Shown: one piece after another, positions 1-53,559 of the stretch
Layout of the letters: each line of letters opens with the position of its first letter
Numbering within the stretch: the first letter of the stretch is position 1
Source: a bacterium
GTDB lineage: Bacteria; Chloroflexota; Dormibacteria; Aeolococcales; Aeolococcaceae
Assembly: GCA_021803465.1 (NCBI GenBank)
Contig: JAJZLL010000024.1
Span: forward strand, 1-53,559
Reading direction: 5' to 3'
Length of the DNA stretch: 53,559 nt
Made by a program: the position numbers and the translations under genes
Notes under the pieces: generated by a model
Database searches by the model: none
What the model saw: only the letters and a program-made list of their open reading frames with translations
Told to the model about the DNA's origin: nothing

Positions 1-2258
1 TCAAGAAGCGGGATGCTTTGCATGGTCTCAAGGGGATAGGTCAGGTGAATCCACGGCATGGTGTACCCTATCGCATAGCAGGAAGTGGCACTGCACGTGA
101 GACTCTCAATGACATCCCGGGGAGAGAAGTTCGACTGCGACTCAGCAATCGAACTGACTTGCATGACGACTCCTGACTGATCCGACTCAAGTGTATACAG
201 CTCTCCAGAAGATGTGCGAGTGTCCGTGAGCCAGTAGCAGCGCCCTGAGGGTATGCAGGATATCCCGGTGGGGATGTACGGCTCGCTGATCGACTGGATT
301 GGTTGTGTTGCACCCACGTAATGTTCCACAGTCACAGTGCTTCCCGAATCAAGCATCCAGCAGTTTTCTGGGGCCACACAGTCAATGGAAAGGGTCCAGG
401 TTGCTTTGGGAGAGCTGGGAATGATCCTCCATGTTCCATGCTGAAAGGCCAGGAAAAGCTGTGTAGTGTTGTTCGTGCCGCCAGCCATGCAGAAGTCTGG
501 ACCAGCACAGGACATGGAAGTGAGTATGGTCTCGTTGGAGAGATTTGGAATCGGAACACTGCTCCAGGAATGTCCGGACATCCGGTAGATGCTCGAAATG
601 TAGGATGGGTGTGGAGGGTTGCCTGGAAGATTCGCTGTCGTGCCTTGACCGAAGTCACTGAACCAGCAGAGAGTTGAACTCACACAGTAGCCTTCCACGC
701 TGTCACCAGGAAGGGTGCCAGTGCTGAGGACTGTCCAGGAAGATCCATTCCACTCGACGACTGCTGCATGAAAGGTCGTCATACCATTGCCATTCGGGAG
801 GGTCTCGAAGCTGTCTGCCACCACAATGGCAAAGCACTGGGATGGGGAGATGCAGTTCAGAAGGCGGAGCGAGTCGTAGGTGTAGCTGAAAGGTGTGGGA
901 ATGGGAACTGGTGCCACATGGGATCCAGCGATGCTGTACAGTGCATCAGGTTTGTGCTGCACGCTTGTCGTCTCGCTTTGTTCGGCAAGACAGTATCCGT
1001 CATGTGCGCACACCATCTGAACGAGTGCCTCATTGGGAATGGCTGGCATGCTGAGAATTTCCCCTGCAGTCCAGCGAGTGCCTGAAGTGGTGGCCGGTAT
1101 GGCAGTCCACTCCCCTGATCGTGAACGTGCGTTGTCGACAACAGTGCAGGCATTCGTGGATGTGCAGTATCCGATTGGAGAGACAGCAGTGAGGCCGCTG
1201 CCTGGGGAAGGGAGCTTCATGACATGCCATGCGTGTGGGCCCCCTTCCAGGAGGAATGCACCCTTCGAATCCAGTCCTGATGCAGTGCAGAATCCACTTC
1301 GAGTGCAGTGCAGCGCATCGATTGACGTGATGGCACTGAGAGTAGTGGGTATGGCTGCTGTCTTACCCCCAGTGGGCGAGGCGCGGAGAAGCTCAACTCC
1401 AGAGGCTGTACGGGTACTGATGAGGCAGAATGACTCCGCACAGGCGACATGGGTGAATACTCTGTAGTTTGTGGCGAGTGATTCGCTCTTCCACGCATGT
1501 CCATTCCAGACAGCAGCAATTGCATGTCCAGTCAGGCCAGTGATCCTTGTGCCGACAGCAATGCATGCAGTGGTGCTGCTGCAGGAAACACCTTCGAGAA
1601 GTGCACCAGCAGCCGTATCAAAGGGTTCTGGTGCCTTTTGCCATGTGGATCCGTCATACCGGAGAATGAGTGCGCCAGTGGCACTGCTGCCAGAGGCCCA
1701 GCACTGGGAACGTGTTGGACAGTCAATGCTGTACAGTGCAGTGCTGATGGGCTGGATTCCAGTACGGGCAGTATTGGGCGGGTTCCATGGATGCGCAACG
1801 AAGCCTGCTGTCGAGAGCTCGGCGAGGAAATTGCCTCCTGCATCAGTACCAGCGACCCAGCAGTCCGTGCTGGATGGACAGGAGATCCCATGGATAACTG
1901 CGGGAAGGGTTCCAACTCCACTGAGTATGTCTCCATTCACCTGCGTGATGTCATTGGTTGCCATGGGTACCCACCGGAGTCCGTTGAACAGGAACACTTC
2001 ACCTTGCGTAGTTGTGCTTCCTGAAACGCCCTCTCCAGCTGCAATGCAGTGGGATGTGGAAATGCAGGTGAGAGCGCCAATAATGACGTGACCATTGCCC
2101 GGAAGGAGCACTGATGTCGGATGCTGTGCCTTGATGGATGAAGAGGCAAGAATGCTGGAAGCATGGGTGACACTTGCTGGTGGATTGGAGGAGATGCCAA
2201 GGACTAGTGCGCCAAACGCAAGGAGGATGATGGAAGAGCGATGGGTGCGTTCCCTCAT
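1..2258 (-). CDS. Large secreted Cys-pair repeat protein, 3' end beyond the window
   Basis: The reading frame is open from an ATG at 2258 to the left window edge, about 752 codons with no stop, so the C-terminus is missing. Residues 1-35 form a signal peptide (basic start MRERTHRSS, then a hydrophobic core). The rest holds about 14 degenerate repeats built around a hydrophobic-x-C-x(5-7)-C-W/I-A-x-G motif, for example ISCPSSTDCWVAG, VSCSSTTACIAVG and MSCAGPDFCMAGG. The paired cysteines probably form a disulfide in each repeat of a beta-propeller-like surface protein. The start overlaps the stop of the upstream gene by ATGA, so the two are translationally coupled and share architecture. Similar repeats are common in exported proteins of Actinomycetota and related phyla. 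Function is unknown. Confidence 0.85.
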   Translation of the reverse strand, partial: MRERTHRSSIILLAFGALVLGISSNPPASVTHASSILASSSIKAQHPTSVLLPGNGHVIIGALTCISTSHCIAAGEGVSGSTTTQGEVFLFNGLRWVPMATNDITQVNGDILSGVGTLPAVIHGISCPSSTDCWVAGTDAGGNFLAELSTAGFVAHPWNPPNTARTGIQPISTALYSIDCPTRSQCWASGSSATGALILRYDGSTWQKAPEPFDTAAGALLEGVSCSSTTACIAVGTRITGLTGHAIAAVWNGHAWKSESLATNYRVFTHVACAESFCLISTRTASGVELLRASPTGGKTAAIPTTLSAITSIDALHCTRSGFCTASGLDSKGAFLLEGGPHAWHVMKLPSPGSGLTAVSPIGYCTSTNACTVVDNARSRSGEWTAIPATTSGTRWTAGEILSMPAIPNEALVQMVCAHDGYCLAEQSETTSVQHKPDALYSIAGSHVAPVPIPTPFSYTYDSLRLLNCISPSQCFAIVVADSFETLPNGNGMTTFHAAVVEWNGSSWTVLSTGTLPGDSVEGYCVSSTLCWFSDFGQGTTANLPGNPPHPSYISSIYRMSGHSWSSVPIPNLSNETILTSMSCAGPDFCMAGGTNNTTQLFLAFQHGTWRIIPSSPKATWTLSIDCVAPENCWMLDSGSTVTVEHYVGATQPIQSISEPYIPTGISCIPSGRCYWLTDTRTSSGELYTLESDQSGVVMQVSSIAESQSNFSPRDVIESLTCSATSCYAIGYTMPWIHLTYPLETMQSIPLL

Positions 2259-3670
2259 GACACCACCGTGCGTGTTCGGCGAAGGATACCGATAAGGATG
2301 CCTGAGAACAGGAGGAGAACAAGTCCTGCTGCCATTTCTGGTTGAAAGAGTGACGGTGCATGAACTGTGGCTTCAGCTATGAGGAGAGGATGGGATGGAT
2401 CCCAGGACTTCGTCCCAACTGCCCAGCATGTCCCACCTGCACTGCAGCTCACAGCAGTAAACATGCTCGTGCTGGGCACCTGTGACACGAGGCTTGCAGT
2501 GGTCAAGGATGAGTGTTGATCTGGCAGGTGGGCTGCTGCTGGACCACCGATGGACTCCACTTGTGGCGAACAGGGAGGTGCTCCGAACGCAGCAGGTGCT
2601 GGAATGGGTGACCATCCCGTGCTGCTCAGCTCCAGTGCAAGCGTACGTGTTCCTGCTTGCGAGGGGCAGCTTCCCACTGCCAGACATGTGGTCTCATCTG
2701 GCACGCATGAGATGGCTTGAATGTGTGATGACGCATACATGTTGAAGGACGTGAATGGTGAAGAAGGACCAGGTGTGGGGGACGGGGGACGGGCTGGATC
2801 AGGAAGCTGCTCGTACTGGGGATATCCGTTTACATATTCATCAGATGCAAGTGAGCCGTCTGTGTTGCCTGCACCCACAAACCAGCACTGTGCAGCTGAT
2901 TCGCATGCTCCTGCAGTGATCGTGGAAAGACCAGGTGCAGCCAGCTGTTTCCACGAGTTCGCCCCAGCGACCAGTACAGTAAGGGTCGTTGCGGATGAAG
3001 TGTATCTGTCGGCTATGAGACAGAGATCCACGTTCTGGCAGCTGAGAGCAGAGTAGGTTTCCGTTGATGCATGTGCAGGGCCGAAAGCGAGTGGAGCTGC
3101 ATGGAGAATGGTCCACATTCCACCAGCATTGCTGAGGAGGAATGGTGTTGCAGGAAGCGTGATGTTCATCTCCGAGCTGGAGCTGGAGGAACCAATGGCA
3201 AGGCAGTTGAAACGTGCATGGCACACAACTTCTGTGAGAGAGTCGTCTGTTCCAATGGTGGGGATCACTTCCTCCGACCAGGTACTTCCGTTGTAGACGA
3301 GCAGCAAGGGTTCGATCGTGTCACCACTCTTTGAGGAGCCAACTGCCACGCATCCCGTTGCACTCCAGCAGGAAACTGATGTCAACGCTGGTGCAGTTCC
3401 TGCAAGTGCAGGGAGGGGCTCCAGTCCCCATGAGCCGTTCTGGTCATGGAGTGCAAGTGCCTTCGTTGCAGTTTCGCCAACAGCCCAGCAGGAACTGGAG
3501 GTGGGACAGGAGACTGCATTCAGCACTGCTCCTGAACCTGGATCTGGTACCTCCGATTCACTCCAGGATACATGGGAGCTGGCAACAAGAAGGGAATCAC
3601 TGCACAGAGCAATTCCTGAAGCGATGAGGATCACCGCCATGCCGATAAGACGATTGCGAAGACGTGGCAT
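2255..3670 (-). CDS. Secreted, membrane-anchored Cys-pair repeat protein
   Basis: A 471-residue protein. It starts with a basic n-region (MPRLRNRLIG) and a hydrophobic signal segment. About seven repeats follow with a V/I-S-C-x(5)-C-x-A-V/I-G core (VSCPTSSSCWAVG, VSCWSATGCVAVG, VVCHARFNCLAIG, VSCSAGGTCWAVG). The last 35 residues contain a transmembrane helix followed by RRTR, which predicts a type I membrane anchor with the repeat domain outside the cell. The ATG at 3670 is preferred over an upstream TTG at 3697 because a TATGCT hexamer lies 6 nt before it and the signal peptide then has normal length. Its stop overlaps the start of the larger repeat protein downstream. The repeat family is recognisable but its biochemical role is not known. 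Confidence 0.85.
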   Translation of the reverse strand: MPRLRNRLIGMAVILIASGIALCSDSLLVASSHVSWSESEVPDPGSGAVLNAVSCPTSSSCWAVGETATKALALHDQNGSWGLEPLPALAGTAPALTSVSCWSATGCVAVGSSKSGDTIEPLLLVYNGSTWSEEVIPTIGTDDSLTEVVCHARFNCLAIGSSSSSSEMNITLPATPFLLSNAGGMWTILHAAPLAFGPAHASTETYSALSCQNVDLCLIADRYTSSATTLTVLVAGANSWKQLAAPGLSTITAGACESAAQCWFVGAGNTDGSLASDEYVNGYPQYEQLPDPARPPSPTPGPSSPFTSFNMYASSHIQAISCVPDETTCLAVGSCPSQAGTRTLALELSSTGWSPIPAPAAFGAPPCSPQVESIGGPAAAHLPDQHSSLTTASLVSQVPSTSMFTAVSCSAGGTCWAVGTKSWDPSHPLLIAEATVHAPSLFQPEMAAGLVLLLFSGILIGILRRTRTVVS

Positions 3671-3676
3671 GGTTCG

Positions 3677-3682
3677 AGCATA
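3677..3682 (-). promoter_or_regulatory. -10 box, leaderless promoter of the repeat-protein pair
   Basis: TATGCT on the minus strand, separated by 6 nt (671-676) from the ATG at 3670. There is no Shine-Dalgarno sequence, so transcription probably begins at or next to the start codon. Confidence 0.5.
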
Positions 3683-3703
3683 TGACGCACTGCGCAACGG
3701 TTT

Positions 3704-3740
3704 GTGCGAAGAAGTGTCACAATGTGTCCTACATTCGCAC
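3704..3740. repeat. 7-bp inverted repeat in a divergent intergenic region
   Basis: GTGCGAA at 3704-3710 is matched by TTCGCAC at 3734-3740, perfect arms separated by 23 nt. It sits upstream of the minus-strand repeat-protein operon and between it and the divergent Kelch gene, where an operator could act. The rest of the gap (3741-3897) shows nothing else clear. Confidence 0.35.
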
Positions 3741-3897
3741 GTGCAGTGTGATCGACTGCAGTTCCTTTCCTGAGGCAGTCAGCGAACAGGGAATCTGTTG
3801 TGCCACATGGATATTTGGCAGTTCAGGAATTTGATTCCAGCTTGGATTCGGTATCATAGCCATGGATTCAGGGCAGGTCACGTCTTGAGCGGCAGGA

Positions 3898-3903
3898 TAT
3901 AGT
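3898..3903 (+). promoter_or_regulatory. -10 box, leaderless promoter of the Kelch-like gene
   Basis: TATAGT, then 7 nt, then the ATG at 3911. No TTGACA-like -35 and no useful Shine-Dalgarno sequence is visible. Confidence 0.5.
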
Positions 3904-3910
3904 GATATGA

Positions 3911-5635
3911 ATGAGAAAGCATCGCAACCGTGCACATGTGCTGGGGAGTGCACGCGCATCGGTAGAGCGTTCCTTTCTCGTGCTGCTGCTTGGAGTTCTG
4001 CTTCTGTCAGTTGCTCTTCCTGCATGTGCAGCATCTCGAACAGCTTCTGCAGCGCAAGGTCCCATGAGCTACCTTGCTTATCCTCCATCCGTTCCACCTC
4101 CCCTGTACGAACCCGCCATGGCATACGATGTGGCGAGCAAGCAAATGATCATGTTTGGTGGGAGTGGCTCAGGCATGAACAATTGGACGTGGACATATCA
4201 AGGCAATGCATGGCATCTCCTCCATCCCAGTGATGCTCCTTCAGCACGGCAAGGGAGTGCGATGGCCTATGATCCGGCGCTCCATGAGCTCATTCTGTTT
4301 GGGGGAGTGGGCTATGAGCCACTGGTGGAGAACCACTCGCTACCGCATTTCCAATCCCTTGGACCAGGCCTGTCATCGTCAGAGTCAACTGGTGGGCTGA
4401 ATGGGCAGTCGTGTTCCGATGGCCCATCTGGGTTTTCGACAGTGGACAGTGACACTTGGGGCTGGAATGGGAACACATGGCATCGACTCACTACAGGGCT
4501 CCCGGGATTCCCGAGCGCGGACCAGTGCATAGTCGATCCAGCACTGGTCTACGATGTCCAGGATCAGGAGCTTCTGCTTGATGTGCCGTGCAACGACATG
4601 TGCTATGCCCACCGTGCGCGAATCTGGGCATTTGACAGTCTTCATCAAATCTGGAAGCCCATCTCAACTTCTGGAACCATGCCATGGAATGCGAGTGGCA
4701 ATCAGGATCTCCTGCCGGGAGCAATCAGTTCGACTCATCCAGTCTGTACATCGAAGACGCTTGTGGGAACGACGCGAGCATTGGCACAGCTTCCCGGAGG
4801 AGGTGGTGTACTGTATGTCGGACAGGGGCAGTCTGATGTCGATGTCCACATCGGTGTTCCTGATCCGAATGATCCTGTCAATCATGCTCGTGTGGAGACA
4901 TGGAGCTTTGTCAGCAATCACTGGGCGCCATTGTACAAGCTCAGCCTGCCTGGAGCAGCAAACACTCTTCCGTATCCGCAACTGGCACCGGATGCGAATG
5001 GCACCCTCCTCCTTGTTGACCAGAGTGGGAACACGTGGACATATCGAGGCTCAAGCTGGTTTCAGGAACTGCAGGGTGTGAACCCCGGAATCCGCTGTGG
5101 AGCTGCGATGGCATATGATCCAGCACTGCACGAAGACCTCCTGTACGGCGGAGTAGCTGGTGGGAAGGGTGGAATGTATGAGGATACCTGGGCGTGGAAC
5201 GGAAGCAGCTGGCAGCGCATTGCTGGCCCAGCTTTACCGCTGACCGTTCCTCTCGTATGGAAGATTCCCACGCCACCAGTCAGCAGTATCCACACCACAC
5301 GTGCAGAAGTGCTGGATCGAGCAATGAAGGAATTCGGGGTCAGTGCGGATGCTGTGCAGATCAAGCTTTCAAGAGAGTCTGATGTGATGCGTTTGATTCC
5401 GGACTACTACGGAGGAGTGACCAGCTTCAACATCAATGCTGGCCAGCTTGTCTGGGCAGTACTCGTTCACTGTCGATTGAGCTGCTACTCAGGTGAACCA
5501 CGGGGAGGTGAACAACACTGGGGATTCATTGCATACGATGCAAAAACTCTGCTTCCTTCAGCAATCGCAACCATGGAGGCTACCTCAGTCCCATTAGGCT
5601 GGTCGTCAATGCGGGATTTATCAGCGACTCCATGA
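3911..5635 (+). CDS. Exported Kelch-like repeat protein
   Basis: 574 residues. The N-terminus is basic (MRKHRNRAH) and is followed by a strong hydrophobic segment ending in ALPACAA, which fits signal peptidase I cleavage; a lipobox reading is less likely because of the proline. At least four Kelch-type blades are visible, with the cores AMAYDVASKQMIMFGG, AMAYDPALHELILFGG, a degenerate ALVYDVQDQELLLD and AMAYDPALHEDLLYGG, each followed by a W-x-W strand such as DTWAWNGSSW. This predicts an extracellular beta-propeller. The last 120 residues are a separate domain of unknown type. It is transcribed divergently from the Cys-pair repeat operon, so this end of the window is a cluster of surface proteins. 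No enzyme activity can be assigned. Confidence 0.85.
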   Translation: MRKHRNRAHVLGSARASVERSFLVLLLGVLLLSVALPACAASRTASAAQGPMSYLAYPPSVPPPLYEPAMAYDVASKQMIMFGGSGSGMNNWTWTYQGNAWHLLHPSDAPSARQGSAMAYDPALHELILFGGVGYEPLVENHSLPHFQSLGPGLSSSESTGGLNGQSCSDGPSGFSTVDSDTWGWNGNTWHRLTTGLPGFPSADQCIVDPALVYDVQDQELLLDVPCNDMCYAHRARIWAFDSLHQIWKPISTSGTMPWNASGNQDLLPGAISSTHPVCTSKTLVGTTRALAQLPGGGGVLYVGQGQSDVDVHIGVPDPNDPVNHARVETWSFVSNHWAPLYKLSLPGAANTLPYPQLAPDANGTLLLVDQSGNTWTYRGSSWFQELQGVNPGIRCGAAMAYDPALHEDLLYGGVAGGKGGMYEDTWAWNGSSWQRIAGPALPLTVPLVWKIPTPPVSSIHTTRAEVLDRAMKEFGVSADAVQIKLSRESDVMRLIPDYYGGVTSFNINAGQLVWAVLVHCRLSCYSGEPRGGEQHWGFIAYDAKTLLPSAIATMEATSVPLGWSSMRDLSATP

Positions 5636-5818
5636 ACAATCTCCTTATGGGCAATCACAGGTCACCAGGTGGATGCATGGGAACCTCTCTGGTGCCTTAT
5701 GGATTGAAGGTGGTGAGTTCAATTGCCGCATTGCAGACTGTGGATGAATCCTGATGGGTACCGTATATGAAGATGAGGGCTCCGTGATGTTGGATGGGTG
5801 TGTACTGAACCCTGGACG
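5636..5818. other. Intergenic gap
   Basis: 183 nt between the Kelch gene and tRNA-Arg. I see no open frame of note, no U-tract hairpin and no recognisable RNA. Confidence 0.4.
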
Positions 5819-5892
5819 TACCCCCTGGAGGATTCGAACCTCCGACCAACTGCTTAGAAGGCAGCTGCTCTAATCCACTGAGCTAAGGGGGC
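5819..5892 (-). tRNA. tRNA-Arg(UCU)
   Basis: A 74-nt cloverleaf: acceptor arm GCCCCCT/AGGGGGT with a G-U first pair, D-arm GCTC...GAGC, anticodon stem GCTGC/GCAGT around loop CTTCTAA (anticodon TCT), and T-arm GGAGG-TTCGAAT-CCTCC. The discriminator is A and CCA is not encoded. It lies 6 nt downstream of tRNA-His on the same strand and is probably co-transcribed with it. It reads AGA. Confidence 0.95.
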
Positions 5893-5898
5893 GAGTGG

Positions 5899-5973
5899 GG
5901 TGGCCAGGGGGATTTGAACCCTCGACCTCCAGGGCCACAACCTGGCACTCTAACCAACTGAGCTATGGCCACC
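5899..5973 (-). tRNA. tRNA-His(GUG)
   Basis: Acceptor arm GTGGCCA/TGGCCAC, with an encoded extra G at -1 opposite C73, the identity mark of bacterial tRNA-His. The anticodon arm CCAGG-TTGTGGC-CCTGG gives anticodon GTG. CCA is not encoded. One A-C mismatch is seen in the T-stem. Confidence 0.95.
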
Positions 5974-5985
5974 ACACAGAACCCT

Positions 5986-5994
5986 ATTATGACA
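5986..5994 (-). promoter_or_regulatory. Extended -10 promoter of the tRNA-His/Arg unit
   Basis: TGTCATAAT on the minus strand, with a TG dinucleotide one base before CATAAT. It ends 12 nt before the tRNA-His gene, so the predicted 5' leader is only about 5 nt. Confidence 0.45.
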
Positions 5995-6029
5995 TCCTGC
6001 AGGGGTGCTGCATGCATGTTGAATAGCAG

Positions 6030-6839
6030 TCACCGGTTCTCCCAGAGACCACGTTCTGCAAGGACTGTCCTGAGAAGGTGGGGCCGGTCCGTCATGATTC
6101 CATCGATGCCAAGGTCGAGGAGATGCTCCATTAGCGGTGCATCGTTGATGGTCCACGCATGCACGGGAAGGCCGCTCCTGTGGGCAGCGTCGATGAATGA
6201 GCGTGTGAGGATGGGGATGCCATATGCACGCACAGGCACCTGGATGCAGTCAGCCTCATGCCGGGAAGTCCTGTGGAACAGGAAGGATCGGATCCGCGCA
6301 TCGAGCACAGCACGTGGTCCCATGGATGTCGCAACCCGACCATGTGTATGGATGCGGAAGCGGGCAAGCCGCGCATCATCGAATGAGCCTGCACAGATCC
6401 GGTCCTCAAGTTGGTGTGCACGGATGATGCGGACAAGGGGAACTAGACATGCATCATGCTTGAGATCCAGGTTGAAGCTGCAGTCGGGAAAGGTTGTGAC
6501 AAGTTCCTCAAGTGTTGGAATGGAGAGATGCAGGACATCACTCCGGGAAGGTACAGCCCGGTGCGCAGGATCCCGGAGTGTGAGTGAGCGGAGATCCTTG
6601 TAGGTGCAGTCTCCAATAGTTCCGGGTACGCCAGCAATGCGTTCAAGATTGTCATCGTGGAAGGCGACAACCACTCCATCACGCGTTGCATGGAGATCGG
6701 TCTCAAAGTACCGGAATCCTGCATCGTATGCCGCCTGAAATGCGGGGAGGGTGTTTTCGAGGGTCTCCTCGCTCCCTCCGCGATGAGCGAAGGGAAGAAA
6801 CCGCGAACTGCTGAAGAATGGCAATGTGGAGGACACCAT
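6030..6839 (-). CDS. Glycerophosphodiester phosphodiesterase
   Basis: 269 residues. It hydrolyses glycerophosphodiesters, the deacylation products of phospholipids, to glycerol 3-phosphate and an alcohol; the fold is a TIM barrel. Family motifs are present in order: FAHRGGSEETLENT near residue 17, GFRYFETDLHATRDGVVV with the metal-binding E-x-D, then FHDDNLERI, and near the end VHAWTIND and GIDGIMTDRP. The start at 6839 gives the usual family length and follows a TACTCT hexamer by 7 nt. Longer in-frame starts at 6887 or 7091 exist, but the latter would run into sdhC on the other strand. No signal peptide is evident, so it is probably cytoplasmic. It could feed glycerol 3-phosphate to lipid metabolism, as GpsA elsewhere in the window does. 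Confidence 0.9.
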   Translation of the reverse strand: MVSSTLPFFSSSRFLPFAHRGGSEETLENTLPAFQAAYDAGFRYFETDLHATRDGVVVAFHDDNLERIAGVPGTIGDCTYKDLRSLTLRDPAHRAVPSRSDVLHLSIPTLEELVTTFPDCSFNLDLKHDACLVPLVRIIRAHQLEDRICAGSFDDARLARFRIHTHGRVATSMGPRAVLDARIRSFLFHRTSRHEADCIQVPVRAYGIPILTRSFIDAAHRSGLPVHAWTINDAPLMEHLLDLGIDGIMTDRPHLLRTVLAERGLWENR

Positions 6840-6846
6840 ATGTTCC

Positions 6847-6852
6847 AGAGTA
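6847..6852 (-). promoter_or_regulatory. -10 box, leaderless promoter of the glycerophosphodiesterase gene
   Basis: TACTCT on the minus strand, 7 nt from the ATG at 6839. No Shine-Dalgarno sequence. Confidence 0.45.
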
Positions 6853-6951
6853 CGGCAATGTAGTCCTGTGTGCGAAGGCACACCCATAATCCTCTGCGCT
6901 ACGATGTTGGGGTCGTATTGCAGGGTCTTCTGACTTGTCAGGGAGGAACGG

Positions 6952-7728
6952 ATGGCGCAGGATGCTACGACCAAGTGGACTCCACCAGAGCGCACTGGTC
7001 TTGCCAAGGAAAGTGCTTTCCATCGTCTGAGACGGCGTGCACCGTGGTGGCTTCTGCCGCTCACTGTGGTGACAGTGCTCTCAGCATTCATCGTGTACGG
7101 AATATGGACAGCGTTCTTTGGAGGGAAGGTCTACACTGCTCCGTACCTCTCGCCGTTCTATTCTCCACAGATCTGGTGGAACGGTCCCGTGACACCAGCT
7201 TTGTGGGTGCTCCCATTCCCGCTTCTGTTCAGGGCAACGTGCTACTACTACAGGAAGGCGTATTACCGCTCCTTTTTCTGGGATCCTCCAGCATGCGCAG
7301 TGGGCGAGGCACGGAAGAAGCCGTACAAGGGCGAGACCCGGTTTCCCCTCTTCCTTAGCAATCTCCACAGGTATGCGATGTACCTTGCAGTCATTGTTCT
7401 CATCTTCCTCTGGATTGATGCCATTGCTGCTTTCGATCTCAACGGTCACTTCTATCTGGGCCTTGGCACAGCAATCATGGTCATCAACTGCATCTTCCTT
7501 TCCGCATACACGTTCGGATGCCACTCTGTCAGGCATCTCATCGGAGGGTGTGTGGACTGCTACTCGAAGGTGCGCGGCGGTGTGAAGCGGTATGAGGGAT
7601 GGAAGTTCATAACGAAACTCAACGAGCGCCATGCGATGTGGGCATGGCTCAGCCTCTTCAGCGTCGTTGCAACCGATGTCTACATCCGGCTGGTCATGAC
7701 TGGCATCATCACTGATCCACACTTTTAG
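6952..7728 (+). CDS. sdhC: Succinate dehydrogenase cytochrome b / membrane anchor subunit
   Basis: 258 residues with five predicted transmembrane segments at about 33-56, 82-98, 141-160, 167-189 and 226-248. It anchors the SdhAB dimer to the membrane and passes electrons to quinone. Histidines in or next to membrane segments (H139, H191, H195 and H227) are candidate haem ligands, as in single-polypeptide di-haem anchors; which of them bind haem cannot be told from sequence. It is the first gene of sdhCAB and is preceded by GGGAGG 5 nt before the ATG. Assignment rests on topology plus immediate linkage to sdhA and sdhB, since anchor subunits diverge strongly. No separate sdhD is present, which fits a fused single-anchor type. 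Confidence 0.85.
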   Translation: MAQDATTKWTPPERTGLAKESAFHRLRRRAPWWLLPLTVVTVLSAFIVYGIWTAFFGGKVYTAPYLSPFYSPQIWWNGPVTPALWVLPFPLLFRATCYYYRKAYYRSFFWDPPACAVGEARKKPYKGETRFPLFLSNLHRYAMYLAVIVLIFLWIDAIAAFDLNGHFYLGLGTAIMVINCIFLSAYTFGCHSVRHLIGGCVDCYSKVRGGVKRYEGWKFITKLNERHAMWAWLSLFSVVATDVYIRLVMTGIITDPHF

Positions 7729-7737
7729 GACATGACA

Positions 7738-9486
7738 ATGGAAACTCCTGAAACACGTACATGTGATGTCCTCGTCATCGGTGCAGGTGGCGCAGGCATG
7801 CGGGCAGCGATCGCTGCAACAGAGGCTGGGTGCTCGACCATTGTCGTCACGAAGTCCCTTCTTGGAAAGGCGCACACGGTCATGGCTGAGGGTGGCATCG
7901 CAGCAGCTCTTGGCAATGTGGATCCCGATGACGACTGGAAGGTCCACTTCGCGGACACTATGCTCGGAGGGCAGTTGCTCAACAACTGGCGTATGGTCGA
8001 GATCTATGCGCACGAGGTCATTGACCGGGTGCGCGAGCTTGAGAGCTGGGGTGGACTCTTTGACAGGACACCTGCTGGGGGAATCATGCAGAGGGCATTC
8101 GGTGCCCACTCATGGAAGCGGCTCTGCCATGTGGGTGACCGCACAGGGCTTGAGCTCATCCGCACCTGCCAGGACCGTCTTACGGCAACAGGAAAGGCGG
8201 ATGTATGCATGGAGTACACGCTCACGAAGCTCGTGAGTGATGGCAACCGCATTGTTGGCGCCATAGGCTACAAGCGGAGCGACGGTGGCTTTGTTGTCAT
8301 CAATGCGAAGGCTGTAGTCCTTGCGACAGGTGGGTGGGGGAAGATGTTCCGCTACACCTCGAACTCCTGGGAGGGAACAGGGGATGGCGCTGCAATGGCG
8401 TATGAGGTCGGAGCGGAACTCCTGGACATGGAGTTCATCCAGTTTCATCCGACAGGCATGATCTGGCCACCTGGTGCACGGGGCATCCTTGTCACGGAAG
8501 CTGTCCGTGGTGAGGGAGGCTACCTCTACAACAGCGAAGGCAAGCGGTTCATGTTCGAGTACGATCCGAAGAAACTCGAGCTGAGTTCCCGTGACGTTGT
8601 CGCACGGTCCATTTACAAGGAAGTGAAGGCGGGTCGTGGAACGCCCCATGGTGGCGCCTACCTCGACATCCGGCACAGGGGAGGAGACTACATCAAGCGG
8701 AAGCTTCCTTCGATGTATGAGCAGTTCCATGCTCTTGCTGCAGTGGACATCACGAAGGAGCCGATGGAAGTTGCTCCCACCATCCACTACACGATGGGTG
8801 GGATCAAGGTGGATCCAGAGACTGCAGCCTCCACTGTCCCAGGACTCTATGCGGCTGGTGAGGTTGCGGGAGGGCTCCATGGTGCGAACCGGCTTGGTGG
8901 AAACTCCCTTGGGGACATTCTCGTCTTCGGACGGCGGGCTGGAGAAGCTGCTGCGGAGTTTGCGAAGTCGCACGAGGCTGCATCCGTTCCCGATGGGGAA
9001 CTCGATGCTGAGCAGAAGCGTGTGCTTGCGCCACTTGCTGCGCCAGAGAAGGGGGAAGGCGAGAATCCATATCTCCTCCATGAGGCACTCCAGTGGGCCA
9101 TGCAGGATGATGCAGGCATTGCGAGGACTGAGGAGTCGCTGAACAGATCACTTTCTGCCATCCAGGAACTCAAGGGGCGGGCCAAGAACATGCATGTGCC
9201 TGGTGGCAGGACGATGAATCCTGGCTGGCACACCTGCAGGGATGTTGAGTCCATGCTCACTGTCTCCGAGGCAATCGTGCGAAGCGCGATCGAGCGGCGG
9301 GAGAGCCGGGGTTCGCAGTGGCGGCTTGACTACCTCGAGAAGGATCCAGAGCAGGCCAAGGTGAACTACGTGACGTACAGGAATGGTGACAGCATGGCTG
9401 TGAAGCCTGTGCCCCATGACCCCATTCCCAAGGAGAAGGAGGAGCTGCTCCACCACTCGCGGTTCTATGAGGAGAAGAAGGCATGA
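7738..9486 (+). CDS. sdhA: Succinate dehydrogenase / fumarate reductase flavoprotein subunit
   Basis: 582 residues. It oxidises succinate to fumarate with covalently bound FAD on the cytoplasmic face. The Rossmann motif DVLVIGAGGAGM is at the N-terminus, and KAHTVMAEGG carries the histidine expected to be linked to FAD. Substrate-site motifs QFHPTG and EAVRGEGG follow, then HYTMGGI and the C-terminal FAD segment ANRLGGNSLGDILVFGRRAG. The ATG at 7738 is preferred over one at 7732 because AGGA then sits at normal spacing. It begins 9 nt after sdhC, and its stop overlaps the sdhB start by ATGA, so the three genes form one operon. Sequence alone does not tell succinate dehydrogenase from fumarate reductase. 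The aerobic-type neighbour mdh favours the former. Confidence 0.95.
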   Translation: METPETRTCDVLVIGAGGAGMRAAIAATEAGCSTIVVTKSLLGKAHTVMAEGGIAAALGNVDPDDDWKVHFADTMLGGQLLNNWRMVEIYAHEVIDRVRELESWGGLFDRTPAGGIMQRAFGAHSWKRLCHVGDRTGLELIRTCQDRLTATGKADVCMEYTLTKLVSDGNRIVGAIGYKRSDGGFVVINAKAVVLATGGWGKMFRYTSNSWEGTGDGAAMAYEVGAELLDMEFIQFHPTGMIWPPGARGILVTEAVRGEGGYLYNSEGKRFMFEYDPKKLELSSRDVVARSIYKEVKAGRGTPHGGAYLDIRHRGGDYIKRKLPSMYEQFHALAAVDITKEPMEVAPTIHYTMGGIKVDPETAASTVPGLYAAGEVAGGLHGANRLGGNSLGDILVFGRRAGEAAAEFAKSHEAASVPDGELDAEQKRVLAPLAAPEKGEGENPYLLHEALQWAMQDDAGIARTEESLNRSLSAIQELKGRAKNMHVPGGRTMNPGWHTCRDVESMLTVSEAIVRSAIERRESRGSQWRLDYLEKDPEQAKVNYVTYRNGDSMAVKPVPHDPIPKEKEELLHHSRFYEEKKA

Positions 9487-10301
9487 CTGACACTGCAGAG
9501 GCAACGACAGACATCCGACACACGCAGGATGGACGTACAGGCCGCACAGTGCGCTTCTCGGTGTTCCGTGGTGTTCCCGGTGCGCAGGCATCGTATGTCA
9601 CCTATGATGTCCCGGAAGTTGAGGGCATGGTCGTCCTTGATGCCATCCACTACATCCAGAAGAACCTCGACATGGACCTTGCCTGCAGGTGGAACTGCAA
9701 GGCAGCCAAGTGCGGTTCCTGCAGCGCGGAAGTGAATGGCCATCCTGTGCTCATGTGCAAGACGAGGGTCGATGATCTTCCCGAAGGGACAGTAACAGTC
9801 GCGCCCATGAAGACCTTTCCGCTCGTGAAGGATCTCGTGACTGATGTCTCCCGGAACTACAAGGTGAATGCTGCGATCACACCTTTCACTCCACGGAAGG
9901 ATGAGCCGACACCCTGGAAGATCCAGCAGCATGACATTGAGCGACTGTACGAGTTCAGGAAGTGCATCGAGTGCTTTCTGTGCATGGATGTCTGCCACAT
10001 TCTGCGGAACCATGACCTCCATGAGGAGTACTACGGTCCCAGGTATTTTGTGCGCATGGCAGGTCTTGAAATGCATCCCATGGATGATGCGGACCGAACG
10101 GATGAGATACGGACTGCAGGTGGCATAGGTTTCTGCAACATCACAAAGTGCTGCACGGATGTCTGTCCGGAACATATCCACATCACGGACAACGCCATCA
10201 TTCCGATGAAGGAGCGAGTTGCTGACCGCCACTGGGATCCCATTCGCCGCATGTTCACGAAGAAGAAGCAGACAGCAAATGCTGCAGATGCGGCCGAGTA
10301 G
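9483..10301 (+). CDS. sdhB: Succinate dehydrogenase iron-sulfur subunit
   Basis: 272 residues. It carries electrons from FAD in SdhA to the membrane anchor through three clusters. The [2Fe-2S] cysteines are C72, C77, C80 and C92 (C-x4-C-x2-C-x11-C). The second domain has CIECFLCMDVC (C161, C164, C167 and C171) and CNITKCCTDVC (C218, C223, C224 and C228), as expected for one [4Fe-4S] and one [3Fe-4S] cluster. The C-terminus is basic (TKKKQ). The start codon overlaps the sdhA stop by 4 nt, with GGAG upstream. A strong hairpin terminator follows the gene. Confidence 0.95.
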   Translation: MTDTAEATTDIRHTQDGRTGRTVRFSVFRGVPGAQASYVTYDVPEVEGMVVLDAIHYIQKNLDMDLACRWNCKAAKCGSCSAEVNGHPVLMCKTRVDDLPEGTVTVAPMKTFPLVKDLVTDVSRNYKVNAAITPFTPRKDEPTPWKIQQHDIERLYEFRKCIECFLCMDVCHILRNHDLHEEYYGPRYFVRMAGLEMHPMDDADRTDEIRTAGGIGFCNITKCCTDVCPEHIHITDNAIIPMKERVADRHWDPIRRMFTKKKQTANAADAAE

Positions 10302-10369
10302 CTGCTGGGAGCATCACGTTCCCTCTGGGCTGAGCTGACACCTCATTCCTGTCACACCAACCGGACAGC

Positions 10370-10407
10370 AAAAACGGGGGGAGGTCCAATGAAGGGCCTC
10401 CCCGTTT
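10370..10407. terminator. Bidirectional rho-independent terminator
   Basis: An A-run is followed by a G+C-rich stem (CGGGGGGAGGTCC pairing with GGGCCTCCCCG) and then TTT. It sits between the convergent sdhB and mdh genes and reads as a terminator on both strands. Confidence 0.85.
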
Positions 10408-10434
10408 GCACATTACAGGTCTTGTACGTGCTCG

Positions 10435-11427
10435 CTACGCAAGAAGCGCAGCAGGAGTGAGTTCCCGAAGTCCAAGCGCGCTTCCGTTCTGGTCCACGAC
10501 TGTCAGAAGATCCCGAACGGATTCCGCTGAGCGGTGGAGTGCTGCTGTCTCATCAGAGTTGAGTTCAACCGGGAATACCCGCTCCAGCCCCCTGGCGCTG
10601 AGCTGGCAGGGAACGCCAGTGAAGACGCCATGAATGCCGTACTCGCCTTCAAGATAGACGCTCACTGGAAGCACAGCATGGCTGTCATGGACAATGGCAT
10701 CGACCATCTGGGTGACTGCTGCGCTTGGTGCGTAGTAGGCGCTCCCTGACTTCAGGAGACCCACGATCTCTGCACCACCATCACGTGTGCGCTGGACTAT
10801 GGATGCAAGACGCTCCTTGCCGATGAGTTCCTCGACACACACTCCACCGACTGTGGTGAGACGGGTGAGAGGAACCATGGTATCGCCATGGCCACCGATG
10901 ACATATGCCTGGACATCGCTCCGCGACACCTTGAGCTCATCCGCGACAAACGTGCGGAAACGGGCAGTGTCAAGGATGCCTGCCATGCCGATGACACGCT
11001 CACGCGGGAAACCGCTTGCTGCCATGGCGACATGGGCCATTGCATCAAGGGGATTGCTCACGACAACGAAGACAGACTTTGGTGAGTGCTTCGCTGCATT
11101 CCTGGCCACGGATGCGACAATCTTCGCATTCGTCTGCACGAGATCATCACGTGACATGCCAGGCTTCCGTGCCATGCCGCTTGTGATGACAACAATGTCG
11201 GAGTTGGCAGTCGGCTCCCAGCCAGTATCGTCAGTGACAGTGACTCCTGTCAGTGTGGAGTCGAAACCTACAACAGGACCAGCTTCTGCGAGATCGAGCG
11301 CCTTTCCCTGGGGCATGCCTTCAATGACATCGACAAGGACAAGGTCCGCATAGTCCCGTTCAGCGAGACGGAGTGCAGTGGTTGCGCCAACGTTTCCAGC
11401 ACCAATGACTGTGATCTTCATTCTCAT
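10435..11427 (-). CDS. mdh: Malate dehydrogenase (lactate-dehydrogenase-like type)
   Basis: 330 residues. It interconverts malate and oxaloacetate with NAD in the TCA cycle. The Rossmann motif [14 protein letters not shown] opens the protein. The mobile-loop segment [13 protein letters not shown] carries the arginines that select malate over lactate, and the substrate arginine and catalytic histidine are in DTARFRT and GGHGDTM. Length and motifs match the LDH-like MDH group. The ATG at 11427 has GAGG about 8 nt upstream; MKIT at 11421 is an alternative. It is convergent with sdhCAB, which puts two consecutive TCA-cycle activities side by side, and divergent from nth. A C-terminal extension of about 15 residues ends in AALLA. 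Confidence 0.95.
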
Positions 11428-11476
11428 GACGAGTACCTCAATGAGACGGATGGGAAAATGGGGTTATTGCTCTTCG

Positions 11477-11482
11477 ATTGTA
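11477..11482 (-). promoter_or_regulatory. Candidate -10 box for mdh
   Basis: TACAAT on the minus strand, 49 nt upstream of the mdh ATG, so this gene has a leader with a Shine-Dalgarno sequence, unlike many others here. No clear -35. Confidence 0.35.
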
Positions 11483-11543
11483 GTCGCCTGGCATCTCCCT
11501 CCGTTGCGTACCATGGAGGTGGAGTCCACGAGAGAGGAGAGCC

Positions 11544-12200
11544 ATGAAGCAGAGCGAGACAGCTGAGGAGCGGGAAGACCGGATCAGGCAGATCTGTGCA
11601 CGTCTTGCTGCAGCGTATCCGGATGCTGCCTGTGCTCTCACCCATGCGAACGCGTTCGAGCTTCTCGTGGCAACCATCCTCTCTGCGCAGTGCACAGATG
11701 AGCGTGTGAACATGGTCACGCCCCGACTCTTCCAGAAGTTCCCCGATCCCGCATCCCTTGCTGCTGCTCCGGCAGCCGAGGTGGAGGAGTGCATCCGGTC
11801 CACAGGTTTCTTCCGTGCCAAGGCACGTTCCATCATTGGGATGGCGCAGGCGCTCATGACGGGATTCGACGGGAAGGTTCCCTCGACCATGGAGGAGCTC
11901 ACTACCCTCCCCGGTGTAGGACGAAAGACAGCGAATGTTGTCCTTGGTGTCGCATTTGGCATTCCAGGACTCCCTGTGGACACCCATGTCACACGGATCA
12001 CGAACCTCCTTGGACTGGTGGATTCCACGGATCCTGTGCGCATAGAACAGGAGATCTGCGATGAGGTGCCTCGGGAGGACTGGACGCTGCTCAGTCTCCG
12101 CCTCATCCTCCATGGGCGGGCAGTCTGCATTGCACGGAGACCAAAGTGCCAGCAGTGCGTGCTCAATACGCTGTGCCCGAGTGCCCGCAGCCTGTCCTGA
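11544..12200 (+). CDS. nth: Endonuclease III (DNA glycosylase / AP lyase)
   Basis: 218 residues. It removes oxidised pyrimidines from DNA and cuts the abasic site in base excision repair. The helix-hairpin-helix element LPGVGRKTANVVL contains the catalytic lysine, and VDTHVTRI the catalytic aspartate. The C-terminus has the [4Fe-4S] ligand pattern C-x6-C-x2-C-x5-C (CIARRPKCQQCVLNTLC). Length is typical of the family. AGGAG lies 4 nt before the ATG. It is divergent from mdh and ends 13 nt before the convergent arrestin-like gene. Confidence 0.95.
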   Translation: MKQSETAEEREDRIRQICARLAAAYPDAACALTHANAFELLVATILSAQCTDERVNMVTPRLFQKFPDPASLAAAPAAEVEECIRSTGFFRAKARSIIGMAQALMTGFDGKVPSTMEELTTLPGVGRKTANVVLGVAFGIPGLPVDTHVTRITNLLGLVDSTDPVRIEQEICDEVPREDWTLLSLRLILHGRAVCIARRPKCQQCVLNTLCPSARSLS

Positions 12201-12213
12201 CTGGTGATTTCTC

Positions 12214-12756
12214 CTAGCTCGCGTTCTCGTCAGTCAGTGCGAAGACTGTGAAGCTGTTCGTCGCATGGAGTGCGTGCTCCTTGCCATCCACTGTCGCATC
12301 GACATCGAGTGCATATGACAGTTCATGTCTGCCAGGAACTGCCTTGAGAAAGGCTGGATCCGAGGAGAGGTTGACTGCGGGAACAGAGGGGGCCTTTGGG
12401 AGGGAATCAAAGAACTCTGCGTACGAAATGGTGAAACTCACGCTCCGTTCCTCCCTGTCCGCAATGGGAAAGGGTTCCGCTAGAGTGCTGGAGGCGGAAT
12501 GCGCGAACGTTGCACGGATGTCGTTTGAGTAGAGGGACATCGTGCTGCCCTCGAGATCTGGTGCGACCATCTCCTGCTTCTGGACAGTGAGGGTGAGGTG
12601 AGAGACAGTATGGTCTCCATTGCGTGCGGAAAGCTTCACGGTGATGGGAAGCGCAGCCGGAGAGACATGGAGATCCTCTGGGATGATGATCTCAGCCCGC
12701 ACCCCAGAGTCCTCGACATCCTGCAGGACGTTCTCAATATCCTTGAATATTCCCAC
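12214..12756 (-). CDS. Putative arrestin-like / Spo0M-like protein
   Basis: 180 residues, all predicted beta-rich, with no signal peptide or membrane segment. The first half (ALPITVKLSARNGDHTVSHLTLTV) has the look of the N-terminal sheet of sporulation-control Spo0M and arrestin-fold proteins, and a second sheet domain follows. That resemblance is only by eye. The GTG at 12756 is chosen because AAGGAG lies 5 nt upstream; another GTG at 12762 overlaps that site. It follows kimA closely on the same strand (22 nt) and may be co-transcribed with it. Function is unknown. Confidence 0.7.
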   Translation of the reverse strand: MGIFKDIENVLQDVEDSGVRAEIIIPEDLHVSPAALPITVKLSARNGDHTVSHLTLTVQKQEMVAPDLEGSTMSLYSNDIRATFAHSASSTLAEPFPIADREERSVSFTISYAEFFDSLPKAPSVPAVNLSSDPAFLKAVPGRHELSYALDVDATVDGKEHALHATNSFTVFALTDENAS

Positions 12757-12778
12757 TTCCACTCCTTTTCAGTTTAAG

Positions 12779-15031
12779 TCAGATGGCTTCATGGTCGACA
12801 TGGCTTTTCGGAGCTGACTTCACACCTTGTTTCTGCTTGCGGCCGATATGGTAGGGAACATCGATCACGATGGTTCCTGGCCTGAAGAAGAGAAGAGCCT
12901 TGAGCCGGAGTGCTGACTGGTTATGGAGGATCTGGTGCCACCACCTTGTTGCAATAAGCTCAGGAAGGAGCACGACTATGGTGTCGTCCTTGTGCTGGCG
13001 GTCAATGGCATCGATGTAGGCGATAAGCGGTCGGAGCATGTTGCGGTAGGGGGACTCGATGATCTCAAGGGGTACATGGTTTCCCCACGTTTCCCACTCG
13101 AGGCGGAGCTTCGCAATGTGCTCTTCGTCATCACAGACATGGACTGCGACCACATTGTCGGACATGGTCCGTGCGAGGGCGAGTGACTGGAGGCTGATGG
13201 AGTTGAAGCTCGCTATGGGAACAATGCAGATCGGCTTGATTGCTGATGGAGATGTGGGAAGCTCGTTCACAAGAATTTCGTTCACCTGCTTGTAGTGCCG
13301 GTGTATGGACATGAAGAGTGCGAAGAGTGTGGGAATGATGATGAGTACCACCCACGCGCCTTCACGGAACTTCACAACAGCCTCAATGATGAAGACAGTT
13401 GCAGTAGCGACCATGCCAAGAGAGCTGATGGGAAGGCTTCGCTTCCATCCTTTTTCACGGCGCTTCCACCAGCGGACAACCATTCCTGCCTGGGAGAGCG
13501 TGAACGCAAGGAACACTCCAATCGCGTAGAGCGGAATGAGTGCGTCCGTGATGCCCTTGAACACGATGATGAGGACGATGGAGAGTGAGGAGAGTACGAC
13601 GATGCCATTGCTGAATGCGAGCCTGTCCCCAAGCCTCTTGAACTGGTGTGGTGCGTACTCGTCCCGTGCAAGAAAGAAAAGAAGCCGGGGGAAGTCCGAG
13701 AAGGCAGTGTTTGCTGCAAGCACAAGAATGAGCGTCGTTACTGCGACAGTAAAGAAATAAAAGATGCCAGGAGTGTGGCCGGGAAGGTCCCAGGAAGCAA
13801 CATGGGCAAGCTGGGAGATGAGGGTCTGGTAGTTGCTGCTCGCGGAGTTGTACGCCTCGAGACCGAGCAGATGTGCGGAGATTCCGATGCCTATGAGCAT
13901 TGCAGCAAGAAGGCCACCCATGATCGTGATGGTCGTCCTGGCATTCCTCCATTCAGGAGGCTTGAATGCGGGTACACCATCACTGATTGCCTCAATACCC
14001 GTGAGTGAGCTTGAACCGGATGCGAAGGACTGGAGGAGAAGCCAGAGGCTCACTGTTCCCACAGCTCCAACAGCAAGCGGATAGGGAGCGTTCTGTGTTG
14101 CGACAGCAATGCACATGTGGTGTGCGCAAGATCCTGTGAAGTAGCGGAACAGTACAAGGAGCACCATTGCAAAGAGGGCGATGAGGAACAGGTAGGTGGG
14201 TAGCGCGAAGATGTTACCCGCCTCGCGGAGGCCCCTGAGGTTTGCGATCGCGATGAGGAGAATGACACCCACGCAGATGGGAACGATGTATGCAGTGAGA
14301 CCGGGAAACGCGCTCACCACCTGTGCAATGCCGCTTGACACGGAGACTGCAACAGTGAGGACATAGTCTGTCATGAGCGCCGAGGCAGCGATGAGTCCGA
14401 ATGTGGGACCGAGATTGTCCTTTGCGACAATGTATGATCCGCCTCCCTTTGGATACGCGCGGATGGTCTGGCGGTAGCTCATCACGACTGCAGCAAGGAG
14501 GCAGAGGATGACGCCCAGGATGGGAAGCGCGAAGGTGTGCTCCGCGCTCGGGATGTTGCCAATGATGAGGAACACGACGAGGATCTGCTCTGGTCCGTAG
14601 GCAACGGACGAGAGCGCATCTGAGGAGAGAACTGCAAGTGCTTTGAACTTTGAGAGACGTTCATGGACGAGCTGGCGTGTGGCAAGTGGCGGTCCCAGGA
14701 GTATGGTGCGAAGTATCCTCCTGAACCGTGCGAACGGAGTGAGCGGTTCGGTTGCCCTGCTTGTTGCCTCCAGCCATCCTGGAGCACGCTTCTCGAAGCC
14801 CTGCTCCCGGGAACGGACAATGCGCACATACTTCGCGCCGAGCTGGGATCCCCTGGACTCGGTCACTTCAAGATCCGGGTCGAGGAGTTCCGTCGCTGCA
14901 ACGCGGGCACGTGGAACATTGCTCCAGGACTTCCGTGCCTCCTCTATGATCTGCGCGTCCTCCGGGGACAGCTCGGCCCTGGGAGGCTCGTGCTCCTGTG
15001 GCGGGTGGGATTCGTGCTCAGTGTCTGGCAT
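12779..15031 (-). CDS. kimA: KimA-type potassium transporter (APC superfamily)
   Basis: 750 residues. KimA proteins import K+ with protons, and in Firmicutes they are inhibited by cyclic di-AMP. The core matches that family: KFKALAVLSSDALSSVAYGP, then SYRQTIRAYPKGGGSYIVAK, LGPTFGLIAASALMTDYVL and TVAVSVSSGIAQV, with about 12 predicted membrane segments between residues 135 and 580. A soluble C-terminal domain of about 150 residues (CIVPIASFNSISLQSLALA onward) resembles the universal-stress-like tail of KimA. An acidic, charged N-terminal extension of about 110 residues is longer than in the Bacillus protein. No cyclic di-AMP riboswitch is seen upstream. No clear Shine-Dalgarno sequence or -10 fixes the start, so the N-terminus may be shorter. 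Confidence 0.85.
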   Translation of the reverse strand: MPDTEHESHPPQEHEPPRAELSPEDAQIIEEARKSWSNVPRARVAATELLDPDLEVTESRGSQLGAKYVRIVRSREQGFEKRAPGWLEATSRATEPLTPFARFRRILRTILLGPPLATRQLVHERLSKFKALAVLSSDALSSVAYGPEQILVVFLIIGNIPSAEHTFALPILGVILCLLAAVVMSYRQTIRAYPKGGGSYIVAKDNLGPTFGLIAASALMTDYVLTVAVSVSSGIAQVVSAFPGLTAYIVPICVGVILLIAIANLRGLREAGNIFALPTYLFLIALFAMVLLVLFRYFTGSCAHHMCIAVATQNAPYPLAVGAVGTVSLWLLLQSFASGSSSLTGIEAISDGVPAFKPPEWRNARTTITIMGGLLAAMLIGIGISAHLLGLEAYNSASSNYQTLISQLAHVASWDLPGHTPGIFYFFTVAVTTLILVLAANTAFSDFPRLLFFLARDEYAPHQFKRLGDRLAFSNGIVVLSSLSIVLIIVFKGITDALIPLYAIGVFLAFTLSQAGMVVRWWKRREKGWKRSLPISSLGMVATATVFIIEAVVKFREGAWVVLIIIPTLFALFMSIHRHYKQVNEILVNELPTSPSAIKPICIVPIASFNSISLQSLALARTMSDNVVAVHVCDDEEHIAKLRLEWETWGNHVPLEIIESPYRNMLRPLIAYIDAIDRQHKDDTIVVLLPELIATRWWHQILHNQSALRLKALLFFRPGTIVIDVPYHIGRKQKQGVKSAPKSHVDHEAI

Positions 15032-15146
15032 GCTGCATGTGTTCCAACGTGAAGTAGCCTCTCTCCGGTAGGATAGGAAATGGAATACACACCATCATAT
15101 CGTTCAGCATGCCCCATGGATGGGCGTGCTCAGGTGTGAAACCTCG

Positions 15147-15152
15147 TATACT
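15147..15152 (+). promoter_or_regulatory. Candidate -10 box
   Basis: TATACT, 37 nt before the ATG at 15190, in the divergent gap upstream of kimA. No -35 is recognisable. Confidence 0.35.
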
Positions 15153-15189
15153 GGTAGTGTGCTTGGAGATGTGTGAAGGAAAGAACTCG

Positions 15190-16062
15190 ATGACGTCATT
15201 GCAGCCACAGAGTGATCACGACGACCCTGAGATTGAGCCGACCGTCATGAACGGTACGGACAGCACGGCAGACCCGGATTCACCACAGGCAGCACACCCT
15301 GACGAGGACGAGAGCAGTGCAGCACTGCGGAGACGGACATCGCGCAAGGGACGACAGACAATCGTCTTTTCCGTTCCCGATCTACCTCCCATTCGCCGTC
15401 CCCGGGGCTTGGACCACCTTGACCGTGTTCCACAGATTCCCTCTCCGGATCACAAGCACCTTCCCGGCTGGACCAAGCGGATGCATTCCCAGGCTGCACC
15501 CATTCTTGCGGACATTGCGGGCCATCTTGATGGCGAGGCGCAGGAAATCTACCTTGGCCAGGTGAGCAGGGTCGTTGCCATGATCAGCGAAGGAAAGTTC
15601 AGCCAGGCACGTCTCTACGCGAAACTCATTGATGACGGCTACAAGCAGGTCTCGAGCGTCCGGAAGACTCAGGAGAAGACTGCACGTCAGACAATGGCGA
15701 TAGGAACGCTCAGAAAACGGCTCAGTGACGATGTGCGGGCCCTTCAGGGAAGGGTTGGGCAGGAAGCCTTCAGCAAAATCCAGCAGGATCTCCGGCAGGC
15801 GAATACACGGGATGAGCTCCATGATGTGCAGCAGGAAGTGACACGGCTTCAGGCAGAGGTGCAGCAGGTTGAGAGCAAGCGCCGGGACCGCGAGATTGCG
15901 AGGACACGTGAGCGGATCATGCACGTTGCAGGAGGTGCGAAGTCCAGGAGCTCTGCTGCTGTCGCGCCGGAAGCAGGTGGGTGGCAGGCAATGCTCAAGC
16001 AGTTTGCAGTCGAGAATGGCATTGTGAGTGAGGAAAGCTCGGACAGCACTGATGCTGACTGA
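15190..16062 (+). CDS. Hypothetical coiled-coil protein
   Basis: 290 residues with no recognised domain. The first 60 residues are acidic and disordered (repeated D, E, P and S), followed by a basic patch (RRRTSRKGRQ). The centre is helical, and residues about 170-245 form a likely coiled coil rich in Q, E and R (LHDVQQEVTRLQAEVQQVES). No membrane segment or signal peptide is present. The ATG at 15190 has AAGGA about 10 nt upstream; an in-frame start at 15109 would add a sequence lacking coding character. It is upstream of the CBS / GltD-like operon but separated by a gap with its own promoter, so no functional link is implied. Confidence 0.7.
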   Translation: MTSLQPQSDHDDPEIEPTVMNGTDSTADPDSPQAAHPDEDESSAALRRRTSRKGRQTIVFSVPDLPPIRRPRGLDHLDRVPQIPSPDHKHLPGWTKRMHSQAAPILADIAGHLDGEAQEIYLGQVSRVVAMISEGKFSQARLYAKLIDDGYKQVSSVRKTQEKTARQTMAIGTLRKRLSDDVRALQGRVGQEAFSKIQQDLRQANTRDELHDVQQEVTRLQAEVQQVESKRRDREIARTRERIMHVAGGAKSRSSAAVAPEAGGWQAMLKQFAVENGIVSEESSDSTDAD

Positions 16063-16100
16063 GGGCTCGTAGTGCTCGAACGATGCCAGTGTCACGGCAG

Positions 16101-16106
16101 TATACT
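16101..16106 (+). promoter_or_regulatory. Candidate -10 box of the CBS / GltD-like operon
   Basis: TATACT, 44 nt before the ATG at 16151. The leader carries GGAAAGGA as a Shine-Dalgarno sequence. Confidence 0.35.
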
Positions 16107-16150
16107 GTGGGCAGCAGGTGCAGTATCGGCGAGTTGGAAAGGATTCCTCA

Positions 16151-16648
16151 ATGACCAAAACACACGATGACGTACTGACTGGGCTCGATCCAGACCGTCT
16201 TGCGCCCTCAAAAGCCAACCCCAGTGTCCGCGATGTGATGCGGCACGAGGTGGTGTACTGTCTTCCGAGCACACCAGTTGATGCAGTGGCAAAGCTGCTT
16301 GCGGACAATGATCTTGATGAGCTTCCCATGATCATTGATCACAAGGTCGTCGGGTATGTGACAGGACACGACATTCTCCAGTGCCTTGCTTCAAATGCCA
16401 TCTCAATTGCTGGCAGTGATTTCGCAGTGCGTGCACCAACAACGGCAGTCATGGCAGCGGATCTCCTCCGCTCGCCAGCCCTTCTTGTTGATGAGAAGCA
16501 GCTGCTTGGGGATGTCGTAGCGACACTGCAGCAGCAGCACCGTGCTGTCGCAGTGGTGATGCATGAGGATGAGGTTCCTGTGGGAATGATCTCTGCGAAG
16601 GAAGTTGTTGCATTCACTGCCGCTGCTGTGAATGGGGAGGGGCGTTAA
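16151..16648 (+). CDS. Stand-alone CBS-domain protein
   Basis: 165 residues forming one CBS pair (Bateman module). The first CBS covers about residues 25-85 (SVRDVMRHEVVYCLPSTPVD, then LDELPMIIDHKVVGYVTGHD), the second about 100-155 (AVAVVMHEDEVPVGMISAKE). Such pairs bind adenine nucleotides and act as energy sensors; the ligand here is unknown. The ATG at 16151 is preceded by AAAGGA at 7 nt. The TAA stop overlaps the start of the next gene by one base (TAATG), so the two are co-translated. The next protein begins with a second CBS-like region, so the two may pair physically and let nucleotide binding control the flavoprotein. Confidence 0.85.
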   Translation: MTKTHDDVLTGLDPDRLAPSKANPSVRDVMRHEVVYCLPSTPVDAVAKLLADNDLDELPMIIDHKVVGYVTGHDILQCLASNAISIAGSDFAVRAPTTAVMAADLLRSPALLVDEKQLLGDVVATLQQQHRAVAVVMHEDEVPVGMISAKEVVAFTAAAVNGEGR

Positions 16649-18867
16649 TGGCGGACCTTGGAACAATAATGCTGCCCATCACGGGTGTTGTTGCGCCTGA
16701 TGTGCAGCTGAAGGACGCCATTCCCCAGATCAGAGAGCATGCACCACTTCCCCTATTTGTGGGAACAGCAGCAAAGATTGAGGGATGTCTTGATGCCACA
16801 GGCCTCATGACAGGAGGAGAGCAGTCACTCGTTGCGGGAACCGTCAGCGATGTGATGGGAAGCGTTCTTCTGCTCGACAGTGGGCTCACAATTGAGGAAG
16901 CCACGCGTCGTCTCCTCGCTTCCAGCGCAAAAGCTGTGGTTGTCACAGAGCGGACTGGAGTGTTTGGCGGAGCCGTGGCGCCAGTGGGATTTGTGAGCAC
17001 AGTCCAGATTCTTGCCCGGATTGGCAAGAATGTCATGGACAAGGCTCCCATGAAGATCCTTTCCGGCAAGCGGGATCTTGGCTTCAATGTCCCGATCACT
17101 CCGTGCCAGAGGAACTGTCCCATCCATCAGGAGATTGCGACATACATCGACTATGTGAGCCAGGGACGGTATGTCGATTCGTGGATGGTCATCCATGAGA
17201 CGAATCCGTTTCCGAGCATGCTTGGAAGGCTCTGCAACCATCCATGCGAGACTGACTGCAAGCGTGGCTGGGATGCGGGAGAGGAGCCTGTAACGATCCG
17301 CTCCATCAAGCGGTTCTCCACGGACTATTCGTACTCCCAGGGACTCTGGATCGACTACAAGATCGCGCCAGAAAAGGGGAAGAAGGTGGCCATTGTCGGT
17401 GGTGGACCTTCTGGCCTCACTGCAGCACTGGATCTCCGGGTGCAGGGGTACGATGTCACGATCTTCGAGCGTGAGGGAAAGGTGGGCGGATGCCTAAGCA
17501 CGAGCATTCCCCCCTTCCGGTTTGATCACAAGCAGCTGAAGTGGGAGATTGACATGATCCTGGCCACAGGCATCACTGTCAACACGAACACTCCTGTAGG
17601 CGATGGCGAGAATGACATCCATCTCGACGATCTCCTGCGTGACTACGATGCTGTGTACACGAGTGTGGGTCTCATGAAAGGTCGCATCCTTCCTGTGCCT
17701 GGTCATGATGCAACACAGGTGACTGATGCGATGTCGTTCCTCCGGACCATCTCGTATGACCGCATCCCTGACCATTTCCCCATTGATGGCCGTGTCGTCG
17801 TCGTGGGAGGTGGCGCAGTTGCCACGGATGCCTGCCAGTCCTCTATCAAGATGGGCGCTGGTGAAGTGTGGATGTGCGCGATCGAGCCTGAGGACAAGCT
17901 TCCCGCATTCGGCAATGAGCTTCATGAGGCAAAGGAGATTGGTCTCCACATCCAGTGCGGAATCCTCGTGAAGGAGATCCTCCATGACACCGAGGGGAAT
18001 GTGACTGGCGTGTCGTTTGCTCCCCTTGATGAGCTCCAGTTTGATCCGATGTCCGGCAAGCTCATCTTTGCCTCCGTCAAAGAGAAGGAGGGAGCGGAGA
18101 GGTGGACAGTCGATGCGGACTATGTCATCTTCGCTTCGGGCCAGATGATGGACACACCTGGTGGTACAGCACCACTTTCTCCACGTGGACTTGTGAGTGC
18201 GGATCGTGGTGGCCACACGAGCGTTCCAAAGCTCTTTGCTGGGGGTGACTGCGTCCAGGGTCCATCATTCATTGTCGATGCGATGGGCTGGGGGCACAGG
18301 GTTGCACGGTCCATCAGGGAGTTCCTTGGCGAGAAGCAGGAGAACCTCGATGGCCGGCTCTACCAGACCATTGTTGAGCGTACGGATGACCACAGGAAGT
18401 CCGAAGTGTTCGAGCGCACGGAGCCAGCCATTCTTGAGGCAGCGAAGCGGTACGACATGTCGGAGTGCGAACTTCCCTGGAGCGATGAGGAAGCAGTCGT
18501 GCAGGCGATCCGGTGCTTCCAGTGCGATACAGTGCACTACTACGATGAGAGCGTCTGCGTGCTGTGTGGCGCGTGCGATGATGTCTGTCCCGAAAAGGCA
18601 ATCGATGTTGTCGTGTTTGGTGAGGACAGGGAACGCTCATCTGGAGGCACAACAAAGGTCTGCGAGACTGAGGTTGGACTTCCTGATGGGGGAGGAGTTG
18701 GCGGAGAAATCTTCATCAACTATGACCGCTGCACCAACTGCAGGATCTGTGAGGACCACTGCCCAGTGAACTGCATCACGTTCGAACGAGTCCGGTACGT
18801 GGATGACAGGATGCGGGTTGTCGAGAAGCCCCACCTTGCGAAGACACTGCCACTCATGGCAGTCTAG
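16648..18867 (+). CDS. CBS - GltD-like NAD(P)H oxidoreductase - 2x[4Fe-4S] ferredoxin fusion
   Basis: 739 residues in three parts. Residues 1-130 look like a degenerate CBS pair (SDVMGSVLLLDSGLTIEE, then VVVTERTGVFGG and PVGFVSTVQIL). Residues 145-600 match the glutamate-synthase small-subunit / DPD-like flavoprotein: an N-terminal Fe-S site (C153, C157, C196, C200 and C204), an FAD Rossmann motif VAIVGGGPSGLTAA at 247-260, and a second nucleotide site VVVVGGGAVATDACQ. FAGGDCVQGPSFIVDAMGWG is the C-terminal FAD segment. Residues 637-647 and 695-705 are two C-x2-C-x2-C-x3-C ferredoxin motifs. No glutamate synthase large subunit is nearby, so a role moving electrons between NAD(P)H and ferredoxin or a partner enzyme is more likely. 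A paralogous fusion without CBS closes the por operon at 43745. Confidence 0.85.
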   Translation: MADLGTIMLPITGVVAPDVQLKDAIPQIREHAPLPLFVGTAAKIEGCLDATGLMTGGEQSLVAGTVSDVMGSVLLLDSGLTIEEATRRLLASSAKAVVVTERTGVFGGAVAPVGFVSTVQILARIGKNVMDKAPMKILSGKRDLGFNVPITPCQRNCPIHQEIATYIDYVSQGRYVDSWMVIHETNPFPSMLGRLCNHPCETDCKRGWDAGEEPVTIRSIKRFSTDYSYSQGLWIDYKIAPEKGKKVAIVGGGPSGLTAALDLRVQGYDVTIFEREGKVGGCLSTSIPPFRFDHKQLKWEIDMILATGITVNTNTPVGDGENDIHLDDLLRDYDAVYTSVGLMKGRILPVPGHDATQVTDAMSFLRTISYDRIPDHFPIDGRVVVVGGGAVATDACQSSIKMGAGEVWMCAIEPEDKLPAFGNELHEAKEIGLHIQCGILVKEILHDTEGNVTGVSFAPLDELQFDPMSGKLIFASVKEKEGAERWTVDADYVIFASGQMMDTPGGTAPLSPRGLVSADRGGHTSVPKLFAGGDCVQGPSFIVDAMGWGHRVARSIREFLGEKQENLDGRLYQTIVERTDDHRKSEVFERTEPAILEAAKRYDMSECELPWSDEEAVVQAIRCFQCDTVHYYDESVCVLCGACDDVCPEKAIDVVVFGEDRERSSGGTTKVCETEVGLPDGGGVGGEIFINYDRCTNCRICEDHCPVNCITFERVRYVDDRMRVVEKPHLAKTLPLMAV

Positions 18868-18882
18868 CTTCAGTCCTGCGTC

Positions 18883-19356
18883 GTGCCAACGCACCTCGAC
18901 ACTGACGAACAGTTCATGTCCGTGGCACTCATGCTTGCGAGGCATGCTTGGGACATGGGCGAAGTGCCAGTGGCAGCTCTCGCAGTGAGGAAGGGAACCA
19001 TCATTGCTGCACGCTGGAACGAGATGGAGCATCTGCATGATGCGACTGCGCATGCGGAAATGGAAGTGCTGAGGACGTGTGCAGTACGCGCATCATCATG
19101 GCGCCTCGATGGTGTCACGCTCTACGTGACACTGGAGCCATGCGCCATGTGCGCAGGCGCACTCGTGCTCTCACGTGTGGACCGTGTCGTGTATGGAGCC
19201 CACGACCCCAAGAAGGGTGCCGATGGATCTGTGATGGATGTGCTCCAGCATGAACGCAACAACCACCACCCGGAGGTGAGGGAAGGAGTGCTCGCTGCCG
19301 AGTCCCGGGAACTGCTCCAGCAGTTCTTCAGGGAGCGGCGAAAACAAGTCAGCTGA
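18883..19356 (+). CDS. tadA: tRNA-specific adenosine deaminase
   Basis: 157 residues. It deaminates A34 to inosine in the tRNA-Arg(ACG) wobble position. The zinc site and catalytic glutamate are HAEME near residue 58 and PCAMC near 86. The N-terminal strand AWDMGEVPVAALAV and the loop GAHDPKKGADGSVMDVL fit TadA rather than cytidine or guanine deaminases. The GTG at 18883 gives normal family length; the ATG at 18916 would cut into helix 1. It lies 15 nt after the CBS-GltD-Fd gene and is probably co-transcribed. The tRNA substrate gene is not in this window. Confidence 0.9.
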   Translation: MPTHLDTDEQFMSVALMLARHAWDMGEVPVAALAVRKGTIIAARWNEMEHLHDATAHAEMEVLRTCAVRASSWRLDGVTLYVTLEPCAMCAGALVLSRVDRVVYGAHDPKKGADGSVMDVLQHERNNHHPEVREGVLAAESRELLQQFFRERRKQVS

Positions 19357-19368
19357 CACCCTCCAGAC

Positions 19369-19407
19369 AAAAAAATTCCTGACACAGAGCCGGAGCCCTG
19401 TGTCAGG
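19369..19407 (-). terminator. Strong rho-independent terminator, minus strand
   Basis: A perfect 10-bp stem (CCTGACACAG with CTGTGTCAGG, 10-nt loop) is followed on the minus strand by AATTTTTTT. On the plus strand there is no U-run, so it is not a good terminator for tadA. The nearest upstream minus-strand gene is tRNA-Ser(CGA), about 230 nt away. Confidence 0.75.
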
Positions 19408-19724
<317 letters not shown>

Positions 19725-19776
19725 GCAGTACGCCATTTCACGTTACCAGATTCCGGATCGCTGCCAAGAAGGGGGC

Positions 19777-20232
19777 TCAGTGGTTCGCTGCAGCAGGATT
19801 TGTCGTGTCGGAATGCGACCAGACAGCTTCCCAGAGATGTCCATCCGGATCTGTGAAGTAGCCGGAGTACACTCCCCACGGACGGTCATGGCAGGATGGT
19901 GTCACAGTGCCACCAGACTGCGCCACCTTTGCGAGAAGCGCATCAACAGCCTCTCGTGACGGCAGGGCAATCCCAAGGCTGAACTCGGTTCTGCTCCTGG
20001 AGTCTTCAGCGACAGCAGCATCACGGGCAAGATTGTGTCGCTCATACAGTCCAATGGTGGGACATCCTTCCGGAGTGAGGAAGACAATCGTTCCATCAGC
20101 GCCAGAGATGTCATCGTGGAACTCTGTGCCGACTATGCCGGAGGCAGGCAGTTCAAGAACATCGGCATAGAACGCCAGGGAGCGGCTGAGGTCTGCCACT
20201 GCAAGCGTGATGAATGAGATGCGAAGGTCCAT
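19777..20232 (-). CDS. VOC (glyoxalase/bleomycin-resistance-like) protein
   Basis: 151 residues with the paired beta-alpha-beta-beta-beta modules of the vicinal oxygen chelate fold. The first module starts ISFITLAVADLSRSLAFYAD, and the second ends WGVYSGYFTDPDGHLWEAVW with the usual metal-binding glutamate in its last strand. The ligand set is too generic to tell a lyase, dioxygenase or resistance protein apart. The ATG at 20232 lies 7 nt after a TATGAT hexamer and has no Shine-Dalgarno sequence, so it fits leaderless translation. It is a single gene between tRNA-Ser genes. Confidence 0.85.
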   Translation of the reverse strand: MDLRISFITLAVADLSRSLAFYADVLELPASGIVGTEFHDDISGADGTIVFLTPEGCPTIGLYERHNLARDAAVAEDSRSRTEFSLGIALPSREAVDALLAKVAQSGGTVTPSCHDRPWGVYSGYFTDPDGHLWEAVWSHSDTTNPAAANH

Positions 20233-20239
20233 GCCCAGC

Positions 20240-20245
20240 ATCATA
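20240..20245 (-). promoter_or_regulatory. -10 box, leaderless promoter of the VOC gene
   Basis: TATGAT on the minus strand, 7 nt before the ATG at 20232. Confidence 0.45.
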
Positions 20246-20292
20246 CACACAATGCTGCCGTGCTAGTCCGCAGGGGCACGGCATGCGTACGG

Positions 20293-20298
20293 TACAAT
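20293..20298 (+). promoter_or_regulatory. -10 box of tRNA-Ser(GGA)
   Basis: TACAAT, 7 nt before nucleotide 1 of the tRNA, so the primary transcript probably starts at the mature 5' end. Confidence 0.5.
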
Positions 20299-20305
20299 CA
20301 TCTGC

Positions 20306-20399
20306 GGAGCGATCGCCTAGTCTGGTCGAGGGCGCCGCACTGGAAATGCGGTATACGGGGCAACTCGTATCGAGGGTTCGAATCCCTCTCGCTCCGCCA
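20306..20399 (+). tRNA. tRNA-Ser(GGA)
   Basis: A class II tRNA with acceptor arm GGAGCGA/TCGCTCC, anticodon arm CCGCA-CTGGAAA-TGCGG (anticodon GGA), a long variable arm and T-arm GAGGG-TTCGAAT-CCCTC. The discriminator is G and CCA is encoded at 20397-20399, unlike the other tRNAs here. Confidence 0.95.
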
Positions 20400-20429
20400 C
20401 TTCGCCCAATGCGCAGATCATGGACATGA

Positions 20430-20516
20430 CAGGTCGGAATGCTTCGTGTTTCCCAGTGCACTGACCTGAGATCGTGCCAGGGCTTGATACCTGTACGCGC
20501 TGTGAAGTGCAGGTAT
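20430..20516. repeat. Cluster of inverted repeats in an intergenic gap
   Basis: CAGGTC (20430-20435) pairs with GACCTG (20463-20468), and the second arm abuts the 10-bp palindrome CAGTGCACTG (20454-20463). ATACCTG (20487-20493) pairs with CAGGTAT (20510-20516). No U-run follows either hairpin. The gap between tRNA-Ser(GGA) and the next gene holds nothing else recognisable. Confidence 0.35.
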
Positions 20517-20537
20517 GAGGAATCCGGGACGTGATTG

Positions 20538-20855
20538 CTACTGCTGGTCGCGGAGGACGAAGCGATGGAGAATGCGGATGAGGTCCGTCTCGCGCTCGTG
20601 CGCCTGCTGCTGTGACTCCCGAAGCGTTGTACCGAGCAGTGCAATCTCGTGTCTGAGCGATCCAATGAGCTGGTAGAGGTTCGCGATCTCCTCCTGCTGG
20701 GCTCGGACAAGCGGCTCGAGCGAGAATGGCGCAGCTGATGGGAATGGCATTCCGGATGTGGCTGGTGTCCTCCGTTCCGGAGCAACTGCGCGCCCTATGA
20801 GATTGAGTTCAGGAAGTGCAGTCTGTGGTGTGACAGGGGCGTGCATTGCAGGCAT
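20538..20855 (-). CDS. Hypothetical small coiled-coil protein
   Basis: 105 residues. The first half is rich in proline and alanine. The second half is a helix with heptad character (QQEEIANLYQLIGSLRHEI, then LRESQQQAHERETDLI), likely a short coiled coil. No signal peptide or membrane segment is present. The ATG at 20855 has a perfect AAGGAG 8 nt upstream, which decides the start against in-frame codons further up. No family is recognised. It is divergent from the M20 peptidase gene. Confidence 0.7.
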   Translation of the reverse strand: MPAMHAPVTPQTALPELNLIGRAVAPERRTPATSGMPFPSAAPFSLEPLVRAQQEEIANLYQLIGSLRHEIALLGTTLRESQQQAHERETDLIRILHRFVLRDQQ

Positions 20856-21001
20856 TGGAACACTCCTTCGTATCAGTCCATGGCTGAGATTCATGGTGGG
20901 ACGGATTGACACTACGTGTAGTATCGCATGCTTGAGGCAGATTGGAACAGAAAACGGCTATGCTCTCCTACAGTGTCAGCGCACGACATGGGAGCCAGTA
21001 C

Positions 21002-22447
21002 ATGACCGGAGTGGAAGGACAGGACGGGTCCAGGACACTGCAGGAGCGTTCATGGAAACTTGAGATCGATGCGTATGTCGAAGCGCACCACGAGGAGATG
21101 TTCCAGGATCTCGCTGCCTGGTGCGCGATTCCGACAGTCTCTTCCCAGAGTGAGCATCGGGACGATGTGCGGAGGGGAGCCCAGTTCGCTCTTGATGCGC
21201 TTCGTGCCCGGGGATGCGGACATGGCGAGCTCGTGGAGACAACAGGACATCCCGTTGTGCATGCACGCTTTGGTGAAGATCCAGCTCGACCCACTGTTCT
21301 GGTGTATGGCCACTACGATGTGCAGCCTGAGGATCCTGTGGACGAGTGGACCTCGCCACCGTTTGTTCCCACACTGCGCAACAGTGCACTGTACGCACGG
21401 GGCGCTGTGGATGACAAAGGCCAGGTGTGGGCCCATCTGGCAGCCTTCGAATCGCTCATGGCATCAGGTGGATGTCCAGTGAATCTCATCTTCTTCCTCG
21501 AGGGAGAGGAGGAGATCGGATCCCCGCATTTCCATGAGGCTGTTGCAGCACGGAAAAACGAGCTCCAGTGCGATGTGGCTGTCATTTCTGACACAACCAT
21601 GACGGATCCTGACCACCCTGCCATCTGCACGCATCTTCGCGGAATCGTGGCTCTCGAATGCCATGTGACTGGACCTTCTGCAGACCTCCACTCTGGAGAG
21701 TTTGGCGGCATTGTCGCGAATCCTGCTGAGGCGCTCGCACGCATCCTTGCAGCACTCAAGGATCCAGACACTGGTCACGTCCTTGTTCCCGGCTTCTATG
21801 ACGACATTCCTCCCCTGACAGAACGTGAGCGCCATGCGCTTGCTGAAGTTCCGTTTGACGAGGAGGCAATGCGGGAGCATGCAGGAGTCGACACGTTTGT
21901 CGGCGATCCCCAGTATTCCCTTGTCGAACGGCTCTGGGCACAGCCGACGCTCGAGATCAATGGAGTGACTGCAGGGTACCAGGGCGAAGGATCGAAGACG
22001 ATCATTCCAAAGCATGCGTCAGCAAAGATCACGTGCAGGCTCGTGCCAAACCAGGATCCAATGACCATCGGGAGACGTGTTGCTGACTTCTGCGAGTCGC
22101 TCGCTCCAGAAGGCGTGCGTGTCAAAGCGACAGTGCAAAGCGGTGGAAATCCTGTCGTTGCACCTCTCGACAGTCCATATGTGCAGGCGACTGCCGATGC
22201 GCTTGAGGATGTCTACCATGCGAAGCCCAGCTTCATCCGGGAAGGGGGATCGATTCCCCCTGCTGACCTCCTCCAGACTGCGCTTGGGATACCTGTCATC
22301 CTCGTGGGATTTGGCATCCAGGAGGAGAACTACCATGCGCCCAACGAGCATTTTCATGAGACATCATTCATGCAGGCAGTCCGTGTCATTGCCAGGATGA
22401 TGCATGCATTCTCAACGATTCCCCGAACAGAAAGGAGCAAGCCATGA
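21002..22447 (+). CDS. M20 family metallodipeptidase
   Basis: 481 residues. It is a cytosolic di-zinc peptidase of the M20 dipeptidase (CNDP / ArgE-DapE-like) type. The metal and catalytic motifs occur in order: [11 protein letters not shown] with the first histidine and aspartate, [13 protein letters not shown] with the bridging aspartate, EGEEEIGSP with the general base, and a late histidine in [11 protein letters not shown]. The lid domain starts near [11 protein letters not shown]. The substrate (dipeptide, carnosine-like or an acylated amino acid) cannot be told. GGGAG lies 7 nt before the ATG at 21002; an in-frame start at 20942 would add an unlikely tail. It overlaps eno by ATGA. Confidence 0.9.
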
Positions 22448-23760
22448 CTGCGATAGTTGCACTGGACGGACTCGAGATTCTCGACTCCCGGGGAAATCCG
22501 ACGCTTGAGGTGCGGGTTGCCTGCGAGTCAGGGATCGTGGGAGTGGCCAAAGTACCCAGTGGTGCAAGCACTGGGGAACAGGAGGCAGTTGAGCTCCGTG
22601 ACCGGGATGCGAAGCGGTATGGGGGGCTTGGTGTAACAAGCGTTGTCCGCACAGTCGGCTCGACTCTTGCTGAATGCCTGGTGGGTCATGAGGTGTCTGA
22701 CCAGGCGGCAATCGATGCAGCACTCTGCCAGGTCGATGGCACGGAAAACAAGCACCATCTCGGTGCGAATGCGCTTCTTGGCGCGAGCATTGCGTGTGCC
22801 CATGCTGCTGCAGAGGAAGCTGGGCTTCCCCTGTACCGGTACATTGGAGGCGCGCATGCGACAATCCTCCCTGTGCCCATGATGAATGTCATCAATGGTG
22901 GGAAGCACGCCGAGAACTCGATAGACTTCCAGGAGTTCATGATTGTCCCTGTCGGAGCAGACCGCTTTGCTGAAGCGCTCCGCTATGGAGCTGAATGCTT
23001 CCATGCGCTGAAGCGCCTCCTTCACACCCGGGGGCTTGCCACTGGGCAGGGGGATGAGGGAGGGTTTGCACCAGACCTTCCGACAAACGAGGCTGCGCTG
23101 GAGCTTCTCCTTGAAGCAATCGAAAGTGCAGGATTCAGGCCTGGAACCGATGTTGCCCTTGCGCTTGATCCTGCAGTCTCTGAACTGTGGGATGGCACGT
23201 CACAGGAGTATGTCCTGAAGGGGGAGGGCGTGAGGCTCTCATCGGATGCGCTTGTGGAGCGGTGGAAGGCATGGACGAAGGCCTACCCCATCATCTCCCT
23301 TGAGGATGGCATGGCAGAGGATGACTGGAAGGGGTGGGAGCATCTCACAAGAGAAATTGGCGATGCAGTCCAGCTTGTTGGCGATGATGTGTTCGTGACC
23401 AATCCCAGGCTCATCGAGAAGGGCATCAGCCGCTCCTGCGCGAATGCTGTCCTCATCAAGCTCAACCAGATTGGAACGCTCTCCGAGACGCTTGAGGCAA
23501 TGAGGATTGCGCGGGAAGCGGGATACCGGTGCGTTGTGAGTCACAGGAGTGGGGAGACAGAGGATACGACAATAGCGGATCTTGCTGTCGCAACAGGCTG
23601 TGGCCAGATCAAGACAGGAGCTCCATCACGCTCAGAGCGGGTCGCGAAGTACAACAGGCTGCTCCGCATTGAGCATGATCTTGGGGATGCTGCCCGGTTC
23701 CTTGGCGAGCGTGCTTTCCGCTCCGCACCCCGGAAGGAAGCGCAGGAAGCTCGGGCATAA
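22444..23760 (+). CDS. eno: Enolase (phosphopyruvate hydratase)
   Basis: 438 residues. It converts 2-phosphoglycerate to phosphoenolpyruvate in glycolysis. Family hallmarks are [11 protein letters not shown] at the N-terminus, [37 protein letters not shown], the magnesium-binding [30 protein letters not shown] with the catalytic lysine, and [17 protein letters not shown]. All are intact. The start overlaps the M20 peptidase stop, so expression of a core glycolytic enzyme is coupled to a peptidase gene, which is an unusual neighbour. Confidence 0.97.
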
Positions 23761-23833
23761 CCTGGAAGTCGTCAAGCCCTGAGGATTGGAAAACACGATA
23801 CGATAGGGCTGATCCCAAACAAGGAGACCATTC

Positions 23834-24073
23834 ATGTCCATCATCCGACTCACCTCAGGAGCCGATGTTCCCATCAAATTCTCGGTGAACGAGGCTCTCG
23901 AGATCCTCTCAGCGCTTACACAGCCCACTGGCTTCATTGAACTTCCTGGAATGGATGGTTCACTCTTTGTGCGTCCAAGCGAAGTCATTGCCATTTTTCC
24001 GGAACCTCTGAAGCGTGGAGCAGGCTTCCATCTCGACGATGAGGAAGCCCCGAAGTCTGGCAAGAAGTCGTAG
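23834..24073 (+). CDS. Small hypothetical protein
   Basis: 79 residues. A short beta-rich module (IIRLTSGADVPIKFSVNEAL, then FVRPSEVIAIFP) ends in a charged tail (DDEEAPKSGKKS). The FVRPSEVIAI end recalls small FlbD-like and similar proteins, but I would not assign it. AAGGAG lies 8 nt before the ATG, and TACGAT at about 23800 could be its -10. It sits between eno and der on the same strand. Confidence 0.7.
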   Translation: MSIIRLTSGADVPIKFSVNEALEILSALTQPTGFIELPGMDGSLFVRPSEVIAIFPEPLKRGAGFHLDDEEAPKSGKKS

Positions 24074-24109
24074 CGGCGTTCGCTTCCGCATTTACTGGGG
24101 GACACTGCT

Positions 24110-25522
24110 GTGCCACGTTCTCGATCCAGGTCAACTGTTGCCCGCATGCAGCGTGGTGCAGGCGCATGGATGTGGTCGGACGAGGCGGAACACCATGGAA
24201 GCGCGATTGTTGCGCTCGTGGGCAGACCCAACGTAGGGAAGTCGACACTCTTCAACAGGCTCGTTGGCAGACGGCATTCCATTGTGGATGATCAGCCTGG
24301 CCTCACACGTGACCGCATCTACGGGCTCACGGACTGGCAGGGAACACTCTTCACCATTGTTGACACTGCTGGTCTTGTGACGGATGAGCATGAGACGGAT
24401 GTGCTTCTCAGGGCCATGCAGTCGCAGTCGCATCGAGTGCTCGATGATGCTGATGTCATCTGTTTCATGATCGATGTGCGCGATGGCATCACCCGTGAGG
24501 ACGAGGAGATCGCTGAGCGGCTCAGGAAGCTTGCGAAGCCACTCATTCTTGTCGCGAACAAGGGAGAGGCACGATTCCCGGATGTCACGGAGTGCTATCG
24601 ACTCGGCTTTGGCGAGCCCATTGTCATAAGCGCGCTCCATGGACAAGGAACGGGAGATCTTCTCGATGCAGTGATAGAGCATCTTCCGGAGCGGAGCAGT
24701 GCTGAGGAGTCGACTGCAGTGGAATACGCCTTTGCCATCATCGGGCGACCGAATGTGGGAAAGTCCTCCATTCTCAATGCGCTTGTGGGTGATGAGCGGG
24801 CTCTTGTTTCTCCCATTGCGGGAACAACCCGGGATGCGATTGACACCATCATCGAGATGGGAGGAGAGAGAATCCGCCTTGTCGACACGGCAGGCATCAG
24901 GAAGCATGGAGCCGTTTCATCAAATGCGGAACAGTACTCGGTTCTTCGTGCACTCCGTGCCCTTCAGCACTGCGATGTTGCCATTCTTGTGATTGATGCC
25001 AATGAGGGAGTCGTCTCCCAGGACCGCCATGTGGCAGGCTATGCAGTGGATGCAGGGAAGGGAGTGGTCCTCGTTCCGAACAAGTGGGACCTTCTTGATC
25101 GTGAAACCCGTGAGGATCCTGCATTCCTCAACCAGCTCCGGCATGACTTCTCTTTCATTCCTGGCACACCCATCGTGACAGCAAGCGCGCTCGAGGGTCG
25201 CAACCTTCTCAAGATCCTCGAATCCGCACGGAATGTTGCCGAGTCCCGGCGGACCCACATGCCAACCCACATGCTCAATGACCTCATCAGGGATGCTGTG
25301 GCTTCCCATCCGCCAACAATCTCCCGGGGACGGAGGCTCAAGATCCTCTATGCGACCCAGGCTGAGGCCAATGCTCCAACTGTCGTGCTGTTCGTGAATG
25401 ATCCGGAGCTTGTCCATTTCAGCTACCTCCGGTACCTTGAGAACCGCATCAGGTCAGTGTTCGCGTTTCCTGGAGTGCGCATCCATTTCACTGTCCGCAA
25501 GCGGCATGCGGACGAGGCGTGA
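24110..25522 (+). CDS. der: Ribosome-assembly GTPase Der (EngA)
   Basis: 470 residues. Der has two tandem GTPase domains and a KH-like C-terminus, and it helps mature the 50S subunit. Domain 1 has G1 GRPNVGKST near residue 39 and G3 DTAG. Domain 2 has GRPNVGKSS, G2/G3 AGTTRD and DTAG, and G4 NKWD. The C-terminal KH domain runs from about 370 (MLNDLIRDAVASHPP) to FPGVRIHFTVR. G4 of domain 1 reads NKGE instead of NKxD; such variants exist in some Der proteins. The GTG at 24110 has GGGGGA 6 nt upstream and gives about 30 residues before domain 1, so a shorter start is possible. The stop overlaps gpsA. Confidence 0.95.
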   Translation: MPRSRSRSTVARMQRGAGAWMWSDEAEHHGSAIVALVGRPNVGKSTLFNRLVGRRHSIVDDQPGLTRDRIYGLTDWQGTLFTIVDTAGLVTDEHETDVLLRAMQSQSHRVLDDADVICFMIDVRDGITREDEEIAERLRKLAKPLILVANKGEARFPDVTECYRLGFGEPIVISALHGQGTGDLLDAVIEHLPERSSAEESTAVEYAFAIIGRPNVGKSSILNALVGDERALVSPIAGTTRDAIDTIIEMGGERIRLVDTAGIRKHGAVSSNAEQYSVLRALRALQHCDVAILVIDANEGVVSQDRHVAGYAVDAGKGVVLVPNKWDLLDRETREDPAFLNQLRHDFSFIPGTPIVTASALEGRNLLKILESARNVAESRRTHMPTHMLNDLIRDAVASHPPTISRGRRLKILYATQAEANAPTVVLFVNDPELVHFSYLRYLENRIRSVFAFPGVRIHFTVRKRHADEA

Positions 25523-26547
25523 TGAACATCCTGGTCGTTGGGAGTGGATCCTGGGGGACAGCACTCTCCTGTCTCCTTGGCCAGGTGCATTCCTCTGTAA
25601 CGCTCCTTGGACGGACTGCGGGTGATGTTGCTTCCATCAGCGAAACGCATGAGAATGCGAAGTATCTTCCTGGCATCCACATCCCTGCAACTGTTGCCAT
25701 AACGGACGACTTGGAGTGGAGTGTGCCACGGGCGGACTGCATCCTCCTTGCAGTGCCTTCCGAGCACCTTCCCCACACAGTGGAACAGCTCTGTCCCCTC
25801 CTTAGGGAAGGGGCAGTGGTTGTGAGTGCAGTGAAGGGTTTTGAGCCATCGACACTGAGAACGATGTCCCAGGTCACAGCTGATGCGCTTGGTCCCACAT
25901 TCTCAGGGGACTGTGTGGTGCTGAGCGGTCCCACGATTGCCAGGGAATGTGCAGAGGGGCTGCCTGCAGCAGCAGTGGTGGCTGGGGAAAGCGCGAAAGC
26001 AGTGCTGCAGATCCAGCAGGCATTCATGGGAACAGCTCTTCGCACATACACGTCCAATGATCCAGTTGGAGTCGAGATTGGCGGTGCAGTGAAGAACATC
26101 ATTGCCATTGCTGCAGGCATCTGTGATGGACTTGAGATAGGGGACAACGGAAAGTCAGCCATCATCACAAGGGGACTTGCGGAAATGGTGCGGTTTGGCA
26201 TGACACGTGCCAGGGATCCCCTGACATTTGCTGGGCTCTCTGGCCTTGGCGACTGTCTTGTCACCTGCATGAGTCCCCTGTCACGCAACCGTAGACTCGG
26301 TGAGGCGATAGGACGTGGGAGGACCCTTGATGAGGCGTTGATCTCTCTTCATGGGATGGTTGCGGAAGGCGTTGCAGCTACGCGCGCACTCGTTGAGCAC
26401 AGTGGCATGGGCCGTGATGATCTTCCAATCACCCATGCTGTGCACGATGTGCTGTTTAGGCAGATCCCGACAGCAGAGGCGATGGAAGCTCTCCTCCAGC
26501 GTGCAGCAAGTGGCGAGCTGCGGGGAATTCGCTACACTGTGCCTTAG
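25522..26547 (+). CDS. gpsA: Glycerol-3-phosphate dehydrogenase [NAD(P)+]
   Basis: 341 residues. It reduces dihydroxyacetone phosphate to sn-glycerol 3-phosphate for phospholipid synthesis. The Rossmann motif ILVVGSGSWGTALSCLL is at the N-terminus, then VSAVKGFEPSTLRTMSQV and LSGPTIARECAEGLPAA. The catalytic lysine is in GGAVKNIIAIAAG, and LAGLGD appears as LSGLGDCLVTC. The ATG shares its first base with the der stop (TGATG). Pairing of der and gpsA is common in bacteria. A tRNA-Pro gene follows 10 nt later. Confidence 0.95.
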   Translation: MNILVVGSGSWGTALSCLLGQVHSSVTLLGRTAGDVASISETHENAKYLPGIHIPATVAITDDLEWSVPRADCILLAVPSEHLPHTVEQLCPLLREGAVVVSAVKGFEPSTLRTMSQVTADALGPTFSGDCVVLSGPTIARECAEGLPAAAVVAGESAKAVLQIQQAFMGTALRTYTSNDPVGVEIGGAVKNIIAIAAGICDGLEIGDNGKSAIITRGLAEMVRFGMTRARDPLTFAGLSGLGDCLVTCMSPLSRNRRLGEAIGRGRTLDEALISLHGMVAEGVAATRALVEHSGMGRDDLPITHAVHDVLFRQIPTAEAMEALLQRAASGELRGIRYTVP

Positions 26548-26557
26548 CAGGCTCCAT

Positions 26558-26631
26558 CGGGGAGTAGCTCAGGTGGTTAGAGTACTGGTCTGGGGGACCA
26601 GTGGTCGCAGGTTCGAGTCCTGTCTCCCCGA
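26558..26631 (+). tRNA. tRNA-Pro(GGG)
   Basis: A 74-nt cloverleaf: acceptor arm CGGGGAG/CTCCCCG, anticodon arm CTGGT-CTGGGGG-ACCAG (anticodon GGG) and T-arm GCAGG-TTCGAGT-CCTGT. The discriminator is A and CCA is not encoded. It may be processed from a gpsA read-through transcript because only 10 nt separate them. Confidence 0.95.
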
Positions 26632-26666
26632 TTGTAGAGTTGGATGTGCAATGCTGGGAGAGTAAG

Positions 26667-26867
26667 ATGGCAGTATACGAGCGGTGCGAAAACTGTGGCA
26701 CACAGACTGCTGTGTATCGGCTTGCAAGCGTGATCTTTGATGGTAAGATTGCACGGCTATGCCCTGCATGTGTAGCTGGAGAAGCTGACCGGATCGATGT
26801 GCCGCATGCGCCACGGACCGATCAGGGCGCTACCCAGCCAAGCACGCAGCGGAAGGTGTGGTATTAG
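26667..26867 (+). CDS. Small zinc-ribbon protein
   Basis: 66 residues with two C-x2-C knuckles, CENC near residue 7 and CPAC near residue 32, enough for one zinc ribbon (treble-clef-like). The C-terminus is polar and disordered. GGGAG lies 6 nt before the ATG at 26667. It may share a transcript with tRNA-Pro. No partner or nucleic-acid target can be named. Confidence 0.75.
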   Translation: MAVYERCENCGTQTAVYRLASVIFDGKIARLCPACVAGEADRIDVPHAPRTDQGATQPSTQRKVWY

Positions 26868-26938
26868 CATTGGTTTCTGCAGGGCTTCCGGGCCTGTGAC
26901 AGATCGGTGATGGAGTTGTAACAAGACTCTGAGATGTG

Positions 26939-27466
26939 ATGACGAAACCTTTACAGTTCCTCAACATTGTATCCATGGGATCAAGGAGTGCTCGCAGGAG
27001 TGGTAGATGCCAGAGAGCACAGGCTCTGGTGGAAACTGCGCTGCTTGTCCCTGTCATGGTGTTCATACTTGGGATGGGAGTTGCTGTGGGACAGATGGTG
27101 CAGGGTGCTGTGGACCTGACCAATGCTTCGCGTTCTGCAGCCCAGGTTGCATCGCAGGACTGGTACAACTACTGTTCTGGCGTGACCACCTGTGGGTCAA
27201 CGAGTCCATCCTCACAGATGACAACGCAGGAGCAGGGGGATGCCATCACTGCTGCCTGCAGTGAGCAGGGGTATGCAGCGAACCTCAACTGCCTGACAGA
27301 CGGTTCAGGAACCGACATGAGTTCGATCACTGTGAAGAACGAGTTAGGCCAAGCTTCCGGGAATCCGATCGTGCTTGTCCAGATCGCAGCGAAGCTCAAG
27401 CCCATCCTCCCCCTGATCCCCACATTCAACATCACAGTCCAGGCTGCTGCTGAGGAGGAGCAATGA
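26939..27466 (+). CDS. TadE-like pilus assembly / pseudopilin protein
   Basis: 175 residues. After a basic leader, the motif AQALVETALLVPVMVFI begins one long hydrophobic helix (about 28-50), typical of TadE/TadG N-termini. The helix stays in the membrane and the rest faces outside. The exterior part has cysteines (CSGVTTC, C near 107 and 119) that could form disulfides. TadE proteins accompany Flp/Tad pili. The start is not well fixed: the ATG at 26939 is used, MGSR at 26975 is an alternative, and no good Shine-Dalgarno sequence is seen. Its stop overlaps the next gene (ATGA), which makes a three-gene unit with TadG- and TadE-like proteins. Confidence 0.8.
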   Translation: MTKPLQFLNIVSMGSRSARRSGRCQRAQALVETALLVPVMVFILGMGVAVGQMVQGAVDLTNASRSAAQVASQDWYNYCSGVTTCGSTSPSSQMTTQEQGDAITAACSEQGYAANLNCLTDGSGTDMSSITVKNELGQASGNPIVLVQIAAKLKPILPLIPTFNITVQAAAEEEQ

Positions 27467-29505
27467 TATCGCACCGGCCATCACGACGGTCCCAGCAGGG
27501 ACAGACACTCCTCATCTTCGCACTCTGCGCGATCTTCATCTTTGGCGTCATTGGAGTGGCCATTGATGGTGGATATGGACTTTTCCAGCAGGGTGAAGCG
27601 CAGAATGCTGCGGACTTCGCGAGCCTTGCAGTTGCAAACGACATCGCTGCTGCCTGTGACAACGGTGCATCGGTTTCCCAGCAGTCCGTGGTGAAAACCA
27701 TCAAGGATGTCATTGCGCTCAATGATCCCCAGGTACCGAGCGACTGGAGTGCGTATTACACGGACAGCACGCAGGCGAAGATTTCCGGTACAGACTTCAA
27801 TCTTTCGAATCCTGACACGAGCTATGGGAGCTATGTGCCTCTCGCATCACCGAATGGCACTGCACCCGCGACAGCATGTGGAATAACCATCACAGTGAAT
27901 CCCTCATGGAAGACGTTTGTCGAGGGGATCATTGGATTCAACACGCTTTCCGCAAGTGCTCAGGCCTCTAGCATCTACAAGGGACCTGTCCCAGGCTCCC
28001 AGCTCGGCATCAGCATTGTCTCCCTCGATTCCCATGGAGCGCATACGATCTTCATGGGAACGGGAACGTTCAATGTCACAGGTACCATCGCAGCGAATGC
28101 TGATGGAATTGTCTACTGCGAAACATGGAGTGGCACGAAATGCAACTATTCGAGCTATCCGCAATATGCAACGTGGAATAATGCTGATGTCGTCGATGAG
28201 AAGGCGGGTGGAACACTCAATGTCAATGGGACAATCCAGTCCGTGATAGCGAATCCGTTCGATGGCTGCTTTGGGTCACCAACTGCAGGAACGCCACCGT
28301 ATGCGAATCAAATCACATGCACTCCGCCATGGCCGAATCCTGTTGAGCATATCTCGTACAACACCCAGCTGGGGAACCAGGGAGCTGCCAAGGATCCGTT
28401 TGCGAGCTACGCCTCTCCTGATGCGTATGCAGGGTGTCCAGCAGGGTCGAACACGCTGAATCCAGCTCCCGATGTGACCAAGAACACGACCTACTACTAT
28501 CCAGGAACCTACACGTCACCTCTTGTCGTGAACAGCAGTGCAACCCAGAATGTCGTGTTCCTCAACTGCCTTGGAACGGCGCCTCCCAGCACCTCTTGCC
28601 AGGATGGTCCTGGAACTGCTCCTGGTTTCTACCTCTTCGAGCAGGGAGCGGAGATTCTTCCACCTGCTGGAGTCACTGTTTCAGGCTGTGATGTGCTGCT
28701 CATTGGGACTGCACCACTTGCACAGTTTGCAGGGGGGGGCGTTCCAGACCGTCTCTGGGTGACAAAAAATGTCAATGGCACCACAAGCAACAATGCAGGA
28801 TATGACCAGAGATTCTGTTCATACTGCGGGCTAGATACGGGCAATTTACTTCCGACATCTGGGTATTACGATGGTGGTGGGGGAAGTTACGGTGCATTTG
28901 GACCGAACTACTCCATCGTGTTGGGAGGGCAGGGAAACATCACCCTTTCCGGCGTGACAGATTCGAACTACAGCGATGTGCAGCACACGTACAACCAGTT
29001 CCTCCTGTGGCAGGACATCCAGAGCCAGTACTGCGGGCATCCCCTTACCTCTTCACCCCAGAACTGTGCAGCGAACATCGGACTCGATGCGCTTCCTCCT
29101 GGCGCCCTGAACACGGCGAACCCACTTTCCACATCCTATTCATGCAGTGGGTACAGCCACTGCTACCAGGGGGATTCCGCAACGATCAACATCAACAATT
29201 CCGTCATCTATGATGATTCACAGCCTCAGGGAAACCTCTTTGGCAACCAGATTGCTGGAAACTACTACAACAGCAACGGCAGCAATGGAGGGTATCCGTT
29301 CTCGGCTGGAGGCGCCATTGTTGTTGGCCAGGGGGACACGTGTGGCCAAAGCTACTTCTGCACTTCAGGAACCGTGAATGTGAACAATGGTGTTGCACTA
29401 GTTGGACGGTTCAGCACGGATGGCAACACGCAGTTCAACATCACAGGCAACACGAACTTCAAACTTCCCGGAGTCGCAGGCTCCGGGCCATCTCTGGTGG
29501 GGTAG
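27463..29505 (+). CDS. TadG-like protein with large extracellular domain
   Basis: 680 residues. The N-terminus is the TadG signature: GQTLLIFALCAIFIFGVIGV, one membrane helix, followed by QQGEAQNAADFASLAVA. After residue 160 a long asparagine-, glycine- and serine-rich region of short repeated strands (GTFNVTGTIAANADG, GTLNVNGTIQ, GTVNVNNGVALVG) suggests a beta-helix or other repetitive surface fold. About 20 cysteines occur outside the membrane. GGAGG lies just before the ATG, which overlaps the TadE stop. A run of eight G at 28732-28739 lies in frame near codon 425 and could make expression phase-variable. No tad secretion ATPase, platform or prepilin peptidase gene is in the window. Confidence 0.8.
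   Translation: MISHRPSRRSQQGQTLLIFALCAIFIFGVIGVAIDGGYGLFQQGEAQNAADFASLAVANDIAAACDNGASVSQQSVVKTIKDVIALNDPQVPSDWSAYYTDSTQAKISGTDFNLSNPDTSYGSYVPLASPNGTAPATACGITITVNPSWKTFVEGIIGFNTLSASAQASSIYKGPVPGSQLGISIVSLDSHGAHTIFMGTGTFNVTGTIAANADGIVYCETWSGTKCNYSSYPQYATWNNADVVDEKAGGTLNVNGTIQSVIANPFDGCFGSPTAGTPPYANQITCTPPWPNPVEHISYNTQLGNQGAAKDPFASYASPDAYAGCPAGSNTLNPAPDVTKNTTYYYPGTYTSPLVVNSSATQNVVFLNCLGTAPPSTSCQDGPGTAPGFYLFEQGAEILPPAGVTVSGCDVLLIGTAPLAQFAGGGVPDRLWVTKNVNGTTSNNAGYDQRFCSYCGLDTGNLLPTSGYYDGGGGSYGAFGPNYSIVLGGQGNITLSGVTDSNYSDVQHTYNQFLLWQDIQSQYCGHPLTSSPQNCAANIGLDALPPGALNTANPLSTSYSCSGYSHCYQGDSATININNSVIYDDSQPQGNLFGNQIAGNYYNSNGSNGGYPFSAGGAIVVGQGDTCGQSYFCTSGTVNVNNGVALVGRFSTDGNTQFNITGNTNFKLPGVAGSGPSLVG
28732..28739 (+). 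repeat. G8 homopolymer inside the TadG-like gene
   Basis: Eight consecutive G, read as GCA-GGG-GGG-GGC in the intact frame. It is the longest G-run I found in the window. Slippage by one base would truncate the surface protein. Confidence 0.6.
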
Positions 29506-29511
29506 CTGCAG

Positions 29512-30009
29512 ATGCGCCGTACTGTCCGCACACGAGGCCAGTCACTGGTGGAATTTTCCCTTGTGGCGCCGATTTTCTTTGCAATGCTGACAGGTCTCAT
29601 TGGAGTGGGATGGCTCTATTTCCAGAGTGTTGCTGTTGCCAATGCAGCACGTGCTGGTGCCCGGGAGGCGACAATTGAAACTTCCTATGCCAATCCAACC
29701 TGTGAATCCGGAAAGCCGGACTCCATCGAGCATGTGGCGCAGCTTTCCGCAAACATCGTTCAGGTGGACCAGAATCCACTCTGCGCTACTCATCCAGTTA
29801 CCAATCCAAACGAGCTTTTCCAGGTGCCGAGTGGCAACACTGCAACAATCACCCTGACTGCGCATGGAGGAGGGCTTTCATCGCCCACCCTCATCACTGT
29901 CACTGTCACCTACTACCCGCTTCCATTCCTCTTTGGCAGGAACCTGAAGTTCGAGAGTTCAAGCACGCTGCCCCCTGAAGCCAACAGGAATGCCCAGACG
30001 AAGACCTGA
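29512..30009 (+). CDS. TadE-like pilus assembly protein
   Basis: 165 residues. RTRGQSLVEFSLVAPIFFAML opens the protein with the classic TadE motif (G-Q-S-L-V-E-F), and one membrane helix covers about residues 9-36. The conserved region VANAARAGAREATIE follows. The exterior domain is beta-rich with two cysteines. It begins 6 nt after the TadG-like stop, so the trio is one operon. It is closer to canonical TadE than the first gene of the set. Confidence 0.85.
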   Translation: MRRTVRTRGQSLVEFSLVAPIFFAMLTGLIGVGWLYFQSVAVANAARAGAREATIETSYANPTCESGKPDSIEHVAQLSANIVQVDQNPLCATHPVTNPNELFQVPSGNTATITLTAHGGGLSSPTLITVTVTYYPLPFLFGRNLKFESSSTLPPEANRNAQTKT

Positions 30010-30055
30010 TCCCCTTGAACTTGTCGTTCAGGCATGCGACAGCCATTGAGCACTG

Positions 30056-30991
30056 TCAGGCGGGAACCGTTGTTCCATGCCAGTTTCCTCCACAGAGAAT
30101 GACCCATGCGGATGCTGGGTGTTCAGTGGAGGGAGAGAGAAGCGGTGCACATGCGAGGGCAGCAGTGGGTTCAATCCGTTCACCAAGGTGGGAGAGAAGC
30201 AGTTCATGGGTGCGCACAATGTCGACCTCGGAAACTGTGAGCACTGCATCAACCTTCGTGAGCAGGATGGGAAATGTGAGTGAGCCAAGATGCATGGTTC
30301 GCACTGCATCAGCCACTGTTGTGGGAGGTGCATCGAGCGCAACGAGTTTCCCTGCTGCGAAGCTCCTGGCTGCATCATCAGCAGCAGCAGGCTCAACTCC
30401 AATGATGCGAGTCTCAGGATGGAGAGCCTTCATGACTGTGGCAATACCGCTGATGAGTCCACCACCGCCAACTGCGACATAGATCGTCTCAGGGGGAGGA
30501 GCATCAGCGAGCATCTCGAGGGCCAGTGTGCCCTGGCCAGCAATGACATCTTCGTCATTGAAGGGATGGATGAGCGTGAACCCAGTTGACTGCTGGACAG
30601 CAGTGACGACTTCTTCACGGTTTGCTACTGTCACACCTTCACGTATGATCTGTGCTCCAAGCGAGGATACGAGGGCAATCTTGTCAGGACTGCTGTCCTC
30701 TGGCATCACGATGACTGCAGGCTTGTGCTGAAGTGTTGCTGCATAGGCGACAGCAGCACCATGGTTTCCCGATGACACAGCGACGAATCCCACTGCATCA
30801 GGCTTCCTGAGCGATGCATTGAGCGCTCCACGAAGCTTGAAACTGCCTGTGCGCTGACGATACTCAGCTTTGAACGACAGCTCCATGTGGAGTCTCGCTG
30901 CGAGTTCGCCTCCAGGGAGAAGTGGTGTGTGGACAATGTGGGGTCTGATGCGCTCTTGGGCAGCAGCAACGGCTGCAAGATCCACTGTCAT
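30056..30991 (-). CDS. Threonine/serine dehydratase-like PLP enzyme
   Basis: 311 residues, a fold-type II PLP enzyme without the C-terminal ACT regulatory domain of biosynthetic IlvA, so closer to catabolic threonine/serine dehydratases or serine racemase. The PLP lysine is in RTGSFKLRGALNA, the phosphate-binding asparagine loop is SSGNHGAAVAYAA, and the glycine loop is VAVGGGGLISGIATV. It would deaminate threonine to 2-oxobutyrate or serine to pyruvate; the substrate is not decided. The ATG at 30991 overlaps the stop of the upstream reductase gene (ATGA), which supports this start over much longer in-frame ones. Confidence 0.88.
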   Translation of the reverse strand: MTVDLAAVAAAQERIRPHIVHTPLLPGGELAARLHMELSFKAEYRQRTGSFKLRGALNASLRKPDAVGFVAVSSGNHGAAVAYAATLQHKPAVIVMPEDSSPDKIALVSSLGAQIIREGVTVANREEVVTAVQQSTGFTLIHPFNDEDVIAGQGTLALEMLADAPPPETIYVAVGGGGLISGIATVMKALHPETRIIGVEPAAADDAARSFAAGKLVALDAPPTTVADAVRTMHLGSLTFPILLTKVDAVLTVSEVDIVRTHELLLSHLGERIEPTAALACAPLLSPSTEHPASAWVILCGGNWHGTTVPA

Positions 30992-31980
30992 GCGGAAGAC
31001 TCCGCATGCATGGCCTGATCCACTGCAGCGCTGAGTGCCTCGCTGGACATGGATCCAGGCAGGTGTTGGCTTCGTGCCATTGCCCAGACGAGACGCTGCA
31101 GGGTGGCATTGACAGGAGTGGGGATGCCATGCTGCCTTCCGAGGAGGACAATCTCTCCATTGAGGTAGTCGACTTCTGTCCGTGAAGCATGGGTGGCAAG
31201 ACTCTGCCATGTTGAGCTTCCGCCACGGGGTGGACCAGCTGTTGCCCTGGGAGGAGACAGGATGCTCCTCCTCTCACGTGCCTCATCCTCAGGTATGGGG
31301 GTTATGCTGCAGGCCTCATACACCCTGAGCGCCTCATTGCGTGCTAGACGGTAGATTGTGCCATCCGCCACAGCCCCGTCGGATATGGCATCCACTGCAT
31401 TGCCAAGGTTGTTGAGGAGTTTCGCGTATTTCCATGCAAGGACATCGTCAGTTGCCCTGCAGGAGAATCCTGCAGCAGTGAGGTCTGAGGCCACTTCCTC
31501 CGCTGTCGCATCACAGCCTGCAGGTGCACAGCCGATATCCAGCACGCCAGGTATGGGAGATGAGTAGTACGTGACTGAGCCAGGCGCAAGGTGTTCTGCA
31601 GGGAGAAAGACGCACATGCCATACACGTGCGGGAAGAACCGCATCGCGAGGTGCTCGTTTGCAACACCGTTCTGTGCGCAGATGAATGGTGTGTGTTCAG
31701 GCGCCACGGGAGCGCAGGCAGCAAGAACTCCTTCCGTGTCCTGGGACTTGACTGCACAGATGATCGCATCGTGGTCTGTCCAGGTGAGGCTGTCGATGGA
31801 CTGCACCACGGGAATGCGGAGCCTGCGGCTGCCTTCCGGACTCACCAGCTCCAGACCATCATGGAGCATCCGCTCATAGTGGTGACCCCGTGCAACTGCA
31901 ACGACCTCGTGGTGAGACTCATGGAGCAGGCCTGCCAGGAGTCCGCCAATTGCGCCAGGTCCATAGATGATGTACCGCAT
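30988..31980 (-). CDS. Ketopantoate reductase family protein (PanE/ApbA)
   Basis: 330 residues. The NADP Rossmann motif YIIYGPGAIGGLLAGLL opens the protein. CAVKSQDTEGVLAA and FICAQNGVANEHLAM follow the family pattern, the conserved lysine is in WKYAKLLNNLGNAVDA, and a C-terminal helical domain has RTEVDYLNGEIVLLG. PanE makes pantoate for coenzyme A, but many members of this family reduce other 2-oxoacids, so I give no symbol. It is translationally coupled to the dehydratase gene, whose 2-oxoacid product could be its substrate; this is inference from position. The ATG lies 6 nt after GATAAT, with no Shine-Dalgarno sequence. Confidence 0.88.
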   Translation of the reverse strand: MRYIIYGPGAIGGLLAGLLHESHHEVVAVARGHHYERMLHDGLELVSPEGSRRLRIPVVQSIDSLTWTDHDAIICAVKSQDTEGVLAACAPVAPEHTPFICAQNGVANEHLAMRFFPHVYGMCVFLPAEHLAPGSVTYYSSPIPGVLDIGCAPAGCDATAEEVASDLTAAGFSCRATDDVLAWKYAKLLNNLGNAVDAISDGAVADGTIYRLARNEALRVYEACSITPIPEDEARERRSILSPPRATAGPPRGGSSTWQSLATHASRTEVDYLNGEIVLLGRQHGIPTPVNATLQRLVWAMARSQHLPGSMSSEALSAAVDQAMHAESSA

Positions 31981-31986
31981 GTACCC

Positions 31987-31992
31987 ATTATC
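31987..31992 (-). promoter_or_regulatory. -10 box, leaderless promoter of the reductase/dehydratase operon
   Basis: GATAAT on the minus strand, 6 nt before the ATG at 31980. Confidence 0.45.
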
Positions 31993-32063
31993 AGCACTTC
32001 ATGACAGGGAAGGAAGATCGCAGATATACGATACTTAAGAAGCACGCAGAACGTTAAGTGATG

Positions 32064-32072
32064 TGCTATAGT
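32064..32072 (+). promoter_or_regulatory. Extended -10 promoter
   Basis: TGCTATAGT, a TG-n-TATAGT extended -10. Predicted transcription start near 32079 gives a leader of about 180 nt before the ATG at 32261. Confidence 0.5.
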
Positions 32073-32166
32073 ATGTACAGAGATACTTCTCCTGACAGAG
32101 TGGTGAGGAGGCCTGAAGAGATGACAGATAGGCAGGGGCTGCAGTCTTCCTGGGCAGCATGGTGTC

Positions 32167-32209
32167 TGCAGGCTGGACACGGAATTGCTCCACCAGGGAG
32201 CTTCCTGCA
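32167..32209 (+). promoter_or_regulatory. Nested stem-loop in a long 5' leader
   Basis: The outer stem is TGCAGG (32167-32172) with CCTGCA (32204-32209). The inner hairpin is GCTCC-ACCAG-GGAGC (32187-32201). It lies in the leader of the membrane-protein gene, about 50 nt before its ATG. Confidence 0.4.
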
Positions 32210-32260
32210 AGAACCATCAGCACACGCAGTTCACAATGATTCACGTGAAGGGACAAAGAC

Positions 32261-32809
32261 ATGAAGCGGAAAACATTCGATGCAATTCTCACGAGCTTTG
32301 GGGGAATACTGACAGTCATTCTTGTCGTCGCAGGGAGCCTTCTCCTGTGGGGCTACAACTTTGCAAGCCAGAATGTCCATGACCAGCTTGCTGAACAGAA
32401 GATCTTCTTCCCGGCGAAAGGAAGCCCTGCACTTGCCAGTTCCGAGATTGGCCCGTACCTCAACCAGTACGCAGGGCAGGAGCTTCTCACTGGACCGCAG
32501 GCTGAAGCGTATGCGAACCACTTCATTGCTGTCCACCTGAAGGAAATTGGCGGAGGAATGACATACTCCCAGCTCAGTGCCAAGGCCCAGGCACAACCGA
32601 CGAACGCAAAGCTTGCTGGCCAGGTGGATACGATGTTCAAAGCCACAACGCTTCGTGGTCTGCTGCTTGAGGCGTACGCCTTCTGGCAGATGGCACAGAT
32701 CGCACTCATCGCAAGCATCGGCGCATTCATCGCAGCATTCATCATGCTTGTGCTCACCTTCTTCGGGTATCTCCACCTCAGGAAGGTGTCTCCTGACGCC
32801 ATGATGTGA
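32261..32809 (+). CDS. Conserved membrane protein, two transmembrane helices
   Basis: 182 residues. One helix lies at about 9-31 (LTSFGGILTVILVVAGSLLL), and a second at about 147-170 (ALIASIGAFIAAFIMLVLTF). The extracytoplasmic loop between them carries QKIFFPAKGSPAL, YAGQELLTGPQAEAYANHFI and TLRGLLLEAYAF. This pattern is shared by a conserved actinobacterial protein family often annotated, without good cause, as a LigA-type dioxygenase; no dioxygenase feature is visible. Function is unknown. AAGGGA lies about 8 nt before the ATG. The long structured leader suggests post-transcriptional control. Confidence 0.8.
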   Translation: MKRKTFDAILTSFGGILTVILVVAGSLLLWGYNFASQNVHDQLAEQKIFFPAKGSPALASSEIGPYLNQYAGQELLTGPQAEAYANHFIAVHLKEIGGGMTYSQLSAKAQAQPTNAKLAGQVDTMFKATTLRGLLLEAYAFWQMAQIALIASIGAFIAAFIMLVLTFFGYLHLRKVSPDAMM

Positions 32810-32876
32810 GGAATGGATCTCTCAGGTCCTGTGCGGGCTCTGGCCACCTGGCCAGGGCCCGTGCTGCATTGGGCAC

Positions 32877-33302
32877 TCAGTCTTTCGGTGGGGACGGAGG
32901 TGCAGAAGGTGCAACGACCCGGAACGGAGTGCCAGGAAACCGGTGCGCATTCACTGCAGCGACCACCTGGAAGGAGCCATCGCTTGCCACAGGGAAAGGC
33001 CCACGGATGACTGCCATGAACCGGATGCCATCGCCTGGTGGAAGACCAGGTGGACGGCCAGTGGCGAAGGGAATTGTGATGGGACCGACATGGGGGGTGT
33101 TGTCCGCGTCCTCTATTGTTATCGCGAGCGTGTGGGTGTCACTCGTTTCGAGATAATCAACAAAGATGCCAACAGCAATGTCGAAAGGCAGGATGCCGGG
33201 CAGCTGTGGCACGCCAATGTGGTCGAAGCCACCACCCATCATGTAGAGCTTTCCGTTCTGCACTTCGGCTCTGTCTGCAAGAAGGAGGAAGTCGAGCTGC
33301 AT
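32877..33302 (-). CDS. Conserved protein resembling the DUF6941 family
   Basis: 141 residues, beta-rich and soluble. The N-terminal signature MQLDFLLLADRAEVQNGKLY followed by MMGGGFDHIGV and the mid-region FATGRPPGLPPGD match what I know of DUF6941 proteins. The C-terminus is proline-rich (SAPPSPPKD). AGGAGA precedes the ATG. It is divergent from the methyltransferase gene. No activity is known. Confidence 0.8.
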   Translation of the reverse strand: MQLDFLLLADRAEVQNGKLYMMGGGFDHIGVPQLPGILPFDIAVGIFVDYLETSDTHTLAITIEDADNTPHVGPITIPFATGRPPGLPPGDGIRFMAVIRGPFPVASDGSFQVVAAVNAHRFPGTPFRVVAPSAPPSPPKD

Positions 33303-33360
33303 GGTATCTCCTGTGTACGTGATTCTTCATCCACTGTACAGTGCCAATTTGCTCCAGTGA

Positions 33361-33366
33361 TACGAT
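33361..33366 (+). promoter_or_regulatory. -10 box, leaderless promoter of the methyltransferase gene
   Basis: TACGAT, 6 nt before the ATG at 33373. No Shine-Dalgarno sequence. Confidence 0.5.
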
Positions 33367-33372
33367 GTCAGT

Positions 33373-33978
33373 ATGCATGAGAGCTTTGAGCGTTCCACCT
33401 GGAACGCCAGGTACGAGCAGCACCATCATGTCTGGTCCACAGAGCCGGACCCCTTTCTTGTGGAGTGTGTCTCTCCCCTTGCAGCATCAACAGCAATAGA
33501 TCTTGGAGCAGGAGAGGGTAGGAATGCCCTGTGGCTTGCGCAGCGGGGCTGGAACGTCACTGCCGTGGATGTTTCCGACATTGCTCTCCAGCGGCTCGCG
33601 GAACGTGCTGGAGAGGCGAAGGTCACCATCCGGACATTGGCTCTCCGATTCAAGGAGTACTTTGCTCTCGGGGAGAAGGCGGAGCTTGTTGTTGCTGCGA
33701 ACATCCATCCGGAGGTGCACCAGCGGGCTGCGTTCTTCAATCATGTCATCGACTGTGTCGCTCTTGATGGATATCTCTTTGTCATTGGCCATCACAGGGA
33801 TTCTCTTGGCAAGGCTGGACCACCAGACCCGGAGCGACTGTTCACTGAAGAGATTCTCAGGGACGGATTCGCCCCGCTCGAGATACTGCGGTGCGAGGTG
33901 ATCCATGGAGTTTCGGACCTTCCAGGACATGAGGAATCGCCGTCCGTCGCCCTCTGGGCGCGGAACAGGACTGCCTGA
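33373..33978 (+). CDS. Class I SAM-dependent methyltransferase
   Basis: 201 residues. The opening WNARYEQHHHVWSTEPDPFL is typical of small TehB/thiopurine-like methyltransferases. Motif I is AIDLGAGEGRNALWLA near residue 42, followed by VTAVDVSDIAL, which binds the ribose. Later motifs (ELVVAANIHPE, DGYLFVIGHH) complete the Rossmann-like fold. The substrate is unknown. It is a single gene with a leaderless-type start. Confidence 0.88.
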   Translation: MHESFERSTWNARYEQHHHVWSTEPDPFLVECVSPLAASTAIDLGAGEGRNALWLAQRGWNVTAVDVSDIALQRLAERAGEAKVTIRTLALRFKEYFALGEKAELVVAANIHPEVHQRAAFFNHVIDCVALDGYLFVIGHHRDSLGKAGPPDPERLFTEEILRDGFAPLEILRCEVIHGVSDLPGHEESPSVALWARNRTA

Positions 33979-34054
33979 TACCATACCCAGTAGGGTGTCA
34001 TCGGGGTGCGTGAACTCTTCCCCGTTGCAGAGTCCATGATTTGGGCAGTGGATG

Positions 34055-34063
34055 TGGTATAGT
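34055..34063 (+). promoter_or_regulatory. Extended -10 promoter of the RNA-binding protein gene
   Basis: TGGTATAGT (TG-n-TATAGT). The predicted start near 34070 gives a leader of about 97 nt. Confidence 0.5.
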
Positions 34064-34112
34064 AAACAGACGAAACGGCGCTGCGACGTGAATTAACAGG
34101 GAAACAACCGAG

Positions 34113-34147
34113 TCGGGGAGCAGCAAGCTGGACAACCAGTTCCCCGA
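34113..34147 (+). promoter_or_regulatory. Leader stem-loop upstream of the RRM gene
   Basis: The outer stem TCGGGGA (34113-34119) pairs perfectly with TCCCCGA (34141-34147). Inside it, CTGG-ACAA-CCAG (34128-34139) forms a second stem. It ends 8 nt before the AAAGGG ribosome-binding region. Confidence 0.5.
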
Positions 34148-34166
34148 GAGGAAAAGGGCAAGTATT

Positions 34167-34499
34167 ATGGCGACAAAACTCTTTGTTGGCGGGTTACCGT
34201 ATTCGGTAACAAGCGATCAACTCCGGGAGTTTTTCGAGGCAGTAGGCAATGTCGCTTCGGCGCAGGTCATTGTTGACAAGTATTCCAATCAGTCAAAGGG
34301 TTTCGGCTTTGTCGAAATGGCAACAGAGTCAGAGGCTCAGAACGCTGTTTCGCAGTTGAATGGAACGGAAATGAGTGGTCGGACAATCACCGTGAATGAG
34401 GCTCGTCCTCAGGAGCACCGTCCGCACGTCGGTGGTGGCGGTGGCGGTGGTGGCCGGTCCAACTACGGTGGTGGTGGTGGCGGCGGACGCCGCTACTAG
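34167..34499 (+). CDS. RRM RNA-binding protein with glycine-rich tail
   Basis: 110 residues. It has a single RNA recognition motif with RNP2 KLFVGGL at residues 4-10 and RNP1 KGFGFVEM at 44-51, both with the aromatic residues needed to stack on RNA. The tail from residue 88 is glycine with scattered R and Y (GGGGGGGRRY end), encoded by GGT/GGC repeats. Bacterial proteins of this type, best known in cyanobacteria as Rbp, bind RNA and are often cold-induced. The leader of about 97 nt with a stable stem-loop fits temperature-dependent or autogenous control, though this is inference. A hairpin region follows the gene. Confidence 0.93.
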   Translation: MATKLFVGGLPYSVTSDQLREFFEAVGNVASAQVIVDKYSNQSKGFGFVEMATESEAQNAVSQLNGTEMSGRTITVNEARPQEHRPHVGGGGGGGGRSNYGGGGGGGRRY

Positions 34500-34505
34500 G
34501 ACCTG

Positions 34506-34582
34506 TGCGTCATTGCATATGACGCATGCCTAATCGAAAATGTGCCATGGGGCTCGGTACGCAGTAAACTGCGTCCGGCCCC
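34506..34582 (+). terminator. Tandem hairpins after the RRM gene, possible terminator
   Basis: Hairpin 1 (34506-34526) is TGCGTCAT-TGCAT-ATGACGCA, 8 perfect pairs. Hairpin 2 (34549-34582) has outer arms GGGGC and GCCCC and an inner stem ACGCAG-TAAA-CTGCGT. Only TT follows hairpin 2, so as a rho-independent terminator it is weak. It may also be a control element of the next gene, whose start is 21 nt downstream. Confidence 0.45.
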
Positions 34583-34603
34583 TTGGTCATACATGGGGGA
34601 ATC

Positions 34604-35185
34604 ATGCAGGGTAAGCTTTCCACCAAATACGTGTGGAGTGTGCGGCGCTTTGGACGCATGCCTGCCTGGGTGGGAATCAGTGGCTCCCTTGGCATACGGC
34701 TTCCCGAGGTGGACCGGGATGTCACACGCGAGGTGGAGCGTCTTGTCAGGCGTGGCACGGGAATTGTCACTGGTGGAGCACCTGGCGTTGACATGCTTGC
34801 AATGGATGCTTCCCTCAGGATTGACCCCAGTGGAACCCACCTGAAGGTTGTGCTTCCATGCTCGTTTCCAATGTTCCTGCAGTACGTTCAGGCACTCGCA
34901 TTTCATGATGTCATCTCCAAATGGGATGCGATCCATCTCACTTCTCTCCTTCATGCTGCGAGAAGAAAGGGCTGCTGCATAGAGCATCCGGAATTCCCAA
35001 AACTCACGCAGGAAGCGTTCTCATTCCGGAATGCTGAAGTTGTCAGGCTCAGTGGGAAGCTTCTTGCCTTCCATGTCGACAACAGTGGTGGAACAATGAA
35101 CACCATCCGCCATGCCCTTAGGGCAGGCAAGGATGTGTATCGCTTTCCCTACACCTCTGGACGTGAAGCACCAGGCATCGAGTAG
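34604..35185 (+). CDS. SLOG / DprA-like Rossmann protein
   Basis: 193 residues. The core GISGSLGIRLPEVDRDVTRE and RGTGIVTGGAPGVDMLAMD is the glycine-rich nucleotide-binding pattern of SLOG-superfamily proteins (DprA/SMF, LOG, YpsA-like). HLKVVLPCSFPMF continues the sheet. The C-terminal half has RNAEVVRLSGKLLAFHVDN and GGTMNTIRHALRAGKDVYRF, which again fits SLOG proteins, where the last strand returns to the ligand. It lacks the extra domains of true DprA. Members bind nucleotides or nucleotide-derived signals, including in some defence systems; no such role is shown here. GGGGGA lies just before the ATG at 34604. Confidence 0.78.
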   Translation: MQGKLSTKYVWSVRRFGRMPAWVGISGSLGIRLPEVDRDVTREVERLVRRGTGIVTGGAPGVDMLAMDASLRIDPSGTHLKVVLPCSFPMFLQYVQALAFHDVISKWDAIHLTSLLHAARRKGCCIEHPEFPKLTQEAFSFRNAEVVRLSGKLLAFHVDNSGGTMNTIRHALRAGKDVYRFPYTSGREAPGIE

Positions 35186-35219
35186 CAGCACTGTCCATGA
35201 AGCGTCCGTGAAAGCTTCG

Positions 35220-35225
35220 TAGGAT
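35220..35225 (+). promoter_or_regulatory. -10 box, leaderless promoter of the J-domain gene
   Basis: TAGGAT, 6 nt before the ATG at 35232. No Shine-Dalgarno sequence. Confidence 0.4.
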
Positions 35226-35231
35226 ACGTGT

Positions 35232-35870
35232 ATGGATGAGAAGCTTGCTCGCGCATACCGGACACTGGCCATTGCCCCAGACGCTTCCGACGAAGCAGTG
35301 AAACGGGCATTCCACAGCCAGGCCTGGGCATGCCATCCGGATCTGCACCCAGGGAGTGCAGCCCATGAAGAGGCGTTCCAGGTGCTGGAGGCAGCCTACG
35401 CAGCAGTCCGTGATGCCCGCAGGCGCGAACGTGCAGCTTCAGCAAGTACCAACCCGGAGGCACCAGTCCGACTGCATAACCGCATGACGCTCCTGTCCGA
35501 GATCCCCGAGGGCATTGTTGTGTGGTGCATGGAGGATGCCCTCCAGGTTGAGGACGATGGCTCCTGCAGACTTAGGACAGGCTCTCGGTTCTGGAGAGCG
35601 CCTCGAAATGGTGTCCGCCTTGCAGTGCTGCGGACTTCCACCGGCTGGCAGGTGGCGACTCCGGACCGGTGGCAGATGCAGTGGCGCAGTGTGCGGACAT
35701 TTGCACCTGATGCGGTTCCTGTGGAGCGGTTTGTCGTTGGCACGCTTGCCCCTTCACGAGAGGATCTCGTGTACCAGTTTGTTGGCAGTCCTGAGTACGA
35801 CGTGCGCCAACCCGGAATTGTGCCAGCATGGCTCATTGATCGGGGGCCCAGACATTCAGTGGGGAAGTGA
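35232..35870 (+). CDS. J-domain protein with unknown C-terminal domain
   Basis: 212 residues. Residues 6-62 are a J domain (ARAYRTLAIAPDASDEAVKR, then HPD at 35-37 in WACHPDLHPG, then AFQVLEAAYAAVRD). It would stimulate the ATPase of an Hsp70. The remaining 140 residues are not the zinc-finger or substrate-binding domains of DnaJ. They look like a beta-rich module (GSRFWRAPRNGVRLAVLRTS, VVGTLAPSREDLVYQFVGSP) that I do not recognise. It is followed 3 nt later by an alpha/beta hydrolase gene and is probably co-transcribed with it. Confidence 0.85.
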   Translation: MDEKLARAYRTLAIAPDASDEAVKRAFHSQAWACHPDLHPGSAAHEEAFQVLEAAYAAVRDARRRERAASASTNPEAPVRLHNRMTLLSEIPEGIVVWCMEDALQVEDDGSCRLRTGSRFWRAPRNGVRLAVLRTSTGWQVATPDRWQMQWRSVRTFAPDAVPVERFVVGTLAPSREDLVYQFVGSPEYDVRQPGIVPAWLIDRGPRHSVGK

Positions 35871-35873
35871 GAC

Positions 35874-36761
35874 ATGAGGAACGAAGCAGCACGACTCAAT
35901 CCTGGCATGCGCCAGGTAGGACATTGGCAGATGTCCCAGTGCACGCTTCCTGGTCGTGAGCAGGTTGCAGTCTATGAGCAGGGTCCACCTGATGGCCCAC
36001 CACTGCTGCTCTTCCATGGATCGCCTGGAGGATCACTCGGTAGCTGGAGTTCCATTGCACGGGGTCTTTCTGACACGTTTCACCTCATTGCCATCGATTA
36101 CCCTGGTCACGGTGCAGGTCCCCGCCCTGCACAGGGATTCCGTGGGGAGCCATTCTCCTTTGACACAGTGGTGGAGGATGCCATGGCTGTTCTCGATGCG
36201 CGGGGCATCGGAAAGGTGACAGTCTTGGGATATTCGCTTGGTGGTGCTCCTGCCCTCCTCTTCGCACGACACCACCAGGACCGTGTCCAGGGGCTTGTCC
36301 TCTGCTCAACCGCACTGCGCTTTCCCCGGATCCGTTCAGCAGCACTTCTCGAACGCATTGCGGGAACTTCAGGGAGCACTCCCCGTTCTGTGACACGTCG
36401 TTCAGCAGGCATTCCCTGTCGGATCAGGGGACGCCTTGGGGAGGTGCTGCGTACAAACATCCGTGCTGCAGCCCAGGCAGAACTTGCTGCTGAAGCGTTT
36501 GATGCCACATCCTGGATTCGGGAGATCCGGGTTCCCACTGCAGTCGTGATTTCCCACAATGACAGCGTTGTGGCAACTGCTTCTCAGGAGGAGCTTGCTG
36601 CAGCTTCTGGTGCAAAGCGCGTGCTCCTTGGAGGAAGACGGGGACATCTTGCCATCCCGTTTTCCAGTGCAGCCACACGGAAGGCACTCCGGGACGTGTG
36701 TCTTGGCATGGCTGGAGAAGGTGTGAGTGGACCACGGCATGGTGGAACTGTCCTCTCCTAG
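35874..36761 (+). CDS. Alpha/beta hydrolase
   Basis: 295 residues with no signal peptide. The oxyanion-hole segment is LLLFHGSPGG near residue 45, the nucleophile elbow GYSLGGAPA carries the catalytic serine near 120, the acidic residue is probably in VVISHNDSVV, and the histidine is in RRGHLAIPF near the end. Length and cap region fit the general hydrolase / haloperoxidase-like group. The substrate is unknown. Only 3 nt separate it from the J-domain gene. Confidence 0.88.
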   Translation: MRNEAARLNPGMRQVGHWQMSQCTLPGREQVAVYEQGPPDGPPLLLFHGSPGGSLGSWSSIARGLSDTFHLIAIDYPGHGAGPRPAQGFRGEPFSFDTVVEDAMAVLDARGIGKVTVLGYSLGGAPALLFARHHQDRVQGLVLCSTALRFPRIRSAALLERIAGTSGSTPRSVTRRSAGIPCRIRGRLGEVLRTNIRAAAQAELAAEAFDATSWIREIRVPTAVVISHNDSVVATASQEELAAASGAKRVLLGGRRGHLAIPFSSAATRKALRDVCLGMAGEGVSGPRHGGTVLS

Positions 36762-36763
36762 TC

Positions 36764-38023
36764 TCAAAGACTTGGGGTATGCTGATCGTGCCGGAGGAGG
36801 GAAACGTACCGGGCCAGGTGCTCCTTCCAGCGAGATGGCGGAGCTGCTGTGCCCTGGAGCATCCTGAATGCTGACGTGTAGCCGAACTGCCATGCGGGTG
36901 TTACTGCTGGTGGTGCAATCCACCGCACTCCCTTTGACTTGTTGTAGAGCTCGACGAGAAGTGGCGCTGAACCGGGCGAGTCAATGATGGATGGTGCGCA
37001 CAGCTCGATTGCCCTCGCAGAGGCAATGGCTTTTGCCTGTGGCATGCGATCTGGAGCGACCCGGATCCAGTACAGCACTTTGCCTTTCGCTTCGAGCATG
37101 GGTTCAATCCACCTGCACGGATCGCAGAGTGCGGCATCATCAATGGACACAATGGTGAATCCCCCAGCTGAACCAGTGCTTCCGAACTGCACCTTCTCGT
37201 TTCGGATCTCGAGGGTATTGCGGTGGATCCGTATGGGGAGAGCCCCAGGATCTGGGGATGGGCGTGGAGACCTCTCTTCAACTGCGAGCCGTGGTGATGT
37301 GCGAAGATCCGCTACATAGAGTGTGCACGGACTCGTTCCATAGGGAACCTGCATGCCAGTTGCTGCATCGACAAGCTGAATGCGGTCACCAGTCCTGTCG
37401 AACAGCCATGCGGATCCCGCATGGGGCTTTCCTCGTGAATGGTGCACTGCACAGCCCACAGGAACACCATTTTCCATTGCGCGTGACCTGAGGACCGTTT
37501 CCCATTTTGCACGGAGCACAGGCCATTCAGAGGGGTTGAGGAGGAGACGCATGCCGTTTCCCTGCAGATGATGCGCAAAGAGTGAGGGGTACATGTCATG
37601 GCAGATGGTCATTCCTGTGCCATCCGGGAGAACGGGAAGGGCGCTGTCTGGTGTCCAGGAAGATGACTCGAAAGCGACATGGGGCGCAGTCGTGTGCTTT
37701 GTGTAGTGCTGCCAGCTTCCCCAGGCATCCACAAGCCTCTGCTGCTGGACTGTGCCATCGCTTCCCAGAACGGACACCCCCATGATGCACCGCAGCTTCT
37801 TTTGTGCGAGGGCAGGAAAGCGTGCTGTGAGGATGCTCCTGAGTCGGGGAAGGTCATCCTCCGAGATGGCTGTCCATGCCTCCGGAAAGAGAATGATGTC
37901 CGGAGGAGGAGATGGCAGCTGCTTGAGAAGGAGCGCAATCTGCTCGGTGCAGGAGATGCCTGAATCTGGAGCAACCCAAAGACCTATCGTTGAAGGAGCT
38001 GCTGGAGTGTGTGAACGGGACAT
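36764..38023 (-). CDS. Carbon-nitrogen hydrolase (nitrilase superfamily) with C-terminal extension
   Basis: 419 residues. The Glu-Lys-Cys triad is visible: E48 in IILFPEAW, K109 in HYTKHT and C141 in MTICHDMYPS. LLLNPSEWP and RAMENGVPVGCAV continue the fold. These enzymes cleave nitriles or amides. The catalytic part ends near residue 250, and about 170 further residues form a domain I do not recognise (SAGGFTIVSIDDAALCDPC, YWIRVAPDRMPQAK, APSIIDSPGSAPLLVELY). The start at 38023 lies 8 nt after TACACT; an ATG at 38029 is closer to that box. It is divergent from the HAD gene. Confidence 0.82.
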   Translation of the reverse strand: MSRSHTPAAPSTIGLWVAPDSGISCTEQIALLLKQLPSPPPDIILFPEAWTAISEDDLPRLRSILTARFPALAQKKLRCIMGVSVLGSDGTVQQQRLVDAWGSWQHYTKHTTAPHVAFESSSWTPDSALPVLPDGTGMTICHDMYPSLFAHHLQGNGMRLLLNPSEWPVLRAKWETVLRSRAMENGVPVGCAVHHSRGKPHAGSAWLFDRTGDRIQLVDAATGMQVPYGTSPCTLYVADLRTSPRLAVEERSPRPSPDPGALPIRIHRNTLEIRNEKVQFGSTGSAGGFTIVSIDDAALCDPCRWIEPMLEAKGKVLYWIRVAPDRMPQAKAIASARAIELCAPSIIDSPGSAPLLVELYNKSKGVRWIAPPAVTPAWQFGYTSAFRMLQGTAAPPSRWKEHLARYVSLLRHDQHTPSL

Positions 38024-38031
38024 GTGCATCA

Positions 38032-38037
38032 AGTGTA
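38032..38037 (-). promoter_or_regulatory. -10 box, leaderless promoter of the C-N hydrolase gene
   Basis: TACACT on the minus strand, 8 nt before the ATG at 38023. Confidence 0.4.
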
Positions 38038-38079
38038 CGGAAGCCTCAAGCCCGCTGTCAGTACTGGAGGGGAGGAGAG

Positions 38080-38085
38080 TACACT
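38080..38085 (+). promoter_or_regulatory. -10 box, leaderless promoter of the HAD gene
   Basis: TACACT, 6 nt before the ATG at 38092. The same hexamer serves the divergent gene about 45 nt away. Confidence 0.45.
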
Positions 38086-38091
38086 TGCGTG

Positions 38092-38871
38092 ATGAAGAGG
38101 GGGAAGGCTGCCAAAGGCAGCACGCTTGTCATTGTCGATGGTGACGACACGCTGTGGGAGACGACACATCTCTACAGGAACGCGAAGGATGCCATCTCGC
38201 ATCTCATTGAGAGTGCAGGTCTGGAAGGTGCGGAATGGCGCACTGCTCAGGAAGCAATCAATGTGGCCCTCACTGAGCGCATGCGCCTTTCATCGAGGCA
38301 GTTTCCCGAGTCGTGCGTTCGTGCATATCTTCGGATGTGCAGGAACCGGCAAATCACTCCAGACCCGCAGCTGCAGGCGACCATTCTTGAGGAGGCGCGA
38401 AGGGTATTCACAACGCCAGTCAGAATTGCTCCTGCCACGGTCAGGGCACTTCGGGAGCTTGGCAAGTCAGCGAAGATCGTGCTCCTGACGAAGGGAGATC
38501 TTGCTGTTCAGGTGCAGCGGCTTGAGGAGGCTGGACTCAGTGATCTTCTTGACAGCATCTACATCATACGGAGCGAAAAGTCCAAGGAAAGCTTCGAAGC
38601 ACTGCTCCACGCGTATGGAGCACGTGCAGAGGATTCCTGGAGCATTGGAAACAGCCTTCCTTCCGACATTGCACCTGCAGCAGCTGCAGGGTTGCAGTGC
38701 ATCCATCTTGCAGGAAGTGCCACATGGGCGTACGAGAACCGTCCAGCACTTGTCACGAGCAGTGCCCGCATCCGTTCAGTGGGCTCCTTCTCCGATGCCG
38801 TGTCCCTTGTGCTCAGGGAACGGGAACTGCAGTCCTCTTCGCCTCGAACTGGCAATGAGGGCCTCGCCTGA
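38092..38871 (+). CDS. HAD-superfamily hydrolase
   Basis: 259 residues. Motif I is IVDGDDTLWETT near residue 13 with the nucleophilic aspartate, motif II is IVLLTKGD with the threonine, the motif III lysine is in SEKSKESF, and motif IV is SIGNSLPSDIAPAAAAG with the acidic metal ligand. A helical cap of type C1 lies between motifs I and II. It is a phosphatase of unknown substrate. The start at 38092 follows TACACT by 6 nt; a longer in-frame start at 37990 would overlap the divergent gene. It ends 6 nt before the convergent ftsH. Confidence 0.87.
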   Translation: MKRGKAAKGSTLVIVDGDDTLWETTHLYRNAKDAISHLIESAGLEGAEWRTAQEAINVALTERMRLSSRQFPESCVRAYLRMCRNRQITPDPQLQATILEEARRVFTTPVRIAPATVRALRELGKSAKIVLLTKGDLAVQVQRLEEAGLSDLLDSIYIIRSEKSKESFEALLHAYGARAEDSWSIGNSLPSDIAPAAAAGLQCIHLAGSATWAYENRPALVTSSARIRSVGSFSDAVSLVLRERELQSSSPRTGNEGLA

Positions 38872-38877
38872 CGCTTC

Positions 38878-40767
38878 CTAGCCGAGCTCAGCTCCCTTCG
38901 GAGCAGGAGAGGGTGGTGGTGCTGGCACAGCTGGTGCTGCCCTTTTTGAGACCATGGACTCGACAATGCCTGCCAGCTCATCACCAGTGATGGTTTCCTT
39001 CTCCATGAGGGACTTCGCAATGGCATCAAGGACATCCCGGTTTTCCGTGAGAAGCTTCCGTGCACGCTCGGCAGCTTCAGTCACAAGCTGGTCCACCTCG
39101 CCTGCCACTCGTCCTGGATCGTCGAGGGCAGGGCCACGGCCATCTCCCGAAGGATATGCACGGGGCGCAAGCTTTGTCATTGCGTACCGACGCACCATGT
39201 TCTCCGCAACCTGGGTCATCCTTTCGAGATCATTGGATGCGCCCGTTGTGATGGCATCGTCTCCAAGGAACATTTCCTCTGCTGCCCGTCCACCAAAGAG
39301 GTGGGCAAGCTCATTGAGGAGCTGCTTCTTTGAGAGGAGAACCTGATCCCGCTCAGGAACAATGGAAGTGAGTCCAAGTGCCTGTCCACGTGGAATGATG
39401 GTGACACTCTCCACGATCTTGCCATCCCCCTGGAGCTTTGCGACGAGTGCATGTCCACCCTCGTGGTAGGCAATGGTCTCCCGCTCCTCGGGAGTCATCT
39501 CCAGTTTCCGCTCTGCTCCAGCAACAACCCGCATGTACGCTTCATCAATGTTGGCCTGGGAGATGGTTGCAGTTCCAGCACGACCAGCAAGCAGGGCAGC
39601 CTCATTGAGGATGTTCTCAAGATCCGCTCCACTCATTCCAGGTGTGCGGCGGGCAATGGATTCCAGATCCACGTTGTCAGCCAGTGGCTTTCCTTTTGAA
39701 TGTATCTGGAGAATCTGCCGGCGTCCCTCGATGTCGGGAAGAGTCACCGCGATCTTCCGGTCGAACCGTCCAGGACGGAGGAATGCCTCATCAAGCACTT
39801 CTGGGCGGTTTGTGGAGGCAATGACGATGACATTGTCACGGCCTTCAAGTCCATCAAGTTCGGAAAGAAACTGGTTGAGCGTCTGGTTCTCCGTGTTTGA
39901 GGACAGGGCATGACCGGACCTGCGCTGTCCAACTGAGTCGACCTCATCAATGAAGATGATGGCAGGCGCCATGGTCTTCGCCTTTGCGAAGAGGGCACGG
40001 ACACGGGAAGCTCCGAGACCAACCAGCATCTCCTCGAAGGACGATGCGGAGATGGAGAAGAATGTGGCATCCGACTCGCCAGCAACAGCCCGTGCAAGGA
40101 GGGTTTTTCCTGTTCCAGGAGGACCATAGAGAAGCACACCCCTTGGGACCTTGGCACCAACTCGGGTGAACCGTTCAGGATTCTTGAGCATCTCGACAAT
40201 TTCCTGCACGTCCTTGACTGCCTCATCCTGGCCTGCCACATCCGAGAACCTCGTTGCAGGCCGTGTGCTGAGGGGATCATGGTTGGATTTCGGGACGAGG
40301 GACGTCTGCCGCTTCTTCATTGAGCGGAAAAAGAGGTATCCGACACCAATGATGAGTCCGTAGAGGAGCATGTCTCCCATGAGCTGGGAGGATGCGCTTG
40401 AGGAAGGCTGGATAGTGACAGTCGAGTTGTTGAGCGTGATGGTCTGGGTAGTCGACTTCTTCTTCGCTGTGCCTGCTGGTGCAGTGGACTTCGGTGGAAC
40501 AGTTGTGGGTGAAGGTGAGCCGTGTGTGGACGTGGGAGAGGAGTGAGCTGGTGCAGTCGCAGTCGCAGCGGGGGATCCAGTAGCAGAAGGATGAGCAGTG
40601 TGTGGGGTCTGTGTCGAATAGAGAACAGCACCAGTCAGTGCAGCAGCAGCAATCCCGGCCCGGATCATCCGGACATGAACGGGCTTGAGCTTCCAGGAGC
40701 GGACAGGTTTCTCTGGCTTCTCTTCTGGTGTAGGGGATGGTGTGTTTGGCGTGTTTGCATCGTTCAT
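38878..40767 (-). CDS. ftsH: ATP-dependent zinc metalloprotease FtsH
   Basis: 629 residues. It is a membrane-bound AAA+ protease that extracts and degrades misfolded membrane and regulatory proteins. Two membrane helices lie at about 36-52 and 129-147. The outside loop between them (53-128) is low-complexity Ser/Thr/Pro/Ala rather than the folded FtsH_ext domain. Walker A GPPGTGKT is at 215-222, Walker B IIFIDE at 270-275, the second region of homology is at 318-337, and the zinc site HEGGH at 435-439 with its third ligand expected at D513. The pore loop reads M-L-V-G (247-250), with leucine where FtsH normally has phenylalanine. The tail is rich in Pro and Ala. The ATG at 40767 follows TACGAT by 7 nt; longer in-frame starts would overlap porG. 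Confidence 0.93.
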
Positions 40768-40774
40768 TGACGGT

Positions 40775-40780
40775 ATCGTA
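40775..40780 (-). promoter_or_regulatory. -10 box, leaderless promoter of ftsH
   Basis: TACGAT on the minus strand, 7 nt before the ATG at 40767. Confidence 0.45.
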
Positions 40781-40810
40781 CTGGTCACCTGGAGACAATG
40801 AACGGACAAA

Positions 40811-40866
40811 ATTGGCCCCGCCAATACGTGCGTGTGCTGCAGCACGTGCAAGGTGGGCACACGTGC
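40811..40866. promoter_or_regulatory. Candidate operator cluster between ftsH and porG
   Basis: ATTGGC-CCC-GCCAAT (40811-40825) is a perfect inverted repeat, and GTGCTGCAGCAC (40834-40845) is a 12-bp palindrome. ACGTGC occurs three times at 40826, 40844 and 40861, a spacing of 18 and 17 nt. All lie in the 179-nt divergent gap, so they could control ftsH, the por operon or both. Confidence 0.45.
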
Positions 40867-40946
40867 GTCTTCTGGGGAGAGCAGTGTATGGATAAAGAAG
40901 TAGTGATAGACTAAACGTATACCATATAAGCCATGAAGGAGCGACA

Positions 40947-41534
40947 GTGACCCACGAACACAGATCCATCCGCATCCACGGCCGTGGTGGACAGGGTGTC
41001 GTGACAGCAGCGGAGCTTCTTGCAGTTGCAGCATTCCACAATGGACAGTACTCCCAGGCATTCCCGAGTTTTGGCTCTGAGCGGATGGGAGCACCTGTCG
41101 TAGCCTACTGCAGGCTTGCCACCTCGCCCATTCGCTCGCATGCTCCGATCGGGGCACCAGATGTGCTCATCATCCAGGATGCGACCCTCCTCAACAGCAG
41201 GGATATCCTCGTGGGACTTGCTCCAGATGGGTACTGCTTTGTCAATACGCTCCGCCCAGGGTCTGAGCTTGCAGGAGACTCCCGTCTTCCCACCCTTCCC
41301 AAGGGACATCTTGTGACTCTCCCTGCCACGGAAATCGCGCTTGCCAACATCGGCAGGGCAGTGCCAAATGTGCCGCTCCTTGGAGCGTATGCAGTGGTCT
41401 GCTCGGACATCTCGGTGTCCGCACTTGAGCAGGCCATTTATGACCGCTTCCCTCGAGCCATTGCGGAAATGAACTGCCGTGCTGTCGAGGCAGGTGCAGC
41501 AGCTGTCCAGGAGGTGCTTGAGCATGCTCGTTGA
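40947..41534 (+). CDS. porG: Pyruvate:ferredoxin oxidoreductase gamma subunit
   Basis: 195 residues. The signature IRIHGRGGQGVVTAAELLA and QAFPSFGSERMGAPVVAY match the gamma chain of multi-subunit 2-oxoacid:ferredoxin oxidoreductases, which binds coenzyme A. The complex interconverts pyruvate, CoA and oxidised ferredoxin with acetyl-CoA, CO2 and reduced ferredoxin. The GTG at 40947 has AAGGAG 6 nt upstream. It overlaps porA by 11 nt. Candidate -10 hexamers (TAGACT at 40907, TACCAT at 40920) give a short leader; which is used is unclear. The delta (ferredoxin) subunit is not a separate gene here but is fused to the last gene of the operon. Confidence 0.92.
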   Translation: MTHEHRSIRIHGRGGQGVVTAAELLAVAAFHNGQYSQAFPSFGSERMGAPVVAYCRLATSPIRSHAPIGAPDVLIIQDATLLNSRDILVGLAPDGYCFVNTLRPGSELAGDSRLPTLPKGHLVTLPATEIALANIGRAVPNVPLLGAYAVVCSDISVSALEQAIYDRFPRAIAEMNCRAVEAGAAAVQEVLEHAR

Positions 41535-42750
41535 GGTGGAAGGTTCCCAGGCCGTTGCGGACGTGATTGTTGGTGCAGCACCGGATGTCGTATGCGCATA
41601 TCCCATCACTCCGCAGACGCACATTGTCGAGGGTGTCGGCAGGGCAGTCAGGAGTGGAGCACTGCATGCGGAATTCATCAATGTGGAATCAGAGTTCGCT
41701 GCACTCTCCGTGCTCATAGGAGCATCAGCAGCAGGTGCGCGCACCTACACAGCAACTGCAAGTCAGGGACTCCTCTTCATGATGGAGGCTGTCTACAATG
41801 CTGGTGGGCTGGGACTTCCCATTGTCATGACGCTCGCAAACAGGGCTGTTGGGGCACCCATCAACATCTGGAATGACCAGAGCGATGCCATGGCAGCCAG
41901 GGATGCAGGATGGATACAGCTGTTTGCCGAGTCAAACCAGGATGCTGTCGATCTCCACATCCAGGCGTTCCGCATAGCTGAGCAGTGCTCGCTGCCTGTC
42001 ATGGTGTGCATGGATGGATTCGTGCTCACGCATGCTGTGGAGCGCATCGATCTTCCTGCCCGGGAGGAGGTTGCTGCGTTCCTTCCCCGCATCCCACCGA
42101 GGCAGCTCCTTGCAGCAGCAGATCCCATCACCATTGGTGCCATGGTGGGTCCAGAAGCGTTCACTGAGGTCCGTGTCCAGGCGCACGAGGCCATGAGGAG
42201 TGCATGCACGACCATCGAGACAGTGCAGTCGGAGTTCCGCACAGCGTTTGGCCGGAATGCGGGAGGCCTTCTCGCACCATACCACCTTGATGATGCTGAG
42301 ACAGTGGTCGTTGGCATGGGCTCCGTGCTCGGCACCATGAAGGATGTGGTGGATCGGCGCAGGGAACGGGGTGAGCGCATAGGTGTGCTGGGAGTCACGA
42401 CATTCAGGCCCTTTCCTGCAGAAGCCATCAGGGATGCGCTTTCAGGACGGACACATGTCATTGTGCTCGAACGTGCACTTGCCACAGGCACAGGAGGCAT
42501 TCTCACGAATGACATCGCGCGTGCACTCTTCGATGAGGATGTCCATCTTGCGACAGTCGTTCTCGGTCTTGGTGGAAGGCCTGTACGCGAGGATGATCTC
42601 GACAGCATATTTGTGAAGCTGCGGTATGGCACGCTTCCTGACCTCTCGTTTCTGGATCTTCATGCGGAACATGCTGGTGGCGGAAGGGGGCAGCTGGAGA
42701 TGCCGGTGCACCGCTTCGGCTCACCGCTTTCCAGGAGGATGACGAGATGA
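41524..42750 (+). CDS. porA: Pyruvate:ferredoxin oxidoreductase alpha subunit
   Basis: 408 residues. The opening VCAYPITPQTHIVEGVGRAV, then HAEFINVESEFAALSVLIGA and TYTATASQGLLFMMEAVYNA, match PorA, the pyrimidine-domain half of the thiamin-diphosphate site. WNDQSDAMAARDAGWIQLFA and VCMDGFVLTHAVERI further favour the pyruvate enzyme over the 2-oxoglutarate type, whose alpha chain is longer. The ATG at 41524 has a perfect AGGAGGTG 8 nt upstream. The stop overlaps porB by ATGA. Confidence 0.92.
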   Translation: MLVEVEGSQAVADVIVGAAPDVVCAYPITPQTHIVEGVGRAVRSGALHAEFINVESEFAALSVLIGASAAGARTYTATASQGLLFMMEAVYNAGGLGLPIVMTLANRAVGAPINIWNDQSDAMAARDAGWIQLFAESNQDAVDLHIQAFRIAEQCSLPVMVCMDGFVLTHAVERIDLPAREEVAAFLPRIPPRQLLAAADPITIGAMVGPEAFTEVRVQAHEAMRSACTTIETVQSEFRTAFGRNAGGLLAPYHLDDAETVVVGMGSVLGTMKDVVDRRRERGERIGVLGVTTFRPFPAEAIRDALSGRTHVIVLERALATGTGGILTNDIARALFDEDVHLATVVLGLGGRPVREDDLDSIFVKLRYGTLPDLSFLDLHAEHAGGGRGQLEMPVHRFGSPLSRRMTR

Positions 42751-43748
42751 GTGAGCATGTCCGCTTCTACCAGGTGGGAAGCTTTGCAGTTGGCAACCGC
42801 CTTCTCGACAGGGAACTCCAGACAGTCCAGGCGCAGATGGAGCGGACCAATGCGCTCGACAGTGGTCACCGTGCATGCCAGGGATGCGGAGAGGCGCTCG
42901 CAGCACGGTATGTGCTCGATGCTGCCATGCGGGCTACAGGCAATGACATCGTTGTGGTCAATGCGACAGGCTGCCTTGAGGTGTTCTCCTCACCGTATCC
43001 GGAATCCTCATGGAAGGTTCCCTGGCTCCACTCGCTTTTCGGGAATGCGCCAGCAGTTGCCACAGGTGTGGCAGCTGCACTCCGTGCCCAGGGGAAATCA
43101 TCAACGCGTGTAGTTGCTCAGGCAGGTGACGGTGGAACAGTTGACATCGGCTTTGGCACCCTCTCCGGAATGTTCGAACGGAATGATGATGTGCTGTTCG
43201 TCTGCTACGACAATGAGGCGTACATGAACACGGGAGTGCAGCGTTCAGGTGCAACACCTCCTGCTGCACGCACAGCGACAACCGAGGCGATTGGTCCTGA
43301 ACCCGGGAACGCCTTTGGTCAGGGCAAGGATCTTCCAAGGCTCGCAGTCGCCCATGGCATTCCCTATGTGGCGACTGCAACTGTTGCGGATCTGCACGAT
43401 CTCGAGGCGAAGGTCATGCACGCAATGGAAATCCGGGGAGCACGGTACCTCCATGTGCTTGTACCATGTCCACTGGGCTGGGGAACTGAGGCGCATGACA
43501 CCATCCGTGTTGCGCGACTTGCCTGTGAAACAGGTCTCTTCCCCGTGTACGAGGCTGTGAACGGCGTGGTGACAGAACGTCTCCGCATCCGCCACAGGAG
43601 GCCAGTTGAGGAGTATCTCCGCATGCAGAAGCGGTATCAGCATCTCTTCCGGGGTGAAGGCCGGCCGGACATTGTGCAGCGCATCCAGCAGATTGCGGAT
43701 GCGCAGATCAGGCAGTATGACCTGCTGCCTGGGGAGGTGAATCCATGA
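42747..43748 (+). CDS. porB: Pyruvate:ferredoxin oxidoreductase beta subunit
   Basis: 333 residues. It carries the thiamin-diphosphate pyrophosphate site and one [4Fe-4S] cluster. CQGCGEALAARYVL gives two cluster cysteines, the third is in NATGCLEVFSSPYP and the fourth in ARLACETGLFPVYE. The TPP motif is GDGGTVDIGFGTLSGMFERN, ending in CYDNEAYMNTGVQRSGATP. AGGAGG lies 8 nt before the ATG. Both ends overlap neighbours by ATGA, so the stoichiometry of the complex is likely set by coupling. Confidence 0.93.
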   Translation: MSEHVRFYQVGSFAVGNRLLDRELQTVQAQMERTNALDSGHRACQGCGEALAARYVLDAAMRATGNDIVVVNATGCLEVFSSPYPESSWKVPWLHSLFGNAPAVATGVAAALRAQGKSSTRVVAQAGDGGTVDIGFGTLSGMFERNDDVLFVCYDNEAYMNTGVQRSGATPPAARTATTEAIGPEPGNAFGQGKDLPRLAVAHGIPYVATATVADLHDLEAKVMHAMEIRGARYLHVLVPCPLGWGTEAHDTIRVARLACETGLFPVYEAVNGVVTERLRIRHRRPVEEYLRMQKRYQHLFRGEGRPDIVQRIQQIADAQIRQYDLLPGEVNP

Positions 43749-45370
43749 CACTGCCATATGCCATTTCGCTGCAGGCTGACAGTGGCAGACGGAACAGGAC
43801 GGGCACATGGCGGGTGGAACGTCCCATGTATGTGGACCGTGTGCCACCCTGCTCCACAGCATGTCCAGCTGGTGAGGAAGTGCAGTCCTGGCTCTATGCA
43901 GCTGAGGAAGGACACTACGAAGAGGCTTGGCACAGGCTCACACGTGACAATCCCTTCCCAGCCATCATGGGCCGCATCTGCTATCACCCGTGCGAGACTG
44001 CCTGCAACCGGGCAACTCTCGACAGTGCTGTTGGCATCAATGCAGTGGAACGGTTCCTTGGGGACTATGCACTTGAGCATGGACTGACTTTCACCATGCC
44101 AGCAGTAGTCCATGAGACTCCAGTGCTCGTCATTGGAGGAGGACCCTCCGGATTGTCTGCTGCGTACCATCTTCGGAACCGCGGTTTCCGTGTTGTTCTC
44201 TGGGAACGGGAGCATGAGCTCGGTGGAATGCTCCAGTACGGCATTCCTGCGTATCGGCTTCCCAGAGACATTGTGCACGGAGAGGTGGAGCGGCTCCTTG
44301 GAGATGGCATTGAGGTGCGGACTGACATGCCAGTTGATAATCTCGCAACACTCATGGCAAGCCAGGAGTACGCAGCATGCTACATCGCCATTGGCGAGGG
44401 GATCGGGAAGAAGATCGACATACCCATGGAAGATGGAACACGCCTGACAGATGCACTCTCCCTGCTCAGGAAGGCAGCCCATGGTGAACCGATAGAGATT
44501 GGGAAACGCGTTGCTGTCTATGGTGGGGGAAACACAGCCATGGATGCTGCCAGAACTGTGCAGCGCCTTGGTGCGCATGAGACAGTGATCGTGTACAGGA
44601 GAACTGCGCGCGAAATGCCAGCCCATCCCGAAGAGCTCGAAGAGGCGCTGGAGGAGGGAGTTGACGTCCGGTGGCTCTCGACGATTTCCCACGTGGACCT
44701 TCACGATCTCACGATCGAGCAGATGGTCCTCGATGATGCAGGGAAGGCGAAGCCAACAGGGAAGTTCACAACGCTTGAGGCGGACACAGTCATCCTTGCT
44801 GTTGGCCAGGACAGCGACACGGGACTCGTCTCCACCATGCCCGACATCGTGGTGGAAGGGGGAGAGGTGACAGTCGATGCGAAGGGAATGACTGGAGCAT
44901 CTGGCATCTTTGCTGGAGGCGATGTCGTTCCTGGAACGAAGACTGCCACAGATGCCATCGGCATGGGCAAGCGTGCTGCAGCTGCAATTGCCGCATTCCT
45001 TGGCCATCCGGATGCTGTGGTTCCTGCACGCGATCCTGCAACATACGAACGGCTGAACACCTGGTATTTCTCCGATGCACCGCGGTCAGTGCGTCCAACA
45101 CTTGAAATGGCCAGGAGAACAACGAGCTTTGATGAGGTAGTGCTGCCGCTTGATGTGGAAACAGCACTGTTCGAAGCGCGACGCTGCATGTCATGCGGCA
45201 ACTGCTTCCAGTGTGACAACTGCTACGGCATGTGTCCGGACAATGCCATCATCAAGGATCCAGCCTCAGGTCACGGGTATCGCATCGATCTCGAATACTG
45301 CAAGGGATGCGGAATCTGCGCTGCGGAGTGTCCGTGCGGTGCGATCGACATGGTCCCTGAACCATTCTAG
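43745..45370 (+). CDS. GltD-like NAD(P)H oxidoreductase fused to PorD-type 2x[4Fe-4S] ferredoxin
   Basis: 541 residues. Residues 30-100 hold the N-terminal Fe-S site of GltD-like proteins (C36, C40, C79, C83 and C87). The FAD motif VLVIGGGPSGLSAAYHL is at 127-143, GGMLQYGIPAYRLP is the usual active-site segment, the NAD(P) motif is VAVYGGGNTAMDAARTV, and the second FAD segment is GIFAGGDVV. Residues 479-541 match the PorD ferredoxin subunit: cysteines 481, 484, 487, 490, 493 and 497 in a C-rich knot, then CKGCGICAAEC (519-529). As the last gene of porGAB it should accept electrons from the pyruvate enzyme and pass them to NAD(P), or run the other way. The nucleotide used is not decided by sequence. 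Confidence 0.88.
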   Translation: MTLPYAISLQADSGRRNRTGTWRVERPMYVDRVPPCSTACPAGEEVQSWLYAAEEGHYEEAWHRLTRDNPFPAIMGRICYHPCETACNRATLDSAVGINAVERFLGDYALEHGLTFTMPAVVHETPVLVIGGGPSGLSAAYHLRNRGFRVVLWEREHELGGMLQYGIPAYRLPRDIVHGEVERLLGDGIEVRTDMPVDNLATLMASQEYAACYIAIGEGIGKKIDIPMEDGTRLTDALSLLRKAAHGEPIEIGKRVAVYGGGNTAMDAARTVQRLGAHETVIVYRRTAREMPAHPEELEEALEEGVDVRWLSTISHVDLHDLTIEQMVLDDAGKAKPTGKFTTLEADTVILAVGQDSDTGLVSTMPDIVVEGGEVTVDAKGMTGASGIFAGGDVVPGTKTATDAIGMGKRAAAAIAAFLGHPDAVVPARDPATYERLNTWYFSDAPRSVRPTLEMARRTTSFDEVVLPLDVETALFEARRCMSCGNCFQCDNCYGMCPDNAIIKDPASGHGYRIDLEYCKGCGICAAECPCGAIDMVPEPF

Positions 45371-46497
45371 GAGAGACTGTGTTCCTGACAAGCTTGGTCG
45401 GGGAGTACACCCAACTTCAGTGATGGACTTCGTGATGCATTGGCGAAGGCATCCACCAGGTCGGCAAGGTGCTGGCCAACAGGCGAACCCTGGGACGCAG
45501 CACCCGTGGCAATCTCCCGGAGCAGATACGCTGGCATGTGGACCACTCCCCTGGAGGACACTGTGCTGGCACGTGAGGCAGCAGATGGTTCATGCGCACA
45601 AGGTGTGTCAGTGACCAGGGCTGCTGCGATGACCATGAGGGGTGGAGTGGCGAACAAGGCAGCAAGTTCCTGAATGAGGCGGAGCGTCCGGTGCGGGACA
45701 ATGAGCTCCTCGCTGTGCTGCGTGTTTCCCAGGTACGCGTCCGCAGCATGGAGGACGGGAATCTGTGCCTTCGCAATGGGCTGGGAATCGAGATGGGCAG
45801 CGTAGGCATCCTGAAGGTGCTGTTCGAGGATCGATCCCACAGTGAGGTCCTCTCGATGCCGCATCCTGAGGCACTGTCGATGCACAGACAAGGTGAGTGC
45901 ATCGGGATCATCAGGAAGGGACAGGGCTTCGCATGCTCGCGCAGCGAATCCGTTCACGGACTGTGCGAGTGGTCCGTTCAGACGTGCGCGCGTGAGGGGA
46001 ATGCGGAACTGTTCATGAAGAGTTGCATCCGTGTAACTCCAATGCGGATCATCACGGAAGAGCCGATGCCGGCTTCTCACTGTACCCGTGAATGTCGGGC
46101 TGCCAGGTTCGTGGAGGAGACGCTGCTCAAGCTGCAGCGTCTTGCCTGATGTATCGATGCGCATGGGACTCGCGCAGGGAAGGCGCATCACAGATCCAAG
46201 ATCGAGTATCGGGGCATGCATTCCTGTCTCAATGGTGAGGATGCCTCCTGGGGCAAGGAGCATCTTGCACTGGGAGCCGAAGCCTTGCCATGAGGTGATG
46301 ACTCGCCATGGCACCTTCTCAAGGTGGATATGGGAGAAGGATCCTGGTGCTGCCATGACATCCTCAAGTGTTCCTGTGACATCAGGTAGTGCTGCAGGGT
46401 CAGGGTTCACAGTGATGTCATCTCTGCTGTGCACAGGAAAACCCTGGACTCGCCCACCGCCAATGATGAGTCTGCGATCGGGAAGCGACAGTGCCAT
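45367..46497 (-). CDS. Hypothetical protein with methyltransferase-like N-terminus
   Basis: 376 residues. Residues 8-90 resemble a degraded SAM-methyltransferase fold of the kind seen next to sugar or cell-surface genes (LIIGGGRVQGFPVHSRDDI, then DVTGTLEDV and HIHLEKVPW, where active relatives have an HVLEH-like motif). The rest, mostly helical, is not recognised. Its stop shares CTAG with the stop of the convergent GltD-PorD gene, a 4-nt overlap. The ATG at 46497 follows TACTCT by 6 nt and has no Shine-Dalgarno sequence. Function cannot be given. Confidence 0.7.
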   Translation of the reverse strand: MALSLPDRRLIIGGGRVQGFPVHSRDDITVNPDPAALPDVTGTLEDVMAAPGSFSHIHLEKVPWRVITSWQGFGSQCKMLLAPGGILTIETGMHAPILDLGSVMRLPCASPMRIDTSGKTLQLEQRLLHEPGSPTFTGTVRSRHRLFRDDPHWSYTDATLHEQFRIPLTRARLNGPLAQSVNGFAARACEALSLPDDPDALTLSVHRQCLRMRHREDLTVGSILEQHLQDAYAAHLDSQPIAKAQIPVLHAADAYLGNTQHSEELIVPHRTLRLIQELAALFATPPLMVIAAALVTDTPCAHEPSAASRASTVSSRGVVHMPAYLLREIATGAASQGSPVGQHLADLVDAFANASRSPSLKLGVLPDQACQEHSLS

Positions 46498-46503
46498 GGC
46501 AGA

Positions 46504-46509
46504 AGAGTA
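46504..46509 (-). promoter_or_regulatory. -10 box, leaderless promoter
   Basis: TACTCT on the minus strand, 6 nt before the ATG at 46497. Confidence 0.4.
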
Positions 46510-46583
46510 GCGCTGCGGTAGGGACAGCTTCCGCCCAAAGCGGAGGTTCGCGTCAAACGCCAGTGATTCTGTCGGCAGTTAGC

Positions 46584-46629
46584 GCGGACATTTTCCCTTA
46601 GCAATCACAGTGTGAGCGATTTTGTCCGC
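46584..46629. repeat. 7-bp inverted repeat in a divergent gap
   Basis: GCGGACA (46584-46590) matches TGTCCGC (46623-46629), 32 nt apart, in the 254-nt gap between the hypothetical gene and the phosphoesterase gene. It may be an operator. The rest of the gap shows no gene. Confidence 0.35.
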
Positions 46630-46751
46630 CAAATGTCTAGGGGAATGTCGTTCAATGGAATGAGGAAGAAAGGATTCCATGTTCAGTGCGTCCATCGCAG
46701 ACCAGTTGTGCTGGAATGTGCGCTAGGGATGCATCAGGAGGGGAAAGTACA

Positions 46752-48638
46752 GTGGAAGACGTTTCGAACGCCGCATCGCGCCCGAGTGGTGTTGGGGCCT
46801 TTGCGCAGCGGCTCTTTGTTCCTGTGGCTCGTGCCACCATGACTCTTGTCAGTGTCGAGTGCACCATTGCGGCATGGCTTATGGACCGAGCCGTGTTCCA
46901 TCTGCCAAAGCTTGAGGGACCTGTTGCTCGCATTGAGGACAAGCTTGGTCTGAACCGTGAACGGGATGATGATGTCGTTATCGACAAGTTTTCTCACATG
47001 GGCCGTCCCACCAACAGGGGCACTCTTGCTGCAGCAATGGTTCTTGCTGCACCGCTCGCCCTTCCAACACTCGCGCTTGGACAACTGAGCTATGTGGTGT
47101 TCCGCATGGGACTTGGCAAGCGGTTTGCGAATCCCCAGGGGAGGCCGCAGGCGAAGGCGTTCATGCGGGCAGTGAAGATGAACCATGAGATGTGCGTCCA
47201 TCCTGGACCATTCCGGTCTCCGAAGGAGATGCTCCGCAGCATTGACCCTGAATACCGTCTTGAGCAGTACGTCCATCCGGAAGGAAGCGACTATGAGCCA
47301 ACACCCGACATCCAGCGGAGGAGGATGGAGTGGATGTCACGCCAGGTGCCTGGTCTCACATCGCTCAGGACAGCATCGCCTGAAGTGCAGGAAGCAGCAA
47401 CGGAACAGATTCGTCTTGCAAGGCAGAAGATCAAGCATGTGGTCATCATCATGCAGGAGAACCACACGTTCGATGACTACTTCGGAAAGCTCGTACAGGA
47501 CAAGGGGGTTGTCCACCAGCCATCCGATCCTCCTGCTCCCATCACGATCGACAGGCATCCCGTGTATCCGGCTGACGATCCGCCAAAGTATCTGTTCGCA
47601 TGGTGGCCCACGCATGGCAACTGGTCATACAGGTACCAGAAGTTCATGGCAGTGCATGAGTACCATGACCCAACGATCACTCCAGTAACCACATACTTCG
47701 CAAAGAACTACGCAGTCCTGAAGCACTTCCATGAGTTCCAGCGAGGGCCCTCGCATGTGAACCACCTTGTCCAGATCGCAGCCACAGCGAAGGGTCTTCT
47801 CGACAACTTCCACAGCGGAATTGTCCGCTGGATCCGGCAGGATCCTGTGCGTCCACCTCTCGATGTGGAGACAGTGACCCACCGCCTTGAGTTCTCGGGA
47901 AGAACCTGGGGCAACTATGGCAACGGTGTGCTCACCTATGGCATCAAGGACCTCGTGAACTCGCCAAATAACCTTCCCGTTGGCCAGTTTGTCGCAGATG
48001 CACGGAATGGAAAGCTGCGTGACGTGTCATACATCGTTCCACCTCATTTCTCGCTCAACGAGCATTCACCTGACACAGTACGCTACGGACAGCAGTGGCT
48101 CAATGACATCGTCCAGTCCGTTGTCGATGGTGGAAGCTGGAATGACACAGCATTCCTCATCCTCTACGATGACTGGGGCGGGTACAAGCAGCACAATGCA
48201 CCTCCAACGACCATGCTTTGGAAGGATGAACTGCCGAACGCTCCAGATCCCAACAGGAAGTATGGATTTGGCGATGAAGTGGCTGCCATGGTGGTAAGTC
48301 CGTATGCGAAGAAGGGGTACCTCTTCCAGGATCAGAAGATCACAGATGGCGAGTTTCGGAGCTTCGCTTCCGTACCTGCGTTCCTCGAGGCAGTCTTCGA
48401 CATTTCGCCACTCACCAGGCATGATGCAACTGCGGACAACCTCCTCGATGCGTTCAACTTCAAGCAGACACCAAACCTGCCACCACCGCCGCACATTGGC
48501 GATGCGGAAATCGAGGTGAAGGGACGTGCAGTCGCGGAGCGCACTCGCAGCCACCAGTCCTTGAGCACGCCACAGGAACGGGGGGCAGTGCTCCTTGGAA
48601 AGAAGGAGACTGCAGCAACTGACCGCAGTCTGGAGTAG
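46752..48638 (+). CDS. Phosphoesterase (phospholipase C / acid phosphatase family)
   Basis: 628 residues. The family signature HVVIIMQENHTFDDYFGKL near residue 235 is the phosphoesterase (phospholipase C) motif, and LILYDDWGGYKQHNAPP and EVAAMVVSPYAKKG are later metal-site segments. It would hydrolyse phosphodiester or phosphomonoester bonds, perhaps of phospholipids. A hydrophobic stretch near 95-115 (LAAAMVLAAPLALPTLALG) may be a membrane anchor; the 90 residues before it are not a normal signal peptide. The GTG at 46752 is chosen because AGGAGGGG lies just upstream. The M3 peptidase gene follows 14 nt later, probably in the same operon. Confidence 0.88.
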   Translation: MEDVSNAASRPSGVGAFAQRLFVPVARATMTLVSVECTIAAWLMDRAVFHLPKLEGPVARIEDKLGLNRERDDDVVIDKFSHMGRPTNRGTLAAAMVLAAPLALPTLALGQLSYVVFRMGLGKRFANPQGRPQAKAFMRAVKMNHEMCVHPGPFRSPKEMLRSIDPEYRLEQYVHPEGSDYEPTPDIQRRRMEWMSRQVPGLTSLRTASPEVQEAATEQIRLARQKIKHVVIIMQENHTFDDYFGKLVQDKGVVHQPSDPPAPITIDRHPVYPADDPPKYLFAWWPTHGNWSYRYQKFMAVHEYHDPTITPVTTYFAKNYAVLKHFHEFQRGPSHVNHLVQIAATAKGLLDNFHSGIVRWIRQDPVRPPLDVETVTHRLEFSGRTWGNYGNGVLTYGIKDLVNSPNNLPVGQFVADARNGKLRDVSYIVPPHFSLNEHSPDTVRYGQQWLNDIVQSVVDGGSWNDTAFLILYDDWGGYKQHNAPPTTMLWKDELPNAPDPNRKYGFGDEVAAMVVSPYAKKGYLFQDQKITDGEFRSFASVPAFLEAVFDISPLTRHDATADNLLDAFNFKQTPNLPPPPHIGDAEIEVKGRAVAERTRSHQSLSTPQERGAVLLGKKETAATDRSLE

Positions 48639-48652
48639 ATGGAGTGTGACGC

Positions 48653-50497
48653 ATGGATGGACTCGCCATGGGTGAGAGTGCCTACGGGGATCCGCTGAAA
48701 GCGGAGGAGCTGGGCCCTGCTGGACCTCGTGCAGCAGGTGTGGTGTGGGATCTTGGTTTCATTGAGCCATCCGCTGCTGCAGCACGGGAACATCTCGCCC
48801 ACACAGTGCAGAAGGCAAAGACGTTCGCTGCGCGATGGGAGGGAAAGCTCGGAGGGGCGGATGCTGCCACATGGGCACGAGCTCTTGGGGAGCTCGGTGC
48901 CATCAGCAATGCCTTCAGAGCTGCAGCCTCATACAACGGACTTCGCCTTGCCGAGAACAGCCTCTCAACAGTCAACCAAGATCTTGATGCCTATGTGAAC
49001 AGGGAGAGTGTCCAGTTCGAGAACGTGACCCGCTTCCTTGAGCTCGACTGGAAAGCACTGCCTTCAGCACGTGCGAAGGCACTTGCGCGGGACCCAGCGC
49101 TTGCGCGGTACCGGCATTATCTCGAACGACTTCTTGAGGATGCTCCCCACACTCTGTCCGCAGTGGAGGAGAGGGCGCTTGCAGAACGTTCGCCTGCAGC
49201 GGAGTCCGCATGGGAGTCGCTGTTCCATGAGACGCTCTCGGGGATCGTTGTGGACTTCGATGCTGGAGAGGGCGTGCGGAAACACACGATCGATGAAATT
49301 CTTGCATATCGCATGTCTGCCGATGCGGCACTGCGTGGGCGCGCTGTCACAGCGCTGTTTGCAGCGCTCGAACCCTGGAAAGGTGTCCTTGCGAAGTGCT
49401 ACGACTCGCTGGTTGGTGACCGTCTCGCCATTGACCGCCTCCGCGGATACGTGGATGCTTCCGGTGCACCGCTGCCCATGCAGCAGGCAAATGTTGCGAA
49501 TGATCTGTCAGATGCAGTCGTGAGCACGATGATGAAAGCTGTCGAAGATCATTACAGTGTGGTGCAGACGTACTACCGCAGGAAGGCCGCACTCCTTGGC
49601 GTGAAGCAGCTGACGTTCGAAGATCAGTACGCACCCATCGGAACACCGAAACCATGCACGTACGATGAAGCCAGGTCACTTGTTCTCGCTGCAGTGGGTT
49701 CGTTCTCGAAGAGTGCTGCCTCAATTCTCGAGAAGTTCTTCACGGAGAACCGGATTGATGCGGAGCCGCGGAAGGGGAAGACAGGTGGCGCATTCTGCTC
49801 AGGCGTTGCGCAGGACAAGAAGCCTGTGGTGCTCATGAACTTCACTGATACCATCAATGATGCAATGACCCTTGCCCACGAGCTTGGCCACGGGCTTCAC
49901 TTCTCTCTTGCCCAAAAGGCGCAGACACCATTCGAATGCGAGACGGGCATGGCAATGGCTGAAGTGGCATCCACTTTCAACGAGATGCTCCTTTTTGACT
50001 ATCTGCTCGAAAGGGAGAAGGATCCTGCTGCACGGCAGGCCCTCATCGCATCACGCATTGAGGAGTCATGCGCCACAATTTTCCGGCAGACCATGATGGC
50101 GAGATATGAGGAACGTGCGTATGCAGCACGTGAGCACGGCGAAAGCCTTGGGGCGGACCGCCTCTCGGACATCTGGTTTGAGGAGAACCAGAAGGAGTTT
50201 GGAGATGCGCTCTCACTTCCTCAGGGATATCGGCTCGGATGGGCCTACATTCCCCATTTCATAAACACGCGGTTCTACACATACTCGTACTCCTTTGCCC
50301 ATCTCACATCGCTTGCACTCTATGCAAAGTACAAGGCGGAAGGCCAGCCGTTTGTTGCCAAGTATCTTGACCTCCTGCGCACTGGAGGTGCGAAGAGTCC
50401 GGAAGATCTTCTTCGAAAGGTTGGCATAGACATCACGGATCCCGCATGGGTTGAACCGGCTTTCGCACTCATTTCCCGTTGGACATCCCAGTTGTAG
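48653..50497 (+). CDS. Oligoendopeptidase F-like M3 metallopeptidase
   Basis: 614 residues. It is a cytoplasmic zinc peptidase that cuts short peptides. The zinc motif is LAHELGHGLHFSLAQ near residue 409, and the third ligand is the glutamate in AEVASTFNEM about 25 residues later. The helical N-terminal part and RLGWAYIPHFINTRFYTYSY, with the substrate-binding tyrosines and histidine, match the PepF branch of M3. GGAG lies 9 nt before the ATG. With the M20 peptidase gene at 21002 it is the second peptidase in the window. Confidence 0.93.
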   Translation: MDGLAMGESAYGDPLKAEELGPAGPRAAGVVWDLGFIEPSAAAAREHLAHTVQKAKTFAARWEGKLGGADAATWARALGELGAISNAFRAAASYNGLRLAENSLSTVNQDLDAYVNRESVQFENVTRFLELDWKALPSARAKALARDPALARYRHYLERLLEDAPHTLSAVEERALAERSPAAESAWESLFHETLSGIVVDFDAGEGVRKHTIDEILAYRMSADAALRGRAVTALFAALEPWKGVLAKCYDSLVGDRLAIDRLRGYVDASGAPLPMQQANVANDLSDAVVSTMMKAVEDHYSVVQTYYRRKAALLGVKQLTFEDQYAPIGTPKPCTYDEARSLVLAAVGSFSKSAASILEKFFTENRIDAEPRKGKTGGAFCSGVAQDKKPVVLMNFTDTINDAMTLAHELGHGLHFSLAQKAQTPFECETGMAMAEVASTFNEMLLFDYLLEREKDPAARQALIASRIEESCATIFRQTMMARYEERAYAAREHGESLGADRLSDIWFEENQKEFGDALSLPQGYRLGWAYIPHFINTRFYTYSYSFAHLTSLALYAKYKAEGQPFVAKYLDLLRTGGAKSPEDLLRKVGIDITDPAWVEPAFALISRWTSQL

Positions 50498-50643
50498 CGT
50501 GGAATGCGCATGGATGCAGTACATGCACGTGTGATGTCTGATATTGTGAATCCGTGTCTGTTGGGCATGATGCACGGTGTCGATGTGCATCAGTGCGAGA
50601 ATTGCGTGGCTCACACGATTCACAGGTTCGAGGGAGAGATGCA

Positions 50644-51135
50644 GTGGCAGCTTCAGCACGGATTGTAGGCAATGCGTTCACAGTGGAAGGCACACTCGAG
50701 AGCATCGGCGTGCGCCGCATCTCCGACTATCTCAATGATGTGACGGGCACCCTCCGAGTCACTGATGGAACAGTCGCAGTGGGTGCGCAGCCCACTGCAC
50801 ACGTGCAGGAGACGTATGTGAACGTCTCTGAAATCCTGTATGTCGTGCCCATATCTGAGGAGTTCACTGGTGAGGGACAGACTGGCATGTATGTCCAGAA
50901 GAATCAGCATCGTGTAGTTGCTGCGGGAACAAACTGGTCAGTGCGTGGCTCCATCTGGCTGCCACCAGATGCTGTGCTGGGAAACTTCCTTGGTACGATC
51001 CGGAAGCATTTCATACCGATGAGTGCTGCGAAAGTGCAGATTGGACAGAAGCCTGAAAAGGATGAGCAGGTACTGCTGCTATCCACAACAGCATTTGCTG
51101 TCCTTTTTCCAGTGGAGACTCTCCAAGGTCACTGA
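50644..51135 (+). CDS. Hypothetical beta-rich protein resembling DUF6812
   Basis: 163 residues. No signal peptide or membrane helix is present. The segment VRGSIWLPPDAVLGNFLGTI followed by FIPMSAAKVQI and LLLSTTAFAVLFPVE resembles the small DUF6812 module (strand, LP-x-x-RL-x-DFLN, FLP-x-TDA, strand), here as the second half after an N-terminal part of similar type (FTVEGTLESIGVRRISDYLN). The protein may therefore be a tandem duplication. The GTG at 50644 has AGGGAG 7 nt upstream, which decides against an in-frame GTG or ATG at 50554. Function is unknown. Confidence 0.75.
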   Translation: MAASARIVGNAFTVEGTLESIGVRRISDYLNDVTGTLRVTDGTVAVGAQPTAHVQETYVNVSEILYVVPISEEFTGEGQTGMYVQKNQHRVVAAGTNWSVRGSIWLPPDAVLGNFLGTIRKHFIPMSAAKVQIGQKPEKDEQVLLLSTTAFAVLFPVETLQGH

Positions 51136-51148
51136 ACGTGCAGCTCCA

Positions 51149-51523
51149 TCAGCATCCAAGAATGTCCCGAGCAGTCTTCTCCTGCGAGTACTCCTGACGG
51201 GTTGTGGGCTGGGACTGTTGGCTGCGTTCCTCACGGCGCTTCATCCGGACCTGGTGCGCAGCAGCACGACGGAGCAAATGGAGGTCACGGTCCCGCGGAA
51301 ACCAGACGCTCACGTGACTCAGACCTTTCTGGATTTCGACATGGGTGCCAACTGCTGCCCGCGCAATGTTCACGTACCGTCCGTCAGCGATGCGAGTCCT
51401 CAACGAGGAAAGCTCCCCCATGGTGCCTAGATCCCACTGCTGGCTCCCGTCGCGGGTACGTGGCAGGAGCGCGACAGCAAGGCGACGCACTTCCGCACGC
51501 TGCGCTTTCGTGATTCCTGGCAT
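51149..51523 (-). CDS. Hypothetical small basic protein
   Basis: 124 residues, strongly basic and largely helical (KAQRAEVRRLAVALLPRTRD, then HLLRRAAAHQVRMKRREE), ending in a Q/E-rich tail. The short middle segment RTRIADGRYVNIARAAVG has the look of a small DNA- or RNA-binding fold, but no family is recognised. GAGGG lies 6 nt before the ATG at 51523. The opposite strand has an open frame over the same region with poorer composition, so the reality of this gene is likely but not certain. Confidence 0.55.
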   Translation of the reverse strand: MPGITKAQRAEVRRLAVALLPRTRDGSQQWDLGTMGELSSLRTRIADGRYVNIARAAVGTHVEIQKGLSHVSVWFPRDRDLHLLRRAAAHQVRMKRREERSQQSQPTTRQEYSQEKTARDILGC

Positions 51524-51626
51524 GCATATCCCTCTCTTCAAAGTCGGTCAATCCTGTTGCATTTCAGCATACAGTGGCTGTCGGGACACTGCATGGACAT
51601 CGTCGGAGGCGATAGGGAGCGGGGTC

Positions 51627-52655
51627 TCAGGAAACGGCACTGCGAACATTCCTCTGAAGAATACGTCGCTGAAAGAGGAAGAGACTGCCAAGCGTGAGGA
51701 GGGCAATGACGACAAGACATATGCCTTCAATGACTGTTGAATGGAAGAGCTGCACACAGCCGTCAAAGACAACGACTGCAGTGGCGATGATGCTGCCAAA
51801 ACCCAGGCCGTAGCGATGCGCTCTGCCGCTCCAGACGAGAGCTGCGATGGCAAGGATGCCGAAGATGACGATCATGGGATGGAAACTCGGTCCAATCTCG
51901 ATGAGGGACACGACTGTTGCTGGAATAATGGCAGCAAGTTCAAGCAGTGAACGCACATAGCCGGGGCCTTCGATGGCAAACTCGGCAACTGCCAGAAGGA
52001 GTGCAGCATACAGGATCCACAGCACTCCGAACCCCCAGGAGTTCGCTCCCCAGTCAGCTTTGGCAATGAGTGTGCTTGTGACAACGACTGCACTCCCCAC
52101 AAACACGGATGCCATCCATCCGTTTGCGAACCACCGTATGCTCGCTCCAGCGAGCACCAATGAAATGCTGTATGCAACGATCGCACGGGTGAGTGTGTCG
52201 CCTCCCAGACCTGACCAGAGCAAGTACAGGAAGATCGAGATCGCAGCAAACATGTATGACGCTGCAAGGCTTGCAGCAACACCCCGATGGGCAGCAGCAT
52301 CAGGGAACCGGTTGAGCATGAAGGCTGCAACTGCAGCTGCGGCAGCAAAGACGAAGAAGGTGAGCGCATTCGTTCCCTGGATGGTGGGCGCTGGCAGATT
52401 CACTGCTGTGAATGTGCCTATTGCGCCATTGACAATGAACTCCACTCCAAAGATTCCGATCGCCACAGCAGCATAGATTCCCACCTCGAGCAGTGATATG
52501 CGTTGATGGCCGATGTGAGTAGCTCGCTTCTTGTCCTCGTACGCGCTGATGGTGGCCTGTTCCTCTATGGTGATGAGGCCTGCTGCCTGCCATTCCTGGA
52601 GACGCTGCTGAACGGAAGGTTCCGACTCGTGATGCGTGGAGGGGGGCGGTGTCAT
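51627..52655 (-). CDS. DUF2157-like membrane protein
   Basis: 342 residues. The N-terminal soluble part (VQQRLQEWQAAGLITIEEQA followed by ISAYE) matches the start of DUF2157 proteins, where a short helical module precedes the membrane domain. About nine membrane helices follow between residues 55 and 330. The tail is basic (FQRRILQRNVR). The role of the family is unknown. It starts 9 nt after a TATAGT hexamer, with AAAGG in between, so the start may be leaderless or have a very short leader. Confidence 0.82.
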   Translation of the reverse strand: MTPPPSTHHESEPSVQQRLQEWQAAGLITIEEQATISAYEDKKRATHIGHQRISLLEVGIYAAVAIGIFGVEFIVNGAIGTFTAVNLPAPTIQGTNALTFFVFAAAAAVAAFMLNRFPDAAAHRGVAASLAASYMFAAISIFLYLLWSGLGGDTLTRAIVAYSISLVLAGASIRWFANGWMASVFVGSAVVVTSTLIAKADWGANSWGFGVLWILYAALLLAVAEFAIEGPGYVRSLLELAAIIPATVVSLIEIGPSFHPMIVIFGILAIAALVWSGRAHRYGLGFGSIIATAVVVFDGCVQLFHSTVIEGICLVVIALLTLGSLFLFQRRILQRNVRSAVS

Positions 52656-52664
52656 AATACCTTT

Positions 52665-52670
52665 ACTATA
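52665..52670 (-). promoter_or_regulatory. -10 box upstream of the DUF2157-like gene
   Basis: TATAGT on the minus strand, 9 nt before the ATG at 52655, giving a predicted leader of about 2 nt. Confidence 0.4.
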
Positions 52671-52889
52671 GGACTACATGATATGTGTCTCAAGCCTGAC
52701 TCCAGAGGGACAAGAGGGCACATGCTGCACAGGAAGGACGACCAGCAGTACGGCTGCAGTGGTGATCCATGTCAGGAACTGCACATGATGGTTCGTGCAG
52801 CAAGCCACCTGCCCTCGCGATGGGTGAAGATGGTGAGGGGCTGCGGAAGGCAGCAGGAACGGAGTGTTTCCATTTTGGGGAGGATGGTC
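52671..52889. other. Intergenic gap between the DUF2157-like and DUF1801-like genes
   Basis: 219 nt. The plus frame is open but its codons lack family similarity, and the minus frame holds only a doubtful 40-codon peptide with one hydrophobic stretch. I assign nothing here. Confidence 0.35.
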
Positions 52890-53270
52890 ATGGTCAGGGA
52901 AATGCCCAGCGGGTTTGCAGCCGTACTCAATGAGCCTGGTGGCTGGAAATCGGCTGTGCTGCATGAGATACGGAGGATCGTGCTGCAGGCAGCTCCGGAC
53001 GCTGTTGAGGAAGTGAAGTGGAGGAAGCCGAGCAGGCCGCTTGGTGTGGCAGTGTGGGTGCAGGGAGGCAATGTCTGCATTGCGGAGACACTCAAGGAAG
53101 CAGTACGAATCACGGTTCCCAAAGGGGCATCACTTCCTGATCCTGCGGGTTTGTTCAATGCGCGCCTGACGGGGAATTCCGTACGTGCCATCGATGTCCA
53201 TGAGGATGAGGTGCTGGATGCGGATGCATTTGGTGCGCTCGTGCAGGAGGCTGTGCGTGCGAATGCCTGA
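52890..53270 (+). CDS. DUF1801 (YdhG-like) protein
   Basis: 126 residues. The pattern LHEIRRIVLQAAPDAVEEVK followed by WRKPSRPLGVAVWVQGGNVC, then VPKGASLPDPAGLFNARLTG and DADAFGALVQEAVRAN, is that of DUF1801 proteins, small alpha/beta proteins of unknown function with a conserved V-K-W and a G-A-x-L-x-D-P segment. GGGGAGG lies 6 nt before the ATG at 52890. Longer in-frame starts exist but add sequence unlike the family. An inverted repeat covers the stop codon. Confidence 0.85.
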   Translation: MVREMPSGFAAVLNEPGGWKSAVLHEIRRIVLQAAPDAVEEVKWRKPSRPLGVAVWVQGGNVCIAETLKEAVRITVPKGASLPDPAGLFNARLTGNSVRAIDVHEDEVLDADAFGALVQEAVRANA

Positions 53271-53294
53271 CGCAGATGAACGCATCAGGCATTC
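53261..53294 (+). terminator. Inverted repeat over the stop codon of the DUF1801 gene
   Basis: GAATGCCTGA (53261-53270, containing the TGA stop) pairs perfectly with TCAGGCATTC (53285-53294). Only scattered T follow, so it is a weak intrinsic terminator. Confidence 0.5.
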
Positions 53295-53300
53295 ATTCCG

Positions 53301-53334
53301 TTTCCCTGTGTGGTGGGACTGGCGTGCAGGGAAA
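53301..53334 (-). terminator. Inverted repeat next to the tRNA-Arg fragment
   Basis: TTTCCCTG (53301-53308) pairs with CAGGGAAA (53327-53334), 8 perfect pairs. It lies 2 nt beyond the 3' end of the tRNA-Arg fragment and may be the original terminator of that tRNA gene. Confidence 0.4.
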
Positions 53335-53336
53335 TG

Positions 53337-53378
53337 TACCCCCGGTAGGAATTGAACCTACGCACAAGGTTTAGGAAA
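53337..53378 (-). pseudogene. 3' half of tRNA-Arg(CCU), probable att site
   Basis: On the minus strand it reads TTTCCTAAACC (anticodon loop with CCT), then T-arm GTAGG-TTCAATT-CCTAC, then CGGGGGT and discriminator A. This is the 3' half of a tRNA-Arg(CCU). The sequence before it (CTTAT) cannot pair with the 3' anticodon stem, and no D-arm or 5' acceptor strand follows in the next 180 nt, so the gene is cut at the anticodon loop. Tyrosine integrases commonly recombine inside tRNA genes and leave such a 3' copy at the far end of the element. By orientation the element lies to the right of 53378, and the reconstituted tRNA should be at its other end. Confidence 0.75.
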
Positions 53379-53477
53379 TAAGCAACGTACGGCTGAGATC
53401 GAATCGTGAAATCCCAGTAATAGCAGCGTATATTTTGGGTTGTTGATAAAAAGTCGGACCGCACTGAAAATCTATGC

Positions 53478-53559
53478 TCATTGGTCACTCGCGCTGTTCT
53501 GGGACGCTTCGGACAGGGCTGCTCGTCCGGGTGTCTCCTTCAGGGCTTGCGAGCTGACG
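53478..53559 (-). CDS. C-terminal end of an unknown protein, cut by the right window edge
   Basis: An open frame enters from the right edge and ends at TGA (53480-53478), reading VSSQALKETPGRAALSEASQ and ending NSASDQ. Another minus frame is also open at the edge, so the choice is uncertain. If the att interpretation is right, this is the first gene of the integrated element. A recombinase is possible but cannot be seen in 27 codons. Confidence 0.3.
   Translation of the reverse strand, partial: VSSQALKETPGRAALSEASQNSASDQ

Follow-up and report, generated by a model that had tools for sequence, protein, structure and literature searches.

A stand-alone CBS-pair protein and a CBS-flavoprotein-ferredoxin fusion encoded as a coupled gene pair in Dormibacteria

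In a bacterium of the Dormibacteria the gene of a small CBS-pair protein runs directly into that of a long iron-sulfur flavoprotein with a CBS-like N-terminus, which raises the question of what kind of enzyme the pair encodes and what the two CBS parts contribute to it. The genes were studied in a window of 53,559 nt, i.e., the whole stretch of DNA that was analysed; coordinates of all features are positions in this window. An earlier note made from the sequence had pictured an electron-transfer enzyme switched by energy state, with the separate CBS protein as its partner. The relevant features are listed in Table 1.

Table 1. Features of the window discussed in this work.
Feature	Position	Strand	Remarks
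Coiled-coil-like protein of unknown function	15109..16062	+	317 aa; probably opens the operon in family f1
Stand-alone CBS-pair protein	16151..16648	+	165 aa; ORF list and Pfam
CBS - FeS/FAD/NAD - ferredoxin fusion	16648..18867	+	739 aa; ORF list and Pfam
N-terminal CBS pair of the fusion	16648..17022	+	residues ~1-125; HHalign, Pfam in orthologues, PDB profile, predicted fold
Fer4_20 cluster domain	17098..17340	+	residues 151-231; Cys153, 157, 196, 200, 204 and Glu212 invariant
FAD/NAD(H)-binding body (Pyr_redox_2)	17380..18285	+	residues 245-546; two-Rossmann
RCFQC motif, Cys623-F-Q-Cys626	18514..18525	+	invariant, also in the porAB-linked paralogue; predicted ligands
C-terminal 2x[4Fe-4S] ferredoxin domain	18556..18780	+	Cys637, 640, 643, 647 and 695, 698, 701, 705
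tadA-like nucleoside deaminase	18883..19356	+	next gene in f1; named from sequence features, no profile scan
KorC-like paralogue without CBS	43745..45370	+	541 aa; after POR alpha (41479-42750) and beta (42747-43748)

The gene pair and its neighbourhood

The small CBS gene begins with the ATG at 16151, a GTG at 16118 being a possible alternative start further upstream, and its TAA stop codon ends at 16648, where the ATG of the fusion gene begins. In the resulting TAATG one base is common to stop and start, as confirmed in the ORFs, and the co-translation that had been proposed from this overlap is in keeping with a coupling that is preserved across related loci. In all 23 loci in which both genes were readable, the small CBS gene was found directly upstream of the fusion gene on the same strand, at a spacing of -8, -1, +2 or +3 bases; the linkage in relatives on which the earlier note depended was thus found throughout. 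It is kept despite an identity of only about 30% between the small CBS proteins of families f1 (to which the window belongs) and f3.

Every part of the two proteins is under purifying selection. Values of dN/dS were 0.04-0.10 for the small CBS protein, 0.06-0.26 for the N-terminal CBS region of the fusion, 0.02-0.12 for its body and 0-0.04 for its C-terminal ferredoxin domain, which is nearly invariant between genomes. As the arrangement recurs in 23 related loci under low dN/dS, it is not a product of chance. One MAG carries a fusion gene broken by a shift of frame at about residue 560-600 (locus L021, 2411-4569). Promoter and terminator scans of the + strand were uninformative.

In several f1 genomes the gene of the 317-aa protein keeps its place immediately before the CBS gene, and in one of them (G303) the homologue overlaps the CBS gene by 4 bases; a scan of the protein against Pfam and NCBIfam gave no match. 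About 6 kb upstream of the pair, the window encodes succinate dehydrogenase/fumarate reductase subunits and a malate dehydrogenase-like protein (7732-10301 and 10435-11427). In G303 and G151, too, homologues of these genes are found near the operon.

CBS modules and redox body

By Pfam the small protein consists of two CBS domains (E 6.4e-18), in agreement with the stand-alone CBS pair described before. No Pfam CBS match was obtained for residues 1-137 of the window's fusion itself; the N-terminus of 11 out of 14 fusion orthologues did match, the best with an E value of 1.8e-7. When the alignment of fusion N-termini was compared with that of the small CBS proteins by HHalign, the two matched with a probability of 95% (E 2e-8), and a PDB profile search with the N-terminus led to CBS proteins. 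The fold predicted for residues 1-146 (pLDDT 78) retrieved CBS-pair (Bateman) structures as the top 50 Foldseek hits (prob 1.00, E 4e-7 to 1e-5). Orthologue Pfam matches, HHalign, PDB profile and Foldseek therefore agree on the CBS-like N-terminus claimed in the earlier note, a claim that turned on a CBS fold in residues 1-130. In some loci (G159, G405 and G400) the small upstream CBS protein is matched by the N-terminal profile as well, hence there is a relationship between the two CBS pairs.

They differ in the ribose-binding motif. The first CBS domain of the small protein retains T-x-x-D (GYVTGHD), the Asp74 of which is invariant in 14 sequences, whereas [ST]-x-x-D is conserved in neither repeat of the fusion CBS. 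Because the motif is kept in one partner and lost in the other, the small protein is the likelier sensor; on the simplest reading of these motifs it would be the sensor and the fusion CBS a docking pair. Whether small CBS and fusion CBS combine into one heteromeric CBS module appears evenly balanced. We infer an adenine nucleotide as the ligand, and a switch that responds to energy state is plausible. The literature searched contained no case of a CBS pair joined to a GltD/ferredoxin flavoprotein.

In the remainder of the fusion Pfam identified Fer4_20, Pyr_redox_2 and two Fer4 domains; the latter correspond to the two C-terminal [4Fe-4S] sites that had been noted earlier. With the cluster ligands of NfnB as a reference (PMC7596348), Cys157, Cys196, Cys200 and Glu212 would hold the proximal cluster, while Cys153 and Cys204 would each occupy a corner of the distal one. 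The remaining two ligands of NfnB lie in an R-C-x-x-C motif that precedes the domain. In the fusion this motif follows the FAD/NAD body, and its Cys623 and Cys626 probably provide the two ligands that the distal cluster still lacks. With regard to the cofactor, the fusion reads MCAIEPE at residues 409-415, where the porAB-linked paralogue carries an NADP-type YRR. As YRR is replaced by I-E-P, NADH is more likely to be used than NADPH. The AlphaFold model of the whole chain (mean pLDDT 59) was poor beyond the CBS region and parts of the FAD/NAD body, and too weak for judging the cluster ligands or the position of the ferredoxin domain.

Homology to GltD was evident from a match to TIGR01316 (E 1.5e-70). 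The score against NF009410 (PRK12771; E 2.2e-116, 390 bits) was below the cut-off of 516, i.e., the fusion is related to this curated subfamily yet stands outside it. The nearest solved relatives in profile searches were subunits of Nfn/Stn transhydrogenases (E 7.6e-84 to 3e-63). Fer4_20, the Rossmann folds for FAD and NAD(P), a C-terminal RCxxC and the ferredoxin domain are all present, and the assignment of the body to the NAD(P)H:acceptor oxidoreductases of the NfnB/KorC/DsrL type, not to glutamate synthase as such, is well supported. The GltD-like body of the earlier note thus holds as a statement of homology and fails as a dedicated glutamate synthase subunit, as the window genome has no GltB.

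Distribution of the fusion and its relation to System II

Among 400 Chloroflexota genomes, with the window's class included, the full-length fusion was present in only two families, f1 and f3, both of this class. The same was seen class-wide (110 genomes), where it occurs in f3 and f1 but not in f2 or f4; within f1 it is missing from genus g9, from g229 and g230, and from a small number of incomplete genomes. A scan of 85,000 genomes with peptide seeds, sensitive to close relatives only and the sole check outside Chloroflexota, returned only records titled Dormibacterota or Chloroflexi. In an RpoB tree, f1 divides into a clade of g9 and g230 and a sister clade with all its other members; f2 is the sister family of f1, while f3 and f4 stand apart.

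In f3 the gene after the fusion, usually 1-2 bases downstream, is ccsB (TIGR03144, 230 bits; cut-off 188), which encodes the heme channel of System II, the machinery for attaching heme to cytochrome c, while in f1 ccsB is unlinked to the fusion; in the window genome it is located on contig 31. The remark that no catalytic partner is adjacent is therefore correct for the window and does not extend to f3. Fusion and CcsB were concordant in 107 of the 110 class genomes (both present in 37, both absent in 70). The discordant ones are G404, with a fusion fragment at a contig end and no CcsB, and G411 and G421, with CcsB alone in genomes that are 58% and 79% complete. Fisher tests of this association, which ignore phylogeny, gave p values of 1e-25 by genome and 2e-9 by genus. 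ResB followed the pattern of the fusion in 61 genomes except for the window genome (91% complete), in which it was not found; it is present in a congener. In f4 the CcsB model gave nothing beyond weak, System-I-like matches, and in f2 and g9 it gave none.

Placed on the RpoB tree, this pattern implies at least two gains or three losses shared by fusion and CcsB, that is, co-transitions on at least 2-3 separate branches. The co-occurrence is suggestive of a functional link, although any trait of cytochrome c respiration in the class would match equally well. CcsB scores above the cut-off in 72 Chloroflexota genomes of other classes, none of which has the fusion; System II therefore does not need the fusion in general, and the latter is at most a lineage-specific solution.

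The System II genes can be split: at loci L111 and L112 (G095 and G303) resB is close to NuoF-containing complex I loci, in both families, and ccsB is elsewhere. In the small genome G004, resB and ccsB are followed by the gene of an NrfH/TorC-like multiheme cytochrome (L077, 7472-8920).

CcsBA is reported to move reduced heme outward (PMC10663686), and a review counts the means of heme reduction in System II among the unknowns (PMC5526843). An NADH-dependent iron-sulfur flavoprotein encoded in a ccsB operon is a candidate for a cytoplasmic source of these electrons.

Proposed function, alternatives and known relatives

Taken together, the two genes probably encode an NADH:acceptor oxidoreductase that is regulated by its CBS module. 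That System II cytochrome c maturation is the acceptor pathway is a tentative proposal, and the most specific version is unlikely as it stands: an energy-gated reductase dedicated to the System II of Dormibacteria, which would pass electrons from NADH to heme or to the thiol relay and in which a heteromeric CBS module would tie assembly to adenylate charge. In the proposed mechanism the fusion would take hydride from NADH at the FAD, and single electrons would pass the two clusters at the Fer4_20 domain, the distal one completed by Cys623/Cys626, to reach the C-terminal ferredoxin domain, which would dock on the acceptor. The small CBS protein would pair with the nucleotide-blind CBS of the fusion to form one four-CBS module, which would switch the electron flow with the adenine nucleotide level. 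The likeliest acceptor would be System II, served either by reduction of heme for CcsB/ResB or by reduction of the thiol relay, and the assembly of cytochrome c would thereby come to depend on the supply of NADH and on energy charge.

The main rival, which we consider a strong contender though somewhat short of even, is a CBS-regulated NADH:ferredoxin (or ferredoxin:NAD) oxidoreductase of general function. Such an enzyme would balance the two pools, e.g., by handling electrons from KorAB, and its link to System II would merely mirror a common aerobic physiology. It would suit f3, where KorA-type genes are present without KorC and no GltD-like protein other than the fusion occurs, and both the resemblance of the body to Nfn subunits above all others and the near-invariant ferredoxin domain, which fits a carrier or a docking surface, are in line with it. 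However, G054 has the fusion and no POR match, f4 has POR and no fusion, and in the window genome KorAB is already equipped with its own KorC. A role in ferredoxin balancing also leaves unexplained why the fusion shares an operon with ccsB and why it is absent from the CcsB-less f2 and the g9/g230 clade. A bifurcating Nfn-like enzyme that requires an NfnA-type partner would account for the closest solved structures, which are subunits of NfnB, NfnABC and StnABC, but no NfnA-like (FAD/2Fe-2S) gene was recognised among the scanned neighbours, and we regard it as improbable.

Still less probable is a glutamate synthase (GOGAT) beta subunit with added regulation. The TIGR01316 match and the situation in f3, where GltB is present and the fusion is the only candidate for GltD, speak for it. 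On the other hand, full GltB is missing from the fusion-bearing window genome (G000), its congener G366 and G004 from another genus of the family; the f1 genomes that do have GltB (G045, G303 and G223) encode a separate GltD beside it; and f4 demonstrates that GltB in this class need not have a GltD-like protein. As a general role it is largely refuted by the fusion genomes without GltB. The GltB of f4 has about 1400 aa and is not accompanied by any GltD-like protein; this is what a ferredoxin-dependent GOGAT would be expected to show. Two further candidates were rejected. A POR/KOR subunit in the role of KorC is at odds with the absence of POR genes beside the fusion in the window and the scanned neighbourhood, and with the lack of a POR match in G054; a replacement for the NADH module of complex I is at odds with NuoF in 60 of 61 class genomes, both with and without the fusion.

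If the preferred reading of a CBS-regulated oxidoreductase is true as to its regulation, the pair represents an electron-transfer flavoprotein of the Nfn/KorC/DsrL type into which a CBS gate of two parts is built, an arrangement for which no match was found in the literature searched. If the link to System II is true, it provides a concrete candidate for keeping heme reduced in a little-studied, mostly uncultured soil lineage.

Among known systems, KorC of Thauera and Azoarcus exemplifies the KorC-type NAD(P)H subunit of 2-oxoacid:ferredoxin oxidoreductases. The window has a protein of this type in a complete POR/KOR operon (41479-45370) composed of alpha, beta and an NADP-type (YRR) flavoprotein free of CBS. 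It is 34% identical to the fusion over residues 150-652, so the paralogy claimed in the earlier note stands, while the porAB-linked protein is no CBS fusion. Fer4_20, FAD/NAD(P) body, RCxxC and C-terminal 2x[4Fe-4S] domain are arranged in the same order in both; the fusion differs by its CBS, by IEP in place of YRR and by the lack of a POR neighbour. The GltD-like subunits of NfnB, StnABC and NfnABC (4ylf, 5jca, 8oh5, 9bov and 9n5u) are homologous to the body (E to 7.6e-84); in the fusion CBS is added and an NfnA-like partner was not recognised among the scanned neighbours. Its RCxxC lies on the C-terminal side, which agrees with 9bov and 8oh5 but differs from 4ylf and 5vj7.

DsrL belongs to dissimilatory sulfur metabolism and has measured NAD(P)H:acceptor oxidoreductase activity; its proximal ligands are those of NfnB (PMC7596348). 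Domain order, linker and C-terminal two-cluster ferredoxin are common to DsrL and the fusion, in which the DsrL order extends over residues 151-715; the fusion differs by an extra CBS region of 140 residues, which contains the N-terminal pair, and by genomic context. CBS-pair regulators such as AcuB, CBSX, OpuCA and the CBS of MgtE have the same fold as residues 1-120 of the fusion and a domain make-up like that of the small protein. System II (ResB/CcsB) co-occurs with the fusion in Dormibacteria and shares a probable operon with it in f3, but the fusion is not a described component of that system and is absent from the sampled CcsB-bearing Chloroflexota outside the class. Fusion and small CBS protein are a conserved, probably regulated variant of the known Nfn/KorC/DsrL kind of enzyme.
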